This document shows, one piece after another, positions 1 through 64,000 of a stretch of DNA of 64,000 nucleotides. Numbering within the stretch: the first letter of the stretch is position 1; every line of letters starts with the position of its first letter. The translations under genes were made by a program, and so were the position numbers. The notes under the pieces were generated by a model that did no database searches, had not been told where the DNA came from, and saw nothing but the letters and a program-made list of their open reading frames with translations. The stretch is from the NCBI GenBank assembly GCA_033344895.1, contig JAWPMN010000001.1:1-64000 (forward strand). Direction: 5' to 3'. Origin of the DNA: Alphaproteobacteria bacterium. GTDB taxonomy: Bacteria > Pseudomonadota > Alphaproteobacteria > UBA8366 > Aestuariispiraceae.

Positions 1-101
1 TGGGTTTCCATGACCCAGTTTTTCTTACCCCAGGCAGAGGCTTTCGATCTTGCCGCCCCCGAGGGCTCGGGCACTATGCGGCAAAACTTCAGGAGCACAC
101 G

Positions 102-725
102 ATGACCGATCTGACACTCTACGACTGCCTGGAGAGCGGTAACGGGCACAAGGTTCGCCTCATGCTCAGCCTGCTCGACATCGATTACAAACTGGTCCTG
201 AAGGACATCCACAAGGGCGAAACCAGGACGCCGGAATTCCTGGCGATCAACCCGGTCGGACGCATTCCGGCCCTGCAGTTTGCCGATGGTCGCGTGCTGG
301 CGGAATCGAATGCGATCCTGTGCTATCTGGCCGAGGGTACGCCATTCCTACCGCAGGATCGGTTCGCCCGCGCACAGGTTCTGAGCTGGCTGATGTGGGA
401 GCAATACGAGCACGAACCCAATATCGCCGTCGCCCGTTTCTGGGCGCACCATCTGGAGATGACGCCGGAGCGGATAAAGCTGATCGAGGAGAAGCGGGCA
501 AAGGGGCGCAACGCCCTGTCTCTGATGGAGATGAATTTCTCCTATGCAAACTGGGCCGTAGGAAATGACCCGACCGTCGCGGACGTCTCACTGTACTCCT
601 ACACCAGTGTGGCCGAAGAGGGAGGCATCGACCTGGCCCCCTATCCAGCGGTCCGGAAGTGGCTGGACCGCGTCGCCGCCCTGCCCGGCTTCATCCCCAT
701 GACGCCCTTCGAGGAGACGCGGTGA
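102..725 (+). CDS. Glutathione S-transferase family protein
   Basis: A 207-residue cytosolic protein with the two-domain GST layout. The thioredoxin-like N-terminal half (about residues 1-80) contains the cis-proline segment NPVGRIPAL and the glutathione-contacting ESNAILCYLAE motif. The all-helical C-terminal half ends in a typical VADVSLYSYTSVAEEGG stretch. Members conjugate or reduce substrates with glutathione, but the substrate cannot be read from sequence. The start is set by an AGGAG ribosome site seven bases upstream. The 101 bases before it hold no recognisable gene. It is followed after one base by a TIGR03084-type gene, so the two are probably co-transcribed and may share a thiol-linked detoxification or isomerisation role. 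Family assignment is firm; specific function is unknown. Confidence 0.9.
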   Translation: MTDLTLYDCLESGNGHKVRLMLSLLDIDYKLVLKDIHKGETRTPEFLAINPVGRIPALQFADGRVLAESNAILCYLAEGTPFLPQDRFARAQVLSWLMWEQYEHEPNIAVARFWAHHLEMTPERIKLIEEKRAKGRNALSLMEMNFSYANWAVGNDPTVADVSLYSYTSVAEEGGIDLAPYPAVRKWLDRVAALPGFIPMTPFEETR

Positions 726-726
726 C

Positions 727-1512
727 ATGCAACAGGCTGAGGATTTCCGGGCGGAAAGCCTTGCACTGCACGCACTGTTGAAGTCGATACCGCCGGACCA
801 TTTCGACGAACCGACTCAGTTCAAGGACTGGACGATCAACGATATCCTGCAGCACCTGCATTTCTGGAACGGCATGGCAGCGCTGCAGATCACCGATCCT
901 GACACGCTCTCGACGCGAATCGATGACGCCCTGTCGAACCGGAACGGCATGCGCGCCTTTGAACGCGACTTTCTGAACGATCCGCGCGGCGCCGCACTGC
1001 TTGAGGCCTGGGCAGCCGACGTAACGCGAGTGGCGGGCCTGTATGCCGGCATCGATCCCAAGCGGCGTCTGTGCTGGGCCGGACCGGACATGAGTGCCCG
1101 GTCCTCCATGACCGCACGGCTGATGGAAACCTGGGCGCACGGTCAGGCGATCTACGACCATCTGGGCGTTGCGCGACAGAATGACGACCGGATTCGAAAC
1201 ATCGTTGTCCTGGGCATCAACACCTATGCCTGGAGCTTCTCCAACCGAGGGAAGGAGCCCCCTGCCCCTCCGCCGATGTTGCGCCTGACGGCCCCATCCG
1301 GCTCGGAATGGGTTTTCGGCGACGACGATACCGGCGGCCTGATCGAGGGACCGGCCGAAGCCTTCTGCCAAGTCGTCACCCAATGCCGGAACGTCGCGGA
1401 CACCGCCCTTCGCGTATCGGGGGCCCATGCCGAAGCATGGATGGCCTGTGCGCAATGCTTCGCAGGCCCGCCGATGACGCCGCCGGCGCCCGGCACACGG
1501 CACATTCGATAG
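727..1512 (+). CDS. TIGR03084-family protein (DinB/maleylpyruvate isomerase-like N-terminal domain)
   Basis: A 261-residue soluble protein. The N-terminal half looks like a DinB/mycothiol-dependent isomerase four-helix bundle, with the hallmark FKDWTINDILQHLHFWN near residues 36-52 and the METWAHGQAIYDHLG stretch near residue 137. Histidines in these segments are the usual metal ligands of the fold. The C-terminal part resembles the TIGR03084 family, whose biochemical role is not established. It starts one base after the upstream GST stop, so translational coupling is likely. Pairing a glutathione transferase with a DinB-fold protein would suit thiol-dependent isomerisation or detoxification, but that is inference. 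Confidence 0.75.
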   Translation: MQQAEDFRAESLALHALLKSIPPDHFDEPTQFKDWTINDILQHLHFWNGMAALQITDPDTLSTRIDDALSNRNGMRAFERDFLNDPRGAALLEAWAADVTRVAGLYAGIDPKRRLCWAGPDMSARSSMTARLMETWAHGQAIYDHLGVARQNDDRIRNIVVLGINTYAWSFSNRGKEPPAPPPMLRLTAPSGSEWVFGDDDTGGLIEGPAEAFCQVVTQCRNVADTALRVSGAHAEAWMACAQCFAGPPMTPPAPGTRHIR

Positions 1513-1607
1513 CATTCGTCCAAAACAAGACAGTTTGCGTCCCGAACATGTTCCGCCAATGCGGAAATTGGCCTAAGCTGACGGGGCTGGTATCACATGT
1601 CCGTCTC

Positions 1608-2921
1608 ATGAATCCGATCATTGCCGTCAGCGCTATCATTTCCGGGGTCGTCCTGTTGCAGGGCGGCATGGGATTGCTGACCGCTGTTCTGCCCCTGCGC
1701 ATGAACGAGGCCGGGTTCACATCCACCGAGATCGGCATCATGGCGGCGGGGTTTTCCGCCGGTTTCCTGGGCGGCTGCATCTATGCGCCACGCCTGATTG
1801 CGCGCATCGGCCATATCCGTGCCTTTTCCGCCTTCGCGACGATCCTGTCGGCCTTCACCCTCGCCTTTGCCATCGACACATCGCTGGTACTCTGGACCGG
1901 GGCACGCCTGATTTCCGGCATCTGTTTCGCGGGCCTTCTGACCGTGTCCGACAGCTGGATTTCGGGGGAAACGGACAAGTCCGTCCGCGGGCGTGTCATG
2001 GGTGCCTACATGGTCCTCTACAAGCTGGCGCAAGCATCCGGGCCGCTGATCTTCACCTTCGCCTCGATCACGGGGAACTGGCACTTCATGCTGGTCAGCG
2101 CCCTGTTTTCCCTGTCGCTGGTGCCGGTCGCCCTGCGGCATGGCGGGAATCCAACGCCGCCCAGCAACGAACGCATGGGGCTGCTGAGTGTCTATCGCAC
2201 CACCCCTCTGGCCATCGTAGGCTGCATCTGCCTCGGCATGTCCAACAGCCCGCTGAACAATCTGATGCCGCTCTACGCGGTCGAGATCGGGCTCGGCGTC
2301 TCAGGCGCTGCGATCCTGAGTTCCGCCCTGCAACTGGGCGCGCTGCTGCTGCAATGGCCGATGGGATGGGCCTCCGACAAGACCGACCGTCGCAAGGTCA
2401 TGATCTTCGGGATGGCCGCTGTTGCAGGTTTCAGCATCGTTCTGGCCATCACACCGGATCTGCCGATCTGGGCGACTACAGCCATCGTTTTCGTCGTCGG
2501 CGGGTTCGCCATGTCAATCTATCCAGTGCTTCTGTCCCATGCCGGCGACTTTGTCGCGCCGGCCAAAATGGTGCCACTCTGCGCGACACTGATGTTGGCC
2601 TTCGCCTTCGGCATGACGATCGGACCCTTGACGGCCTCGGCGCTGATGGACCTGGTCGGTCCGGCGGGCCTCTTCATGCACTCGATCTTCTTCTGCGGTT
2701 TCTTCATCCTGTTCGCGCTGTATCGCATGATGCGGCGTTCGGCGCCGCCCGCCGAGGCACGGCCAGCCTATGTCAACATGCCGGCCAGTTCGACGGCGAT
2801 CTCGCAACTGGACCCGCGGGCGCCGCACCCGGAAGTCGACGAAAGCATCGAAGCCGCCTTCGGCCGCGACGAACTGAACGGCGGGGAGGATGTCCCGCAT
2901 TACAGCCCGTCGACCAAATAG
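1608..2921 (+). CDS. MFS transporter (YcaD/TetA-like exporter)
   Basis: A 437-residue major facilitator superfamily protein with about twelve hydrophobic segments. The first is at residues 3-24 and there is a cytoplasmic loop around residues 185-200. The conserved MFS loop after TM8 is recognisable in MGWASDKTDRRKVM near residue 255, and a related motif falls in the TM2-TM3 loop. The C-terminal tail of about 60 residues is hydrophilic and acidic. The reading frame stays open much further upstream, but the ATG at 1608 sits directly before the first membrane helix; an ATG at 1549 is an alternative. It resembles the YcaD and related exporter groups. The transported compound is unknown. It stands alone on the plus strand between two enzyme genes. 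Confidence 0.85.
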   Translation: MNPIIAVSAIISGVVLLQGGMGLLTAVLPLRMNEAGFTSTEIGIMAAGFSAGFLGGCIYAPRLIARIGHIRAFSAFATILSAFTLAFAIDTSLVLWTGARLISGICFAGLLTVSDSWISGETDKSVRGRVMGAYMVLYKLAQASGPLIFTFASITGNWHFMLVSALFSLSLVPVALRHGGNPTPPSNERMGLLSVYRTTPLAIVGCICLGMSNSPLNNLMPLYAVEIGLGVSGAAILSSALQLGALLLQWPMGWASDKTDRRKVMIFGMAAVAGFSIVLAITPDLPIWATTAIVFVVGGFAMSIYPVLLSHAGDFVAPAKMVPLCATLMLAFAFGMTIGPLTASALMDLVGPAGLFMHSIFFCGFFILFALYRMMRRSAPPAEARPAYVNMPASSTAISQLDPRAPHPEVDESIEAAFGRDELNGGEDVPHYSPSTK

Positions 2922-3007
2922 GCCAAGCTATCAGAACCAACTGCAATTGAATGAACCACGGCGCATGCCGTAGTCTCCCGCCCAGGAACGGATCGGGGAG
3001 GAACACC

Positions 3008-4081
3008 ATGCGCGAATATCGGATCGCCGCCATACCGGCCGACGGCATCGGGCCGGAGGTCATCGAGGCGGGGCAGGCCGTACTGGAAGCGTTGCAGGCG
3101 CGCATGGGCGATATCGCATTCCGATTCGAGACCTTTGACTGGGGTTCGGATTACTACAAGAAGCACGGAGCGATGATGCCGACGGACGGCATGGAGCGCC
3201 TGAAAGCATTCGATGCGATCTATTTCGGCGCTGTCGGCGCGCCGGACGTGCCGGATCACATCACGCTATGGGGGCTGCGACTGCCGATCTGTCAGGGGTT
3301 CGACCAGTATGCCAATGTCCGGCCGACCCGGATCATGCCCGGTATCTCGTCCCCCCTTCGCAATGTCGGGCCCGGCGATCTCGACTGGGTCATTGTCCGC
3401 GAGAACTCGGAAGGGGAGTATTCGGGCCATGGCGGCCGTGCCCATCGCGGGATGCCGGAAGAGGTCGGGACCGAAGTTGCGATCTTCACCCGGACCGGGG
3501 TCGCCCGGATCATGCGCTATGCCTTTCAACTGGCCCGGAAACGTCCGCGCAAACTGCTGACCGTTGTCACGAAATCCAACGCCCAGCGCCACGGCATGGT
3601 AATGTGGGACGAGATCGCGGCCGAAGTGGCACAGGAGTTTCCAGACGTCACCTGGGACAAGATGCTGGTCGATGCCATGACCGTGCGCATGACTTTGAAG
3701 CCGCAAAGCCTGGATACGATCGTCGCCACCAATCTGCATGCCGACATCCTGTCGGACCTGGCGGGTGCGCTGGCCGGCAGCCTGGGGGTCGCACCGACCG
3801 CCAACATCGATCCGGAACGCCGGTTTCCTTCGATGTTCGAACCAATCCATGGCTCCGCTTTCGACATCACCGGAAAGGGGGTCGCCAACCCGATCGCCAC
3901 CTTCTGGACCGGGGCCCAGATGCTGGAACACCTGGGAGAGCCGGACGCCGCCGCGCGTCTGATGCGGGCGGTGGAGCAGGTCTGCGAGGCGGGCATTCGA
4001 ACGCCCGATGTCGGCGGCACGGCTACAACACGGGAAGTCACCGATGCCGTGATCGGCGCCATTCGTGGATCGAACGTCTGA
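3008..4081 (+). CDS. Tartrate dehydrogenase / isocitrate-isopropylmalate dehydrogenase family oxidoreductase
   Basis: A 357-residue NAD-dependent beta-decarboxylating dehydrogenase. The family oxidises a 2-hydroxyacid and decarboxylates the beta-keto product using Mg or Mn. Visible signatures are IPADGIGPEVIEAG at the N terminus, the substrate-loop region with RENSEGEYSGHGG, the catalytic lysine-containing VVTKSNAQRHG, and the metal-binding NLHADILSDLAGALAGSLG. The length and the YANVRPTR and GHGGRAHRGMPEEV regions fit the tartrate/D-malate dehydrogenase branch (TtuC/DmlA) better than LeuB. Tartrate, D-malate or 3-isopropylmalate-like acids are all possible substrates. The start at 3008 has GGGAGGAACACC before it; an in-frame ATG at 2951 would add 19 unlike-family residues. 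No linked transporter of dicarboxylates is evident besides the upstream MFS gene. Confidence 0.85.
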   Translation: MREYRIAAIPADGIGPEVIEAGQAVLEALQARMGDIAFRFETFDWGSDYYKKHGAMMPTDGMERLKAFDAIYFGAVGAPDVPDHITLWGLRLPICQGFDQYANVRPTRIMPGISSPLRNVGPGDLDWVIVRENSEGEYSGHGGRAHRGMPEEVGTEVAIFTRTGVARIMRYAFQLARKRPRKLLTVVTKSNAQRHGMVMWDEIAAEVAQEFPDVTWDKMLVDAMTVRMTLKPQSLDTIVATNLHADILSDLAGALAGSLGVAPTANIDPERRFPSMFEPIHGSAFDITGKGVANPIATFWTGAQMLEHLGEPDAAARLMRAVEQVCEAGIRTPDVGGTATTREVTDAVIGAIRGSNV

Positions 4082-4236
4082 TCCGATTAGCCGGCGGTCA
4101 CCGCGAAACACCCCTCAAATCTTTCGGGTCCGTGCATTGCCGTTGAGGCGAGTACGATCCTGCCCCAAATCGTCCCATACGTGCTAAGGTCGGAAAAACC
4201 TAGGTGTCGAAGCGTTTGTAATTGCAGGGAAGAGTC

Positions 4237-5802
4237 ATGCGGTTTCTTGTCATTGCCATTTTCTGGACAGGTCTTCTGTTTCAGGTTCATGCCGCCGCAA
4301 GCACCGGGGAGGTCCGCAAGGCGCTGGTCATCGGCAACGGCGCTTACGGTGTCGGGCCCCTGGCCAACCCGACGAATGATGCCCGGTCGATGCAGCAGGC
4401 CCTGGAGACATCAGGTTTCGACGTCACCCTCGTCACCGACCTTGGCTACCGCGACCTCCAGCGGGCGGTCGTCCGCTTCAGCCGCGACGTCCGCGCGGCG
4501 GGCGAGGATACCGTCGCCATGGTCTACTATGCCGGTCATGCGGTTCAGGCGAACGGCGAGAACTACCTGATCCCGATCGATGCGGACATTCAGGATTCCC
4601 TGGATCTGGAGATCCAGTCGCTGCGCCTCTCGACCGTTATGCAAAGCCTGGAGAGTGCCGGTAATCGCCTCAACATGGTGGTGCTCGACGCCTGCCGGGA
4701 CAATCCCTTTCCCAGCCTCAGCCGGTCCGGCAGCCGCGGGCTGGCAAAGGTCGATGCCCCATACGGCACGCTTCTGGCCTATTCCACGGCCCCCGGCGAC
4801 GTCGCGGCCGATGGCGCAGGACGCAACTCCCCTTACACCGCCGCACTGATCAAGGCCCTGATGATCCCCGGATTGCCGGTGGAACAGGTCTTCAAACGCG
4901 TACGTGTCGAGGTCATGGAACGCACCGGGAAGCAGCAGGTTCCCTGGGAGAGCTCCTCTCTGACAGGCGACTTCTTCTTCACCCCGGAACGCCCCGCCGT
5001 GACAGAAGCTGCACCGGCTGCGCCTGTATCGGCCGAGGATTCCAACGCCGATGCGGAAATCGAATTCTGGCGATCCATCGCCACCAGCAACGATCTTGCC
5101 CTGTTCGAAACCTATCTGGCGCAGTATCCGGACGGGCTTTTTGCCGGCATTGCCCGACAGCGCATCGACTCCCTGACCGCCGCGCGCGAGACACTCGAGG
5201 CGCAACAGGCCAGAGCCCTCCGGCTCGACGAAGCGAAAGCCTTCTGGGAGAGCGTCAAGGACAGCAAGGATCCGTCCCTGCTCACACCGTTGATCGAAAA
5301 CTACGGCGATACCTTCTATGCGCAGCTTGCCCAGGTCCGTCAGCAGGCCCTGATCGATCAGGCGCAAATCAGCCAGCCCCAATCGAGCCAGCAGGAAACC
5401 TCCAGTTCGACACAGCAAGTTGCCGCCCTGCCGGATCAGGGCACCCCTGCCGCATCCCCGGAACCAGTCGCCCCGTCCGGAAGTCTCTGGCGCCTCGACT
5501 GGTCGGTCGGCAAGAGCCAGGGCAGCGATGCCTTCTGCCGGACCGGCGAGACGGCCTCGATCGATTTCGAACTGGTCGACGGGCAGTCATCGGGCCGACT
5601 GGAATCAAGCCAGGGGCACTACGCCAACCTGAAGATGACAGTCAACGATAGCGGACGCCTGCGGGTCGATGCACGGATACCCCGCTGGGTCCAGAGCCGG
5701 AACGTCTTCTTCCTGGATCTCGATGAAAGCGGCGACCGGATCGAATTCATCACCCCGAACGGGTTTTCCTGCATACTCATAATCGAACTGACCAAGCTCT
5801 AG
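4237..5802 (+). CDS. Secreted caspase-fold (peptidase C14) protein with FWxSI repeats
   Basis: A 521-residue protein with a signal peptide (about residues 1-19, ending VHA) followed by a caspase-like p20 domain. The catalytic dyad is intact: His101 in YYAGHAVQ and Cys153 in LDACRDNPF. After the domain come two degenerate repeats of a type often found in bacterial caspase homologues: EFWRSIATSNDLALFETYL near residue 275 and KAFWESVKDSKD near residue 335. Then comes a Gln/Ser/Pro-rich linker and a C-terminal beta-rich region. The likely location is the periplasm or cell surface. Cleavage specificity (usually basic P1 in this family) cannot be read here. The start with GGGAAGAG in front is preferred to an in-frame TTG at 4222. 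It is monocistronic, with a bidirectional terminator downstream. Confidence 0.85.
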   Translation: MRFLVIAIFWTGLLFQVHAAASTGEVRKALVIGNGAYGVGPLANPTNDARSMQQALETSGFDVTLVTDLGYRDLQRAVVRFSRDVRAAGEDTVAMVYYAGHAVQANGENYLIPIDADIQDSLDLEIQSLRLSTVMQSLESAGNRLNMVVLDACRDNPFPSLSRSGSRGLAKVDAPYGTLLAYSTAPGDVAADGAGRNSPYTAALIKALMIPGLPVEQVFKRVRVEVMERTGKQQVPWESSSLTGDFFFTPERPAVTEAAPAAPVSAEDSNADAEIEFWRSIATSNDLALFETYLAQYPDGLFAGIARQRIDSLTAARETLEAQQARALRLDEAKAFWESVKDSKDPSLLTPLIENYGDTFYAQLAQVRQQALIDQAQISQPQSSQQETSSSTQQVAALPDQGTPAASPEPVAPSGSLWRLDWSVGKSQGSDAFCRTGETASIDFELVDGQSSGRLESSQGHYANLKMTVNDSGRLRVDARIPRWVQSRNVFFLDLDESGDRIEFITPNGFSCILIIELTKL

Positions 5803-5828
5803 AGCGAAACGGTCAGCCCGCAATAGCA

Positions 5829-5857
5829 AAAGGCCGGATCCACTGGACCCGGCCTTT
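5829..5857. terminator. Bidirectional terminator between caspase-like gene and rpsD
   Basis: A hairpin with 9-bp perfect arms AAAGGCCGG and CCGGCCTTT, plus three inner pairs around a small loop. It lies between two convergent genes. The arms end in A and T runs on the two strands, so it can act in both directions. Confidence 0.75.
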
Positions 5858-5882
5858 CGCAAAACAAAGTCCAAACCGTCGA

Positions 5883-6497
5883 TTAGCGCGAGTAGAACTC
5901 GACGACGAGGTTCGGTTCCATCTGCGCCGGGTAGGGAATGTCTTCCAGCTTCGGCGTGCGGGTGATGGAGGCGGTCAACTTGTTGTGGTCGACCTCGATG
6001 TATTCCGGAACTTCGCGCTCGGCGCTCTGGATGGCTTCCAGGACCAGCGGCATTTCGCGGGATTTCTGGCGAACTTCGATGACGTCACCGACGCGCACCT
6101 TGTAGGACGCGACCGTGACGCGACGGCCGTTCACGAGAACGTGGCCGTGGTTCACGAACTGACGGGCGGCAAAGACGGTCGGAACGAACTTCGCGCGGTA
6201 GACGATGGCGTCCAGGCGATGCTCCAGCAGGCCGACCAGGTTCTCACCCGTGTCACCGCGCAGGCGCGTGGCTTCTTCGTAGTATTTCCGGAAGCGCTTC
6301 TCACCGATGTTGCCGTAGTAGCCTTTCAGCTTCTGCTTCGCCATCAGCTGCGTACCGAAATCGGACGGCTTGCGGCGACGCTGGCCGTGCTGGCCCGGCG
6401 GGGTTTCGCGCTTGTTGAACGGGCTCTTCGGGCGGCCCCAGAGGTTGACGCCAAGGCGGCGGTCAATCTTGTGCTTTGCGTTGATACGCTTCGACAT
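5883..6497 (-). CDS. rpsD: 30S ribosomal protein S4
   Basis: A 204-residue primary 16S rRNA-binding protein that nucleates assembly of the 30S body and helps translational accuracy. The sequence opens [20 protein letters not shown] and includes the [12 protein letters not shown] block, the S4 core [17 protein letters not shown], and the S4 RNA-binding fold [17 protein letters not shown]. This is a full-length alphaproteobacterial S4. The start is the ATG at 6497, preceded by GGGAGAG; the frame stays open another 57 codons upstream but that part is not conserved in S4. Unlike enterobacteria it is not inside the alpha operon; it is a single gene with its own promoter and terminator. Confidence 0.98.
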
Positions 6498-6641
6498 AGT
6501 GTACTCTCCCGTTGTCTCACGGTGTTGTGCCAAGTTGTCCCGGTAGTCCGATCCCAGCCCGCCGATTACGGCGTTCGAGTGGCGGGAGAGCGCATGGGGG
6601 CCTGGGCCCGACGCAATCCACATTCCCGGAAAGCGCGCCGA

Positions 6642-6668
6642 AGTATCAGCCCAATTGTGACTTGTCAA
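6642..6668 (-). promoter_or_regulatory. Probable sigma-70 promoter for rpsD
   Basis: On the minus strand a perfect TTGACA lies at 6668-6663. A GATACT follows 15 bases on, and TACTTC lies at 17 bases. The minus-35 is strong and the minus-10 is imperfect. This would give a leader of about 135 bases before rpsD. A 12-bp palindrome GCGGAATTCCGC lies just upstream at 6678-6689. Confidence 0.45.
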
Positions 6669-6705
6669 ACCCCGATGGCGGAATTCCGCTATTCTCCACC
6701 CTGGA

Positions 6706-7401
6706 TCAGACCGTCAACCACTTGCGAACGTCGGCCTCGACCATACCGGCCCTGTCAGTCGAATGCACGATTTCACCCCGATCCATGACGAAAAATCGGT
6801 CGCCGAGATCGCGGGCGAAATCGAAATACTGCTCCACCAGCAGGATCGCCATGCCGCCCTTGCCCCGCAGATGCGCGATTGCCCGGCCGATATCCTTGAT
6901 GATCGATGGCTGGATCCCCTCCGTCGGCTCGTCCAGGACCAGCAGTTTCGGCCGCGTCACCAGCGCCCGGCCGATTGCAAGCTGCTGCTGCTGCCCGCCG
7001 GACAGATCGCCGCCGCGCCGCGCCAGCATATCCCCGAGCACCGGGAACAGGTCGAACACCTCGTCGGGGATTGTCCTCTGAGCGCGTGGCAGGGGCGCGA
7101 AGCCGACTTCCAGATTCTCACGAACGGTCAGGAGCGGGAATATCTCGCGCCCTTGCGGAACAGAAGCCACCCCCAATCTGGCTCTCTGATCCGGGCGGAG
7201 CCCCTGTAACTCCCGCTCCTGCCATCCGATCCGCCCCCCGGATATTCTTTGGCGCCCGACAATCGCGCGCAGCAGACTGGTCTTGCCCACGCCGTTCCGT
7301 CCCAGCAGGCAGGTCACCTCCCCCGGTTGGGCCCGGAGGGAAACCTTCGCCAGGGCCTGGGCGGCGCCGTAATGAAGGTCGACATCCTCGACGTTCAGCA
7401 T
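6706..7401 (-). CDS. urtE: Urea ABC transporter ATP-binding subunit UrtE
   Basis: A 231-residue ATPase of the LivF type, the last gene of the urt operon. The Walker A is [11 protein letters not shown] near residues 32-42, the ABC signature [15 protein letters not shown] is near residue 133, and Walker B is [14 protein letters not shown]. The EGIQPS continuation is typical of UrtE and related branched-chain amino-acid transporter ATPases. It pairs with UrtD to energise the UrtBC membrane channel. A strong GGGAGGGGAC ribosome site precedes it, 12 bases after the urtD stop. No clear terminator follows before rpsD. Confidence 0.93.
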
Positions 7402-7413
7402 GCCGTCCCCTCC

Positions 7414-8160
7414 CTATCGGCCCAGATAGACTTCAACGACACGCGGGTCGGCGCTGACGTGATCCAGGCTGCCCTCCGACAGTACCGACCCCTCGTGCAG
7501 CACCGTTACACGGACATCCAGCATGCGGACAAAGTCCATGTCATGTTCGACAACGATCACCGACCGCTCACCGGCAATGCCGCGCAGCAATTCGGCTGTC
7601 TCTCTGGTCTCGTCATCGGTCATGCCCGCCGCGGGTTCATCGACCAGCAGCAGTTCCGGCTCCTGTGCCAGCAACATGCCGATCTCCAGCCATTGCTTCT
7701 GCCCGTGCGACAGATCGGCCGCGGCCTCGTACCGCCGGTCCGCCAGTCTTATCAGGTCCAGCAACGCGTCAATGCGGGCCTGTTCGGTCCGGCTGCCAGT
7801 GGCGAGAAGGGTGGCAAAGACACCGCGTTCCGCTTTCAGCGCCAGCCGCAGATTGTCTTCGACGGTGTGGGTTTCGAACACGGTCGGACGCTGAAACTTG
7901 CGGCCGATGCCAAGCCTCGCAACACTTGCTTCATCTTCCCGGGTCAGATCGACCTCCCCCTTCCAGAGAACGTCGCCGGTGTTGGGCCGGGTTTTCCCGG
8001 TGATGATGTCCATCATCGTCGTTTTCCCGGCACCGTTCGGACCGATAACCGCACGCAATTCACCCGGTTCGATGTAGAGGGACAGATTGTTGATCGCCTT
8101 GAACCCGTCGAAAGAGACGGTGACATTGTCCAGATAGAGGAGCGCGTTGGTTTCCTTCAT
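7414..8160 (-). CDS. urtD: Urea ABC transporter ATP-binding subunit UrtD
   Basis: A 248-residue LivG-type ATPase. Walker A is GPNGAGKTTMMDIITGKTRP near residue 38, a UrtD hallmark where substrate-type relatives differ. The degenerate signature is LSHGQKQWLEIGMLL and Walker B is LLLVDEPAAGMTDDET. The H-loop is VVEHDMDFVR. The length and the LSHGQKQWLEIGMLL form are characteristic of UrtD. Its ATG overlaps the urtC stop as ATGA, indicating translational coupling and stoichiometric synthesis with the permease. Confidence 0.93.
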   Translation of the reverse strand: MKETNALLYLDNVTVSFDGFKAINNLSLYIEPGELRAVIGPNGAGKTTMMDIITGKTRPNTGDVLWKGEVDLTREDEASVARLGIGRKFQRPTVFETHTVEDNLRLALKAERGVFATLLATGSRTEQARIDALLDLIRLADRRYEAAADLSHGQKQWLEIGMLLAQEPELLLVDEPAAGMTDDETRETAELLRGIAGERSVIVVEHDMDFVRMLDVRVTVLHEGSVLSEGSLDHVSADPRVVEVYLGR

Positions 8161-9311
8161 CGCAACATCCTTCCCGCGCGCGCTGCGCCGAGTTTCTCCA
8201 GCAGCAGTTTGACCTTCCCGGCCCCGCCCGCATCGCCGCGCAGCAGCCCCATCACCCCTTTCGGCATGAACAGGGTGACACCGACGAACAGCGCGCCCAG
8301 GGCGAACAGCCAGATTTCGGGGAACCAGCCCGTGAACAAGGTTTTGGCCCCGTTGACGATGACCGCCCCCAGCACCGCGCCGATCAACGTCCCGCGCCCA
8401 CCGACTGCCACCCAGACAACAATTTCAATCGAGTTCGCGGGACTGAATTCGCTGGGATTGATGATGCCGACCTGCGGCGTGTAGAGCGCACCGGCGACCC
8501 CCGCCAACATGGCCGACAGGACGAAAACGAACAGTTTGTAGCCTTCGACACGGTATCCTAGGAACCGGGTCCGGCTTTCGGCGTCACGGATCGCCACCAG
8601 CACTTTCCCGGCCTTTGAGGTAACCACGAAGCGGCAGATCGAATAGCCCAGACCCAGTGCCGCGACACTGACCACGAACAGGCCGCATCGGGTCACGTCG
8701 CTTTGCAGGTTGAAGCCCAGAATGTCCTTGAAGTCGGTCAGGCCGTTATTGCCGCCAAACCCCATCTCGTTTCGGAAGAAGGCCAGCATCAGGGCAAACG
8801 TCATCGCCTGCGTGATGATCGACAGATAGACACCCGTGACGCGGCTGCGGAAGGCGAACCAGCCAAATACAAAGGCCAGCAGGCCCGGTACCGCGACGGT
8901 CATCAACAGCGCAAAGGGAAAGGAATCGAAGCCGTACCAGAACCACGGCAGTTCCTGCCAGTTCAGGAACACCATGAAGTCCGGCAGGACCGGATCACCG
9001 TAGACACCCCGAGGCCCGATCTCGCGCATCAGATGCATGCCCATGGCATAGCCGCCCAACGCGAAGAAGGCGCCATGTCCCAGGGACAGGATCCCGCAAT
9101 AGCCCCAGATCAGATCGATGGAGAGTGCCAGCAAGGCATAGCAGACATACTTTCCGAACAGCGAGACGCCGTAGCTCGGCACATGCAGGAAGGATCCGGG
9201 GGGCACGGCTAGGTTCAGCACCGGCACGATGATCGCCGCCGCGACCAGCACCATGAGAAATGCCTGGGAGCGCATCGCCACGGCCCGGCCGATCAAGGAG
9301 GTTTCCGCCAT
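8157..9311 (-). CDS. urtC: Urea ABC transporter permease UrtC
   Basis: A 384-residue inner-membrane permease of the LivM family with about ten hydrophobic segments. The hallmark region YALLALSIDLIWGYCGILSLGHGAFFALGGYA is near residues 58-90, read here in parts: IDLIWGYCGILSLGHGAFF, then ALGGYAMGMHLM. The cytoplasmic coupling loop contains AIRDAESRTRFLGYRVEGYK. UrtC forms the channel with UrtB and takes urea (or short amides) from UrtA. It begins one base after the urtB stop and its stop overlaps the urtD start. Confidence 0.93.
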   Translation of the reverse strand: MAETSLIGRAVAMRSQAFLMVLVAAAIIVPVLNLAVPPGSFLHVPSYGVSLFGKYVCYALLALSIDLIWGYCGILSLGHGAFFALGGYAMGMHLMREIGPRGVYGDPVLPDFMVFLNWQELPWFWYGFDSFPFALLMTVAVPGLLAFVFGWFAFRSRVTGVYLSIITQAMTFALMLAFFRNEMGFGGNNGLTDFKDILGFNLQSDVTRCGLFVVSVAALGLGYSICRFVVTSKAGKVLVAIRDAESRTRFLGYRVEGYKLFVFVLSAMLAGVAGALYTPQVGIINPSEFSPANSIEIVVWVAVGGRGTLIGAVLGAVIVNGAKTLFTGWFPEIWLFALGALFVGVTLFMPKGVMGLLRGDAGGAGKVKLLLEKLGAARAGRMLR

Positions 9312-9312
9312 G

Positions 9313-10944
9313 TCAGGACTCCACCGCCCGGCCCTTCAGCGGGAACAGGCCCCGCGGCCGTTTCTGGATGAACAGGATGATGAAGACCAGCACCAGAACC
9401 TTGGCCAGCACCGCACCGGAGAACGGCTCCAGGAACTTGTTCGCAATGCCGAGCGAGAACGCCCCTGCCAGAGCGCCCCACAGATTGCCGGCCCCACCGA
9501 AGACGACGACCATGAAGCTGTCGACGATGTAGCCCTGCCCCAGATTTGGGGAGACATTGTCGATCTGGCTGAGCGCGACCCCGGCGAGGCCCGCGACCCC
9601 GGCACCCAGGCCGAAGGTCAGCGCGTCGACCATGCCGCTGCGTACGCCCATATCCGATGCCATGGCCCGGTTCTGGGTAACTGCGCGCATCTGCAGACCT
9701 ATTGCGGTCTTCTTCAGCAACAGCAGCAACCCAGCAAAGACCGCCAGGGCGAAGACCAGAATCCAGAGCCTGTTATACGTGATGGTCAGATAACCGAGTT
9801 CGAACCCGCCCGTCATCCAGGAGGGGTTGCCGACCTCCTTGTTTGTCGGACCGAAGATCGACCGCACCGTCTGTTGCAACAGCAGGCTGATTCCCCAGGT
9901 CGCCAGCAGTGTTTCCAGTGGCCGACCATACAGAAAGCGCACCACGCCCCGCTCGATTGCGATCCCGACCGCGCCGACGATGACGAAGGCCAGCGGGGCC
10001 GCGATCAACAGCGAGTAGTCGAAGAGATGCGGCGCCGCATTCCGGATCCCGTCCTGCACCACGAATGTCGTATAGGCGCCCAGCATGACCAGTTCACCAT
10101 GCGCCATGTTGATCACGCCCATCACGCCGAAGGTGATCGCCAGCCCGATTGCCGCCAGCAGCAGGACGGAACCCAAAGAAAGCCCGTACCAGACATTCTG
10201 GCCCAGCGCCCAGAACTGCAGTTCCTTGTCGATGGCGGCTGCCGCCTTCCCGGCCGCCTCCGCAACCGTCGGGTCCGGATCGCCGGCCACGCCGGACAGA
10301 AGGGACATCATGCTGCGCCCGCCACGCGCCGTCAGCGCCTCGATGGCCGCCAGCCGGTCCGCCGACGGCGCATCGGTATCGTACAGGACGATGGCGGACC
10401 GCGCCGCGATCATCACGTCGCGAATATGGGCCATCTCCTCTGCCTCGATGGCGGCCTCCAGGGCGTCGAGCCCGGATGGATCGCGCTCCTTGAGCAGGGA
10501 CTGGGCGGCACTGAGCCTTTGTTTCGGATCGTCAGACCGCAACGTCAGGGACCCCAGAAGCGCGTCGATCTGGCCGCGCATGGAATTGTTGACGATGATC
10601 CGATCGAGCGCGGTCTTGGACAGGGTTTCCACCTCGTCCCCGGAAACCAGATCGTAGAGTGTGAAAGTGCCGCCCTTGCGCACCGCGCGAAAATAGGCCC
10701 CATCGGATTTGCGCCGGTAGAGGTCCCCTGCCCCCAATGTCTTCAGCAATGGCACGACCATCGGGTCGTCGATGGCGGCGATGGCAGAAACGGCCTTGGC
10801 CTTCTGCCTGAAGTTTCGGGTGTCGAGCTCTTCCAGCAGCGGGCTCAAACGCGGGTCCGTCTGGGCCCAGGCTGTGGCCGTGCCCCCCATGGTCAACCCG
10901 AGCCAAAGCCCGGCGAAAAGCATCAGTCGCAAGGCAGACGCCAT
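9313..10944 (-). CDS. urtB: Urea ABC transporter permease UrtB with N-terminal periplasmic domain
   Basis: A 543-residue protein. A signal-like segment (residues 1-24) and a helical HEAT-like extracytoplasmic domain of about 220 residues precede the LivH-type membrane domain of eight or so helices. The membrane part starts near ALGQNVWYGLSLGSVLLLAAIGLAI and contains MGVINMAHGELVMLGAYTT and the coupling loop AVTQNRAMASDMGVRSGMVD. The extended N terminus is usual for UrtB and separates it from LivH. The start at 10944 follows GGAGGAAGAC; a longer frame adds nine residues without support. A 15-bp perfect hairpin separates it from urtA. Confidence 0.92.
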   Translation of the reverse strand: MASALRLMLFAGLWLGLTMGGTATAWAQTDPRLSPLLEELDTRNFRQKAKAVSAIAAIDDPMVVPLLKTLGAGDLYRRKSDGAYFRAVRKGGTFTLYDLVSGDEVETLSKTALDRIIVNNSMRGQIDALLGSLTLRSDDPKQRLSAAQSLLKERDPSGLDALEAAIEAEEMAHIRDVMIAARSAIVLYDTDAPSADRLAAIEALTARGGRSMMSLLSGVAGDPDPTVAEAAGKAAAAIDKELQFWALGQNVWYGLSLGSVLLLAAIGLAITFGVMGVINMAHGELVMLGAYTTFVVQDGIRNAAPHLFDYSLLIAAPLAFVIVGAVGIAIERGVVRFLYGRPLETLLATWGISLLLQQTVRSIFGPTNKEVGNPSWMTGGFELGYLTITYNRLWILVFALAVFAGLLLLLKKTAIGLQMRAVTQNRAMASDMGVRSGMVDALTFGLGAGVAGLAGVALSQIDNVSPNLGQGYIVDSFMVVVFGGAGNLWGALAGAFSLGIANKFLEPFSGAVLAKVLVLVFIILFIQKRPRGLFPLKGRAVES

Positions 10945-11008
10945 GTCTTCCTCCGCCGCGCGTGGGCGCACCGTTACGATGTTGATCGGATGAGGTCGGT
11001 CGAAGGCA

Positions 11009-11041
11009 GCAGGGGCATGGGCAGGATGCCCATGCCCCTGC
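11009..11041 (-). other. Perfect 15-bp hairpin between urtA and urtB
   Basis: The inverted repeat GCAGGGGCATGGGCA / TGCCCATGCCCCTGC has a three-base loop. It begins about ten bases after the urtA stop. No T-run follows on the minus strand, so it is more likely a 3' stabiliser or leaky attenuator that sets a high binding-protein to permease ratio than a full terminator. Confidence 0.7.
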
Positions 11042-11050
11042 AGGAACGAT

Positions 11051-12343
11051 TTACTGGCCCTGCATGCCGCCGCAGGTGCCGGATGCGGTGTTGAAGTTGC
11101 CGCAGTTCATTGGCGCCCGCCAATCCGAGATCAGGTCCTTGGAATCCGGAAGGTAGTCGGACCAGGCATCGCCGACCACAAGCCCGGGCGTCTCGAAGAC
11201 CGTCGCGAACTGACCGTCGTCCTGAATCTCGCCGATCAGAACGGGCTTCGTGATGTGGTGGTTCGGCATCATTGCTGAGTAGCCGCCGGTCAGATTTGGA
11301 ACCGCGACGCCGACGATGGAATCGATCACCGCGTCCGGCGCCGTCGTACCGGCCTTCTCGACTGCCTTGACCCACATGTTGAAGCCGATGTAATGCGCTT
11401 CCATAGGATCGTTGGTCACGCGGTCTTCGTCGCCGATGAAGCTGTGCCAGGCCTCGATGAACTCTGCATTCTCCGGCGTATCGACCGACATGAAGTAGTT
11501 CCACGCGGCCAGATGTCCAACCAGCGGCCCGGTGTCGATCCCCGCTAGTTCCTCTTCGCCGACCGAGAAGGCGACGACAGGGATGTCGGAAGCCTCAATG
11601 CCCTGGTTCGCCAGTTCCTTGTAGAACGGCACGTTGGCGTCGCCGTTGATCGTGGAGACGACGGCGGTCTTCTTGCCGGCCGACCCGAAGGCCTTGATAT
11701 CGGCGACGATGGTCTGCCAATCGGAATGACCGAACGGCGTGTAGTTGATCATGATGTCTTCTTCGGCGACGCCACGGTCCTTCAGATAGGTCTCAAGGAT
11801 CTTGTTGGTCGTCCGCGGATAGACATAGTCCGTGCCGGCCAGAACCCAGCGCTCCACACCCTCGACCTCGGCCAGATAATCGACGGCTGGAATGGCCTGC
11901 TGGTTCGGGGCCGCGCCGGTATAGAACACGTTGCGCTGGCTCTCTTCCCCTTCGTACTGCACCGGGTAGAACAGCAGCGAGTTCAGTTCCTCGAAGACCG
12001 GCAGGACCGACTTGCGGCTGACCGACGTCCAGCAACCGAACACGACATCGACCTTTTCGACCTCGATCAGTTCGCGTGCCTTTTCCGCGAAGAGCGGCCA
12101 ATCGGAGGCCGGGTCCACGACCACCGCCTCAAGCTGCTTGCCGAGCACGCCGCCCTTCTTGTTCTGCTCTTCGATGAGCATCAGCATTGCGTCTTTCAGC
12201 GTGGTTTCCGAAATCGCCATCGTTCCCGAGAGCGAATGCAGAACCCCGACCTTGATCGTATCCTGGGCAATGGACGTCCCCATAACGCCCGCATACCCGG
12301 CGAGACCGGCAAGTGCGGCCCCCATGAGTTTCATTGATTTCAT
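11051..12343 (-). CDS. urtA: Urea ABC transporter substrate-binding protein UrtA
   Basis: A 430-residue periplasmic binding protein. The signal peptide is MKSMKLMGAALAGLAGYAGV and on to about residue 26 (SIAQ). The mature N terminus DTIKVGVLHSLSGTMAISE is diagnostic of UrtA/AmiC-like receptors. Further conserved parts are FGCWTSVSRKSVLPVFEE, LLFYPVQYEGEE and YTGAAPNQQ. It binds urea with high affinity and passes it to UrtBC. Start at 12343 follows AACAGGGGACAGCG; a longer open frame adds 23 residues upstream. First gene of the operon, behind a sigma-54 promoter, consistent with nitrogen-limitation control. No urease genes are in the window. Confidence 0.96.
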   Translation of the reverse strand: MKSMKLMGAALAGLAGYAGVMGTSIAQDTIKVGVLHSLSGTMAISETTLKDAMLMLIEEQNKKGGVLGKQLEAVVVDPASDWPLFAEKARELIEVEKVDVVFGCWTSVSRKSVLPVFEELNSLLFYPVQYEGEESQRNVFYTGAAPNQQAIPAVDYLAEVEGVERWVLAGTDYVYPRTTNKILETYLKDRGVAEEDIMINYTPFGHSDWQTIVADIKAFGSAGKKTAVVSTINGDANVPFYKELANQGIEASDIPVVAFSVGEEELAGIDTGPLVGHLAAWNYFMSVDTPENAEFIEAWHSFIGDEDRVTNDPMEAHYIGFNMWVKAVEKAGTTAPDAVIDSIVGVAVPNLTGGYSAMMPNHHITKPVLIGEIQDDGQFATVFETPGLVVGDAWSDYLPDSKDLISDWRAPMNCGNFNTASGTCGGMQGQ

Positions 12344-12418
12344 CGCTGTCCCCTGTTCGAAATGCGGCCCGTTTCGAGCCAATATTGCAACCGCGATACC
12401 GCAGCGCAGCATTTCTCC

Positions 12419-12433
12419 GCAAGTTCCATGCCA
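12419..12433 (-). promoter_or_regulatory. Sigma-54 (-24/-12) promoter for the urt operon
   Basis: The minus strand reads TGGCAT-GGAAC-TTGC, matching the RpoN consensus TGGCAC-N5-TTGC at all but one base. The invariant GG and GC are 12 bases apart. Transcription would start near 12407, giving a leader of about 64 bases before urtA. No clear NtrC half-site pair is visible upstream, but the upstream DNA is strongly AT-rich and could bend. Confidence 0.7.
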
Positions 12434-12439
12434 TCACCA

Positions 12440-12715
12440 GAATCTGTCGGAAAATCCTGTTTAACTATATGATTTATAATATTTTACCTGATACTCATTC
12501 TCTCGAACAACACGAGCTTTCCAACCTCACATTCACAAAAATGTCTAATATTTCACCATGATATTTCGCATATGCAGCAAATGGTCTATTTTTAGTCATT
12601 TCTTGAAGATTGATCTTTCCTTGCTGGATTCCGCTTGTCCATTCGTGGATAGATAGAAACAAACCTACATCCACATAAAAACGAGAACGTCCGATGTGAC
12701 GTCCCATGCGGGGAG
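12440..12715. other. AT-rich intergenic island upstream of the urt operon
   Basis: About 275 bases with markedly lower GC than the rest of the window, e.g. the run around 12461-12490. It lies between the divergent urtA and EamA genes. No convincing gene is in it: an 88-codon minus-strand frame (12495-12761) exists but lacks a ribosome site and family resemblance. It may be an enhancer and DNA-bending region for the sigma-54 promoter or a remnant of transferred DNA. Confidence 0.5.
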
Positions 12716-12721
12716 CCCCAA

Positions 12722-13663
12722 TTGCAGGCCGAGTTTCAAGCTTCTGCCGAGCATCAGGCAAATCAGTACCGGAACGGATTCGCGATGACCCTGCTCGGTG
12801 TCCTGCTGATCACGCCGGACGCCCTGATCGTGCGCCTGATCGATGCCGATGCCTGGACCATGGTGTTCTGGCGCGGCGTCCTGGTCCCGACGACGTTTCT
12901 TGGCTTTCTGACGTTACGCTACGGGCCATCCATGATCCGGGACAGTCTGAAGGTCGGCGGCCTGGCCGGCATCGGCGTTGCCTGCTGTTACACCGGCACG
13001 ACATTCGGCTTCATGGGCGCGCTGCACCATACCAGCACCGCAAACACCCTGGTGATCCTGGCTGCGTCCCCCTTCTTCGCGGCGCTGCTGTCCCGGCTGA
13101 TCCTGAAGGAGCGTACGCCGCCGCAGACCTGGGCTGCGATCGTTGTCGGCTTCATCGGTATATCGATCGTGATGTCGGAGGGCCTGAACGGCCACAGCGC
13201 CGGGGGGCACGGCAGTCAGCCGAGCCTGCAGGGCGATGCAATGGCGCTCTTCGCAGCGCTCATGCTGGCGTCCAGCTTCGTTCTGATCCGGCGCCGCAAA
13301 CAGGTGAACATGGTTCCGGCGACCGCGGTCGGGGGCTATCTTGCAGCCCTTCTGGCCCTGCCATTTGCCAGCCCTCTGGCCCTGGACCACAACCAGGCGG
13401 CCCTGATCGCCTTTCTCGGGCTCTTCCTGCTGCCGATCTGTTTCGGACTGATTGCCCTGGGGCCGCGCCGCCTTCCCGCGGCGGAGGTCAGCCTGCTGTT
13501 GCTCCTGGAAACCATTATCGGGCCGATCTGGGTCTGGGCTATCCTCGACGAAACGCCAGGGCTCTATGCCCTGATCGGCGGCGCGGTGGTTCTGGGATCC
13601 CTGTCGGCCCATGCGGTATGGCGGCTCAAAAGGCGGCCGGTCGCGCCACCAGACCCCGCTTAG
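12722..13663 (+). CDS. EamA/DMT-superfamily transporter
   Basis: A 313-residue inner-membrane protein with about ten hydrophobic helices made of two EamA repeats. The second repeat is seen in [20 protein letters not shown], a typical DMT end-helix motif with the conserved glutamate. The substrate (amino acid, nucleotide precursor or drug) cannot be told. The start is a TTG at 12722 with GGGGAG six bases upstream; the first ATG in frame is at 12785 and would begin inside the first helix region. Its stop overlaps the convergent glmM stop by four bases (TTAG). Confidence 0.8.
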
Positions 13664-14997
13664 GCGGCGGCCTCGATCGCAGCCGCAATCCGGGCAATCA
13701 CCTGGTCGATCAGGGCGGGATCGTCCGCCTCCGCCATCACCCGGATCACCGGCTCGGTACCGGAGGGTCGTATCACGAGCCGACCGTTTCCGTTGAGCGT
13801 GCTTTCCGCCTCTTCGATCGCACGCTTGACCGGTGCGGCGTCCAGCGGCTTTCCGCCGGAATACCGGACATTGTGCAGTTTCTGCGGGACCGGCGAGAAT
13901 ACCCGGCTGAGGGCACTCATCGGCTTGCCCTGGCGAGCCGCGACGGCCAATACCTGCAGCGCGGCAATCAGCCCGTCGCCGGTCGTGGCATAGTCGCTGA
14001 GGACGATGTGACCTGACTGCTCGCCCCCCAGATTGCAGGATTGCGCGCGCATCGCATCGACGACATAGCGATCCCCGACCTTGGTGCGTACGAGGCCGAT
14101 CTCCCGACCGGCAAGAAAGCGCTCGAACCCCAGATTGGACATCACCGTGGCAACGACATCGCCACGCAACAATCCGGAGGCATTCCAGGAATCCGCGATC
14201 AACGCCATCAGTTGATCGCCATCCACAACGCGGCCGTTTTCGTCACAGACGATTAGGCGATCCGCATCGCCGTCCAGCGCCAGACCGATATCCGCCCCAT
14301 GCGCCATCACGGATTCACACATTGCCGTCGGCGATGTCGCCCCACAGTGTGCATTGATGTTCTTGCCGTTCGGGCTCACGGCGATGGGAACAACCGTGGC
14401 CCCCAGTTCCCGCAACACGATCGGTGCAACCTTATAGGCCGCACCATGGGCGCAATCGACGACGATCTTGATGCCTTCCAGGCTCAGTTCTTCCGGAAAG
14501 GTCCGCTTCACGGCCTCGATATAACGTCCGGCCGCGTCGTCGATCCGGGTCGCACGGCCGATATCCTCCGGCGCGGCACGATCCTCCACGCCCTCGTCCA
14601 TCAGGCGTTCGATCTCGATCTCGGTTTCGTCGGACAATTTGTAGCCATCGGGCCCGAACAGCTTGATGCCGTTATCCCGGTAGGGGTTGTGCGAGGCGGA
14701 TATCATCACACCGACATCGGCGCGCATCGACCGGGTCAGCATCGCGACCGCCGGCGTCGGCAACGGCCCCAGCAGCATCACGTCCATACCCATGGCGCTG
14801 AACCCTGCCGTCAGGGCATTTTCCAGCATATAGCCAGAAAGCCGCGTATCCTTGCCGATGACGACGCGATGGCGATGCCCCCCGCGCCGAAAATGCGCCC
14901 CCGCCGCCAGGGCAAGACGCAAAACCGTGTCGACCTCGATGGGTGCGCTGTTCGCCGTGCCGCGAATTCCATCTGTCCCGAAATACCGGCGAGACAT
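13660..14997 (-). CDS. glmM: Phosphoglucosamine mutase
   Basis: A 445-residue alpha-D-phosphohexomutase that interconverts glucosamine-6-phosphate and glucosamine-1-phosphate, feeding UDP-GlcNAc for peptidoglycan and LPS. The N terminus [11 protein letters not shown], the phosphoserine loop [14 protein letters not shown] with the catalytic Ser102, the Mg site DGDADR and the C-terminal phosphate-binding [17 protein letters not shown] are all intact. The start is MSRR at 14997 with GGAGTTTGGA ahead; four extra codons are possible. In many alphaproteobacteria glmM follows ftsH and folP; here ftsH is 6 kb away on the same strand, separated by accessory genes. Confidence 0.97.
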
Positions 14998-15128
14998 TCC
15001 AAACTCCATACTGCAATGAGGTCCTATCTATGCGGCGAAGTCCCGGCAGAAGCAAGGTTTGAACGCTTGCTCCACAGGGTGTAAGCGGGCCATTCTTCGC
15101 GGCAGGCGGAGTTGTATCGGGGGCCAGC

Positions 15129-16115
15129 ATGACCAATGAAGATGACGGGACGACGGGTGTGCCGGTCCTGTCGGTCGTCATTCCAATGTATAACGAGGAA
15201 GATGGACTGTCCGTCCTTCTGGACCGCCTATGCCCTGTTCTGGATGCATTGGGAGAGTCATACGAAATCGTCTGCATCGACGACGGCAGCCGGGACGGCA
15301 CCTTGGCGGCACTCAAAGCCGCGCAGGAGCGGGTACCTCAGATTGTTGCCGTGGAACTGTCCCGCAACTTCGGAAAGGAATCGGCCCTCAGCGCCGGTCT
15401 TGATCTTGCGCGGGGACAGGCCGTGATCCCATTCGACGCCGACCTGCAGGACCCGCCCGACCTTATCCCTGCCCTCGTCGCGAAGTGGCGCGAGGGGTTC
15501 GATGTCGTCCTGGCCCGGCGCGAAAACCGAAAGGCGGAGGGACACCTGAAACGGTTTACGGCCTGGGCGTTCTATCGCACACACAACGTCCTAGCCGAAC
15601 ATCCGATCCCGAACAATGTCGGCGATTTTCGCCTCATGGACCGCCGGGTCGTCGATGTCCTGAAGCAACTGCCGGAAAGGCGCCGCTTCATGAAGGGCCT
15701 TTTCGCCTGGGTCGGGTTCAAGACCGCCACCATCGACTTCGAACGGGCCGCCCGGGCCGCCGGCGACACGAAATGGAACTACTGGAAGCTATGGAACTTC
15801 GCACTTGAGGGGATTACCTCCTTCTCCAGCCTGCCGCTGCGCTTCTGGTCCTATGTCGGCGCGGCGGTGGCGGCGATCTCCTTTCTTTACGCCGCCTTCA
15901 TTGTTCTGTTCACCCTGTTCGCGGGCATAGACGTGCCGGGTTATGCCTCGCTGCTGGTGATTGTCCTGTTCCTCGGCGGACTCCAGCTACTGTCACTGGG
16001 CCTGTTGGGTGAGTATGTCGGCCGCATCTATGCCGAGGTCAAAGGAAGGCCGCTGTACGTTTTACGGCGGGTTCATCGCAGCGACGATGCGGAGAACAGG
16101 TCGTCAGATGCCTAG
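15129..16115 (+). CDS. Family 2 glycosyltransferase with two C-terminal membrane helices (GtrB/DPM1-like)
   Basis: A 328-residue enzyme. The GT-A fold starts with LSVVIPMYNEEDGLSVLLDR, has CIDDGSRDGTL, the FDADLQDPPDLIPAL metal/nucleotide motif and RRENRKAEGHLKR. Two membrane helices lie near residues 238-262 and 273-297. This is the GtrB/ArnC/dolichyl-phosphate mannose synthase-like class that loads a sugar onto undecaprenyl phosphate at the cytoplasmic face. The last eight bases overlap the next gene, which encodes a GT-C-like membrane protein, the expected partner that would use such a lipid-linked sugar. The sugar is unknown. Confidence 0.88.
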   Translation: MTNEDDGTTGVPVLSVVIPMYNEEDGLSVLLDRLCPVLDALGESYEIVCIDDGSRDGTLAALKAAQERVPQIVAVELSRNFGKESALSAGLDLARGQAVIPFDADLQDPPDLIPALVAKWREGFDVVLARRENRKAEGHLKRFTAWAFYRTHNVLAEHPIPNNVGDFRLMDRRVVDVLKQLPERRRFMKGLFAWVGFKTATIDFERAARAAGDTKWNYWKLWNFALEGITSFSSLPLRFWSYVGAAVAAISFLYAAFIVLFTLFAGIDVPGYASLLVIVLFLGGLQLLSLGLLGEYVGRIYAEVKGRPLYVLRRVHRSDDAENRSSDA

Positions 16116-17538
16116 TCTTCCCCGTTTAAGCGCGACTGCGTGGTTCTGGATTGCAATCGGCGGCATCATCGCCATACGGATCGTCGCGGTGGCGTTCTAT
16201 CCGGCGACCGGGTTTCCCGACCGGTTCGGCTATCTGGCCTACGCCGAGACGATCCTGACCGGGACCGAGTGGCTGCACCAAGCCTATGACGGGTCCCCGC
16301 TGCCGGGGACCGCGTTCCGGGCGCCCGGTTACCCCTTGATCCTGGCCGGGCTACAGATTCTGTTCGGCCAACAGGGTTTCGCGTTGGCCGTCCAAATTCT
16401 GCAATGCGCCGCGACCATTCTGGCTTGCCTGCCGCTGTTCGGTGCGGCGCATCGTCTGGTTGGACCAGCGGCGGCGGCCCTGACGGTGCTGGGGTTCGGA
16501 CTATCGGTGACCATAGCCTATGAAATGTCGATCCTGCCGGACGCATTCTTGATCGCCGCTTGGATCACACTTCTGTCCATCACGGCGATCCATTGGCTGG
16601 ACAGGCGCCCGATGAAGCCCGCGGCAGCCTTGCTGCTTGGCCTGTTAGCCATCTATGTGGTGATGGCGCGCGGCAACGGACTGCATCTTCTGTTGCTCAC
16701 ACTGCCAGTCGTCTTGTTGGCGACTTGCCAGCCCGGGCAAAGTCGCGATCTTCGAGCCGTGTCGCTGCTTCTTGTCTATCTGCCGGGCTTCCTAGCCTAT
16801 GGTGCCGTTAGCCTATGGAACGAATATCGGACCGGCGAGCGGTTCTTCACCACAGGCGGTCAGATCGCCATGGTGCAGCCGGTGATCCGCATGGCGGAGT
16901 TGGGGGCCTCCCCCTTTGTCGGCGACGATCTGTTACGCCGCACGATCCGCGAACACGCGCCTGATCTGAGCTATGAACAAATCTATGATGTCGATCGCGC
17001 CCTTTCCGCCGAACACGGACTGACCCCCAATCAAATCGCCAACGCCAACGTTCGGCTCTATCTGGACACCGTCATCGCCTTTCCCGCTGCCTTCGCAAGA
17101 ATGTGGATATCAAATTTCGACGACAAGTTCGCCATAGGTTTGGTGAACCCGGCTTTCGGTCTGCACGAGGCGCATCGATTGGTCCTCGGGGAAAGGGCCT
17201 TTCCAGGGTTTTCCGCCATTCTGAAACGCGGCGAAGGCAGCATCGCGGCCATTCCCTATGCGATCCTCTATGCTTTGGGCATGCTGGTTTCCATCGTGAT
17301 TTTTGCTGCCGCGGCCCTTGGTACCCCCATACGTTTGGCCCTGGCTTGGCGACAGGGCACGCTGGATCGGCGGGCGGTTCTGTCGGCGGCGCTATGGATC
17401 ACTTGCGCAGCGGTCATCGCCTATTACTGCGCGCTGTTTCTGGTCTTGCGTTACGTCATCATGTTAAGCCCCTTCCTGATCGCCATTGGCGTCTGGACCC
17501 TGACCCGCCCTGCAAAACAATCGGAGAGCGCCGCATGA
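16108..17538 (+). CDS. Polytopic membrane glycosyltransferase, GT-C (ArnT/PMT-like)
   Basis: A 476-residue protein with about ten to twelve predicted membrane helices. The first periplasmic loop contains the acidic/aromatic segment FPDRFGYLAYAETIL and, after it, FRAPGYPLILAGLQ, which resembles the RxPxYP region of ArnT and other GT39/GT-C enzymes that use polyprenyl-phosphate sugars. A large soluble loop spans about residues 225-365. The start ATG at 16108 overlaps the upstream glycosyltransferase by eight bases and its stop overlaps the next ATG (ATGA). Acceptor unknown: lipid A, a glycan or a protein are all possible. Codon use is slightly less GC-biased than neighbours, as is common for surface-glycan genes. 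Confidence 0.7.
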   Translation: MPSLPRLSATAWFWIAIGGIIAIRIVAVAFYPATGFPDRFGYLAYAETILTGTEWLHQAYDGSPLPGTAFRAPGYPLILAGLQILFGQQGFALAVQILQCAATILACLPLFGAAHRLVGPAAAALTVLGFGLSVTIAYEMSILPDAFLIAAWITLLSITAIHWLDRRPMKPAAALLLGLLAIYVVMARGNGLHLLLLTLPVVLLATCQPGQSRDLRAVSLLLVYLPGFLAYGAVSLWNEYRTGERFFTTGGQIAMVQPVIRMAELGASPFVGDDLLRRTIREHAPDLSYEQIYDVDRALSAEHGLTPNQIANANVRLYLDTVIAFPAAFARMWISNFDDKFAIGLVNPAFGLHEAHRLVLGERAFPGFSAILKRGEGSIAAIPYAILYALGMLVSIVIFAAAALGTPIRLALAWRQGTLDRRAVLSAALWITCAAVIAYYCALFLVLRYVIMLSPFLIAIGVWTLTRPAKQSESAA

Positions 17539-18179
17539 GCGCCGAACGCCGTCACGGACTTTGGCACCTGCTGTCCCGGGCCGGTGTGTATGACACGCTG
17601 CAGGCGGTTCTGGGGGCGGAGAAGTGGCGCCGCGCCCTGATCGAGGATCATGCCAAGCCCTTGGCTGGGGAACGCATTCTGGACCTCGGTTGCGGGACCG
17701 GTGCGCTGCGCCGCTACGTTCGGCAGGCGGACTACCTGGGCATTGACCGGAATCCGGACTACATCGCCGCAGCGTCGGAACGGTACCCACCCGCATCCGA
17801 TTGGATGGCGGCCGATGTCGCCGATCTGGCGGCAATCGAACCCGGCAGGTTCGACGTCGTCGTCGGCGCCGGGCTGCTGCATCATCTCGACGATACCGTC
17901 TCGCAGGAGATGATCAGGACGGCCGCTAGCCTGCTTAAGCCGGGCGGACGCCTGGCCATGCTGGACCCGGTCTTCATCGACGGTCAGCACCCCATCGCCC
18001 GCCGACTCGCCGAGTTGGATCGTGGATGCCATGTCCGGCGGCCGGATGAATACAGGGCTCTGCTGTCACCGGTCTTCCAATCGGTCGAAATCGTCATCCG
18101 CGATGACTTGCTGAACCTGCCATATAATCACGCGATCTCGATCGGCCGCAGGCCGAACCAAGGCGATCATGGAGCCTGA
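17535..18179 (+). CDS. Class I SAM-dependent methyltransferase
   Basis: A 214-residue Rossmann-fold methyltransferase. Motif I is RILDLGCGTGALRRY (residues 47-61), motif II LGIDRNPDYIAAASE, the post-motif VVVGAGLLHHLDD, and LLKPGGRLAMLDPVF. The form fits the UbiE/Methyltransf_11 group acting on small molecules or lipids. Its ATG overlaps the stop of the GT-C gene (ATGA), and its end overlaps the next methyltransferase by 11 bases. The tight overlaps suggest it acts on the same glycan or lipid product as its neighbours. Confidence 0.85.
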   Translation: MSAERRHGLWHLLSRAGVYDTLQAVLGAEKWRRALIEDHAKPLAGERILDLGCGTGALRRYVRQADYLGIDRNPDYIAAASERYPPASDWMAADVADLAAIEPGRFDVVVGAGLLHHLDDTVSQEMIRTAASLLKPGGRLAMLDPVFIDGQHPIARRLAELDRGCHVRRPDEYRALLSPVFQSVEIVIRDDLLNLPYNHAISIGRRPNQGDHGA

Positions 18180-18909
18180 AACCTATCGCCACATGGCGAC
18201 GGTCGAAGAAAGCCATTGGTGGTTCAAGGGACGGCGGCGCGTCGTGACGGCCGCTCTTCGGCGGCTCCTGGGCGATTTCAATCCCGACTGCCGCATCCTG
18301 GAACTCGGCTGCGGCGTCGGCGGCAATCTTGAGATGCTCTCACGGTTCGGACGTGTCGATGCCGTCGAACCGGATGCGTGGGCGGCGGGCAAATCGCGCG
18401 AGAAGGGATGTGCGGCCGTCCTGCAGGGTGCATTGCCCGATCACCTGCCGGAGGATTTGGCACCCGCCTATGACCTGATCGCGATGTTGGACGTGCTGGA
18501 GCATATCGACGATGCGCCCGGCGCCCTGGCGGCGATCCATGGCCGTATCGTGTCCAACGGCCGTCTGCTGCTTACCGTTCCCGCCTATCCGTGGATGTAT
18601 GGCGACCACGACCGGCGCCACCATCATCTGCGGCGTTATACGCGATCCACACTGCGGGCCGAGCTGCGCGGCGCGGGTTTCGACATCTGTTTCATGGGGC
18701 ATTTCAATCTGCTGCTGTTGCCACCCGCTGTCCTGGTGCGTCTTGCTCAGCGATATACGCCCTTTCTGAAAGGCGATGACGAAGCGCGCGGCGCGACCGG
18801 CCCCGCCAACACCGTGCTGAACGCCATCTTCGCCCTGGAATCGCCCCTGGCCGCCCGCATCCCATTCCCGGCCGGCCTGTCGATCCTGGCGGTCGCGCGG
18901 CCGCTCTAA
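18169..18909 (+). CDS. Class I SAM-dependent methyltransferase with HWWFKGRR N-terminus
   Basis: A 246-residue methyltransferase. It opens with VEESHWWFKGRRRVV, a signature of a family often found in cell-surface polysaccharide and polyprenyl-glycan loci. Motif I is RILELGCGVGGNLEML (residues 42-57) and then AMLDVLEHIDDAPGAL. A hydrophobic stretch near residue 180 (FNLLLLPPAVLVRLAQ) suggests membrane association. It is the last gene of the four-gene cluster, and its stop codon overlaps the convergent GST stop by four bases (CTAA). Substrate unknown. Confidence 0.85.
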   Translation: MEPETYRHMATVEESHWWFKGRRRVVTAALRRLLGDFNPDCRILELGCGVGGNLEMLSRFGRVDAVEPDAWAAGKSREKGCAAVLQGALPDHLPEDLAPAYDLIAMLDVLEHIDDAPGALAAIHGRIVSNGRLLLTVPAYPWMYGDHDRRHHHLRRYTRSTLRAELRGAGFDICFMGHFNLLLLPPAVLVRLAQRYTPFLKGDDEARGATGPANTVLNAIFALESPLAARIPFPAGLSILAVARPL

Positions 18910-19553
18910 TACTCCAGCCGTCCCCGCATGTCCTCAAAAGGAATCATGACAGTGCCGCGATAGGCAGGACGCGCGGTCAGCCGCGCATACATCGCTTCGA
19001 CCCCCGGCACCGAAGGGCGTTCAATATCCAGTTCGAAGTATCGGTACAGATGCGTGCCGATAACGATGTCCGCCAGTGTCGGCTTGTCCCCCAGCAGGAA
19101 GAACCGGTCGCCGATTTCCCGTTCCAGCAGCGTCATATGCGCGGAGCATCGTTGGATCTTGGCGCGGATGGCGGCCTTGTCCTGCTTGTCCTCCGGTGTG
19201 CGGAACCCTCGCCAGAACACCCCTTCCAGAAAGTCCGGCTGCAGGACCGTCTGCCCCCAGTCCATCCACTGTTCGATCCGGGCACGCTCCGCCGGTTTCG
19301 ACGGCCAGAAGTCCGGCGCCCCGAAGGTCGCGGCCAGATAGCGCAGAATGGTATGCGATTCCCAGATCGCGGTGCCATCATGCAGAAGCACGGGCACCTT
19401 TCCATGCGGATTCATCCGCCTGAATTCCGGGTCATCCAGCCCGCCATGGGCGCCGCCTTTTTCAATGTGACGGTGTTCCAGCCCCAGTTCGGCGACGAAC
19501 CACAGAACCTTTTGAACATTGAACGCGGATCGACGGCCGTAGACTGTCAGCAT
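18906..19553 (-). CDS. Glutathione S-transferase family protein
   Basis: A 215-residue GST. The thioredoxin-like domain begins MLTVYGRRSAFNVQKVLWF, with the Ser11-type active-site region RRSAFNVQK, then NPHGKVPVL and WESHTILRYLAATFG. The helical domain ends with LADIVIGTHLYRYFELD. It is unlike the GST at the start of the window, so the two are not recent duplicates. It lies nine bases after the DUF3095 gene and is probably expressed with it. Substrate unknown. Confidence 0.9.
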   Translation of the reverse strand: MLTVYGRRSAFNVQKVLWFVAELGLEHRHIEKGGAHGGLDDPEFRRMNPHGKVPVLLHDGTAIWESHTILRYLAATFGAPDFWPSKPAERARIEQWMDWGQTVLQPDFLEGVFWRGFRTPEDKQDKAAIRAKIQRCSAHMTLLEREIGDRFFLLGDKPTLADIVIGTHLYRYFELDIERPSVPGVEAMYARLTARPAYRGTVMIPFEDMRGRLEY

Positions 19554-19562
19554 CCTGCACCT

Positions 19563-20768
19563 TCACTCCAGACTGTTGAGCTGCGCCTTGAACGACAGGC
19601 TCGCGGCGGTGAAGCCGCCATCCCCGCCGTCCACGAAATGGACGTGTTCGCCCTCGTCCAGATTAAACACCAGACAGGTCATCAATGCATGATCCGCGCG
19701 GTGAGTGCCATATACAATCTCGCCGACCTCTCGCAGCCGTTCCAGCAAGGCCTCGATGGCATCGGCCTGCTCCGGTGAACAATCCAGCGTCAGTCGCAAC
19801 ACGTCATCGAAACGCCGATAATCGGAATTGGCGCGCAACTCCTTTCGATAGGATGGCGCATCGTATCCGCCAGCCGACCAGTTGAACTTTTCGAGCAGGA
19901 ACTGAACGAGGCTTTCGAACAGCAGCCACAGGTAACGTCGCCAGGTCGGTCGCTGCCCCCGTGTCAGACGGGCTTCCATGCGCAAGCCGTTCGGTATCCA
20001 GCGGAACCGCATCGTCTTCACCGTAACCGGACTCGCCGAAGTGAGGTCTCCACCGAGTATGCGTTCCACCTCCTGCAGGACCCCGTTATAGACCGAACGC
20101 CGGGCCTCAGGATCCCGGGGCCGCGCTAGGACGATCAGGCACAGCATGACGCCCAAGCGCGCATTCAGGGGTTCCCAGCGGCAGGACAGACCGGTCATGT
20201 CCGGTTCTTTGGCCAGTGAGTCCACCGAGAAGCGGTAGCGCCCGCCCTCCACCGGATCAGACTTGATCAGACGCTCTGCCCGCAACACGCCCCCGCCGCC
20301 GGCAGCGGCCAGCTCGTTGCCCGGGGACAGACGCAGTTTGCCCAGCGTCACGTCGACACCGTCCGCGCGCAGTTCACGGACCGCCACGGCACCGATACGG
20401 AGTTCCAGGTCGAACTCCCGCCGTGCAAGGTTCGCCGCACCCAGCAGGGCGGACCGTATCGGATCGAGCAACGAGCCCGGAATGAGCAATGTCGCCCCGT
20501 CCCCACCGAAGATATAGGCTATATCGATATCCGGGGCCACATCCGCAGCCGCATTGCAGGCGGCCGTGATGCACGCCGCGCCCAGCATGTTGACGTCCTT
20601 GTAACGACCCTCCGCGATGGCGCGCGTCGACCCGCGAATGTCGGCCAGAACCACGTGCCAATCGTCCGGCACCGGCAAAAAGGCCGACGGATCCGCCACC
20701 CGGTCGAAATCCTCGAAAGGCGGCAAGTCGGTATAGAAGCGGTCGTCATGCGCCGCCGGTCTTGCCAT
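19563..20768 (-). CDS. DUF3095 protein with class III nucleotidyl-cyclase-like domain
   Basis: A 401-residue soluble protein of the DUF3095 family. The N-terminal half resembles a class III nucleotidyl cyclase. It has VVLADIRGSTRAIAEG with Asp43 at the first metal position, and IFGGDGATLLIP with Asp90 at the second. The remainder is family-specific and has WIPNGLRMEARLTRG and a helical region near residues 270-290. No activity has been tied to the family to my knowledge. A GGGAG site precedes the ATG at 20768, and the GST gene follows after nine bases. It could be an active cyclase or a degenerate sensor. Confidence 0.75.
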   Translation of the reverse strand: MARPAAHDDRFYTDLPPFEDFDRVADPSAFLPVPDDWHVVLADIRGSTRAIAEGRYKDVNMLGAACITAACNAAADVAPDIDIAYIFGGDGATLLIPGSLLDPIRSALLGAANLARREFDLELRIGAVAVRELRADGVDVTLGKLRLSPGNELAAAGGGGVLRAERLIKSDPVEGGRYRFSVDSLAKEPDMTGLSCRWEPLNARLGVMLCLIVLARPRDPEARRSVYNGVLQEVERILGGDLTSASPVTVKTMRFRWIPNGLRMEARLTRGQRPTWRRYLWLLFESLVQFLLEKFNWSAGGYDAPSYRKELRANSDYRRFDDVLRLTLDCSPEQADAIEALLERLREVGEIVYGTHRADHALMTCLVFNLDEGEHVHFVDGGDGGFTAASLSFKAQLNSLE

Positions 20769-20849
20769 GGAACGGCTCCCGGCCTGAGTAAAAAGATCGT
20801 TCGAGATGAAGGTAGTAGGTTCGAGGTTCGTTCAAGAGCCCGAAAAGGA

Positions 20850-20873
20850 AATCGGGCCCGCGAGGGCCCGATT
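20850..20873 (-). terminator. Rho-independent-type terminator after ftsH
   Basis: A perfect 10-bp hairpin AATCGGGCCC / GGGCCCGATT with a GCGA-type loop, 25 bases past the ftsH stop. The minus strand continues TTTCCTTTTC. It closes the long yebC-to-ftsH run. Confidence 0.8.
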
Positions 20874-20897
20874 CACAAACTGTTGAAGATCGGCAGA

Positions 20898-22814
<1,917 letters not shown>

Positions 22815-22986
22815 GGTCTACGTCGTCCTTCCGTCGGGGGCATCGCATTGGGCCCCACCATGACCAATCGCGGCCGATCCGTTACGCCGCCGGGCATTTA
22901 ACCGGCTCGTCCCTCCTGCGTCCAGCGCGGATGCTGGATTTTCAGCGGACGAACCCTGTTCGCGTCTCACGCATGCCGATGAGGGA

Positions 22987-24366
22987 CTACATAGGTCGCG
23001 CAGCCGGGTTTGAAAAGGGCAGAACCCTTTGAAAGCCCACTCCCCAGGCGTCCGATACCGCCCGAAATGCAATCCCGCCTTTCGGCAATGGCCCGTCGCC
23101 ATACAGATCCAGGTGCGGAACGCTGACAATCCGGCCATTTCGACGAACTGCGGGGATGGCGGCGCGGACCGGCCCTGGCAAACGGTTCAGGGCTTCCGGC
23201 CCGGATTTCCGGGCTTCCGTCACGCCCTGCCGTCCCAGCGCGCCGACCTCCCAGAGGCCTCCGCCCTCGTGCGCCGGATCCACGGCCAGGCGACAGACAA
23301 AGCGACTGTCCCACGTCACTCCGTCCCGCAGCAAAATCGGCGCCGCGACGCCGGCCGGTTCCCGGCAAACCAGAATCCCGTCCCGCCAGACCGAAACCTT
23401 CGTTCCTGCCAGCGTCCTACCGCCCCCCAGTTGTCCGGAAACGATCGCTTCGTGCAAGGCCGTCAGATATCTCTCACGCGGCGGATGGGCGCGACCGCCC
23501 AGGATGCGGACGGAATGCGAGAGAACCCTCAGAGCAACCTCCTCCGGCAAGTCGGCGAAGGGTCCCGGCGCGAAGGTCAGAAACCCGGTCGGGTCCGATT
23601 GGGCCTGGGTTTCGATAAACCGATCCCGCGCGGCTTCCAGGGCTGCCCGTGCCCGCGCCATGCGGGACGCCGTTTCTGCCAGTCGAGCGGGCGTCATGCC
23701 CTCCGCCGCGAGCATTTCCCGAAGCCTCCGGACCCGGACCCGCGCAAACCCCCCGTTCTCATTCGAAGGATCCCGCACGATCGGCAGGCCCGACCGCACC
23801 GCGGTGGCTTCAAGGCGGGCCTTGGGAAAGCCCAGCAGCGGACGCAGCAGGATCAGACCGTCTCTGTGTGTGACCGGTGCCATGGCGGACAGGCCGTCCA
23901 CCCCGCTCCCACGCCCAAGGCGCAACAGCAGTGTCTCCGCCTGATCGTCCTGATGGTGCGCCAGCAGTACCGCCTTGCCGGTGCGCACGGAAAGCCAATC
24001 GGCCAGCAGTCGATATCGAATCTCCCGGGCCGCCGCCTGTACATCGCTTTTGGGAATCGCACCCTCGTGATGCAGCGCGATCGCCGGGATGCCTTGGGCA
24101 TTCAGGGATTCGGCGACACTCTCGGCTTCCGCAGGAGCTTCCGGTCGCAGACCGTGATCAACCGTAACCGCCTGAACCGGGATGCCATGCCGCCCGGCCC
24201 ATTCGGCTGCCAGGACGACCAGCGCGATACTGTCGGGGCCGCCCGAACAGGCGACGGTCAAGCAGCCGTCGACCGCCCCCAACAAGGGCGCCATGGCCGC
24301 GTCGAACTCGGCGGCTTCGATCGGTCTGGCTTCGACAGTTTTGCCGGATGTGCCGTCTGGGTGCAT
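22987..24366 (-). CDS. tilS: tRNA(Ile)-lysidine synthase
   Basis: A 459-residue N-type ATP pyrophosphatase that converts cytidine 34 of the CAU-anticodon isoleucine tRNA to lysidine, so that it reads AUA. The PP-loop is ACSGGPDSIAL (residues 39-49), followed by VDHGLRPEAPAEAE and the LLAHHQDDQAETLLLRLGRGSG region. C-terminal TilS substrate-binding domains follow. The start MHPDG at 24366 has GGGGGG just ahead and lies 11 bases past the cpoB stop; the open frame further upstream lies inside cpoB. The tilS-ftsH order is common in proteobacteria. Confidence 0.94.
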   Translation of the reverse strand: MHPDGTSGKTVEARPIEAAEFDAAMAPLLGAVDGCLTVACSGGPDSIALVVLAAEWAGRHGIPVQAVTVDHGLRPEAPAEAESVAESLNAQGIPAIALHHEGAIPKSDVQAAAREIRYRLLADWLSVRTGKAVLLAHHQDDQAETLLLRLGRGSGVDGLSAMAPVTHRDGLILLRPLLGFPKARLEATAVRSGLPIVRDPSNENGGFARVRVRRLREMLAAEGMTPARLAETASRMARARAALEAARDRFIETQAQSDPTGFLTFAPGPFADLPEEVALRVLSHSVRILGGRAHPPRERYLTALHEAIVSGQLGGGRTLAGTKVSVWRDGILVCREPAGVAAPILLRDGVTWDSRFVCRLAVDPAHEGGGLWEVGALGRQGVTEARKSGPEALNRLPGPVRAAIPAVRRNGRIVSVPHLDLYGDGPLPKGGIAFRAVSDAWGVGFQRVLPFSNPAARPM

Positions 24367-24377
24367 GAGCCCCCCGG

Positions 24378-25583
24378 TCAGCAGCCGTATTGTGCGCCCC
24401 GGTCTTCCGCCAGTTTCAACACGGCACGGCGTGCATTGGGATATTCGCTCCGCAACGTGCTGAACGCGGAGCACGCTTCGGACTTGTTGCCCAGCGCATT
24501 CAGGGACATGCCAAGTTTCAACAGGCTGTCCGGTGCCTTGGCGCTCTTCGGGAACCGGGAATAGACATCCACAAAGGAGAAGGCGGCGTCCCGATAGTTG
24601 CTGCGAACATAATATGTCTCACCTAGCCAATATAACGCGGCGGAGGCAAGCTGATGCTCACCATGCTTGTCGAGGAAGACCTTCAGGGCCGCTTCCGCAT
24701 CGGCGTAATCGCCCTGACGCATCAGCCCGAGACTATGGTCATAGAGGGCCTGCGGCTCAGACGGCAGGGCCGCGGTCGCGTTGGAACCCGCCGAGGCGAT
24801 ATCGCCACCCTCTACCGGACCGGAACTCTGCACGATCGAAGGCAGAGACGGTGCCGAACTGGTGTCGGATCCGGCCGTTGCCGGCGGTGTCGAACCTTGC
24901 GTCGCCTGCAAATTGGCCTGCCCACCGACGACATTGCCCTGGGCATCGACGATCAGAGTACCCAGCGTCCCGCCTTGCGGCGCGTTGCCACCGCTGCCGG
25001 CGCTCTCCGTTCCGGAGGAAGAGATGATGGTCGTACCGGATCCCGGAACCGGAATCAGCTGCTGCCCGTTGGATTGCGACGCGTCCGCTGCCTGTCCGCC
25101 TGTCTGTTCGGTTGTCTGCCCAAGGGAACTCGTCGCCCCGGACTGGTTCGGGGGCACCGGATTTCCCCCTTCAAGTCGCGTCAACCGAAACTCGATATCC
25201 TTCATCGCCGTTTCAAGGCGCTGTTCCATCTGACGCATCTTGAACTGGACTTCTTCGACCTGGCCCGTCGTGTCGCGCATGCGGCGTTCCAGCTCCTGAA
25301 TCCGGACCTGGAGGCGCGCCGCGATATCGCCGGTGACGGCATCGCCGCCCGGGCTGGCGCTATCCTGAGGCGCCAGACTGCTAGGGGCGGGCCCGGTCTG
25401 TCCGCGATAGATGTAACGCTGAAGATCCGCCAGATCGCGCTTCAGGTTCTGGATTTCGCGGGAAAGGTCCTGCGCCGGGGCGGGTGTCGGTGCCGCGGAA
25501 CCGAGAACGGTAACCGCAATCGCGCACGCAACCAGCGCGGTCCGGATGGAGGGATTACGCCGTTTGGCTGTCATTACTGTCAT
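24378..25583 (-). CDS. cpoB: Cell-division coordinator CpoB (YbgF), Tol-Pal associated
   Basis: About 401 residues: a signal peptide ending near APAQ, an N-terminal trimerising coiled coil (DLSREIQNLKRDLADLQRYI and a later heptad stretch near residue 90), a low-complexity Gly/Ser/Thr/Gln-rich linker (roughly 130-275), and a C-terminal TPR domain (ALYDHSLGLMRQGDYADAEAA onward). CpoB couples PBP1B activity with Tol-driven outer-membrane constriction. The linker is longer than in E. coli YbgF. The start is uncertain: ATG at 25583 or 25574; neither has a strong ribosome site. It sits after pal as in most Tol-Pal clusters. Confidence 0.9.
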   Translation of the reverse strand: MTVMTAKRRNPSIRTALVACAIAVTVLGSAAPTPAPAQDLSREIQNLKRDLADLQRYIYRGQTGPAPSSLAPQDSASPGGDAVTGDIAARLQVRIQELERRMRDTTGQVEEVQFKMRQMEQRLETAMKDIEFRLTRLEGGNPVPPNQSGATSSLGQTTEQTGGQAADASQSNGQQLIPVPGSGTTIISSSGTESAGSGGNAPQGGTLGTLIVDAQGNVVGGQANLQATQGSTPPATAGSDTSSAPSLPSIVQSSGPVEGGDIASAGSNATAALPSEPQALYDHSLGLMRQGDYADAEAALKVFLDKHGEHQLASAALYWLGETYYVRSNYRDAAFSFVDVYSRFPKSAKAPDSLLKLGMSLNALGNKSEACSAFSTLRSEYPNARRAVLKLAEDRGAQYGC

Positions 25584-25618
25584 GGTCCAGATGCTGACCC
25601 ATGTTCGTGGCAACAATA

Positions 25619-25652
25619 GGGCGGCCGTCGGTTCATATCGCGACGGCCGCCC
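25619..25652 (-). terminator. Hairpin between pal and cpoB, possible attenuator
   Basis: A perfect 12-bp inverted repeat GGGCGGCCGTCG / CGACGGCCGCCC with a 10-base loop, about 35 bases past the pal stop. Only a weak T-rich tail (CTATTGTT) follows on the minus strand. It may reduce read-through so that the abundant lipoprotein Pal exceeds CpoB. Confidence 0.6.
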
Positions 25653-25685
25653 CAATGTTTAAACGCGCTTTGTGAAGCGAAACCG

Positions 25686-26213
25686 TTAGCTGCTGTAGCC
25701 ACCGGTCAGCACGGTCACGGAACGGCGGTTCTGAGCCCAGGAGGCTTCGTTCGAACCGGTCGCGACCGGGCGGCTTTCACCCAGCGGCAGGGTCTCGATC
25801 CGGCCGGCCGAAATACCGCGTGCGATCAGATAATCGCGGGCGGCAGCGGCGCGGCGGGCGCTGAGAGCCAAGTTGTAATCGTCGGTACCACGCTCATCCG
25901 CGTGACCTTCGATGGTGATGGTAACGGCCGGGAATGCCGCAAGCCAAGCGGCCTGCGCGTCCAGCGTGCTCTGCGCCTGTGCCGACAGCTCGGAGCTATC
26001 GTAAGCGAAGAAGACGCGGTCCCCGGCGACCTGCATGAACTGTTCGATCGAGCCTTCGGCCGGACCCGACGGGGCGGGCGGCGGCGGCGGCGGCGCCGGC
26101 TGAGCCGTTTGGGTGTTGCCGGTGTCGTTCGTCGCGACGGCTTCTTCCTCGTTGGTCGAGCAAGCGGCGACCAGGGTCGCGGCGGCCAGCAAGGCAATAA
26201 CTTTCAAGCGCAT
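25686..26213 (-). CDS. pal: Peptidoglycan-associated lipoprotein Pal
   Basis: A 175-residue outer-membrane lipoprotein. The lipobox LVAAC places the lipidated cysteine at residue 18. An Ala/Pro-rich linker (APPPPPPAPSGPAEG) follows, then the OmpA-type domain, which binds meso-DAP of peptidoglycan: FFAYDSSELSAQAQ, then EGHADERGTDDYNLALSARR and IETLPLGESRPVATGSNEA. Pal tethers the outer membrane to the wall and is cycled by TolB-TolA. Start at 26213 is set by the short lipoprotein signal; the frame is open 39 codons further. It has its own promoter in a 217-base gap after tolB. Confidence 0.97.
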   Translation of the reverse strand: MRLKVIALLAAATLVAACSTNEEEAVATNDTGNTQTAQPAPPPPPPAPSGPAEGSIEQFMQVAGDRVFFAYDSSELSAQAQSTLDAQAAWLAAFPAVTITIEGHADERGTDDYNLALSARRAAAARDYLIARGISAGRIETLPLGESRPVATGSNEASWAQNRRSVTVLTGGYSS

Positions 26214-26319
26214 TGAGGTACCCCCTACGCGGTCGCCGCAGTTATCGGGCGACGTGTACATCTCGTGTTCTGCCGACGTCGAGTGAACATGCGAACCATC
26301 CTCACCCTTCGGCGGTGCA

Positions 26320-26349
26320 ATAATAAGCATGTCGGAATTCGGTTTTCAA
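26320..26349 (-). promoter_or_regulatory. Sigma-70 type promoter for pal
   Basis: On the minus strand TTGAAA (26349-26344) and TATTAT (26325-26320) are separated by 18 bases. The implied leader is about 100 bases. A short inverted repeat GAATCC-GGAA-GGATTC lies directly upstream at about 26353-26368. An independent pal promoter is also known in E. coli. Confidence 0.65.
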
Positions 26350-26430
26350 TAGAATCCGGAAGGATTCCCTGCATATTTCCTAATCTGTAGCAATTGTGAC
26401 TGCCCGTGATTTCGCCCCCTATGGTTAACG

Positions 26431-27756
26431 CTACCGATTGAGAGGCGACCAGGCCGGGTCCGCCGCCAGTCCCGGTGTCGGAATCCGGCGTTCGTTATAG
26501 CCTGTCACATCGATGGAATAGAGGAACGAGGTCGCGTCTTCGCCGCGTGTCTCTCGATAGTACATCAAAACCCGACCGTTCGGCGACCAGGTCGGACCTT
26601 CATTGTGATAGCCCTGCACCAGAAGTCGCTCACCGGTTCCGTCCGGACGCATCACGCCGATATAGAACTGGCCCTGCAGGATTTTCGTGAAGGCGATCAG
26701 ATCACCGCGCGGCGACCAGACCGGTGTACCGTAGCGCCCTTCCCCGAAGCTGATGCGATGCTGGTCCGTCCCGTCCGCATTCATGACATAAATCTGTTGC
26801 GTACCGCCACGGTCGGATTCGAACACGATACGCTGCCCGTCTGCGGAGAAGCTGGGCGACGTGTCGATCGACGGATCTTTGGTCAGTCGCGTCGACTGCC
26901 GCGTCCGCAGGTCCATGACGTAGATCTCGGAATTGCCGCGATCCTCATAGGTCAGCACGACCCGGTTTCCATCCGGCGAGAAGCGCGGCGAGAAGGTCAT
27001 CCCATTGAACGGTCCCAGCACCTCGCGACGTCCCGTTTCCAGATTGAAGAGATAGACGCGCGGGGTGTTGTCATAGAAATCGAGATAGACGATTTCCTTG
27101 CGGGCCGGCGAGAAGCGCGGCTTAACGACAAGGCTGCTGCCGTCGGTCAGATAGCGATGGTTGGCACCATCCTGATCCATGATGGCGAGGCGATGGGTAC
27201 GATTGTCCTTCGGGCCGCTCTTCGCGACATAAACGATCTGGCTGTCGAAATAGCCGTCTTCGCCTGTGATCCGCTTGTAGATCGCGTCGGAGACCACATG
27301 CGCGACCCGTCGCCAGTTGGCGCCGTCAGCCGAATAGCGCCGTCCCAGCATGTGCTCCGCAGCGAAGACGTCCCACAACCGGAACTCGACCGAAACCCGG
27401 CCGTCCGGTTCCACGGTCACCTTGCCGCTGACCAGTGCCTGGGCGTCGATCTTGCGCCAGGAATCGAAGCGCGGACGGACCGCCAGGCTCTTGGAATCCT
27501 GGTTGAAGGCCGCGCGGTCAATGGCCCGGAACAGGCCGGAGTTGACCAGGTTGGCTTGAACCACATCGGCGATCTGGCGGCCGAGTTCACCTTCCTGCTG
27601 ATTGAGACCGAAAAATTCCGGGATCGCGATCGGCAGCGGCTCGATATTGCCGCGCGTGATGTCGATCCGGACTTCCGCCCGGACAGACGCGGTCGTGAAT
27701 ACGACCGCGGCCAGGGCCAGGATCATTGCCAGTGAGGTAACGAAGGCGCGTCTCAT
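26431..27756 (-). CDS. tolB: Tol-Pal system beta-propeller protein TolB
   Basis: A 441-residue periplasmic protein: a signal peptide to about residue 27 (ASVRA), the N-terminal TolB domain ([20 protein letters not shown]), and a six-bladed propeller of WD40-like repeats recognisable as [35 protein letters not shown] and similar. TolB shuttles between Pal and TolA. The start at 27756 has GAGG at good spacing; the ATG at 27762 would add two residues. The gene follows tolA after 71 bases. Confidence 0.97.
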
Positions 27757-27827
27757 TCCCATCCTCGCTTGGCCCGTCGGGCCTTTAGTAAACAGTACCG
27801 ACATCCGGCACACCATTCCGCCACGGA

Positions 27828-28814
27828 TCAGAAAACCATATCCCGCGGCGAGAAGGTCAGAATGATCTTGTTCCATTCACCATATTTGCCATCCGGTAGT
27901 TTCAGCGGCTGACACCGCAGAACCGCACGAACGACACTTTCACCGAACTGCTTAGTAGCCGATTCCGACAATTCTGTGACGCTGGCAGTTCCCACCGTCT
28001 TGTCCCGGTTCATGACGATCTCGACCACCGCCTGCATGTCCTGAACATTCGCCGCACCGACCGGCGGATTCCAGCAACGCACGATCTGATCCCGAACAAC
28101 GGCCAGTTCGGAATCGGTCAGCCCGGGGGAGGACACACGGGTCTGTGCAGGCTTCGGTTCCTCCTTCTGCCGGCTCAGCGCGGCGGCGACCGCATCATTC
28201 AGCGTCGTCTTTTCCTTCTCCTCCGGCTTCGGTGGCGGAGGCGGCGCCTCTTCGACCTTTGCCAGCGTATTCAGAACCGAGGACGCAAAGTCCTGCTTCG
28301 GCTTCTCCGGCTCCGGCGGTTTGGCCGGCGGCTGGAAGGCAGGCGCGGGTGTCGGGGCCGGCGGCGGTTCCGGCTTCGGCTCAGGCTCGGGTTTCGGTTC
28401 CGGTTTCGGCTCAGGCTTGGGCTCCGGCACAGGCTCCGGTTCCGGCTTGGGCTCCGGCACAGGTTCCGGTTCCGGCTTGGGTTCCGGCACAGGTTCCGGT
28501 TCCGGCTCAGGCTCCGGCGGAGGCGGAGGCGGAGGCGGAGGCGGCGGCGGTGGCGGAGGTGGCGGCGCAGGCGGCGGCGGCGGCTCCGGTTTCGGTTCCG
28601 GCTTGGGCTCTGGTTTAGGCTCGAGCTCAGGTTCCGGCTTGGGTTCCGGTTCGGGGGCTGGCTGTGCCTGCGCGATATCGGCCTCGGTCACAACCTCGAA
28701 CGACTGCTCGCTGCCCAGCTCCACGAGGTCGCGGTCGCTGCTGGGCCAACGGATCACCGCGGCGATCAGGATCGCGATGTGAAACAGAATGGAGAAGACC
28801 AGAGGGCCGCGCAT
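27828..28814 (-). CDS. tolA: TolA, with extreme Pro/Glu/Lys repeat linker
   Basis: A 328-residue inner-membrane protein linking TolQR energy to the outer membrane. One TM helix spans about residues 4-21 ([17 protein letters not shown]) after a short cytoplasmic start. The linker (about residues 48-170) is not the alanine-rich helix of E. coli TolA. It is a repeat of PEPKPE units that includes a run of 17 consecutive prolines. Residues about 170-225 are Lys/Glu-rich. The C-terminal TolA/TonB-like domain covers [14 protein letters not shown] to the end, with a cysteine pair (WNPP-adjacent Cys and RCQPL). The linker would form a stiff polyproline rod across the periplasm. Translation of the proline run likely needs EF-P. 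Upstream ribosome site is weak. Confidence 0.93.
28380..28680 (-). repeat. Tandem PEPKPE-coding repeat and polyproline tract in tolA
   Basis: Short in-frame tandem units built on GGCTCCGG/CGGAGG-type hexamers encode Pro-Glu-Pro-Lys and a 17-proline run (about 28529-28579 on the plus strand). Three near-identical 36-base units lie at about 28410-28520. The plus strand of the same stretch is open and would read as a Gly/Ser repeat, a by-product of the composition. Confidence 0.85.
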
Positions 28815-28853
28815 GATGAACGTCGTCAGTCCTTGATACCGTGTTGTCTAACC

Positions 28854-29312
28854 TTATTGCGCCCGGGATTCCTGGACGTCCGGCAGCTTGGCCAGCAGGG
28901 CGACCTTCTTGAAGCCGGCGGCACTGATCTTGCCCATTACCTCCATGACGCGTCCGTAGTGGATCGATGCGTCACCGCGCACGAAGATGCGGATATCGGG
29001 ATTGGCGCCGTGGGTCGCAACCAGAGTGGCTACCAGGCGCGCCAGATCCGTCGGTTCCTCATCCAGGAAGACGTCGCCGTCCTTGTTGACGGTGACGATC
29101 AGCGGCTCGTCACTGTCATTCAGGGTCGCCGCCTCGGTTTTCGGCAGATCAACCGGCACACCAACGGAAAGCAGTGGTGCGGTCACCATGAAGACGATCA
29201 GGAGAACCAGCATCACGTCGACAAAGGGCGTGACGTTGATTTCGGAGACCGGGCGATAGCGTTTGCGACGAAGTCCGGGACGGATACCGCCGCTGTCGAG
29301 ATTGGCACCCAT
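28854..29312 (-). CDS. tolR: TolR, ExbD/TolR-family energy-transducing protein
   Basis: A 152-residue inner-membrane protein with one TM helix (about residues 31-52) and a periplasmic domain. The helix starts INVTPFVDVMLVLLIVFMV and Asp32 is the proton-pathway residue of the family. With TolQ it forms the pmf-driven motor that acts on TolA. Typical length. It starts five bases after tolQ stops, and tolA begins 39 bases later. Confidence 0.97.
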   Translation of the reverse strand: MGANLDSGGIRPGLRRKRYRPVSEINVTPFVDVMLVLLIVFMVTAPLLSVGVPVDLPKTEAATLNDSDEPLIVTVNKDGDVFLDEEPTDLARLVATLVATHGANPDIRIFVRGDASIHYGRVMEVMGKISAAGFKKVALLAKLPDVQESRAQ

Positions 29313-29317
29313 TCCGA

Positions 29318-30067
29318 TCAGCTCCGGTCGTCCAGCTGGCGCGAGATGATCGCACCGAACTCACCGGCAAAGCTTTCCAGCCGCCCGGCATAACGCCCCA
29401 GATCGGACGACAGCTTGTTGAAGGCAAGCGTCGCCGGAATGGCCGCAACCAGCCCCAGCGCCGTCGCGAAAAGGGCCTCCGCGATCCCGGGCGCGACCAC
29501 GGCGAGGCTGGTCTGGTTGGTGGCCGCGATGGAGGAAAAGGAGTTCATGATCCCCCAGACCGTTCCGAACAGACCAACGAAGGGCGCCGCCGACCCGACC
29601 GATGCCAGGAAGGGCAGATAGCGTTCCAGCTTATCGATCTCCCGGTTCATGGTTAGCTGCATCACCCGCTCGATGCGTTGCTGCAGGCCGACAGCCGAAC
29701 CGGACGAGACCCGTCCGGCGGAGCGCTCCCATTCGCGCATGGCGGAGGAAAAGACGGAAGACATCGGATCGGCCGGATACTGTCCGATCCGGCCATACAG
29801 TTCCTCCAGCGAGCCGCCCGACCAGAAGGCGTCCTCGAACCGGTTGGCCAGTCGGGCCATGCGGCGAAAACGCAGGCTTTTCTCGAAAATGATTGCCCAG
29901 GTCCAGATCGACGCGAAGATCAGAATCATCATGACGATCTTCACGACGATATCTGCCTGTAGGAACAGCGAGAAGATCGACATCTCATCTCCGCCGACAG
30001 GCAACTGCCCGGCGATAACAGTATCGACGATACCGGTGGCGGCTGTGCCCCCCGTTTGCTCTTCCAT
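29318..30067 (-). CDS. tolQ: TolQ, MotA/TolQ/ExbB proton channel protein
   Basis: A 249-residue protein with three TM helices: about residues 40-62, 155-178 and 190-215. The conserved FVGLFGTVWGIMNSF and PGIAEALFATALGLVAAIPA blocks carry the proton-pathway Thr and Ala/Thr positions. The N terminus is about 30 residues longer than in E. coli, which is usual in alphaproteobacteria. An AAGGG site supports the start at 30067; a shorter start (MSIFSL) is possible. It begins three bases past ybgC. Confidence 0.96.
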   Translation of the reverse strand: MEEQTGGTAATGIVDTVIAGQLPVGGDEMSIFSLFLQADIVVKIVMMILIFASIWTWAIIFEKSLRFRRMARLANRFEDAFWSGGSLEELYGRIGQYPADPMSSVFSSAMREWERSAGRVSSGSAVGLQQRIERVMQLTMNREIDKLERYLPFLASVGSAAPFVGLFGTVWGIMNSFSSIAATNQTSLAVVAPGIAEALFATALGLVAAIPATLAFNKLSSDLGRYAGRLESFAGEFGAIISRQLDDRS

Positions 30068-30070
30068 GAT

Positions 30071-30508
30071 CTACCCTTTTCTTTCCTCTTGGACACCGCA
30101 CAGGCCGACCAGGTCCTGGCGCACATGCGGCGGCAGACGCGACGGGCGGCCCGAAGCGTCTACCACTCCCAAAGTGACGGCCAATTCGCACAAGATCGTG
30201 TCATTTCTAAGGACATGTTGGGCCATTTCGAACTTCGCGCCATGGACCCGTGTGAGCCGGGTCTCGACCCGCAGAAGGTCGTCCAAACGCGCCGGTTTGA
30301 GATAGTCCACCATGCAGCGTCGTACAACGAATCCCAATCCGTGATCCTGCGCCATGGTCCGATGATCATGGCCCAGATCACGCAGGAATTCGGTGCGTCC
30401 GCGTTCCGCGAATTTCAGGTAGTTGGCGTAGTAGACGATGCCGCCGGAATCCGTGTCCTCGTAGTAAACCCGGATATCGGTGGTGTGTACCGGATCGTTA
30501 GCCGCCAT
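30071..30508 (-). CDS. ybgC: YbgC, tol-pal-associated acyl-CoA thioesterase
   Basis: A 145-residue hotdog-fold thioesterase. The 4-hydroxybenzoyl-CoA thioesterase-type active site is [20 protein letters not shown] with the catalytic Asp near residue 18. It hydrolyses short-chain or phospholipid-derived acyl-CoA or acyl-ACP. The start at 30508 has GGGAGCG and overlaps ruvB by 11 bases. Being between ruvB and tolQ is the standard alphaproteobacterial arrangement. Confidence 0.95.
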
Positions 30509-31568
30509 TGTCGCTCCCGTTCGTCGGTACGTTCTTCTGCAGCAGGTCCAGCTGCGCGGCGGTTGTCGCCGGCATCTCAAGACCGATATAGGCCCAGCCC
30601 TGCCGCGTCAGCATGCGCCCGCGCGGCGTGCGCTGGACGAGGCCCTGCTGGATCAGGAACGGCTCCACGACTTCTTCCAGGACATCCCGTTCGTTCCCCA
30701 GCGCGGCGGCCAGTGTCTCCGCGCCGACCGGTCCGCCGCCATAGTTTTCCGCGATATTGCCAAGGTAGCGCCGGTCCATGGCATCCAGCCCCCGCGCATC
30801 AACGTCCAGACGCAGCAAGGCACGGTCGGCCGCACCGGCATCGATCGCGCCCTCTCCCGCGACGGCGGCGAAATCGCGGACCCGACGCAGAAGCCGGTTG
30901 GCGACGCGAGGCGTTCCCCGGCTGCGGCGCGCCACTTCCCGCGCCCCGTCACCGGTCATTTCCATGGACAGAACCCGGGCAGCCCGTCGGACGATCTCGG
31001 TCAGTTCGTCCTCGGTATAGAAATTCATGTGCAGCGGGATGCCAAAGCGTTCGCGCAACGGCGTCGTGATCAGGCCGGCCCGCGTCGTCGCCGCCACAAG
31101 CGTAAAGGGCGGCAGGTCGATCCGCACAGACCGCGCAGCCGGCCCTTCCCCGATGATCAGGTCGAGCTGAAAGTCTTCCATCGCCGGGTAGAGAATTTCC
31201 TCCACGGCCGGGGACAGCCGATGAATTTCATCGATGAAGAGGACATCGCGCGGCTGCAGGTTGGTCAGCAGCGCCGCGAGGTCCCCCGCCTTCGCGATGA
31301 CCGGGCCGGACGTTGCGCGGAAACCGACCCCCAATTCCCGGCTGACGATCTGCGCCAGGGTGGTCTTGCCCAGGCCGGGCGGTCCGTAGAACAGCACATG
31401 ATCCATCGCCTCGCCGCGTCCGCGCGCCGCATCCACGAAGATCTTCAGGTTCTCCTTGACCGCGCCCTGGCCGACGAACTCGTCGAGCGTCAGCGGCCGG
31501 ACCGTGCTGTCGCGCTGATCTTCCTCCGCCGCCTGCGGGCTGACCATGCGGTCACCGCCATCGCTCAT
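30498..31568 (-). CDS. ruvB: Holliday junction branch migration DNA helicase RuvB
   Basis: A 356-residue AAA+ motor that drives branch migration with RuvA. Walker A is [10 protein letters not shown] (residues 61-70), Walker [11 protein letters not shown], sensor 1 LVAATTRAG, arginine finger RERFG, and the winged-helix end [17 protein letters not shown]. Full length. Its ATG overlaps the ruvA stop (ATGA) and its end overlaps ybgC. Confidence 0.98.
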
Positions 31569-32179
31569 CGGCTAAGCTCCTTCAGCGCGCCCCGGATCAG
31601 GGCCGACACATCGCCGCCGCCGTCCCGCGACGCCTTGGCAACGGCCGTGAACGCCTCGCTGCGGCCATAGCCGAGATTGATCAGCGCGGAAACCGCATCT
31701 TCCGAGGCCCCGGCATCGACCAGCGCGGAAGCACCAGACGGCGCGCCGCCGGCGGTCGCGGCCGGTCCCAGGGCCATGCCACCAACCTTGTCCTTCAGTT
31801 CGGAAACAATTCGCTGCGCCAGTTTCGGCCCGACTCCATTGGCCCGTGCCACGGCGGCCTTGTCCTGGGCCGCCACGGCCTGAACCAGCGCCTCCGGCGT
31901 CAACACGGACAGGATCGCAAGCGCGACCCGCGCGCCGACTCCCTGAACCGTGGTCAGCAGGCGAAACCAGTCGCGCTCCCCCCGGTCCAGGAAACCGTAC
32001 AGATTGATATGATCCTCACGAACATGGGTCTCGATCTCCAGGCGGATCGCCTCCCCCCGGCCCGGCAGCAGACCAAGGGTCCGCGTCGAGCAGTGCACGA
32101 GATAGCCGACCCCGCCGACATCGATGATCAGCGTATCATCGTCGACATCGTCCAGAATGCCCTTCAAGCGCGCGAACAT
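31565..32179 (-). CDS. ruvA: Holliday junction branch migration protein RuvA
   Basis: A 204-residue protein that binds four-way junctions as a tetramer and recruits RuvB. The OB-fold N-terminal domain begins [20 protein letters not shown]. Helix-hairpin-helix motifs appear as [17 protein letters not shown] and [15 protein letters not shown], and the C-terminal RuvB-binding domain as [20 protein letters not shown]. Start at 32179 has AAGGGGCAGG; the longer open frame overlaps ruvC and is not supported. Confidence 0.97.
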
Positions 32180-32189
32180 GTCCTGCCCC

Positions 32190-32693
32190 TTATCGCGTGC
32201 CGACACCGGCGGCCCAGCGCCGGTCGGTATCTGCATGATGGCCATGACAGATCGCAACGGCCAGGGCATCGGCCGCATCCTCGGTATCGGGATTGCACCC
32301 CGGCAGCAGCGTTCGCACCATGATCCCGATCTGGTCCTTCGTCGCGCCGCCGGTTCCGACGACGGCCTGTTTCACCGACTTTGCCGCATATTCCGAAACG
32401 GCCAGCCCGAACAGGGCCGGAACCAGCAGAACCACGCCGCGGGCATGGCCCAGCTTCAATGTGGTGCCCGGATTTTTGTTCAGAAAGGTTTCCTCGACAC
32501 CGGCTTCATCCGGCTGCCATTCGCGGATGACGTCGCAAACGCCATCGTGCAGGGCTTTCAGGCGATCCGCCATGGGTTCGTTGCCGGGCGGGTGCACCGT
32601 CCCGCAGGCAACAAACCTCAGATGGCCGTCGCGGCTATCCACGACACCCCAGCCGGTATGCCTGAGACCCGGATCGAGACCGAGAATGCGCAT
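32190..32693 (-). CDS. ruvC: Crossover junction endodeoxyribonuclease RuvC
   Basis: A 167-residue Holliday-junction resolvase of the RNase H fold. The catalytic acidic residues are visible: Asp7 in RILGLDPGLRHTGWG, Glu in AGVEETFLNKNPGT, and the DTEDAADALAVAICH pair near the C terminus. The ATG at 32693 is chosen because it gives the normal N terminus; an in-frame TTG at 32714 would add seven residues. It lies 10 bases before ruvA. Confidence 0.97.
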   Translation of the reverse strand: MRILGLDPGLRHTGWGVVDSRDGHLRFVACGTVHPPGNEPMADRLKALHDGVCDVIREWQPDEAGVEETFLNKNPGTTLKLGHARGVVLLVPALFGLAVSEYAAKSVKQAVVGTGGATKDQIGIMVRTLLPGCNPDTEDAADALAVAICHGHHADTDRRWAAGVGTR

Positions 32694-32753
32694 TTCTCTT
32701 ACCAAACTCCCCAAACCGGTCGAACCGCCGGCCGGGGCTTGTTGCGCCTCGGC

Positions 32754-33506
32754 CTAGCCGTTCGCGATCTTTTCCATCACCTCGTCGGAGATGTCATAGT
32801 TCGCGTAGACGTTCTGAACGTCGTCATTGTCGTCCAGATTGTCGAGCAGACGTAGCAGCGATTCCGCCGCATCGCCATCGACAGGTGTCAGATTCTGCGG
32901 TTTCCACACTAGCTTCGATTCGTCCGGTTCGCCGAACCGTTCTTCCAGCGCCTGGGAAACCTCGTTCAGATCTTCCGCCGCACAGATGATTTCATGGGAT
33001 TCCTCGCTGCTGCTGACGTCTTCGGCACCGGCCTCCAGTGCCGCTTCGAAGACGGTCTCGGCGTCTCCCGCATCGCCTTTCAGGACGATCTGGCCGACAC
33101 GGTCGAACATGAAGGAGACGGAACCCGTCTCGCCCATATTGCCGCCACCCTTGTTGAAGATGGATCGGATATCCGCCGCGGAGCGGTTCCGGTTATCGGT
33201 CAGGACATCGACGATGATCGCAACGCCCGCCGGGCCGTAACCCTCATAGCGGATTTCTTCGTAATCCGTACCTTCGCCACCACCGGCGCCCTTCTGGATC
33301 GCGCGTTCGATGTTGTCCTTCGGCATCGACTGGGCGCGGGCGGTCTGGATCGCCAGACGCAGGCGCGCATTCGAATCCGGATCGCCGCCGCCCATCTTGG
33401 CCGCGACCATGATTTCCTTGCCCAGTTTCGCAAAGAGCTGCGCGCGCTTCTTATCCTGCGCGCCCTTGCGGTGCATGATGTTCTTGAATTTCGAGTGGCC
33501 GGCCAT
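32754..33506 (-). CDS. YebC/PmpR family transcriptional or translational regulator
   Basis: A 250-residue protein of the YebC/TACO1 family, opening [20 protein letters not shown] with the family block [19 protein letters not shown] and [18 protein letters not shown]. Members act as DNA-binding regulators. Recent work also links them to translation of proline-rich stretches, which is notable beside a polyproline TolA. It opens the ruvCAB-tol run, 60 bases before ruvC. The start at 33506 has GGTGAGAG. The precise paralogue group was not resolved. Confidence 0.95.
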
Positions 33507-33845
33507 GCTCTCACCATACGGAAACCCGATCCCGCGCATGTGCCGCGGACCGGAGGGTTGATTTCTCGTGCCGAAACGATCCGGGGCCGTGCGGCGCCCC
33601 GGCGGCCGGGTCAGGCTTCTCCACTCCTCGCAAGGGGAACCGATCCGGCAATTGGCGAAGCAGTGATTATGCCTTTGCCGGGATATTTGCAACTTTCGCA
33701 TCGAGGAATTGAAGTTGCATGGTTTGTCCCAAGCTTTGACAATGCCGCCTCAACCTATGGGAAAGAAAGCCTCCGGTTCACCCAGCCTTTGCAGCCTGCA
33801 ATGCGAAGTACGCCGGGTTTAGAGGCCATCAGAAATAGGCAGCTA
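33507..33845. other. Divergent intergenic region between yebC and a receiver gene
   Basis: About 340 bases with no supported gene. A CATAAT box for yebC lies at 33671-33666 on the minus strand with a poor minus-35. A TTGACA occurs at 33736-33741 on the plus strand without a good minus-10 at normal spacing. The right half is noticeably less GC-rich, as expected for divergent promoters. Confidence 0.45.
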
Positions 33846-34328
33846 ATGACTCTGACTTTCGAGCGCCTCAATGTCATGATTGTCGACGACAATCCGCATA
33901 TGAGGTTTCTCATTCGTGGAATTCTGCAGGGGTTCGGGGTCAAGAACACCCTGGAATGCATGGACGGTTCCGACGCCATAGCGGAACTGCAGCACTGGCA
34001 GGCCGACGTTGTTTTCGTCGACTGGATGATGGAACCGATGGACGGCCTGGATTTCACGCGTCAGGTCAGAAGCCAGGAAGACAGCCCCAATCGCTTCGTG
34101 CCAATCGTCATGCTGACCGGGCATACCGAGCGCCACCGGATTGTCGAGGCCAGGGATGCCGGCGTGACCGAATTTCTGGCCAAACCCGTCACGGCGAATG
34201 GTCTCTACTCACGACTGCGCAGCATCGTCGAGAACCCCCGGAAATTCGTCTCGACCGGAACATTCACCGGACCGGACCGGCGGCGCCAGGTTCAAGGCCT
34301 GGAAGGGGAAGATCGCCGCAAGAAATGA
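33846..34328 (+). CDS. Stand-alone response regulator (receiver domain, CheY-like)
   Basis: A 160-residue protein with one receiver domain (residues 8-128). The acidic pair is Asp14-Asp15 in MIVDDNPHMR, the phosphoacceptor Asp59 in VVFVDWMMEPMDG, the switch Thr in VMLTGHTE, and Lys113 in FLAKPVTANG. There is no output domain. The tail ends GPDRRRQVQGLEGEDRRKK, a basic terminus often seen in Rhodospirillales receivers. Start at 33846 fits the receiver boundary; the frame runs far upstream as a shadow of yebC. Two HPt genes follow on the same strand, so it probably takes phosphate from an HPt or hands it on. Confidence 0.88.
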   Translation: MTLTFERLNVMIVDDNPHMRFLIRGILQGFGVKNTLECMDGSDAIAELQHWQADVVFVDWMMEPMDGLDFTRQVRSQEDSPNRFVPIVMLTGHTERHRIVEARDAGVTEFLAKPVTANGLYSRLRSIVENPRKFVSTGTFTGPDRRRQVQGLEGEDRRKK

Positions 34329-34450
34329 CTTCCATGCCTTCGCCGGTTCGTTTGGGGCGTCTCCGCGGTGTCGGTACAACCCCGGCGACAAGGCCGCCCG
34401 TTCCATGTTAAGGTCCTGTATGGATTGACAACCCAACCCCATGGGCCGTG

Positions 34451-34963
34451 ATGCAAGACAATGATGGAAATGCCGGTGACAACGCCGGCGTGCAGTTCTT
34501 TACCCCTCCGAATACCGTTCGTGAAAAAGTGACCGGCAGCGGCGGGCCGACCAAGGAAATGCTGGCGAAGGCGGATGCCGCGATCAGCAAGATGACCGAG
34601 GATTACCCGAAATGGGCGATCCAGGATGTCGACAGGTTGAGGGAACTGGTTGATTCCGAAGCAAATGACGGAAAGCGCGACGAGACGCGCCTGCAGGAAG
34701 CCTACAAGCTTTCCCATGACATGCGCGGCCAGGGCGGCAGTTTCGGCTATCCGATGATCACCGGGGTCGCCGGTTCGTTCTGCAGCTTCGTGAACTCGCT
34801 GGACACCCTCGACGACAAGGCTGTGGCCATATTGCAGGCCCATGTGAAAGCCATGCGGGCAGTGCTGCTGAACAAGATTTCCGGCGATGGCGGTCCGATC
34901 GGTGCGAAGATTCTCGACGGGCTGCAAAAGGCCGTCTCCAAATACGATAGAAAAGACGACTAA
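34451..34963 (+). CDS. HPt-domain phosphotransfer protein (first of a pair)
   Basis: A 170-residue protein with an HPt-like four-helix core. The phosphorylatable histidine is His89 in YKLSHDMRGQGGSFGYP. A conserved N-terminal block, GGPTKEMLAKADAAISKMTE, is shared with the next gene. No kinase or receiver is fused. The ATG at 34451 is used because it lines up residue for residue (VTGxGGP at 27-33) with the paralogue at 35182. The ribosome site is weak. It likely relays phosphate between a hybrid kinase elsewhere and the receiver protein upstream. Confidence 0.8.
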   Translation: MQDNDGNAGDNAGVQFFTPPNTVREKVTGSGGPTKEMLAKADAAISKMTEDYPKWAIQDVDRLRELVDSEANDGKRDETRLQEAYKLSHDMRGQGGSFGYPMITGVAGSFCSFVNSLDTLDDKAVAILQAHVKAMRAVLLNKISGDGGPIGAKILDGLQKAVSKYDRKDD

Positions 34964-35181
34964 AACACGCCTACCACGACATGCGCCGGTTAATGGTCGG
35001 CCCTTCGTTATTTCTGAACCGGATTAACACTAAATCAATCTTCTTGCGGCAAGTTGGCAACCCTATCGTTGCGGGCGGGTTGGATTTATCATGACTGTGT
35101 CGGGTACGCCCTTGTGCCTCCGTGATCGCCGCAACGGTCATCTATCGGCCGCATTGCGCGATGCGAACGTCGGTTACCGAA

Positions 35182-35697
35182 ATGAAAAATGACCACACGG
35201 CGAATAGTGAAATGAATTCCATGCAAAACTCTGTCCTGAGAGACCTCCGCCCGATGGGTGTGACGGGTCGCGGCGGCCCTACGCCCGAAATGCTGGCCAA
35301 GGCAAACGCGGCCATCGACGAGATGACAAGGGAATTCCCGGACTGGGCGATCAAGGATGTCGACACCCTGGATGCCGTACTGGCATGCGATATCGAAGAA
35401 TTTCGCGACGGCAACCGCTTGAAGGACGCCTACAAGCTGGCGCATGACATGCGTGGTCAGGGCGGCAGTTTCGGCTATCCGGTGATAACGACCGTCGCTG
35501 GATCCTTCTGCAAATTCGTCAACACCCTGGAAGACCTGGATCAAGCCGCCCTGGACATCTTACGTGCCCATTCGAAGGCACTGCGAACCATCCTTCAGAA
35601 CAAGTTTGCCGGTGATGGCGGTCCGGTCGGCGCCAAGATCCAGGACGGGCTGGATCGTGCGATTGCGCGCCATGTTGGCGGCCGGACCGAAGACTGA
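35182..35697 (+). CDS. HPt-domain phosphotransfer protein (second of a pair)
   Basis: A 171-residue paralogue of the preceding gene. His88 lies in YKLAHDMRGQGGSFGYP, and the GGPTPEMLAKANAAIDEMTR, WAIKDVDTL and GDGGPVGAKIQDGLDRAI blocks are shared. The N and middle parts differ more than the HPt core. The start is ambiguous (35161, 35182, 35212 and 35221 are in frame). 35182 is chosen because it reproduces the N-terminal length of the paralogue. It lies 218 bases after the first gene, so it may have its own promoter. A convergent ymdB-like gene ends 25 bases away. Confidence 0.78.
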   Translation: MKNDHTANSEMNSMQNSVLRDLRPMGVTGRGGPTPEMLAKANAAIDEMTREFPDWAIKDVDTLDAVLACDIEEFRDGNRLKDAYKLAHDMRGQGGSFGYPVITTVAGSFCKFVNTLEDLDQAALDILRAHSKALRTILQNKFAGDGGPVGAKIQDGLDRAIARHVGGRTED

Positions 35698-35721
35698 CCC
35701 GCTGAGCCCCCTGCGAACCGA

Positions 35722-36537
35722 CTAGACAGGCCAGGCGGGGGCCAACCTTCCCCCAACGCGGATCGGCAAGATCTTTGCGGCGAGGCCGGTCCTGGGGTCT
35801 GTTTCCACGACCGTGCCGCACAGCGTCGCATCGCCTTCGGCAGGCTGCATTCTCGGCTTCGGCAACTGGTTCAGGAATCTTCCCAGGGAAGCTTCTTTCT
35901 GCATACCGATGACACTGTCGTAATCGCCACACATACCGGCATCGGTCTGATAGCCTGTGCCGTTTTCCAGGATATGCGCATCCCCGGTCGGAACATGGGT
36001 GTGCGTCCCGACGACGAGGCTGGCACGGCCGTCGCAGTAATGGCCGATCCCGTACTTTTCCGACGTCGCTTCGCCATGCATGTCGACAAGAACGAAATCG
36101 AACCCGTTCTCGCCCGGCGCGCCCTCGGGCAGGGCGCTCTCAAGCGTGTCGAACGGATTGTCGAGCAATTCCATGAAGAGGCGGCACATCACGTTGATGA
36201 CCAGCACTCTTTCCCCGCCTGCGGTCTCGAACAGTCCGACGCCACGCCCCGGTGTCCCTTTCGGGAAATTTGCCGGTCGCAGGAGCCGCGGTTCGTCATC
36301 GATGTAGGACAGGATTTCCGCACGGTCCCAGGAATGGTTGCCACCGGTGATCACGTCGATACCGGCATCGAACAGTTCCTCGCAATTCTTCGGGGATATT
36401 CCGAAGCCATGGGTCGCGTTCTCTCCGTTCGCAACGACGAAATCGAGACCCAGTTGCTTTCTCAGTCGCGGCACTTCCTCGATCACGGCGTCCCGACCGG
36501 ACCGTCCCACAATATCGCCCAGGAACATGACTTTCAC
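35722..36537 (-). CDS. TIGR00282/YmdB-family metallophosphoesterase
   Basis: A 271-residue calcineurin-like phosphoesterase. The metal ligands are seen in MFLGDIVGRSGRD, VANGENATHGFG, GGNHSWDR, VDMHGEATSEK and VVGTHTHVPTGDA. Bacillus YmdB and Deinococcus homologues hydrolyse 2',3'-cyclic nucleotides or cAMP. The start is a GTG at 36537 with an AAGGGTAG site, giving the family N terminus KVMFLGDIVG; no ATG upstream in frame is as good. It begins four bases after the 5-formyl-THF cyclo-ligase stop, an arrangement found in many alphaproteobacteria. Confidence 0.92.
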   Translation of the reverse strand: MKVMFLGDIVGRSGRDAVIEEVPRLRKQLGLDFVVANGENATHGFGISPKNCEELFDAGIDVITGGNHSWDRAEILSYIDDEPRLLRPANFPKGTPGRGVGLFETAGGERVLVINVMCRLFMELLDNPFDTLESALPEGAPGENGFDFVLVDMHGEATSEKYGIGHYCDGRASLVVGTHTHVPTGDAHILENGTGYQTDAGMCGDYDSVIGMQKEASLGRFLNQLPKPRMQPAEGDATLCGTVVETDPRTGLAAKILPIRVGGRLAPAWPV

Positions 36538-36541
36538 GGAA

Positions 36542-37153
36542 CTACCCTTTCTGCACCGGTCGGAAGGCGCCGGTTTCGGTAACAATCCAGTCCAAGGGCT
36601 GATCATAGACGCCGCGCGGCACCAGTTCGACCTGCTGACCGGCAAAAGCCATGCCCACCGCCGTCACCGACTTTGTTCTGCGCAATGCTTCCAGGCTGCG
36701 GTCATAGAATCCACCGCCATATCCCAGCCGGTAGCCGGCGCGATCGAATGCCAGCAACGGCACGATCAGGATGTCAGGGTCCACAGCCACGGCACTTTCC
36801 GCCGGCGCCCGGGTCCCGAAGGCTTCCTCAATCAGAGGGTCGCCGGGGGTCCAGAGGCGAAAGACCAGGGGCTGCGCTGGTGCAACGACACAGGGCAGGC
36901 AGATGGCGCAGCCGGCCGCCCGCGCGGCTTCGAGGGCCGGCAGCACGTTGAGTTCGCTTCCGATCGGCAGGAAGCCTGAAACGATACGGCCCTCAGCGGG
37001 CTTCAGGGCCTGCATGAAGTGATCGGCGACCGCCCGGGCCGCATCGGGGCCAGCGTCCTGCTTTGCCGCGCTGCGCGCCCTGGATGCGGCTTTCCGGGCC
37101 GCCACCTTGATCTGCGCAAGGTCGCTGGAATCGTTCTTCGCGGTCTCGGTCAT
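36542..37153 (-). CDS. 5-formyltetrahydrofolate cyclo-ligase
   Basis: A 203-residue enzyme that converts 5-formyl-THF to 5,10-methenyl-THF with ATP, the product of the gene named ygfA/fau in E. coli. The hallmark LGYGGGFYDRSL loop is at residues 143-154, and FLPIGSELNV and LIVPLLAFD fit the fold. It lies directly downstream of the candidate 6S RNA, the same order (zapA-ssrS-ygfA) as in many proteobacteria, where processing of a joint transcript is known. Confidence 0.94.
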   Translation of the reverse strand: MTETAKNDSSDLAQIKVAARKAASRARSAAKQDAGPDAARAVADHFMQALKPAEGRIVSGFLPIGSELNVLPALEAARAAGCAICLPCVVAPAQPLVFRLWTPGDPLIEEAFGTRAPAESAVAVDPDILIVPLLAFDRAGYRLGYGGGFYDRSLEALRRTKSVTAVGMAFAGQQVELVPRGVYDQPLDWIVTETGAFRPVQKG

Positions 37154-37157
37154 GGCT

Positions 37158-37326
37158 CCGCCACTGTCGTCGGCCGACCGCGGGGCCCCGGGCGGCAGGT
37201 GTCACTGGAACGTTCGGGCGGGCGCGGCCGCATCCGCCGTGGCCTCTTCTCTTATCCTCTGGAGCCTACAATAGTAGGTGGGCGCCGCGGTATCGGGGCC
37301 TGGGCCCCGACAGAGACAGCTCCCAA
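37158..37326 (-). ncRNA. ssrS: Candidate 6S RNA
   Basis: This 240-base gap between zapA and the 5-formyl-THF cyclo-ligase gene is the usual 6S site. The minus strand has a TATACT box at 37338-37333 predicting a start near 37326. The 5' part CTGTC-TCT-GTCGG (37319-37307) pairs with CCGACGACAG (37173-37164), and CGGGGCCC with GGGCCCCG farther in. This gives a long, interrupted closing stem and an RNA of about 165 bases, the 6S size. The middle has a less paired region with a small CCTAC-TATT-GTAGG hairpin. Location and shape support the call; I did not verify family sequence consensus. Confidence 0.6.
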
Positions 37327-37332
37327 GAGGAG

Positions 37333-37338
37333 AGTATA
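37333..37338 (-). promoter_or_regulatory. Minus-10 box of the candidate 6S RNA
   Basis: TATACT on the minus strand, matching five of six consensus bases. The region 17-18 bases upstream (GTGAAG or TGAAGC) is a weak minus-35. It lies 55 bases past the zapA stop. Confidence 0.5.
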
Positions 37339-37393
37339 GCCCCCGGGACAAGTTTGGCTTCACGCACGGCGCAGCACGCGCCCGTGCCCTTAA

Positions 37394-37795
37394 TTAGGCA
37401 TCTTGCAGCGATGCAGCAATAGAGGAGATTCGATCCGTGGCCGCCGCGAGCTGCGCTTCCAGCTCCTCCACGCGACGTTCCGCAGCCGCGGCGCGGGTTT
37501 CCGCCTCCGCCGCGCGGGCCTCGGCGGCCTCCGCACGGCTGTTATCCGCATCGGACGCCGAAGGAGAATTGGACGCAGGTTGCTGCAGTTCAGCGGCAAG
37601 ATCGCTCATCCGGTCGACGAGAGACAGCCCGGTGATGACCAGAAGGCGGGTATCGCCGACCTGTCCGATTGCGGAGGCAAGGTCGCTCACCTCCGCATCC
37701 AGGGCCGCGGCCAGTTCCTGCAGTCGCGGCTCCTGACCATCCTCACAGGCAACGGTATAGGGTCGACCGTTGATCGAAATGGAAACCTGTGCCAT
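37394..37795 (-). CDS. zapA: Cell division protein ZapA
   Basis: A 133-residue protein that binds and bundles FtsZ. The N-terminal ZapA domain is MAQVSISINGRPYTVACEDG with RLQELAAALDAEVSDL, and the coiled-coil tail is very rich in Ala/Glu (residues 80-125), longer than in E. coli. It follows the DUF4164 gene after six bases and precedes the candidate 6S RNA. Confidence 0.94.
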   Translation of the reverse strand: MAQVSISINGRPYTVACEDGQEPRLQELAAALDAEVSDLASAIGQVGDTRLLVITGLSLVDRMSDLAAELQQPASNSPSASDADNSRAEAAEARAAEAETRAAAAERRVEELEAQLAAATDRISSIAASLQDA

Positions 37796-37801
37796 CGCCC
37801 G

Positions 37802-38122
37802 TCACTCCGCCGCCGTACCGGATTCCAGGACGGACAGCAGATCGTCCACCCGGGAAGTCGCATCGTCTACCTTTCGCAGGGCCTGCCCCCGTCGGGACTC
37901 GGCCTCGCCCAGCGCCGATTTCAGCGCGGCGTTCTCAGCCTTCAGATCGTCGATTTCCGCCTTGAGGGCCGCGATTTCGTCGCTGCGGTCTTCGACGGGC
38001 GCTGATTCAACCGGCGCCGACTGCATCGCCGCATCCCTTTCCGCCCGGATGCGGGTGGCCACGGCCTCCTGCAGGCGCGTCAGGGCAGCCTCCATTTCGG
38101 CGGGCAAAGCAGGATCTGTCAT
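37802..38122 (-). CDS. Small coiled-coil protein, DUF4164-like
   Basis: A 106-residue acidic protein with a heptad pattern from about residue 45 to 98 (EIAALKAEIDDLKAENAALK). It resembles the DUF4164 proteins encoded just before zapA in many alphaproteobacteria. A role in division through ZapA is likely from context but not shown. It begins a short minus-strand run and is divergent from tkt. A 188-base gap separates them, with a TTGACC box toward tkt at about 38243 and no good minus-10. Confidence 0.7.
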   Translation of the reverse strand: MTDPALPAEMEAALTRLQEAVATRIRAERDAAMQSAPVESAPVEDRSDEIAALKAEIDDLKAENAALKSALGEAESRRGQALRKVDDATSRVDDLLSVLESGTAAE

Positions 38123-38310
38123 CGGCGGACGCCTTGTCGAATTTCCACTGCTTCGAACCTAGGCCAAGCCGCCGCGCAGCGTCAACCGATCCGCGCGCAC
38201 CCATGCGTCCGGACAAATAGGCAGATTTCCGCGACGAATCGGTTGACCGGATGGGTCGGTCTGGGCATGTTGCCGCCGCTTCCGACCCCCTACCAGGACA
38301 CGCGACAGAT

Positions 38311-40308
38311 ATGCCTGCAGCGCAAACCGACCAAGCCGCCCTGAAACACATGGCGAATGCCATCCGCGCCCTGTCCATGGACAGTGTCGAGCGCGCGAAA
38401 TCCGGACATCCCGGCATGCCGATGGGCATGGCCGATGTCGCCACCGTTCTGTTCACGAAGTTCCTGAAATATGACGCCGCCGCGCCGAACTGGCCGGATC
38501 GCGACCGCTTCGTCCTGTCCGCGGGCCACGGATCGATGCTGCAGTACTCGCTGCTGTATCTCACCGGCTACAAGGACATGTCGCTGGACGATCTGAAGAA
38601 CTTCCGTCAGATCGGTTCCAAGACGGCGGGCCATCCGGAGTTCGGTCATGCTTCGGGCATTGAGACCACGACCGGCCCGCTGGGTCAGGGTCTGGCGAAT
38701 GCCGTCGGCATGGCGCTGGCCGAACGCCTGTTGGCAGCGCGCTTCGGCGACGATCTGGTCGATCACTACACCTATGTCATCGCCGGGGACGGCTGCCTGA
38801 TGGAAGGGATCAGCCACGAGGCGATCTCAATGGCCGGTCACCTGAAACTGTCGAAGCTGATCGTCCTGTTCGACGATAACGGTATCTCGATCGACGGCCC
38901 GACCTCCCTGTCCGTCTCCGACGATCAGGCCGCCCGTTTCAAGGCCTCGGGTTGGGATGTACGCAGCGTCGACGGTCACGATCCGGAAGCGATCGAGAAG
39001 GCCATCAAGGCCGCCAAGCGTTCGAAGAAGCCGTCGATGATCGCCTGCAAGACGACGATCGGCTACGGCGCGCCCAAGAAGGCGGGAACCGCGGGCAGCC
39101 ATGGCGCCCCGCTGGGCGCGGAAGAGATCGATGGTGCCCGCAAGGCCCTGGGTTGGGGCGACGCGCCTTACGACATCCCGTCCGACGTACTGGAGGCCTG
39201 GCGTACCGCCGGCGCCCAGGGTGCCAAGGCGCGTGAGGCCTGGGAAGCCCGGCTGGCCGACGCCGACGCCGAGAAGCACGCACAGTTCACGCGCGCAATA
39301 GCCGGCAAGCTGCCGGAAGGTTGGGAAGTGGCGCTGACCAAATACAAGAAGCAGCTTTCCGAAGACGCGCCCAAACTGGCGACCCGCGCTGCCTCTCAGA
39401 AGGCGCTGGAAGTCCTGACGGAGGTAGTTCCGGAGATGATCGGCGGCTCTGCCGATCTTACCGGGTCGAACAACACGAAGACCCCGGCCACCGCACCAAT
39501 CTCAGCGGAAGATTTCTCCGGCCGGTACATCTATTACGGCGTTCGCGAACACGGCATGGCCGCGGCCATGAACGGTATGGCGCTGCATGGCGGCATCATT
39601 CCCTATGGCGGCACCTTCCTTGTCTTCACCGACTATTGCCGCCCGTCGATCCGCCTGTCGGCGCTGATGGGTCAGCGCGTCATCTATGTGATGACCCACG
39701 ATTCCATCGGCCTGGGCGAAGACGGCCCGACGCACCAGCCTGTAGAACATCTGGCGGCCCTGCGCGCGATTCCGAACCTCAAGGTCTTCCGCCCCTGTGA
39801 CGCGGTTGAAACCGCGGAATGCTGGGGGCTGGCGCTCAGTTCGGAAGATGCGCCGTCGGTCCTGGCACTGACCCGTCAGGGTCTGCCGACCATCCGCACA
39901 ATCCCGCAGGATGAAAACCTATGCGCCCGCGGCGCCTATGTCATGCTGGAAGCTGCCGCCGGTCCGCGTCAGGTCACCTTGCTGGCGACGGGGTCCGAAG
40001 TCGAAATCGCGGCCGAAGCCCGCACCGCGCTGGAAGCCGACGGGATCGGCACGGCCGTCGTCTCCGTCCCCTGCTTCGAACTGTTCGCCGAACAGGACGC
40101 TGCCTATCGTGAAAGCGTGCTGGGCAAAGGCGGCCTGCGCATCGGAATCGAGGCCGCCATCCAGCAGGGTTGGGAACCTTTGCTGGGGCAGGACGGTCTG
40201 TTCATAGGGATGAACAGTTTCGGCGCCTCCGGCCCGTATCAGGCCCTGTACGAGCATTTTGGAATAACCGCGTCTGCGGTGGTGGATGCAGCCAAGTCGC
40301 GGCTGTAA
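38311..40308 (+). CDS. tkt: Transketolase
   Basis: A 665-residue thiamine-diphosphate enzyme of the pentose-phosphate and Calvin-type pathways, moving two-carbon units between sugar phosphates. The N-terminal domain has [13 protein letters not shown], the TPP/Mg motif [13 protein letters not shown] and [11 protein letters not shown]. The middle domain has the [19 protein letters not shown] stretch. Length and motifs are complete. The start at 38311 gives the normal N terminus; the ribosome site AGGA is 15 bases away. gap follows 39 bases later, after a small CCAGT-AAG-ACTGG hairpin. Confidence 0.97.
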
Positions 40309-40347
40309 CAACTAAGACCAGTAAGACTGGAAGGAAGGAGTATCGCC

Positions 40348-41358
40348 ATGGCGGTTCGGGTTGCGATTAACGGTTTCGGTCGGATCGGCCGGTTGGTTCT
40401 GCGCGCGGCGATGGAAGCCGGCCGCAAGGACATCGAATTCGTCGCGATCAACGATCTGGGTTCGGTCGAGGCCAACGCCCATCTGCTGAAATACGACACG
40501 GTCCACGGCCGTTTCCCGGGCGACGTCACGACCGGCGAAGACTGGATGGATCTGGGCGCCGGCAAGATCAAGGTGACGGCCGTTCGCAATCCGGCGGAAC
40601 TGCCGTGGAAAGAGCTGGGCATCGATATCGCGCTGGAATGCACCGGTATCTTCGCCTCCAAGGACAAGGCTTCCGCCCATATCGACGCCGGTGCCAAGCG
40701 TGTCCTGGTCTCGGCACCGTGCTCCGGCGCCGACGCGACCATCGTCTATGGCGTCAACGACGACACGCTGACGGCGGACCATACGGTGGTTTCCAACGCC
40801 TCCTGCACGACGAACTGCCTGGCCCCGGTTGCCGCGGTTCTGAACAAGGCTGTCGGCATTGAGCGCGGCTTCATGTCGACGATCCATGCCTTCACCGGCG
40901 ACCAGCGCACGGTGGATACCCTGCACAGCGATCTGCGCCGCGCCCGCGCTGCCAGCATGTCGATGATCCCGACCTCCACCGGCGCCGCGAAGGCCGTCGG
41001 GCTGGTGCTGCCGGAACTGGCGGGCAAACTGGACGGAACGGCCATCCGCGTTCCGACCGCCAACGTTTCGCTGATCGATCTGAAGTTCGACGCCGCCAAG
41101 GCCACCACGGTCGAGGAAGTGAACAACGCGATCAAGGCCGCGGCCGCCGAAGGCCCGCTGAAGGGAGTTCTGGCGACGAACGAGGAACCGCTGGTTTCCA
41201 TCGACTTCAACCACAGCCCGGCCAGTTCCACCTTCGATCTGACCCAGACCCAGGTGATCGACGGCACGCTGGTCCGCGTCCTGAGCTGGTACGACAACGA
41301 GTGGGGCTTCTCCAACCGCATGTCCGACACGGCCATTGCGATGGGTAAGCTCGGCTGA
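40348..41358 (+). CDS. gap: Glyceraldehyde-3-phosphate dehydrogenase, type I
   Basis: A 336-residue NAD-dependent enzyme. The Rossmann start is [18 protein letters not shown], the catalytic Cys153 lies in [15 protein letters not shown], and the C-terminal [14 protein letters not shown] is standard. A strong AAGGAAGGAG site precedes the ATG. It is followed by a terminator, so tkt-gap form a two-gene unit. In related bacteria pgk usually comes next; here it does not. Confidence 0.98.
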
Positions 41359-41384
41359 GCGTGAGCCATCTATAGGTTCGGAAG

Positions 41385-41414
41385 GAGCCCTCGGCACTGG
41401 CCGGGGGCTCTTTT
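41385..41414 (+). terminator. Rho-independent terminator after gap
   Basis: An 11-bp hairpin GAGCCCTCGGC / GCCGGGGGCTC (one G-U pair) with an ACTG loop, followed by TTTT. Confidence 0.85.
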
Positions 41415-41492
41415 CATTCCGGGCGCAAGTTTCGGGTGTCGGGTCGCCTGCTGCCCCGATTAGGCTCACCGCCTGATATCCAAGGATTTGGC

Positions 41493-42434
41493 ATGACTTC
41501 GACAACCGGAACCGCCCGCGCCATGACCCCCGGTGAATGGCTGATGCTGCTGGCCCTATCCCTGATCTGGGGCGGTTCGTTCTTCTTCAACGAAATTGCC
41601 CTGAGGGAACTGCCGACCTTTACCGTCGTGGTTTCCCGCGTCGTGCTGGCCGCGGCGATCCTGCATCTGGTGCTCGTCGCGCGGGGCCAGCGGCTGCCGA
41701 TGGATGGCACGGTCTGGCTTGCCTTCTTCGGGATGGGATTGCTGAACAATGCCATTCCGTTCAGCCTGCTTGTCTGGGGCCAGACGCACATCACTTCGGG
41801 CCTGGCATCAATCCTGAATGCCATGACACCGCTCTTCACCGTGCTCGTTGCCCATGCAGCCACCAGCGACGAGAAGCTGAATCCGGGTCGCATTCTCGGG
41901 GTCGCCGTGGCCCTGGTCGGCGTGGCCATCATGATCGGTACGGATGCCCTTGTCGGTCTGGCGGATGACGTCCTGGCACAGCTGGCCTGCCTCTGTGCGG
42001 CGGTATCCTATGCCTGTGCCGGCATTTTCGGGCGCCGATTCCGCCGCCTGGGACTGTCTCCCCTGGCAACATCCACCGGCCAGGTGACCGCCTCCAGCAT
42101 TCTGATGCTTCCCCCCGTCCTGCTGATCGACCATCCCTGGACGCTGCCGGTACCGGGCATGGCGACCATCGGTGCCCTTCTGGGCGTGGGTATTCTCTGC
42201 ACGGCCTTTGCCTATCTGCTCTATTTTCGCATTCTGTCGTCCGCCGGTGCGACCAGCATTTCCCTTGTCACCTTTCTGGTGCCGGTCAGTGCAATCCTGC
42301 TGGGTGTGGTCTTTCTGGGCGAGGTTCTGGAACCGAAGCATCTGCTGGGCATGGCGGCCATCGGCTTTGGGCTGGCTGCCATTGACGGTCGTCCCGCCGC
42401 AATGCTGCGCCGACGCTTGTATCCCCTCGCTTGA
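41493..42434 (+). CDS. EamA/DMT-superfamily transporter
   Basis: A 313-residue membrane protein with ten predicted helices in two EamA repeats. WLMLLALSLIWGGSFFFNE opens the first, and ISLVTFLVPVSAILLGVVFL with a glutamate after it closes the second. The start at 41493 has AAGGATTTGGC. It is more RhaT/YdcZ-like in the FFFNEIAL motif than the EamA gene at 12.7 kb and is not its close duplicate. Substrate unknown. It lies after the gap terminator and so has its own promoter. Confidence 0.85.
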   Translation: MTSTTGTARAMTPGEWLMLLALSLIWGGSFFFNEIALRELPTFTVVVSRVVLAAAILHLVLVARGQRLPMDGTVWLAFFGMGLLNNAIPFSLLVWGQTHITSGLASILNAMTPLFTVLVAHAATSDEKLNPGRILGVAVALVGVAIMIGTDALVGLADDVLAQLACLCAAVSYACAGIFGRRFRRLGLSPLATSTGQVTASSILMLPPVLLIDHPWTLPVPGMATIGALLGVGILCTAFAYLLYFRILSSAGATSISLVTFLVPVSAILLGVVFLGEVLEPKHLLGMAAIGFGLAAIDGRPAAMLRRRLYPLA

Positions 42435-42545
42435 ATCCCGGTGACTCGGGCGCCAGATAATGGTATAGGTTTTGCTAAGCGCGTATAGGTCCGGGCCGTC
42501 AGAAGGCTGCCCGCCAGAGCCAACAGAAGTGGAAAGGCCGGCGCC

Positions 42546-43658
42546 ATGTCGCTGTTCTCACCGTTGCTTTCCGCGATAACCGGGTCCTATTCGGGCACGT
42601 CCGGTGCTTCGACCATTTTGAGTGCAGGCACGCAGAAAAACAAACTGGGTTCCGGCACCAGCGCCATCACGAATATCCAGCGCACACTGGACGCCGCGAA
42701 ATCCGATGCCGGCAAGCAGCAGATCATGGCTGCGGTCCAATTGCGCATTCAGGGAATTGTGCAGGGCCTCGTCGAACCTCGGGAAATCTGGGAAAAGGTG
42801 GCAGGTTTCTCTGCTATTTCCGGACAACCTTTCACCTACTCGGTGGACAGCGCCGGCCAGGTGGAGGTGCAGTCCCAGACCGTCGACGATCTGTCCTTTG
42901 TCAATCCCGGCCAACGCGAAGCAATGCGCGCGGCGCTGAACCGCCTGGACGAGGTACGATCCGCTGTCGATACGGTTGTCACCAAGGCCAACCTGCGGTC
43001 GACGCTGCAGGGGGCCGTTGCCGCCATTGACAATATGGAACTTCAGGCGCCAGCCACCGAACAATGGCAAAAGGACTTCCAAACCTACAAGAAGCTTGGC
43101 CGCCCCGTGCTTGTCGGCCTGGACCCGAGCGGCAACCTGCGCGCCATCAACCAGTTGGAATCCAATTTCGATTATGTCGAAGATCCCGCGAAACGCCTGA
43201 AACTGCAGGAAGCGGGGCGCGAGTTGCGGAACATCCTGAACGGGACAACAAGCGCGACCAAGAACTGGCACTATTCGGCGCTCGGCAACAAGCTTGAGAA
43301 AGATGACTATTTCCTGGACGTGAACGACCAGAACGAGATCGTCGTACGGCGCAATCGTGACCGTCGCGGTGTATCCGCGGTACGCCCTCTCTACCAGCAA
43401 GCGGGCAACAGCGATTTCCATATCATCCCGGAATTCCTGAAGGCGACCCCCGAAGACGATCGCATCTTCAAGGCAAACTGGGAGCGCGAGGCGGCCGCCC
43501 TGATCCAGGCCAAAAAGCCGTTTCACCTCGAGATTCAGGGCGACCGTGTAATCGTGCGGGAAACCAATTTCGCGACCATTCGCAGACTCGACATCCTGAA
43601 CTCGGTCACCGGCGGTGCGGCGAAGGTCGGTCAGGCGACGGTGAACATTCTTTCCTGA
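42546..43658 (+). CDS. Unknown 370-residue protein
   Basis: I do not recognise a family. The N-terminal 50 residues are Ser/Thr/Gly-rich with a mild hydrophobic stretch and no clear signal peptide (LSAITGSYSGTSGASTILSA). From residue 45 on the protein is helical and rich in Gln, Arg and Asp, e.g. AAVQLRIQGIVQGLVEPREI. A low-cysteine, secretion-like composition and the N terminus recall exported or flagellar-type filament proteins, but no diagnostic motif is present. Codon use is that of the host. It sits in the block between gap and fba. It has no obvious ribosome site other than GGAAAGGCCGGCGCC, which is acceptable. Confidence 0.7.
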   Translation: MSLFSPLLSAITGSYSGTSGASTILSAGTQKNKLGSGTSAITNIQRTLDAAKSDAGKQQIMAAVQLRIQGIVQGLVEPREIWEKVAGFSAISGQPFTYSVDSAGQVEVQSQTVDDLSFVNPGQREAMRAALNRLDEVRSAVDTVVTKANLRSTLQGAVAAIDNMELQAPATEQWQKDFQTYKKLGRPVLVGLDPSGNLRAINQLESNFDYVEDPAKRLKLQEAGRELRNILNGTTSATKNWHYSALGNKLEKDDYFLDVNDQNEIVVRRNRDRRGVSAVRPLYQQAGNSDFHIIPEFLKATPEDDRIFKANWEREAAALIQAKKPFHLEIQGDRVIVRETNFATIRRLDILNSVTGGAAKVGQATVNILS

Positions 43659-43690
43659 CGGATTACAGGCCGCCCTAGCCCGAATGCGCG

Positions 43691-44143
43691 CTATTCCGGG
43701 GCCATTCCCTTGTCCGTCAGTTCACGAACAGCCTTTTCATTCTTCCCAAGGTCGGACAGTCCCATCCCGGCCAGGACATTCGGCGCCTTGCTGAACTGCA
43801 CATTCTCATAGGAAATGATTTCGACCATGTTTCCCCACGGGTCACGAAAGTCGAGAAAACGGCGGGCTTCCACCTGAATGCCGGCTTCCACCAGCAATTC
43901 CCGGAATGCCTCTTTATCATCGACGACAAGGCCGAAATGCCGCCCGCTTTGCGGATCCGTCGGCTCCGCCTTCGACAAGGCAATGAACTGATCGCCAAGA
44001 TCGATGAACGCGTCCGTTTCGCTGCACCCTCGCAGCCGGATATCAAAGAACTGGCCGTAGAAGGCCAGCGCCTCACCGATGTCCCCGACCTCGATCGCAA
44101 CATGGTTGATACCCACAGCGCGGACCTTTTTCCCACTCGACAT
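43691..44143 (-). CDS. VOC-family (glyoxalase-like) protein
   Basis: A 150-residue protein of the vicinal oxygen chelate fold with two beta-alpha-beta-beta-beta units. NHVAIEVGDIGEALAFYGQF opens the first with a metal-ligand His, RHFGLVVDDKEAFRELL the second, and DPWGNMVEIISYEN carries a metal-ligand Glu. Possible roles are lactoylglutathione lyase, methylmalonyl-CoA epimerase or a dioxygenase-type enzyme; none is singled out. A strong AGGAGGTGTG site sets the start at 44143. It is monocistronic and convergent with the unknown gene. Confidence 0.88.
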   Translation of the reverse strand: MSSGKKVRAVGINHVAIEVGDIGEALAFYGQFFDIRLRGCSETDAFIDLGDQFIALSKAEPTDPQSGRHFGLVVDDKEAFRELLVEAGIQVEARRFLDFRDPWGNMVEIISYENVQFSKAPNVLAGMGLSDLGKNEKAVRELTDKGMAPE

Positions 44144-44308
44144 ACACACCTCCTGTTGGTCGTGCCGCCATACTAGCGACGTCGACCAACATCCGCTGCT
44201 TCGCATTTCTGACCCTCAGGCTAAGCCGTTCTGAGGTATGGTCGCGGCGCGGCGAACCATGTAACCACATCATCGGTATCCAACGTCTTATCCTGGGAGG
44301 TCCGTAGC

Positions 44309-46024
44309 GTGTCTGAAGCGGACGAAATCGTCGACGCGGGGCGCGCGGCACACCGGCGCGGTGCGATCCAGCAGGCGGCCGAACAGTATCGCCGCGCCCT
44401 CGGCCTGGACCCGAACCATGCCATGGCCCTGGCGGGACTGGGCGTGGTCGCCCTGCAATCGGGCACGCCGGCCGAGGCAGGAACCTATCTGCAAAGAGCC
44501 GCGCAACTGGCCCCGGAGAACCCCACCATACAGAACAATCTGGGCAATGTTCTGATTGCGACCGGCGATGCGGCCGGCGCCGAAGCCGCATTCAATGCGG
44601 CTCTCGCAGCCGATCCCACGCTGATCGATGCCCTCTACAATCGTGCCGTGGCACGTCATCACCTTCGACGGCGCAATGAGGCAGAAGCGGACTACCGGGC
44701 GGTCCTGAAGCAGGATCCCGGAAGGATCGACGCGGCGATCAATCTGGCCGCCGTTCTCAGGGAAACGGAGAACCTGCCCGATGCGATTGCGGTGCTAGAA
44801 GACGCCCTGTCGACGGCCCCACCCCATCCTGATGCGATTTTGAGCCTCGCGACGCTTTATGAGACGGTCGGTCGGGCAGGCGAGGCAGCCTCCGTGCTGG
44901 ATCAGTTGCCGCCGGACCGGCAGGCCGATCCGCAGGCAATTCTCGTCAGGGCGCGCCTCGCCTTGCGGCGGGGCGAGGCGGAAGCGGGCCTGTCCTGCCT
45001 GGAAGAACTCTCAGGCGAAGCACCTCCGTCCGCCCTGCGGCAGGCCGCCTATATTCGCGGATTGCTATTGGACCGGCAGGGCCGTCACGCAGAGGCGTTC
45101 GACGCGTTCTCACATGCCAACTCCCTGATGCGGGCAGGCCGGCCCGATGCCGATACGCTGGCAGGGCGATACCGGGATCGCATCGCCGCCTATCGCAAGG
45201 CCATACCGACACTTGCGCAAGAGGTGGCCAGACTGTCGTCCGCCCCGACAGCCCCCCTTCCCTTCGACCTGGTATTCTTCTGCGGCTTTCCTCGTTCCGG
45301 CACGACCCTGATGGAACAGATTCTGGCGGCGCATCCGGACACCGGCACAACGGGGGAAGACAGCCCGCTGCACCGCCTCTACGAGAGCTTCCCAATGGAC
45401 GGCGCCGATGCCATGCCCTTCGCGCTCCTGTCCGGCGTCAGCATCGATCAGCGTGAAGCGCTGCGCCGTGCCTTTGTCGACCTTGTGAAGAAGCAGCTTG
45501 GAACCTGCGACGGTCGCACCGTCATCGACAAGCTGCCGCTCAATCTCGTGGAACTCGGCATCATCGAACTGCTGTTCCCGGAGGCGCGCATCCTGGTCGC
45601 CATCCGCGACCCGCGCGACTGTGTGCTGAGCGCCTTCATGCAGCCGTTCCGACTGAACGAGGCGATGGCATGCCTGCTGACGCCGGGAGACGCCGCGCAA
45701 ACCTATATCGATGTCTTCGATCTGTACCAGGAGCAGAAAGCACGATCCGCCTTGGCCATCGCCGAGTACAGATATGAGGATCTGGTCAGGGATTTCGACG
45801 GCACCTTGCGCGGCGTCATCGAGTTCCTTGGGCTGAGCTGGACGGAAGACCTTGCCCGCTATCGGGACCGGCTGGCCGGCAAGTACATCTCCACACCCTC
45901 CTATATGGCGGTGTCACAATCGTTGAACACCCGCGCCATCGGCCGATGGCGGAACTATGAAAGCGTGCTCGGCGATACCCTGGACAGGTTGGCCCCGATG
46001 GCCGCTCGGCACGGCTATACATGA
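44309..46024 (+). CDS. TPR-repeat sulfotransferase
   Basis: A 571-residue two-domain protein. The N-terminal 270 residues are tetratricopeptide repeats: AHRRGAIQQAAEQYRRALGL, AEAGTYLQRAAQLAPENPTI and so on. The C-terminal domain is a PAPS-dependent sulfotransferase, with the 5'-phosphosulfate-binding motif CGFPRSGTTLMEQILAAHP near residues 325-343 and the 3'-phosphate-binding motif later, where VAIRDPRDCVLS appears. The acceptor could be a peptide, glycan or lipid. The start is a GTG at 44309 with a GGGAGG site. It is single-gene and lies in the accessory block between gap and fba. Confidence 0.87.
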   Translation: MSEADEIVDAGRAAHRRGAIQQAAEQYRRALGLDPNHAMALAGLGVVALQSGTPAEAGTYLQRAAQLAPENPTIQNNLGNVLIATGDAAGAEAAFNAALAADPTLIDALYNRAVARHHLRRRNEAEADYRAVLKQDPGRIDAAINLAAVLRETENLPDAIAVLEDALSTAPPHPDAILSLATLYETVGRAGEAASVLDQLPPDRQADPQAILVRARLALRRGEAEAGLSCLEELSGEAPPSALRQAAYIRGLLLDRQGRHAEAFDAFSHANSLMRAGRPDADTLAGRYRDRIAAYRKAIPTLAQEVARLSSAPTAPLPFDLVFFCGFPRSGTTLMEQILAAHPDTGTTGEDSPLHRLYESFPMDGADAMPFALLSGVSIDQREALRRAFVDLVKKQLGTCDGRTVIDKLPLNLVELGIIELLFPEARILVAIRDPRDCVLSAFMQPFRLNEAMACLLTPGDAAQTYIDVFDLYQEQKARSALAIAEYRYEDLVRDFDGTLRGVIEFLGLSWTEDLARYRDRLAGKYISTPSYMAVSQSLNTRAIGRWRNYESVLGDTLDRLAPMAARHGYT

Positions 46025-46233
46025 CGACGGTGACATCCGGGCCGTGACCGAAATCGGCGGTCCCGTGAGACGATCGGGGCAGCGTCATGTTAAGTTCCGG
46101 GCAGAGCGCCGAATCGTTGCAAATGCCGAAGGGTCCGTGTAATCCCTCTGCCGGACGAATTTTAGTTCGCGCGCCGCCGGTTCCCGCCGGTTTTCTCGCG
46201 CGTCATTCAGAACAGTCAAAGGGGTCCGGAACT

Positions 46234-47154
46234 ATGAAAGTCACCCAAAAAGTCAAAAAAATCCTGTCGCATTATGAAAGCGATAATCCGGGGACGAAGC
46301 GCAACATCGCGTCGATCCTGATGCAGGGGAAACTGGCCGGAACCGGCAAGATGGTGATCCTGCCCGTCGACCAGGGTTTCGAACATGGACCGGCCCGCTC
46401 CTTCGCGCCGAATCCGGCCGCCTATGACCCGCACTACCACTACCAGCTTGCGATTGATGCAGGTCTGAACGCCTATGCCGCACCGCTCGGTCAGCTGGAG
46501 CTGGGCGCCGACACCTTCGCGGGCCAAATTCCGACCATCCTGAAGGTCAACAGCTCCAACAGCTGGGCCGTCACCAAGGATCAGGCCATCACGGCCTCGG
46601 TCGACGACGCGCTGAAACTCGGCTGCGCCGCTATCGGTTTCACGATCTACCCGGGCTCCGAATACGCCAACGAACTGATCGAAGAGATCCGCGAGATGGC
46701 CGAAGAAGCCAAATCCGTGGGCCTGGCGGTCGTGATCTGGTCCTATCCGCGCGGCGGCGACCTGACGAAGGACGGCGAAACCGCGATGGATGTCTGCGCC
46801 TATGCCGCACACCTGGCGGCACAGCTTGGCGCCCACATCATCAAGGTGAAGCCGCCGACGGCCCATCTGGAACAGCCGGATGCCAAGAAGGTCTACGACG
46901 CGCAGAAAATCGACATCTCGACGCTGGCGAAACGCGTCGAACATGTCATGCAGTCGGCATTCAACGGCAAGCGGATCGTTGTCTTCTCCGGCGGTGCTGC
47001 GAAGGGTCTGGACGGTCTGTTCGACGAAATCCGGGGGTTGCGCGACGGTGGTGCGAACGGGTCGATCATCGGCCGCAACACCTTCCAGCGTCCGCGCGAA
47101 GAGGCCCTGGCCATGCTTGACCAGATCATCAAGATCTACCAAGGGAAAGCATGA
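46234..47154 (+). CDS. Class I fructose-bisphosphate aldolase (DhnA/FbaB type)
   Basis: A 306-residue Schiff-base aldolase of the archaeal/DhnA type. The N-terminal helical part is followed by MVILPVDQGFEHGPARSF, and the catalytic lysine lies in HIIKVKPPTAHL with the phosphate-binding end VFSGGAAKGLDG and GSIIGRNTFQRP. It splits fructose-1,6-bisphosphate without a metal. An AAAGGGGTCCGG site precedes the ATG at 46234. Its stop overlaps the thiE start. In the tkt-gap-pgk-fba clusters of related bacteria this is the last gene, so its position is familiar even though pgk is absent here. Confidence 0.95.
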   Translation: MKVTQKVKKILSHYESDNPGTKRNIASILMQGKLAGTGKMVILPVDQGFEHGPARSFAPNPAAYDPHYHYQLAIDAGLNAYAAPLGQLELGADTFAGQIPTILKVNSSNSWAVTKDQAITASVDDALKLGCAAIGFTIYPGSEYANELIEEIREMAEEAKSVGLAVVIWSYPRGGDLTKDGETAMDVCAYAAHLAAQLGAHIIKVKPPTAHLEQPDAKKVYDAQKIDISTLAKRVEHVMQSAFNGKRIVVFSGGAAKGLDGLFDEIRGLRDGGANGSIIGRNTFQRPREEALAMLDQIIKIYQGKA

Positions 47155-47804
47155 CCGATCGCGTCGTACCGCAGCTTTATCTGGTAAGCCCGCCGCGCTT
47201 CGAGCCGGCGGGCTTTGCCGCATCTGTGGCCGCCGCCCTGGACGGTGGTCCGGTCGCCTGCGTGCAGCTCTGGATGCCTGACGCGGATGACAATGAGGTC
47301 CGCCGTGCGGTGAAGGCGGTTTCGAAGGTCGTTCAGGACGCGGACACGGCCTTCCTGCTGAACGGGCATGTGAAGCTGGCCGCCTATATGGAATGCGACG
47401 GTGTCCATCTGGACAACGCCGATCCCGCCACCATCCGTGCGGCAAAGAAGACATTGGGGGAAGAGGCCATCGTCGGCGTCAGTTGCGGAACCTCTCGCCA
47501 TGCCAGCATGGAAGCCGGGGAAGCCGGCGCCGACTATGTCTCCTTCGGCCCGGTCTTCGACACAGCGACGAAGGGATTGCCGGCTGATCCGCATGCTCTG
47601 GACACCCTGGAATGGTGGGCGGAGATGATGGAAGTACCGTGCGTTGCGGTGGGCGGCCTAACCCCGGACAATATCTATCCTGTTGTTGAAACGCGCTGCG
47701 AATTCATTTGTGCTGTGTCCTCGATTTGGGATCATCCCGATGGGCCGCGTGCAGCTGTCGCGTCCTTTCACGATGCATTGTCGAGGATAGAAGCGGCGAA
47801 ATGA
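47151..47804 (+). CDS. Thiamine-phosphate synthase family protein (ThiE-like)
   Basis: A 217-residue TIM-barrel protein. The active-site parts are CDGVHLDNADP (a change from the usual GVHLGQ), VGVSCGTSRHASM, GADYVSFGPVFDTATK and CVAVGGLTPDN. True ThiE joins HMP-PP and HET-P into thiamine phosphate. The altered HLDN and the leading VQLWMPDADDNE leave room for a divergent ThiE paralogue. Its ATG overlaps the fba stop and its stop overlaps the PAS gene ATG, so the three are tightly coupled. Confidence 0.82.
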   Translation: MTDRVVPQLYLVSPPRFEPAGFAASVAAALDGGPVACVQLWMPDADDNEVRRAVKAVSKVVQDADTAFLLNGHVKLAAYMECDGVHLDNADPATIRAAKKTLGEEAIVGVSCGTSRHASMEAGEAGADYVSFGPVFDTATKGLPADPHALDTLEWWAEMMEVPCVAVGGLTPDNIYPVVETRCEFICAVSSIWDHPDGPRAAVASFHDALSRIEAAK

Positions 47805-48394
47805 ACCACCCCGCGGGTCAGTCCGGTGAAGCCCATCCCCTGGACGCCTTGAGCGGCTTTATCAGGTTTCCTGAAACCAGTCTTGTCCTCTCCCATTGGC
47901 GGGAGCTGTCGGAGCAATCCGAAGACCGGGTTCCGGAACGGCGGCATGTCGATCCAATCAGCATGATCGACGCCCTGCCCTTCATTTTCATCATGGAAGT
48001 CGAGCCCGGAACCGGTCGGATGAAGTACCGCCTTGCCGGAGAACGGATCAATGCGCGCTACGATCACGGCATCATCGGCAAGTATCTCGACGAGATCACG
48101 CCGTCCGATACGATCGCACGGGTACAGGCCTATTTCGACATCTGTCCGAACCGTCCCGCCGCCGTTCTGTTGTCCGGCATCCTGTATTCAGAAAAGGAAC
48201 GGCCCGGCTACGGCGAACGGCTCCTGCTCCCATTGAAGGACGAGAAATCCGGCACCAAGGGACTGCTCGGCCTCACGCTCCAGTCCAGCCTGTTCCCCGA
48301 TTCCTATGCTGCTGAAGAGCAGGGCGAACGCATGCTCCGCATTGCGCCGCTCAATGGCGGGAGACTGGAGGAGCGCAAGGCGCCGCTGCGCTAA
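47801..48394 (+). CDS. PAS-domain protein (PF07310 type)
   Basis: A 197-residue soluble protein with one PAS-like domain of the PF07310 type found in many Rhodospirillales: ERRHVDPISMIDALPFIFIM, RYRLAGERINARYDHGIIGK-like text near residue 70, and the LLPLKDEKSGTKGLLGL sheet. No kinase, cyclase or DNA-binding output is present. The ATG overlaps the thiE stop (ATGA). The end overlaps the sthA stop on the other strand by four bases (CTAA). A sensory or scaffolding role linked to carbon flux is inference. Confidence 0.82.
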   Translation: MNHPAGQSGEAHPLDALSGFIRFPETSLVLSHWRELSEQSEDRVPERRHVDPISMIDALPFIFIMEVEPGTGRMKYRLAGERINARYDHGIIGKYLDEITPSDTIARVQAYFDICPNRPAAVLLSGILYSEKERPGYGERLLLPLKDEKSGTKGLLGLTLQSSLFPDSYAAEEQGERMLRIAPLNGGRLEERKAPLR

Positions 48395-49803
48395 TCGGCC
48401 TGGCCCGCTGGACGCTGCGGCATCCGGTTCCAGGCGTCCAGCGCCGCAATCTTGTAAGCCTCCGCCAAGGTCGGATAATTGAAGGTATTCTCGACGAAAT
48501 ACTCGAGCGTGCCCTTCAGGTTCAGCACCGCCTGACCGATATGGATCAGTTCGGTCGCCCCCTCCCCGACGATATGCACGCCCAGCAGGCGGTGCGTCTT
48601 GATGGAAAAGATCATCTTCATCATGCCCGCATCGATGCCCATGATATGGCCGCGTGACGTTTCCCTGAACCGCGCCACGCCGCATTCAAAGGGAATGCCG
48701 CGCTCTGCCACCTCTTCTTCCGTCATGCCGACGGTGGAAATCTCTGGTACGGAGTAGATGCCGTAGGGGAAGTAATCCGGCGGGTTCTGGGCCGGCTTGC
48801 CCAGCGCATGACAGGCCGCGATGCGTCCCTGTTCCATTGAGGTCGACGCCAGGCTCGGGAAACCGATGACATCGCCGGCCGCATAGATATGCGGAACGTC
48901 GGTCTGGAACGTCGCCGGATCCACCTGCAGGCGCTTGCGCTTGTCCGCGGTCAATCCGGCCGCGTCCAGGTTGAGACTATCCGTTGCGCCTTCGCGACCG
49001 GCCGCGAACAGCAGCATGTCTGATTTTGCAATCCGTCCCCCCTGCATATGGGCAATCACGGATCCATCAGACTTTTCAATACGTTCTATCTGACACCCAA
49101 GGCGCAACACGACGCCCCTGTCACGCAGTTGATGGGTAAAATCCTCGATCAGTTCCCGGTCGACAAAATCCAGCATGCTGTCGCGCCCCTCAATCAGGGT
49201 CACCGGCACGTCCAAGGCGGAAAAGATTGTCGCGTATTCCACGCCAATCACGCCGGCACCGATCACCGTCAGGCTGCGTGGCACACGGTCGATCTCCAGA
49301 ATTTCGTCACTGTCGAGGACGGTGCTGCCATCGAACGGAATGGTGCCGGGACGGTAGGGTTTCGTCCCGACCGCAAGCAGGAATGTCGCGCCCTCGACAA
49401 GAAGCGTTTCACCGCCTTCACACAGGACTTCGATCTTGTGAGGTTCCACGAACCGGGCCTCGCCCTTGATCGTCGTTACCTTGTTCCGGGCGAACTGGTG
49501 CTCCAGAACCTCAACCTCGTGATCCAATGTCTTCAGCAGGCGGTGGCGCAGATCCGCGGCGGAAATGTCATCCTTCACACGATAGGCGCGACCGTAGAAG
49601 CCTCTCTCCCGCCAGCCGGAGAGGTTCAGGACCGTTTCCCGCAGGGTCTTGGAGGGGATCGTACCGGTATGGACGGAGACACCGCCGACCCGTCGACCGC
49701 GCTCTACCACCAACGCATCCGCGCCGAATTTGGCCGCCTGGATCGCCGCCCTGCGTCCCGCCGGACCGCTGCCGATCACGATCAGATCGTATTTCCTCTT
49801 CAT
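48391..49803 (-). CDS. sthA: Si-specific NAD(P)(+) transhydrogenase (soluble)
   Basis: A 470-residue flavoprotein disulfide reductase-like enzyme that moves hydride between NADH and NADPH. FAD site: LIVIGSGPAGRRAAIQAA. The active-site disulfide of lipoamide dehydrogenases is absent: GGVSVHTGTIPSKTLRE has Val and Thr in place of the two cysteines, as in other SthA. The NAD(P) site is VIGAGVIGVEYA, and the dimer domain ends with FVENTFNYPTLAEAYKIAAL. The ATG at 49803 is used; a longer frame adds 11 residues. Function as transhydrogenase is by family. Confidence 0.93.
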   Translation of the reverse strand: MKRKYDLIVIGSGPAGRRAAIQAAKFGADALVVERGRRVGGVSVHTGTIPSKTLRETVLNLSGWRERGFYGRAYRVKDDISAADLRHRLLKTLDHEVEVLEHQFARNKVTTIKGEARFVEPHKIEVLCEGGETLLVEGATFLLAVGTKPYRPGTIPFDGSTVLDSDEILEIDRVPRSLTVIGAGVIGVEYATIFSALDVPVTLIEGRDSMLDFVDRELIEDFTHQLRDRGVVLRLGCQIERIEKSDGSVIAHMQGGRIAKSDMLLFAAGREGATDSLNLDAAGLTADKRKRLQVDPATFQTDVPHIYAAGDVIGFPSLASTSMEQGRIAACHALGKPAQNPPDYFPYGIYSVPEISTVGMTEEEVAERGIPFECGVARFRETSRGHIMGIDAGMMKMIFSIKTHRLLGVHIVGEGATELIHIGQAVLNLKGTLEYFVENTFNYPTLAEAYKIAALDAWNRMPQRPAGQAD

Positions 49804-49960
49804 GAAACGCAGGCTCCCCCGAACCGATTTCCGCATTGCGGCAAGTAGTGGCAGGGAATGGTGATTGCAGCAAGTTTTGCAGCATGGACTTGGTGTTTGC
49901 GGTCGACCTTCGGTTGCGGCATGGTCGCGCCAACATTTGAACCGACCACCGGAGATTCCC

Positions 49961-50455
49961 GTGACCTATCTGATCCGTTCGTTCGCCTTTGCCCTGGCTT
50001 TCTGCGCTTCCCTGACCGCCGCCCAGGCGCAGGAAGTGCCGGCCGAAAAGCAGGCGCTGATCGATCGCATGATGACCCTGATGAATATCGACGCGACGAT
50101 GGATCAGGTGGTCGAAGTGATGACGCAGCAGGTTGTGACCACGGTGAAACGCACCTCACCGGGGATCAAGCAGGAGGCCCTGGATATCATCGTTGGCGTC
50201 GTCCAGGAGGAAGGCCGCGTCCTGGTGGAACAATCCATGAGCGATGTCGCGCCGATCATGGCGGGGATCTACACGACCGAGGAACTGCAGCAACTGATCG
50301 AGTTCTATGAAACGCCCCTGGGAAAAAAGGCCCTGAAAACCATGCCGCAGGTCATGCAGGAAGCCCAGAACCGGATGCAGCCGCGACTGCAGGGCTTCCA
50401 GCAGCGCGTGGCAGCCAAGATTCAGGAGCGCCTGGAGGCGGCGGGGCATCAATAA
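49961..50455 (+). CDS. DUF2059 periplasmic protein
   Basis: A 164-residue protein with a signal peptide (to about residue 23, AQA). The body is a DUF2059 helical domain, EEGRVLVEQSMSDVAPIMAGI and LQQLIEFYETPLGKKALKTMP. Family members are exported and mostly uncharacterised. The start is a GTG at 49961 with a GGAG site eight bases away. It converges with epmA, 22 bases apart. In some relatives the kamA/epmB gene lies near here; it does not in this window. Confidence 0.85.
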   Translation: MTYLIRSFAFALAFCASLTAAQAQEVPAEKQALIDRMMTLMNIDATMDQVVEVMTQQVVTTVKRTSPGIKQEALDIIVGVVQEEGRVLVEQSMSDVAPIMAGIYTTEELQQLIEFYETPLGKKALKTMPQVMQEAQNRMQPRLQGFQQRVAAKIQERLEAAGHQ

Positions 50456-50477
50456 GACGGGGGATAAGTAAGCGGAA

Positions 50478-51527
50478 TTAGACCGGCGCCCAGAGCACGT
50501 CTTCAATGCGCGCAGCGCCGGTCAGCAGCATGACCAGCCGGTCAAACCCGAGCGCCATCCCGGCGGCGGGCGGCATAGCGGCAACGGCTGCGATAAAGTC
50601 CTCGTCAATCGGATAGCGATGACCATAAAGGCGTTCCTTCGTCACCATATCCGCCTCGAACCGGCGGCGCTGTTCCACGGCATCGGTCAATTCGCCGAAC
50701 CCGTTCGCCAGTTCGACGCCGCAGACATATAGCTCAACCCGCTCGGCCCAATGCGGATCGTCCGGTTTCGGACGCGACAGGGCGGCCATGCTGACCGGAT
50801 AGTCGTACAGCAGGCAGGGGGCGCCATCGCCCAACTGCGGCTCAATACGGTCATCCATGAGCCGGAAGAAGACATCGTCGAACCCATCATCCGACGCCGT
50901 GCGTATCCCCAGGCGTCGGGCGCATTCCCGCAACGGCTCGACCGGCGGCGCCGCCGGATTTTCAGCAATCGTGGCGGCCAGGTCGTGCCCGCAATATTCT
51001 TGAAAGGCATCGGCAACGCGCAGTCGCCGAAACGGTGCGACAGCCGATGCAACGCGGTCGCCGCGCTTCAGGGTCTCGCTGCTGCAAGCCCTTGCGACTG
51101 CGGCGATCATGGCCTCGCAATCGTCCATCAGGTCGGCATAGCCGGCGCCCACACGATACCATTCCAGCATGCGGAACTCAGGGCTGTGTGTCGACGACCC
51201 CTCGGCATTGCGAAACACCGGGCACAACTGCCAGATACGTTCCATTCCGGCCGCAAGAAGCTTCTTCATGGCAAATTCGGGGCTTGTATGCAGGAACATG
51301 GGTCGGCCCGGCGTTTCGGCCCCATAATGCCCCGCCGGCAGCAGGCGTGTCTCGAAGGCAGCCAGATGCGGTTCCAGCCCCGGGGAAGTCTGCAAGGCGG
51401 GCGTTTCGACCTCTGCGAAGCCCTGGGCGTCGAACCAATCGGCCAGTGCACGCCGCGCGATGGTACGGGTCCGCAGATTGCTGCGCCGGGCTTTCAGAGC
51501 CTCGGGATGCCACCAGCGGCCGGTCAT
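50478..51527 (-). CDS. epmA: EF-P lysine aminoacylase EpmA (GenX/PoxA)
   Basis: A 349-residue paralogue of the class II lysyl-tRNA synthetase catalytic core without the anticodon domain. It opens ALKARRSNLRTRTIARRALA, has motif 2 FRNAEGSSTHSPEFRMLEWY, the lysine pocket CGVELANGFGELTDA and motif 3 GMALGFDRLVMLLTG. EpmA attaches (beta-)lysine to a lysine of EF-P. It is divergent from efp with 117 bases between, the classical neighbourhood. EpmB (the aminomutase making beta-lysine) is not in this window. Confidence 0.95.
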   Translation of the reverse strand: MTGRWWHPEALKARRSNLRTRTIARRALADWFDAQGFAEVETPALQTSPGLEPHLAAFETRLLPAGHYGAETPGRPMFLHTSPEFAMKKLLAAGMERIWQLCPVFRNAEGSSTHSPEFRMLEWYRVGAGYADLMDDCEAMIAAVARACSSETLKRGDRVASAVAPFRRLRVADAFQEYCGHDLAATIAENPAAPPVEPLRECARRLGIRTASDDGFDDVFFRLMDDRIEPQLGDGAPCLLYDYPVSMAALSRPKPDDPHWAERVELYVCGVELANGFGELTDAVEQRRRFEADMVTKERLYGHRYPIDEDFIAAVAAMPPAAGMALGFDRLVMLLTGAARIEDVLWAPV

Positions 51528-51644
51528 GGCACAGTGCGCCCCGGAACGCTGCCCGTTCTCAGGTTGCCCATCCCCCTTGCCGGTGATAGACAGGCGCGCG
51601 ATTCGAGACGGGGCGTCCGGCCCCGGTAGAGAGGATGTGCAATC

Positions 51645-52211
51645 ATGAAAGTCAACGCGATCAACCTTCGGCCGGGCAACGCCTTCCTGCAGGACGGCAA
51701 GCTCTTAGTCGTGATTAAGAACGAGATCAACCAGCCCGGCAAGGGTGCGTCGGTCGCCCAGGTCGAGGCACGCGACGCCCGGACCGGCACCAAGGTCAGC
51801 CTGCGCTACCGCACCCAGGAAGCGGTCGAAAGCGCGGACCTTTTCGAAACCGACTATACCTTCCTGTATGACGACGGTGAAAAGCTGCATTTCATGAACG
51901 CCGAGACCTTTGATCAGATCGAGGTCGAATACGACGTTCTGGGCGATCAGGTGCCCTTCCTGCAGGAAAACATGAAAGTCCAGATCAAGACCTATGAAGG
52001 GGCGCCGATCTCGGTGTCGCTGCCGCAGAAGGTCACGCTGGAAATCATCGAGGCCGACCCGGTGGTCAAGGGCCAGACCCAGTCGTCGTCCTACAAGCCG
52101 GCGAAACTGTCGAACGGAGTCAGCACCCTGGTGCCGCCGCATATCGAGACCGGCACGCGGGTCGTCGTGAACACCGCCGACGGATCCTATGTCGAGCGTG
52201 CAAAGGACTGA
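51645..52211 (+). CDS. efp: Elongation factor P
   Basis: A 188-residue, three beta-domain protein that binds between P and E sites and rescues ribosomes stalled at polyproline. The modified lysine is Lys33 in the NQPGKGASV loop. SYKPAKLSNGVSTLVPPHIE is the C-terminal signature. It is followed six bases later by suhB and is divergent from epmA. With TolA's 17-proline run and the proline-rich OmpA protein 1 kb downstream, clients are close by. Confidence 0.97.
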   Translation: MKVNAINLRPGNAFLQDGKLLVVIKNEINQPGKGASVAQVEARDARTGTKVSLRYRTQEAVESADLFETDYTFLYDDGEKLHFMNAETFDQIEVEYDVLGDQVPFLQENMKVQIKTYEGAPISVSLPQKVTLEIIEADPVVKGQTQSSSYKPAKLSNGVSTLVPPHIETGTRVVVNTADGSYVERAKD

Positions 52212-52217
52212 TCCGAC

Positions 52218-53039
52218 ATGCTGATCCGTTCCGCCGTCCTGAATGTCATGACGAAGGCCGCCCAGAAGGCGGGCCGTTCGCTGGTGCGTGATTTCGGTGA
52301 AGTCGAACACCTGCAGGTGTCCCGCAAGGGCCCCGGCGATTTCGTCTCGACCGCCGATCGGAAGGCGGAGCGTATCATCATCGAGGAAATCGAGAAGGCG
52401 CGCCCCGAGGCCGGTATCCTGGCCGAGGAGTCAGGCGGCAGGAAGGGCGAAGACCCCGACAAGCGCTTCATCATCGACCCGCTGGACGGCACGACGAACT
52501 TCCTCCACGGTCTGCCGCACTGGGCGATTTCGATCGGCTATGAAGAGCGCGGCGACCTGATTGCCGGGGTCGTCTACGACCCGGTCAAGGATGAGATGTT
52601 CTGGGCCGAGCGCGGCAAAGGGGCCTATGTCAACGACCGACGCATCCGCGTTTCCTCGCGCCAGAACCTGGCCGACGCGGTCCTGGGCACCGGCATTCCG
52701 CATATCGGCCATGACGTCGACGGTCATGTCACTTTCCAGCGCCGCCTGCAGGCCGCGATGCACAACACCGCCGGCGTCCGTCGCTGGGGCACGGCTTCGC
52801 TGGATCTGTGCTATGTCGCAGCGGGCCGCTTCGACGGCTTCTGGGAACGCGGCCTGAAGCCGTGGGATGTCGCCGCCGGGATCGTCATCGTGAAGGAAGC
52901 CGGAGGCTTCGTCAGCGATGCGCAGGGCTGGGCCTATACATTCAGGAGTTCGGACCTCGTGGTCGGCAACGATTCGCTGCACAAATCGGTCGTGAAGCTG
53001 ATCAAGGACGCAACGAAATCGGCCTCTGACGCTCCCTGA
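52218..53039 (+). CDS. suhB: Inositol monophosphatase family protein SuhB
   Basis: A 273-residue Mg-dependent phosphatase. The metal site is AEES (residues 73-76) and IDPLDGTTNFLHGLPHW, with a second KPWDVAAGIVIVKEAGG. E. coli SuhB also acts in rRNA transcription antitermination. It follows efp closely and probably shares its transcript, then leads to the OmpA/MotA/MotB-like genes. Confidence 0.93.
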   Translation: MLIRSAVLNVMTKAAQKAGRSLVRDFGEVEHLQVSRKGPGDFVSTADRKAERIIIEEIEKARPEAGILAEESGGRKGEDPDKRFIIDPLDGTTNFLHGLPHWAISIGYEERGDLIAGVVYDPVKDEMFWAERGKGAYVNDRRIRVSSRQNLADAVLGTGIPHIGHDVDGHVTFQRRLQAAMHNTAGVRRWGTASLDLCYVAAGRFDGFWERGLKPWDVAAGIVIVKEAGGFVSDAQGWAYTFRSSDLVVGNDSLHKSVVKLIKDATKSASDAP

Positions 53040-53203
53040 AGCGGGGTTTGCCGCCGTCTTGCGGCATTTGCGGTGACAGTGCCGGTTCCCCGAACTTCGG
53101 CGGTTGTCCCCGCGGCCCGGCTCACGGTATGGTCTTCGCCACCGTCCGGCGCCTCAATTCCGCTTCAGCGCGCCTGCGAGACCGAACGACCGTGAGCGAA
53201 GCA

Positions 53204-54373
53204 ATGCGCGAATCCATGACCGACCGATCCAAACACCGCATCCGGCATGCCGTCCTGGTTCTGGGCCTGTCCGCGCTGTTGACCGGCACAACATCCCTGA
53301 CCGCCGCCGCGCAGCAGGCCTATTTTCGGGGCGAGGCCGAACCCGACAATTCCGTGATCGTGAATCTGTCCGTGATCGATAAGTTGACCAGCGGAGCGCC
53401 GTCGACAGCACCTCAGACATTCGGCACGCCAATGCCGGTTGCGCCGCCGGCTCAGATGCAGGCGCCCATGCCGCAGGCCGTCGCCCCACAATCCGCCGTA
53501 CCGCAGACTGCCGCGCCCTCGAATGTGGCACCGCCGCCCAGCGCGGCGCCGCGTTCGACATTGCTGGTCGATCCGGCAACCGGCAGCCCGGCCGCAGCCA
53601 CTCCGAAACAGGCACCGGCACCGGTCGCACCGCCCCCGAAACCCGCACTGGCCGATCAGTCCGCGCCGCTGCCGAAACCGACCCCGGCACCGCCGCCGCC
53701 CGATACCCAGACGAATACGGCAAGTATTCCGAAGCCTGCTCCGGCGCCGCAACCGGCCCCTGAGCCAGCGCCCGAGCCGCAGGCGACGCCAGAACCGCCG
53801 CCGCAACCGGCTCCGGCGGAACCACCCAAATCCGAAATCGCCGCCGCGCCGGCGGAACCGGCACCGCCGCCTCCGGCTCCTGCTCCCGCGGCTGCCCCGG
53901 AACCGCCTCAGCCGCCGAGCAGCGAGATTACGCCCCCACCATCGGCTACAACGGAGGCGCCGGCCGCAGCGGAAGAACAGCCAAAGAGCGACGAGGCACC
54001 TCAGGTCGCCTCCGTCGATCTCACCGCCGTGGACCGTGCCGGGATTGCAAGCAACGAAGACGGGATCAGCGTCCTTTTCACGAAGGATTCACAGGATCTG
54101 CCGAAAGCGGCAGAAGTCGCGCTGACGGAACTGGCCGAACGGGTCAAGGCCAATGACGCAATGACCGTCAAGCTGTTGGGCTATTCGGAACCGATCGGTG
54201 AAGCGCAAAGCAAACCGCGCCGTCTTGCCCTGTTCCGCGCACTGGCGGTTCGGACGTTCCTGCTGAAACAGGGGATCGACAGCCGTCGGATGACGGTCCA
54301 GGCGCTCGGCACGAAGGATCCCCATGAAGGACGGGCCGCGAACCGGGTCGACCTGATCGTCGCGGAGAACTGA
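53204..54373 (+). CDS. Pro/Ala-rich OmpA-domain protein
   Basis: About 389 residues. A signal peptide (residues 15-36, ending TAAA), a middle of some 220 residues dominated by Pro, Ala, Gln and Glu (e.g. PAPEPAPEPQATPEPPPQPA), and a C-terminal OmpA/MotB-like domain, VLFTKDSQDLPKAAEVALTE to AANRVDLIVAEN, that would bind peptidoglycan. The start is uncertain (53204 or 53216; a longer frame from 53129 is possible). It is the first of three envelope genes and may reach the wall or outer membrane from its N-terminal anchor. Its proline density suggests an EF-P client. Confidence 0.78.
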   Translation: MRESMTDRSKHRIRHAVLVLGLSALLTGTTSLTAAAQQAYFRGEAEPDNSVIVNLSVIDKLTSGAPSTAPQTFGTPMPVAPPAQMQAPMPQAVAPQSAVPQTAAPSNVAPPPSAAPRSTLLVDPATGSPAAATPKQAPAPVAPPPKPALADQSAPLPKPTPAPPPPDTQTNTASIPKPAPAPQPAPEPAPEPQATPEPPPQPAPAEPPKSEIAAAPAEPAPPPPAPAPAAAPEPPQPPSSEITPPPSATTEAPAAAEEQPKSDEAPQVASVDLTAVDRAGIASNEDGISVLFTKDSQDLPKAAEVALTELAERVKANDAMTVKLLGYSEPIGEAQSKPRRLALFRALAVRTFLLKQGIDSRRMTVQALGTKDPHEGRAANRVDLIVAEN

Positions 54374-54434
54374 TCCCTCCCCTCCGCCCTGAACTCCGGA
54401 AACCCGCATAGAGCCGAAAGCGAGATCGAAGGCC

Positions 54435-55580
54435 ATGAGTACACCGACGCCGTTTCTGATGAGAATGGGCATCTTTCTGGTACTCATCGCGATCGGTTGT
54501 TTCCTGATCTACCCCGCTCTTGAACACGCCTTTCTGGCAAACACCGTCATCAACGGTGTGATCCTGGGTGTCCTGGTGGTCGGCATCATCCATGCCTTCC
54601 GAACCGTCGCCGGCCTTTATGCGGAGATGGGATGGATTCAGCGTTTCCGTCTCAGCTACGAAGGCGGTTACCAGACCAGCGAGAAGCCGCCGCGCCTGAT
54701 GGCCTCCGCAGCGACCATGCTGTCGAAGCGAAGTGAGCGGGGACAGTTGCACATTTCCGCTGGCGGTATGCAGACCATTCTGGACGGTGTTGCAACGCGC
54801 CTGGACGAAAGTCGGGAAACCGGCCGCTATATGGTCGGTCTGCTCGTGTTCCTTGGCCTTCTCGGCACCTTCTGGGGGCTGCTGGAGACCGTACGCAGTG
54901 TCGGTGGTGTCATCTCCGGGTTGGATTTGGGCGCGGACAATGTCGCGGGTGCCTTCGAAAACCTGAAGCAGGGCCTTCAGACGCCGCTGAGCGGCATGGG
55001 CACTGCGTTCTCCTCCTCCCTGTTCGGACTGGCCGGCTCCCTGATCCTCGGCTTCCTGGCCTTGCAGGCGGGGCAGGCTCAGAACCGGTTCTACAACGAA
55101 TTGGAAGAATGGCTGTCCGGGCTGACCCGATTGGGCAGCGGCGCCATTGGCGGTGACGGCGATCAGTCGGTACCGGCCTATATCCAGGCCCTGCTCGAGC
55201 AAACCGCCGACAGCCTGGAGAGCCTGCAACGCACCATGGCACGGGCGGAGGAAAACCGCCTTTCCTCCCAGAACGATTTCTCCCAATTGAATGAGAAACT
55301 GTCCGTTCTGGTCGATACGATGCGCACGGAACATGATCTGATGATGCGCCTGGCCGAGGGACAGAAAGGCCTGCGCGACGCCCTGGCCAAACTGGCTGAA
55401 GGCGCCAAGGCCAGCGGCAGCGAGGAAGCGACCCGCGCCATCAAGCATATCGACCAGAACCTGGTTCGCATGATCGAGGAAAATGCCCGCGGCCGGGCCG
55501 AAACGGTCCAGGAACTGCGCAGCGAATTGCGTATTCTCGCGCGCACAGTCGCGGCCCTTCGCGAGGGCGGCAATGGCTGA
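54435..55580 (+). CDS. MotA/TolQ/ExbB-like membrane protein with C-terminal coiled coil
   Basis: A 381-residue protein with about four TM helices: near residues 11-28, 35-56, 130-152 (MVGLLVFLGLLGTFWGLLET) and 190-215 (FSSSLFGLAGSLILGFLALQ). The LGTFWGL and SGMGTAFSSSLFGL blocks match the MotA/TolQ/ExbB pore helices. Unlike TolQ it has a long C-terminal helical tail (about residues 250-380). With the next gene it forms a MotA-MotB type pair. The Zorya defence proteins ZorA/ZorB have a similar layout, but the chromosomal location with efp-suhB and the lack of ZorC/D effectors argue for a housekeeping envelope motor. Confidence 0.83.
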   Translation: MSTPTPFLMRMGIFLVLIAIGCFLIYPALEHAFLANTVINGVILGVLVVGIIHAFRTVAGLYAEMGWIQRFRLSYEGGYQTSEKPPRLMASAATMLSKRSERGQLHISAGGMQTILDGVATRLDESRETGRYMVGLLVFLGLLGTFWGLLETVRSVGGVISGLDLGADNVAGAFENLKQGLQTPLSGMGTAFSSSLFGLAGSLILGFLALQAGQAQNRFYNELEEWLSGLTRLGSGAIGGDGDQSVPAYIQALLEQTADSLESLQRTMARAEENRLSSQNDFSQLNEKLSVLVDTMRTEHDLMMRLAEGQKGLRDALAKLAEGAKASGSEEATRAIKHIDQNLVRMIEENARGRAETVQELRSELRILARTVAALREGGNG

Positions 55581-55620
55581 CACCCTTTCCGCCGCCGACC
55601 TGCCAGGGGCGTTCTGACCG

Positions 55621-56937
55621 ATGGCACTCGCGCGCCGGCAACGCAGCAATCAGGATATCTGGCCCGGGTTTGTCGACGCCCTGGCCTCGCTGCTGATGGT
55701 GATCATCTTCCTGCTGATGATCTTCGTCGTCTCGCAGCTTTACCTGAACGAAGAACTCGTCGGCCGGGACAAGGCGCTGGAACGCCTCCAGGGCCGCGTC
55801 GCGGAACTGGCGGATATGCTGGCCCTGGAACGGGAATCCGCCGCCGAACTGCGCACCAATCTGAACAGCGTCACCGAACAGCTTCGGGCGTCGCTGACCC
55901 GCCAGGACGAGTTGGAGTCGCAGATATTCGAACTGCGCGGCGAAAATGCGTCCCTGGCCTCCGAACTGGATGCCGCCCGGTCGGAAAACAGCGACCTGTT
56001 GAATCGCCTGACGATCGCGGAAGACGAGAGTCTGAGCCGTCAGCAGCGCATAGCCGATCTGGAAACCCAGCTGGAAGACGCACAAGGTCAGATTGCCGAC
56101 CTGGAGCAGTCCCGCGCCACGGTTTCGAAAGATCTGGAGGACGCCTACAAGGTCATTGCCGCCGACCAGGAGCGGATCATGGCCCAGTTGAGCGAACTGG
56201 CAAAGCTGGAGCGGGAAATTCAGGCCTTGATCTCCCTGCGGGACGAATTGCAGGGGCGCTTGGCCGAAGAGGCGCTGGCATTGGATGAAAGCGAGAAGGA
56301 ACTGATCGCGTCGAGAGCCGAAGCCGCCTTGCTGAACGATCAGATTCAGGCGCTGAACGACCAGATCGCCGAGCTGAATTCCCTGCTCGAGACCTACGAG
56401 GCCAGGGACAAGGCGCAACAGGCGCAGATCGTCGACCTCGGTAAGCGACTGAACGTCGCCCTGGCCGGCAAGGTCCAGGAACTGGCGCGCTATCGCTCCG
56501 AATTCTTCGGCAAGCTGCGTGAAATTCTGGGCAATCGCAGCGATATCCGGATCGTCGGCGATCGCTTCGTCTTCCAGTCGGAAGTGCTGTTCGGCAAGGG
56601 CGAAGCGGAACTGGGCCCGGCCGGCAAGTTCCAGCTGATCGATTTCGCCAACACCCTGAACGAGATCGCCGCCAGAATTCCGGACGACATCGACTGGGTG
56701 CTTCAGGTCAACGGCCACACCGACAAGGACCCGATCAGCACCGCGCAATTCCCGTCCAACTGGGAATTGTCGACGGCACGCGCGATCTCGGTCGTAAAGT
56801 TCCTGGAAAGCCGGGGCGTCGATCCGAAGCGCATGTCCGCCGCAGGGTTTGCCGAATATCAGCCCTTGGATGATGGCACGTCCCCCGACGCCTACAAGCG
56901 CAACCGCCGCATCGAGATGAAGTTCACCAACCGCTGA
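55621..56937 (+). CDS. MotB-like protein: TM helix, long coiled coil, OmpA domain
   Basis: A 438-residue protein. A single TM helix near residues 17-41 starts IWPGFVDALASLLMVIIFLL, where Asp19 is in the place of the proton-binding Asp of MotB. A coiled coil of about 220 residues follows (from residue 45, repeating Leu/Ala/Glu heptads). The C-terminal OmpA-type peptidoglycan-binding domain includes DWVLQVNGHTDKDPIS and YKRNRRIEMKF. The length of the coiled coil would let the OmpA domain reach far from the membrane. It is 40 bases after the MotA-like gene and ends 10 bases from the convergent ribokinase gene. Confidence 0.85.
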   Translation: MALARRQRSNQDIWPGFVDALASLLMVIIFLLMIFVVSQLYLNEELVGRDKALERLQGRVAELADMLALERESAAELRTNLNSVTEQLRASLTRQDELESQIFELRGENASLASELDAARSENSDLLNRLTIAEDESLSRQQRIADLETQLEDAQGQIADLEQSRATVSKDLEDAYKVIAADQERIMAQLSELAKLEREIQALISLRDELQGRLAEEALALDESEKELIASRAEAALLNDQIQALNDQIAELNSLLETYEARDKAQQAQIVDLGKRLNVALAGKVQELARYRSEFFGKLREILGNRSDIRIVGDRFVFQSEVLFGKGEAELGPAGKFQLIDFANTLNEIAARIPDDIDWVLQVNGHTDKDPISTAQFPSNWELSTARAISVVKFLESRGVDPKRMSAAGFAEYQPLDDGTSPDAYKRNRRIEMKFTNR

Positions 56938-56947
56938 CGATGGTCGG

Positions 56948-57874
56948 CTAGGCGAGCTTTCGGCTGGCCGGCAATCTGTCCAGCTGTTCGCGCACTTCCT
57001 CGCGATGAGGCATCGCCGCCTGTGCGCCCTCCCGGGTACAGCTTAGCCCGGCACCGACCGAGGCCCAGCGCAACGCCTCGTCGATGGCGACGCCATTGTC
57101 CAGGGCAGCTGCCAGATTTCCGACGAAGGCATCCCCCGCCGCGGTCGTGTCGACCGGGGAAATCGGCAAGCCCGGGACCGACCAACCGCCTTCCGGGCCG
57201 AAACACAAAAGGCCCGCCCCGCCGAGGGTAAGAATGCAAGTCAGGCCGTAGCGGTTGGACAGCGCGCGCGGCACCCGCGTCGCCTGCTCCACATCCAGCC
57301 CGACCTCAGATGCAACGGTCTGGCCTTCCAGTTCGTTGACCACCAGGAAATCGACCGACCGTAGCACCTCGTCCGGGACCATGCCGGCCGGGGCGACGTT
57401 CAGAATGATGCGTGCCCCGCGCTCCTTGGCACGTTTGACCAACTGCCAGTTCTCCGCCGGCGAGACCTCCATCTGCATCATCAGCAGGGTCCGGTCGGTC
57501 AAAAGGTCGTCGGGGACCTGGCTTGCCCTCGCGCGCAGATTGGCGCCTGCACCGACCACAATGCTGTTCTCGCCGCTGTCATCGACCCAGATCGTGGCGC
57601 AGCCGGTATGTTCATCCTCGGCCTCGCCGACGCCGGAGACGTCGACGCCCTGTTCATGCAGGAGATCCAGGGCAAAGGTTCCGAAATTGTCATTTCCGAC
57701 CATTCCGATCAGGCGCACCTTGTCGCCGGCCCGTGCCGCCGCCAACGCCTGGTTGGCTCCCTTGCCGCCCGGCGTCATCAGATAATCGCCCGACAACAGG
57801 GTTTCGCCCGGCCGCGGCAGGCGGCCGACCCGCATTTCAATGTCGATATTGACGGACCCGAAGACGACGATCAC
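56948..57874 (-). CDS. Ribokinase-family (PfkB) sugar kinase
   Basis: A 308-residue kinase. Substrate part: VVFGSVNIDIEMRVGRLPRP, GGKGANQALAAARAG (the PfkB GGKGAN signature). ATP and catalytic part: DTTAAGDAFVGNLAAAL with the catalytic Asp. Closest in look to RbsK, phosphorylating ribose. The start is a GTG at 57874 with GGGGGGAGG at ideal spacing; an ATG at 57892 would put that ribosome site inside the gene. No ribose transporter is adjacent, so the substrate is not secure. Confidence 0.88.
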   Translation of the reverse strand: MIVVFGSVNIDIEMRVGRLPRPGETLLSGDYLMTPGGKGANQALAAARAGDKVRLIGMVGNDNFGTFALDLLHEQGVDVSGVGEAEDEHTGCATIWVDDSGENSIVVGAGANLRARASQVPDDLLTDRTLLMMQMEVSPAENWQLVKRAKERGARIILNVAPAGMVPDEVLRSVDFLVVNELEGQTVASEVGLDVEQATRVPRALSNRYGLTCILTLGGAGLLCFGPEGGWSVPGLPISPVDTTAAGDAFVGNLAAALDNGVAIDEALRWASVGAGLSCTREGAQAAMPHREEVREQLDRLPASRKLA

Positions 57875-58115
57875 GTCCCGGCCTCCCCCCATAATGATTA
57901 TGCGCCGCTCCTCGCTTCGGCATTGCGATATAGGTACTTGATTCCGCGTCCCGGGGAAAGGGAGCTTTCGGACGGATTATCGGAAGTCCTCATCCCGGGA
58001 GGCGGGTTGCCGCGCCGGTGTCCACGGGTGTAGTGTGCGCGCCTTGTGATCACATTCGCGAAGCATGCCGCGGCACCGGGCCGCCGCTCCGCCGAGAACT
58101 TTCAGGAAACTACCG

Positions 58116-59498
58116 ATGGCCGACCGCTTGAATTCGCCCGCCGCCCGTGACGTGAAATTCGTCATGCATCCCTACACGAATCTGGAGAAGCATAAGGAAA
58201 ACGGGCCGCTGATTGTCGACAAGGCGTCGGGTGTCTGGGTTACGGACGATTCAGGAAAGCGCTATATCGAAGGCATGGCGGGCCTCTGGTGCACGTCCCT
58301 GGGATTTGGCGAAGAGCGCCTGATCGACGCGGCGACCCGCCAGATGCGCGAACTGCCGTACTATCACCTGTTCACGCACAAGACCCACAATCCGGCGATC
58401 GATCTGGCCGAAAAACTGTGCGGCATGGCGCCGGGCAACATGGGTCAGGTCTTCTTTGCCAATTCCGGTTCGGAAGCGAACGATACGGCGATCAAGCTGA
58501 TCTGGTACTACAACAACGCCATCGGCCGCCCGGAGAAAAAGAAGATCCTGGCGCGACTGAAGGGGTATCACGGTGTAACCGTCGCGGCGGCCAGCCTGAC
58601 CGGCCTGCCGTATAATCATCGCGATTTCGACCTGCCGATCGCCAATATCGGCCATGTCGACTGCCCGCACTATTACCGCTACGCCGAAGCCGGTGAAAGC
58701 GAAGAGGATTTCGCGACCCGTCTGGCCGAGAACCTTGAAAAGCGCATTCTCGAGGAAGGGCCGGACACGGTCGCCGCGTTCTTTGCAGAGCCGATCATGG
58801 GGGCCGGCGGGGTGATCCTGCCGCCGAAGACCTATTTCCAGAAGATTCAGCCGATCCTGAAGAAATATGACATCCTGCTGGTCGCGGACGAGGTCATCTG
58901 CGGTTTCGGGCGGACCGGCAACATGTTCGGCTGCGAGACCTTCGATATCGAACCCGACATGGTGACCGTCGCGAAGGCACTTTCGTCCGCCTATCTGCCG
59001 ATTTCGGCGCTGATGGTGAAGGACGAGATCGCCGAAGCCGTGTCCCGGAACTCCGGCAAGATCGGGACTTTCGGTCATGGCTATACCTATTCCGGGCACC
59101 CTGCCGCCGTGGCGGTCGCCCTGGAAACGCTGAAGCTCTACGAAGAGCGGGATATCCTGGCCCATGTCCGTGAGGTCGGGCCACACATGCAGGCCCGCCT
59201 GCGGGAGTTCCAGGACCACCCGATGGTCGGCGAAGTCCGCGGCATCGGTCTGATCGGCGCTGTGGAAACGGTCGCCGACAAGGAAACCCGCCAGAACTTC
59301 GACCCGTCCCTGGCGGTTGGTCCGAAGCTAATGATGGCCGCCCAGCAGCATGGTGCCATCCTGCGTGCCACGCCGGGCGACGCCATCGCCTTCTCGCCCC
59401 CGCTGATCATCAGCAAGGACGAGATCGACCAGATGGTCGCGGCGTTCGGAAAGGCGTTGGATCAGGTTCACGCGGAAATCAAGAAGGCCGCCGCCTGA
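58116..59498 (+). CDS. Class III PLP-dependent aminotransferase (SpuC/GABA-pyruvate type)
   Basis: A 460-residue omega-aminotransferase. The PLP lysine is Lys287 in VAKALSSAYLPIS; NSGSEANDTAIKLIWYY, GYHGVTVAAASLTG and LVADEVICGFGRTGNMFG are the cofactor and substrate sites. The group uses pyruvate with putrescine, GABA, beta-alanine or taurine. A SpuC-like putrescine:pyruvate role is favoured because a polyamine-type ABC importer begins 2 kb away. Start at 58116 has AGGAAAC. Followed by a hairpin and hemA. Confidence 0.88.
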   Translation: MADRLNSPAARDVKFVMHPYTNLEKHKENGPLIVDKASGVWVTDDSGKRYIEGMAGLWCTSLGFGEERLIDAATRQMRELPYYHLFTHKTHNPAIDLAEKLCGMAPGNMGQVFFANSGSEANDTAIKLIWYYNNAIGRPEKKKILARLKGYHGVTVAAASLTGLPYNHRDFDLPIANIGHVDCPHYYRYAEAGESEEDFATRLAENLEKRILEEGPDTVAAFFAEPIMGAGGVILPPKTYFQKIQPILKKYDILLVADEVICGFGRTGNMFGCETFDIEPDMVTVAKALSSAYLPISALMVKDEIAEAVSRNSGKIGTFGHGYTYSGHPAAVAVALETLKLYEERDILAHVREVGPHMQARLREFQDHPMVGEVRGIGLIGAVETVADKETRQNFDPSLAVGPKLMMAAQQHGAILRATPGDAIAFSPPLIISKDEIDQMVAAFGKALDQVHAEIKKAAA

Positions 59499-59511
59499 CG
59501 CGCCACTTGTT

Positions 59512-59543
59512 CAGGGGGCACCGCTCCATTTGCGTGCCCCCTG
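59512..59543 (+). terminator. Hairpin after the aminotransferase gene
   Basis: A 10-bp perfect inverted repeat CAGGGGGCAC / GTGCCCCCTG with a 12-base loop. No T-run follows, so termination is uncertain; it may only attenuate read-through into hemA. Confidence 0.5.
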
Positions 59544-59656
59544 CGACACCCTTACCGAGGGACATTTCCGGCCGCCTTCCCTAGTAATGGGGGCGGAACG
59601 GATTTAAACTGTCTTTGCGAGCCGCCACCAGAAGCGGTCGGATGGAAAGGTGCCGA

Positions 59657-60868
59657 ATGGACTACGATGCATTTTTCGGCGAGCGGCTGAACGCGCTCAA
59701 AGCGCGAGGCGACTACCGGATTTTCGCGGAACTGGAACGCCGTGCCGGCGACTTCCCCTCCGCCCTGCTGCATGAGGGCGACGCCGCCGATGATGTGACC
59801 GTCTGGTGCTCGAATGACTATCTGGGCATGGGACAGAATCCGGACGTCATCGCCGAAATGGTGCGCGCCGTGCAGGCTCACGGCGCCGGCGCCGGCGGGA
59901 CGCGCAACATCTCCGGTACCAACCGATTGCATGTAGACCTGGAACGGGAACTGGCCAGCCTGCATCATAAGGAATCGGCCCTGATCTTCACCTCCGGCTA
60001 TGTCGCCAACATGACGGTCCTGTCGACGCTGGCACGCAACATTCCCGGCTGCATCGTCTATTCCGATGCGATGAACCACAATTCCATGATCGAAGGCATC
60101 CGGCATTCCCGGTCGGACAAGCGGATCTGGAAACACAACGACCCGGCGGATCTGGAACGACTGATCCGCCAGGATGATCCCGACGCCCCGAAGCTTGTCG
60201 CCTTCGAATCCGTCTATTCGATGGACGGGGATATCGCCCCGATCGCCGAGATCCTGGATATCTGCGAAAAGTACAATGCCATAAGTTACCTGGACGAGGT
60301 GCATGCCGTCGGCATGTACGGCGCGACCGGGGCCGGTGTCGCGGAACGGGACGGCGTCATGGACCGTGTCGACATCCTGCAGGGCACCCTGGCCAAGGCT
60401 TTCGGTGTGATCGGCGGATACATCGCCGCCTCCGCCAATCTGGTCGATTTCATCCGGTCCTTCGGCAACGGGTTCATCTTCACGACCGCCTTGCCGCCGG
60501 GAATCGCCGCCGCAGCCCGCAAAAGCATCAGCATCGTGCGGAATGCGCCGGATATGCGCGAACGGCATCAGGAACGCGCGGCTGCCGTCAAGGCATCGCT
60601 GCGGGCGGCGGGTCTGCCCGTCATGCCGTCCGAGACGCATATCGTACCGGTGCTGGTCGGCGATCCCGTCGCCTGCCGCCGCGCCTCGGACCTCCTGATG
60701 GAGCGGCATCGCATCTATGTGCAGCCGATCAATTATCCGACCGTCGACCGGGGAACGGAGCGCCTTCGGATAACGCCGACCCCGTTCCATGGAGACGACG
60801 CAATTCGCCGTCTCACGGATGCACTGGTCGACATCTGGGGCGTTCTGGACCTGAAACGGGCGGCCTGA
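59657..60868 (+). CDS. hemA: 5-aminolevulinate synthase
   Basis: A 403-residue PLP enzyme joining glycine and succinyl-CoA to aminolevulinate, the Shemin route to heme. The PLP lysine is Lys247 in [47 protein letters not shown] and the C-terminal [21 protein letters not shown] fit. Its presence is a strong alphaproteobacterial marker. Ribosome site AAGG at good spacing. Relation to the nearby polyamine genes is probably only position. Confidence 0.97.
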
Positions 60869-61332
60869 TTTTCTCCTGAATTTCGATGGTTTGAGCGAAA
60901 GATCATCGGATTTTCCGGCCTCCACATGTGAGGCTTTCCGGATGATGTCGGATTCGTGGCCAAGAGCGTCGCAATCACAAAAAAATCTGAAAAATTAGTT
61001 CTTTTCATTTTCGGGACGGTCGCGCTACGCTTTGAGCAAGCAAGGAGTTGGCACGCGGAATTTTCGCCAAGCCGACCCATGCAACAGGGAATGCCCGGGC
61101 ATTCGAATTTCGAACGGCCGGGACGAAACCGCCTTTGCGTACAACAACTTGAATCGACCGCGATTGCGGGACCAACGATCTGGCGGGATCGGAATGATCT
61201 GGGGGCAGGTTTGAGCTCAGCCAAACCAACCAAATTTTCAGAAACGCTGAACACGACCCTTGGGGTCGCAGGCCTGTCTGCACATCTGCTGCGGACGGGA
61301 AGGTCTATTGGGGCGAGGGGGTAAAACCGGCC
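60869..61332. other. Intergenic region ahead of the polyamine ABC operon
   Basis: About 460 bases without a supported gene. AT-rich around 60975-61015 (e.g. CACAAAAAAATCTGAAAAA), a likely promoter zone for the ABC operon, though no clean minus-35/minus-10 pair stands out. A 122-codon frame at 60956-61324 begins with GTG, has no ribosome site and no family resemblance. Confidence 0.5.
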
Positions 61333-62427
61333 ATGGAACGAGACGACTACATCGTTCGATTCGAGAACGTTCAGAAAAGCTACGACGGCGAAATTCTGGT
61401 CGTTAAGAACTTCAACATCGATATCGAACGGGGTGAGTTCCTGACGATGCTCGGCCCGTCGGGGTCCGGCAAGACGACCTGCCTGATGATGCTGGCAGGC
61501 TTCGAACCGGCGACGCATGGCGAGATCTATCTGAACGGTCAGCCGATCAACAATGTGCCGCCGCACAAGCGCGGCATCGGTATGGTGTTCCAGAACTATG
61601 CCCTGTTCCCGCACATGACGGTCGCGGAGAACCTCGCCTTCCCGCTGAAGGTCCGCGGGCTGTCGAAGGCGGATTGCGAAGCCAAGGTCACGCGCGCGCT
61701 GGAAATGGTGCGCCTGCCGCAGATGAGCGGGCGGCGCCCCGCGCAATTGTCCGGCGGCCAGCAGCAGCGCGTCGCGGTCGCGCGCGCCCTGGTCTTCGAA
61801 CCGGATCTGGTCCTTATGGACGAACCGCTGGGCGCGCTGGACAAGAACCTGCGCGAAGAAATGCAGTTCGAAATCAAGCACATCCACGAAAACCTCGGGG
61901 TATCCGTCGTCTACGTGACACACGATCAGTCCGAAGCATTGACCATGTCGAACCGGATCGCCGTCTTCGATGACGGGATCGTGCAGCAATTGGCGGCCCC
62001 GGAAGTCCTGTACGAGAAGCCTGAAAACGCCTTCGTTGCGTCCTTCATCGGCGAGAACAACCGCCTGATGGGGACGGTAACCGCAATCAATGGCGACAAG
62101 GCCCAGGTCAAGCTGGATGGCGGCGGTGAAACGGTCAACGCGCTGGCGATCAAGTGCGGTGGCGTCGGCGAGCGCACCCAGCTTTCCATCCGCCCGGAGC
62201 GGGTCGTCATCGGTCAGGACGATGTCGACAACAAGCTGAGCGGAAAGGTCGTCGAACTGATCTATCTCGGTGATCACATCCGCTGCCGGATGGAAGTCGC
62301 CTCCAGCAAGGAATTCGTGGTCAAAGTACCGAACAGCCATGCGCATGCCGCGCTGAAGGTCGGTGAAGTGACGCCGATCGGCTGGGTCACCGACGATTGT
62401 CGCGCGCTGGACGTGCTGGACGCATAA
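61333..62427 (+). CDS. potA: Polyamine-type ABC transporter ATP-binding protein
   Basis: A 364-residue ATPase of the PotA/CysA branch. Walker A GPSGSGKT (41-48), signature LSGGQQQR (139-146), Walker [13 protein letters not shown] (159-170), and a C-terminal TOBE regulatory domain with [16 protein letters not shown]. It energises spermidine/putrescine (or a related solute) uptake with the genes that follow. Complete. First gene of the operon. Confidence 0.9.
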
Positions 62428-62438
62428 ACCGTAGAGTT

Positions 62439-62470
62439 TTCGGAACCGTTTTGCCCGAGACGGTTCCGAA
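62439..62470 (+). other. Perfect 11-bp hairpin between ATPase and binding-protein genes
   Basis: TTCGGAACCGT / ACGGTTCCGAA with a ten-base loop, 11 bases past the potA stop, no T-run. Like the urtA-urtB hairpin it lies between ABC genes and may stabilise or partially terminate the message. Confidence 0.6.
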
Positions 62471-62515
62471 CCTGAGCTTCGGGCGTTTTGAAACAGGGAA
62501 ATCAGGGAGTACGTC

Positions 62516-63619
62516 ATGAAATCCATGCATACCCTTGCCACCGCAGCCGCTGCCACGATGCTCGTGGCGACCGCGGCGCAGGCAGACGAGATGACGATCG
62601 TCTCCTGGGGCGGCGCATATTCTGCCTCGCAGCAGAAAGCCTACCATGATCCGTATATGGCAAAGAATCCGGACGTCACCATCGTCAACGACGAAAGCTC
62701 CGCCGAGGCCGTAGCCAAGCTGCGCGCCATGGACGAAGCCGGCAACGTGACCTGGGACGTCGTGGACGTCGTCGCATCCGACGCCATCCGTCTTTGCGAC
62801 GAAGGCCTGGCCATGGAGATCAACCCGGATGAGCATCTGGCGCCCGCGCCGGATGGAACGCCGGCCTCCGAAGACTTCGGCGACCTGCTGGTCTCCGAGT
62901 GCTTCATCCCGCAGATCGTCTACTCCACCACGTTCGGCTATCGCACCGATGTCGAAGCGTGGGGCGGCAAGACGCCGGACGACGTCTGCGACATCTTCGA
63001 CACCGCGACCTTCCCGGGCAAGCGCAGCCTGGAAAAGCGTCCGATCAACAACGTCGAATGGGCTCTGCTCTGCGACGGTGTTGCGCCGGAAGACGTTTAT
63101 GAAGTTCTCGGCACGGACGAAGGCGTCGCCCAGGCGCTGGCCAAGCTGGACACGATCCGCGACGACATCATCTGGTGGTCGGCCGGTGCGGAAACCCCGC
63201 AGCGCCTCGCCGATGGTGAAGCCGTGATCGGTTCCACCTACAACGGCCGTCTGTTCTCCGTCATCGAAGAGCAGAAGCAGCCGGTGGCCATGCTGTGGGA
63301 CTGGCAGGTGTTCGACCTCGACGGCTGGATCATCCCGGCCGGCCTGAGCGACGAGCGCAAGGCCCGCGCGCTGGACTACATCTACTTCGCCACGGACACG
63401 CAGCGTCTGGCGGATCAGGCCAAGTACATCTCGTACGGTCCGGCCCGTAAGTCCTCGGCTCCGCTGGTCGGCAAGCACGCCGATCTGGGCATCGACATGG
63501 CGCCGCACATGCCGACGGACCCGAACAACGCGAAGACCACCCTGCTCTATAACTACGAGTTCTGGGCGGATAACCGTGACGACATCGACGCCAAATTCCA
63601 GGCGTGGCTGGTTCAGTAA
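62516..63619 (+). CDS. Polyamine-type ABC transporter substrate-binding protein (PotD/PotF family)
   Basis: A 367-residue periplasmic protein. Signal peptide to about residue 23 (ATAAQA). The mature N terminus DEMTIVSWGGAYSASQQKAY fits the spermidine/putrescine-binding family, with FGYRTDVEAWGGKTP and WWSAGAETPQRLADGE later. Ligand could be putrescine, spermidine or another cation. A GGGAG site precedes the ATG, and a terminator-like hairpin follows. Confidence 0.87.
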   Translation: MKSMHTLATAAAATMLVATAAQADEMTIVSWGGAYSASQQKAYHDPYMAKNPDVTIVNDESSAEAVAKLRAMDEAGNVTWDVVDVVASDAIRLCDEGLAMEINPDEHLAPAPDGTPASEDFGDLLVSECFIPQIVYSTTFGYRTDVEAWGGKTPDDVCDIFDTATFPGKRSLEKRPINNVEWALLCDGVAPEDVYEVLGTDEGVAQALAKLDTIRDDIIWWSAGAETPQRLADGEAVIGSTYNGRLFSVIEEQKQPVAMLWDWQVFDLDGWIIPAGLSDERKARALDYIYFATDTQRLADQAKYISYGPARKSSAPLVGKHADLGIDMAPHMPTDPNNAKTTLLYNYEFWADNRDDIDAKFQAWLVQ

Positions 63620-63636
63620 GAACCGATGTCTTTCTT

Positions 63637-63667
63637 CCGGGGGCGGGCACGCCCGTCCCCGGGTTTT
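63637..63667 (+). terminator. Terminator-like hairpin after the binding-protein gene
   Basis: CCGGGGGCGGGC / GCCCGTCCCCGG, about 11 bp with one G-T wobble, followed by G and TTTT. In an operon this would favour excess binding protein over permease. Confidence 0.7.
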
Positions 63668-63734
63668 GTTCCTTTGATTTACAGATTTTGTCGAGCGTAC
63701 GGGTAGCGGTCAGCGCGAGGGGGATGACAAAGCG

Positions 63735-64000
63735 ATGAGCACGACGACCGAGAATGACAGCGGACCGATGCTGGCCGCGGACGGCACACCTCTGAAGGTG
63801 AGTCTCGCACGCGCCCTGCGCCGCCAGAAAATCCGCGCCTTTCTGCTGATCCTGCCGCTCCTGGCCTTTATCCTGATCAGCTTCATAGCGCCGATCGGCG
63901 ACATGTTGCTGCGATCCGTGGAAAACAGCATCGTGCCGGACACCATGCCGCGTACGGTGGTGGCCCTGGAGAGCTGGGACGAGACCAGCGGCGAAGCGCC
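63735..64000 (+). CDS. Polyamine-type ABC transporter permease, 5' part (cut by window end)
   Basis: The first 88 codons of a permease. A cytoplasmic start of about 34 residues (MSTTTENDSGPMLAADGTPL) is followed by a first TM helix FLLILPLLAFILISFIAPIG and the beginning of the periplasmic loop. The layout matches PotB/PotH-type permeases, in which a long loop follows TM1. GAGGGGG lies ahead of the ATG; the ATG at 63724 runs into a stop. The rest lies beyond the window. Confidence 0.8.
   Translation, partial: MSTTTENDSGPMLAADGTPLKVSLARALRRQKIRAFLLILPLLAFILISFIAPIGDMLLRSVENSIVPDTMPRTVVALESWDETSGEA

Follow-up and report, generated by a model that had tools for sequence, protein, structure and literature searches.

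We describe here a unit of three genes that encode a Cle-type CheY-like receiver with a c-di-GMP-type tail and two HPt proteins related to the P1 domain of CheA. It is best explained as a module built from chemotaxis parts, without a kinase of its own. The unit lies in the window, i.e. the whole stretch of 64,000 nucleotides of alphaproteobacterial DNA that was analyzed. The point of interest is the association of a c-di-GMP-type receiver with a family of P1-like partners, not the twin HPts. About one third of the sampled alphaproteobacterial genomes (135/387) tie a Cle-like receiver to a CheA-P1-like partner by gene order or fusion, and this tie in many genomes makes the link of two signaling currencies testable within one small unit. 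We give an even chance to the reading that in such a unit a Cle-type CheY docks on a detached CheA-P1-like HPt under the control of c-di-GMP and exchanges phosphoryl groups with it, probably with an effect on motility.

Genes of the unit

The features of the window unit and its two neighbors are as follows.

32754..33701, minus strand: yebC, left neighbor (mechanical ORF; Pfam TACO1/YebC domains)
33846..34328, plus strand: CheY-like receiver with C-terminal arginine-rich tail (ARR), 160 aa (Pfam Response_reg, E 4.9e-25; alignment with four paralogues of the genome)
34020-34022, plus strand: codon of the receiver phosphoacceptor D59; R103 is the Arg at the helix alpha4 position
34236..34325, plus strand: arginine-rich tail (ARR) of the receiver, PRKFVSTGTFTGPDRRRQVQGLEGEDRRKK (motif from PMC5677366)
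34451..34963, plus strand: HPt1, CheA-P1-like, 170 aa (AlphaFold2 model and fold comparison)
34715-34717, plus strand: H89 of HPt1
34841-34843, plus strand: H131, second conserved His of HPt1
35182..35697, plus strand: HPt2, tandem paralogue of HPt1, 171 aa (61% identity, Pfam Hpt E 0.0008, tree)
35443-35445, plus strand: codon of H88 of HPt2
35722..36645, minus strand: ymdB-like phosphoesterase, right neighbor (Pfam YmdB, 7.4e-100)

The three plus-strand genes are thus placed between minus-strand yebC and the minus-strand ymdB-like gene, with gaps of 122 bases between receiver and HPt1 and 218 bases between HPt1 and HPt2. The true start of yebC is probably further inside the mechanical ORF. 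An upstream GTG at 34448 is a possible alternative start for HPt1, and for HPt2 the ATG at 35182 was taken as start, the mechanical ORF beginning at 35122. An earlier note on this DNA had described a CheY-like receiver (D59) followed by two HPt proteins (H89 and H88), and its coordinates proved exact. The blocks that it had reported as shared, GGPTxEMLAKAxAAI, WAIxDVDxL and HDMRGQGGSFGYP, were found in both HPts. Its statement that there is no kinase also holds for the window: none of the 67 HATPase_c places of the genome, not all of which are kinases, lies in positions 1-64000; on a circular contig, the nearest would be some 45 kb away from the receiver. Nor do the window HPts, with 170 and 171 aa, have the P3-P5 kinase core that follows P1 in CheA. 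A promoter scan found none, and four terminator-like sites were seen versus a mean of 2.8 after shuffling. Comparison with the corresponding genes of the relative ih5 gave dN/dS values of 0.09 for both the receiver and HPt1 and of 0.22 for HPt2, which are rough because dS is 1.1 to 1.8; all three genes are under purifying selection.

The receiver has a Cle-type tail

The best NCBIfam model for the window receiver is CheY, with 77 bits and hence below the cut-off of 189. The sequence after the receiver domain is NPRKFVSTGTFTGPDRRRQVQGLEGEDRRKK. In Caulobacter, the ARR, a tandem of [YF]xGP[DE][RK]R, is the c-di-GMP-binding module of the Cle proteins, and an Arg of receiver helix alpha4 contributes to the binding (Nesper et al., PMC5677366). 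The first repeat of the window receiver, FTGPDRR, is canonical and has the upstream Arg. The second, LEGEDRR, is degenerate, without [YF]xGP but with both Arg retained. R103 (in ARDAG) is the alpha4 Arg, equivalent to CleD R113 by sequence position only. When the tail was compared with the PDB, the sole match at E <= 10 was the ARR of CleD (6sft), a weak match (E 0.19); the tail of the paralogue L005, in which both repeats are present, matches the same structure at 3.2e-5. We infer that the window receiver is a Cle-type CheY with a tail predicted to bind c-di-GMP. A search for the ARR with a bare DNA pattern was too loose (45 places versus 23 for the backward-pattern control) and was rejected.

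Alternatively, the window receiver could have lost c-di-GMP binding with the degeneration of its second repeat, and be a plain receiver kept for HPt binding. The lack of [YF]xGP in this repeat and the weak match to 6sft fit such a loss, which we nevertheless consider very doubtful, as the receiver retains the first repeat with its arginines, both arginines of the second repeat and the alpha4 Arg, and has a dN/dS of only 0.09. We take R156 and R169 of CleD to be the first- and second-repeat arginines. In CleD, binding was lost or greatly weakened with R156A and was about fivefold lower with R169A (PMC5677366), which also argues against the loss.

The Caulobacter Cle proteins and the window receiver are alike in consisting of a single CheY-like receiver followed by an ARR, with a conserved Arg in helix alpha4. 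They differ in that the second repeat is degenerate in the window and in that the receivers of the present family adjoin or are fused with an HPt, whereas the words Hpt and phosphotransferase are absent from the main text of PMC5677366. The Cle proteins have been described as CheY relatives activated by c-di-GMP, not by phosphorylation, and the cle genes, with the exception of cleA, reportedly do not form clusters with chemotaxis genes (PMC5677366). Phosphorylation was reported to be dispensable for CleA and CleD in Caulobacter (PMC5677366), which makes the role of an HPt partner puzzling.

The HPt proteins are relatives of CheA P1

HPt1 and HPt2 share 61% identity over 139 residues; the E-value of 1e-63, obtained in a single comparison, rules out likeness by chance and indicates that they are paralogues. 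Identity peaks in the helix 2-3 docking stretch (30/39, versus 28/50 before and 27/49 after it). With Pfam Hpt (PF01627), HPt1 scores 15.3 bits (E 0.023) and HPt2 20.0 bits (E 0.0008), and since both are below the gathering score of 24.6 we refer to them as an HPt-like family. Among the paralogues in the same genome, L003, L004 and L005 pass this score and L006 fails it. PF01627 is matched at E <= 0.01 by 24 of the 30 members of alignment A3, and these family matches uphold the HPt call. The domain assignment made in the earlier note therefore stands by way of the family and of the model presented below, although the window HPts on their own stay under the Pfam cut-off.

An AlphaFold2 model of HPt1 computed from 66 sequences (mean pLDDT 89.8, pTM 0.76) has long helices at residues 35-73, 78-97, 101-116, 122-140 and 148-167. 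Like an Hpt domain, it is a helical bundle that carries the His (H89) in its second long helix, within HxxKG/RG. VIA-align ranked CheA P1 first (1i5n, Z 15.4, 123 residues, 2.6 A), with the CheA3 P1 from the CheY6 complex at Z 15.2 and BRIC1 at 14.6; Z of this size can be attained by helical bundles through arrangement alone. P1 domains were also top-ranked by Foldseek, with E 0.02 or worse (none below 0.001). When the HPt family profile was compared with the PDB, six distinct CheA sequences were matched at E 2.5e-6 to 9.2e-5. The top match was BRIC1, a novel repeat protein (E 1.6e-11), and the two other matches below 1e-3 were designed or synthetic proteins. No HPt of the ArcB or YPD1 type was matched in this comparison at E <= 10. 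With hhalign, the family was related to the P1 domain of the genome's own CheA with a probability of 91.7% (E 7.7e-7). The HPts form a family of their own; among natural proteins of solved structure, the P1 domains of CheA are the ones most closely related to it. They share with CheA P1 (PDB 1i5n, 3kyj) the helical fold, the His in the second long helix, HxxKG/RG and the profile similarity. Unlike CheA P1, they are stand-alone or fused to a receiver, without P3-P5 kinase core, and have an RGQGxxFGYP block of their own and a second conserved His.

Two known systems may be compared with a P1-like domain detached from its kinase. In Pseudomonas aeruginosa, FimL is a stand-alone protein related to the HPt region of ChpA that has no known phosphosites. 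It may show that an HPt-like protein of the CheA type can work alone and without phosphotransfer, but it belongs to a type IV pilus/cAMP system and has no ARR receiver. In Rhodobacter sphaeroides, CheA4 charges the P1 domain of CheA3, which serves CheY6 (PMC2817712; PMC3591291), so that, as proposed here, a P1 separated from its kinase serves a CheY; charging in trans would be the corresponding step for the window. CheA3 differs in carrying P5 and a phosphatase segment, whereas the window HPts have nothing else. By analogy, this system is a model for how a kinase-free P1 might be charged and for what natural Asn receivers, described below, might do.

Pairing of ARR receivers with HPts

In the source genome there are six HPt paralogues at five loci, each with an ARR-tailed receiver adjoining or fused. 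A seventh HPt place (E 0.32) is a different HPt. The ARR receiver directly precedes the HPt at L004 and L005, and L003 and L006 each encode a single protein, of 396 or 355 aa, that comprises receiver, ARR and HPt. Of 57 receiver matches in this genome at E <= 1e-5, the best seven carry an ARR, the other 50 being called non-ARR from score and match extent and not from single reading of their tails. Five of the seven ARR-type receivers are HPt-linked, and the other two are without HPt. One such lone ARR receiver is located about 3.5 kb from a gene of the MotA/TolQ/ExbB family.

The HPt family is present in 14/14 genomes of the taxonomic family and in 36/43 of the order (E <= 1e-5). In a sample of 387 genomes of the class, with at most nine candidates scored per genome, it was found in 156 (E <= 1e-8) and ARR-type receivers in 137 (profile E <= 1e-40). 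Both were found in 135 genomes, ARR only in 2, HPt only in 21 and neither in 229, so that 135 of the 137 genomes with ARR-type receivers also have the HPt family. As the receiver profile A1 was built from HPt-linked receivers and the HPt and ARR cut-offs differ, lone ARR receivers, such as those of Caulobacter, may be missed in these counts.

Gene order was analyzed in a collection of HPts from 305 loci, after eleven of the 316 (ten large or FliM own-genome loci, one weak locus) had been set aside. Domains of at least 60 bits were kept, identical domains were merged and receivers were sought up to 1300 bases upstream. The collection is non-random: it was found via the window HPt family, among the best class matches listed. 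Of its 277 HPt domains, 142 are behind a same-strand receiver, 56 are fused behind a receiver and 3 precede a receiver; 70 are without adjacent receiver and 6 are at contig edges. The ARR motif is present in 194 of the 201 receiver-partner rows, which represent 192 distinct receivers, a receiver common to tandem HPts being counted more than once. Among the seven rows without it, L186, L063 and L183 are short or truncated frames, two belong to a split frame at L284, and L031 and L270 have altered motifs. An AlphaFold2 model of the fused protein of L123 has a pTM of 0.88; the matches listed in its structure comparison were all receivers, so that the comparison is silent on the HPt half.

On a FastTree of 274 HPts, the fused or separate state requires 4 changes and the presence or absence of the receiver 25, as counted without support checks. 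The distances between HPts and those between their receivers are correlated (0.79), and the correlation drops to 0.18 (sd 0.05, maximum 0.36 of 500) after swapping of partners within genomes, the genome identity of named loci being taken from record titles. This drop indicates that receiver-HPt pairs travel as units, a pattern for which linkage alone could account. The HPt can also act apart from the receiver, since 70 of the 277 domains lack an adjacent one and three relatives at the yebC-ymdB site keep the HPt with no receiver detected. Hpt domains are easily missed, as noted in an Azospirillum survey (PMC4618731). Among the best matches by title and abstract opening in the openly licensed PMC literature, we found no description of the pairing of an ARR receiver with an HPt; a Cle-type receiver joined to a detached CheA-P1-like HPt is a combination for which no description was found in the literature searched.

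Conserved and lost residues

The ARR and the docking block are more constant than the phosphoryl residues His and Asp. The Gly of the ARR is kept in all 201 partner rows, its Pro and its first Arg in 200 each, its second Arg in 198 and the alpha4 Arg of the receiver in 199. In the HPts, the first Gly of the RGQG block is present in 271/277 and the second His, in the fourth long helix, in 261/277. The acceptor Asp is found in 175 of 198 readable rows, being replaced in 23 (19 Asn, 3 Glu and 1 Ala), and the HPt His in 245 of 276 domains. Its loss in the other 31 is far more frequent than in Hpt domains at large, as a general survey reported the His missing in 0.9% of Hpt domains (90/10,312) and the Asp in 2.0% of receivers (PMC12632262). 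Both His and Asp are present in 152 of the 201 pair rows. All 19 Asn receivers have a partner HPt with His, and in 23 rows the His is lost and the Asp retained. Phosphotransfer within the pair is therefore not a universal function, since pairs without His or Asp persist. Conversely, the HPt His is usually under selection, since it is kept in 65 of the 70 receiver-less HPts and in most pairs. On the FastTree of 274 HPts, at least 19 changes of the His and 4 of the Asp are needed.

The earlier note had proposed a relay with two inputs or a phosphate sink. A relay would be chemically possible in the window, where D59, H89 and H88 are all intact, but the proposal overlooked the ARR tail and the receiver-HPt family. 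In an ordinary His-Asp phosphorelay, a distant hybrid kinase would charge HPt1 and HPt2, which would pass the phosphoryl group to the receiver; the two HPts would provide two inputs and the ARR would be a side ornament. Donors for it exist, the 67 HATPase_c places of the genome being in many cases in long frames, and the 152 rows with both residues also fit. Kinase-free surroundings were shown for the window and not for every family member: at L130 (Magnetovibrio) the opposite strand carries a PAS histidine kinase gene some 3.6 kb away from the HPt, which could likewise favor a relay. It is less easily reconciled with the 19 Asn receivers facing His-bearing HPts, with the 23 rows that have lost the His but not the Asp, with the high rate of missing His (PMC12632262) or with an ARR better conserved than either residue. 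We consider such a relay unlikely.

At the other extreme, the HPts may be docking or sequestering partners only, with c-di-GMP alone switching the receiver on or off the HPt and phosphorylation being vestigial. That the His state changed at least 19 times on the FastTree while the RGQG block stays would be expected in this case, and the natural Asp-to-Asn set resembles D56N,S83A CheY6, which was used to hold a stable phosphorylated CheA3P1 complex (PMC2817712). However, both residues are kept in the window and in most pairs, and the receiver-less HPts mostly have their His, which makes docking without any phosphotransfer distinctly improbable.

Gated docking combined with phosphotransfer, to which we gave an even chance, could operate as follows. 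Binding of c-di-GMP to the ARR and the alpha4 Arg would alter the alpha4-beta5-alpha5 face of the receiver. The HPt, docking physically on the active-site side, would set the receiver state as free, docked or phosphorylated. One of the CheA or hybrid kinases of the genome would charge the HPts in trans, as CheA4 does with the P1 of CheA3. The output would most likely be flagellar or surface behavior, as for the Caulobacter Cle proteins. In the simplest case, a second HPt would give this receiver additional supply or a further donor preference.

The twin HPts and the yebC-ymdB site

The earlier note had asked if the twin HPts are conserved, and they are not. Seven relatives were compared at the same site, with yebC on the left in 7/7 and the ymdB-like gene on the right in 7/7, about 1.5 kb further off in three. 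Among these, ih5 has the twin, L117, L118 and L122 have a receiver and one HPt, and L104, L133 and L141 have one HPt, with no receiver found by tblastn at E <= 1e-3. Twin HPts are thus present in 2 of the 8 genomes at the site, including the window, and were rejected as a conserved arrangement. In the tree, HPt1 of the window groups with HPt1 of ih5 (97/91), HPt2 with HPt2 (98/94), and all four together (98/94), which indicates one duplication before the window species and ih5 split. In the HPt collection, eleven pairs of HPts no more than 1500 bases apart on the same strand were listed, and in seven of them the gap is 315 bases or less (the window, ih5, L127, L263, L304, L284 and L220). The last five show that twins arose in other lineages too. 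Because the docking stretch is what changed least in this lineage-specific copy, HPt2 is likely to have the same receiver as its partner and to differ in supply, timing or kinase preference.

A duplication would also increase the capacity of a phosphate sink, in which the HPts drain phosphoryl groups from the window receiver or from flagellar CheY proteins and thereby end a response. Kinase-free HPts with an intact His would suit this function, and reverse phosphotransfer is known from other systems. Direct support for a sink is absent, and it would leave the near-invariant ARR of the partners and the losses of His unexplained; we regard it as highly improbable.

FliM-like tails and genomic neighborhoods

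Past the ARR, some receivers of the family end in a copy of the CheY-binding peptide of FliM, e.g. LSQDEINALL. The FliM motif is given as LSQxEIDxLL (PMC5677366), and FliM of the source genome has LNQDEIDSLL. A relaxed motif, defined after inspection of the tails, is present in 14 of the 200 distinct frames of ARR receivers, at a distance of 1 to 3 residues from the C-terminus in every case, and in one more ARR receiver in a split frame; 6 of the 15,395 other frames have it. As a control, the motif was reversed, which gave no receivers and two other frames. The window receiver has no FliM-like tail. For part of the family, these peptides point to the flagellar switch as a putative target.

More tentatively, and on balance doubtfully, the units could represent a widespread alphaproteobacterial class in which CheA P1 and CheY have been split from the kinase, c-di-GMP gates their docking and phosphate is optional. 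If true, the natural Asp-to-Asn receivers would hold phosphorylated HPt without discharge, and the receivers with a FliM-like tail would be cis- or trans-acting competitors of the flagellar switch. The natural set of pairs with missing His, missing Asp, fusions or FliM-like tails is a ready experiment on the purpose of the pairing.

The receiver-HPt units sit in varied genomic places. Adjacency to flagellar or chemotaxis genes was considered and rejected, as none was recognized next to the window unit or in sixteen named neighborhoods in a rough reading by eye, which covered the first 70 residues per frame and included some frames on the wrong strand. Pfam was applied to six neighbors at four loci. 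At L130 it identified the histidine kinase named above. One protein at L160 had low-complexity matches only, and at L146 an OmpA-family protein follows the HPt, another neighbor there being without match. At L144, the next two genes after the HPt encode HD_5-domain proteins, a family that includes HD-GYP c-di-GMP phosphodiesterases.

Variant receivers

A copy of the CheY-binding peptide of FliM (LSQDEINALL and variants) forms the C-terminal end of receivers with the arginine-rich tail (ARR receivers) in Magnetovibrio, Rhodospira, Haematospirillum and relatives. Among the loci collected through the HPt family (L-numbers; positions are within the locus), they are located as follows:

L130, 7219-7782: ARR receiver with FliM-like tail
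L113, 7271-7906: ARR receiver with FliM-like tail
L098, L099, L114, L127, L138, L148, L150, L157: further ARR receivers with FliM-like tail

The phosphoacceptor Asp is replaced by Asn in 19 receivers, and the partner HPt retains its His in all 19. Ten of these Asn-type receivers are those of L071, L073, L080, L081, L160, L165, L166, L235, L239 and L240.

Genomic context and occurrence

In Hyphomicrobiales bacterium UR115 (L144), the ARR receiver-HPt pair is adjoined by two HD_5-domain proteins (8346-10771, minus strand), of a family that includes HD-GYP c-di-GMP phosphodiesterases. One ARR receiver stands alone, with no HPt beside it, and has a MotA/TolQ/ExbB-family gene about 3.5 kb away:

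L212, 12042-12887, together with the receiver at G000:C1:1958063-1958539 (minus strand), in the window's own genome: positions of this arrangement

At least two receiver-HPt units are present per locus in L095, L109, L287 and L308, the last with two fused units in tandem.

Record CP051228.1 bears the name Mesoflavibacter sp. ih5 (Bacteroidota) and is closely related to the window genome. It carries the receiver-HPt unit near both contig ends (L097 and L103), as if the contig overlap had been left untrimmed. The otherwise alphaproteobacterial HPt family also occurs in records named Anaerolineae and Myxococcales (L095, L115), which may reflect misnamed bins or transfer.

The window also contains an RNA gene:

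37222-37380, minus strand: 6S RNA (RF00013, 55 bits), flanked by zapA and the 5-formyltetrahydrofolate cyclo-ligase gene
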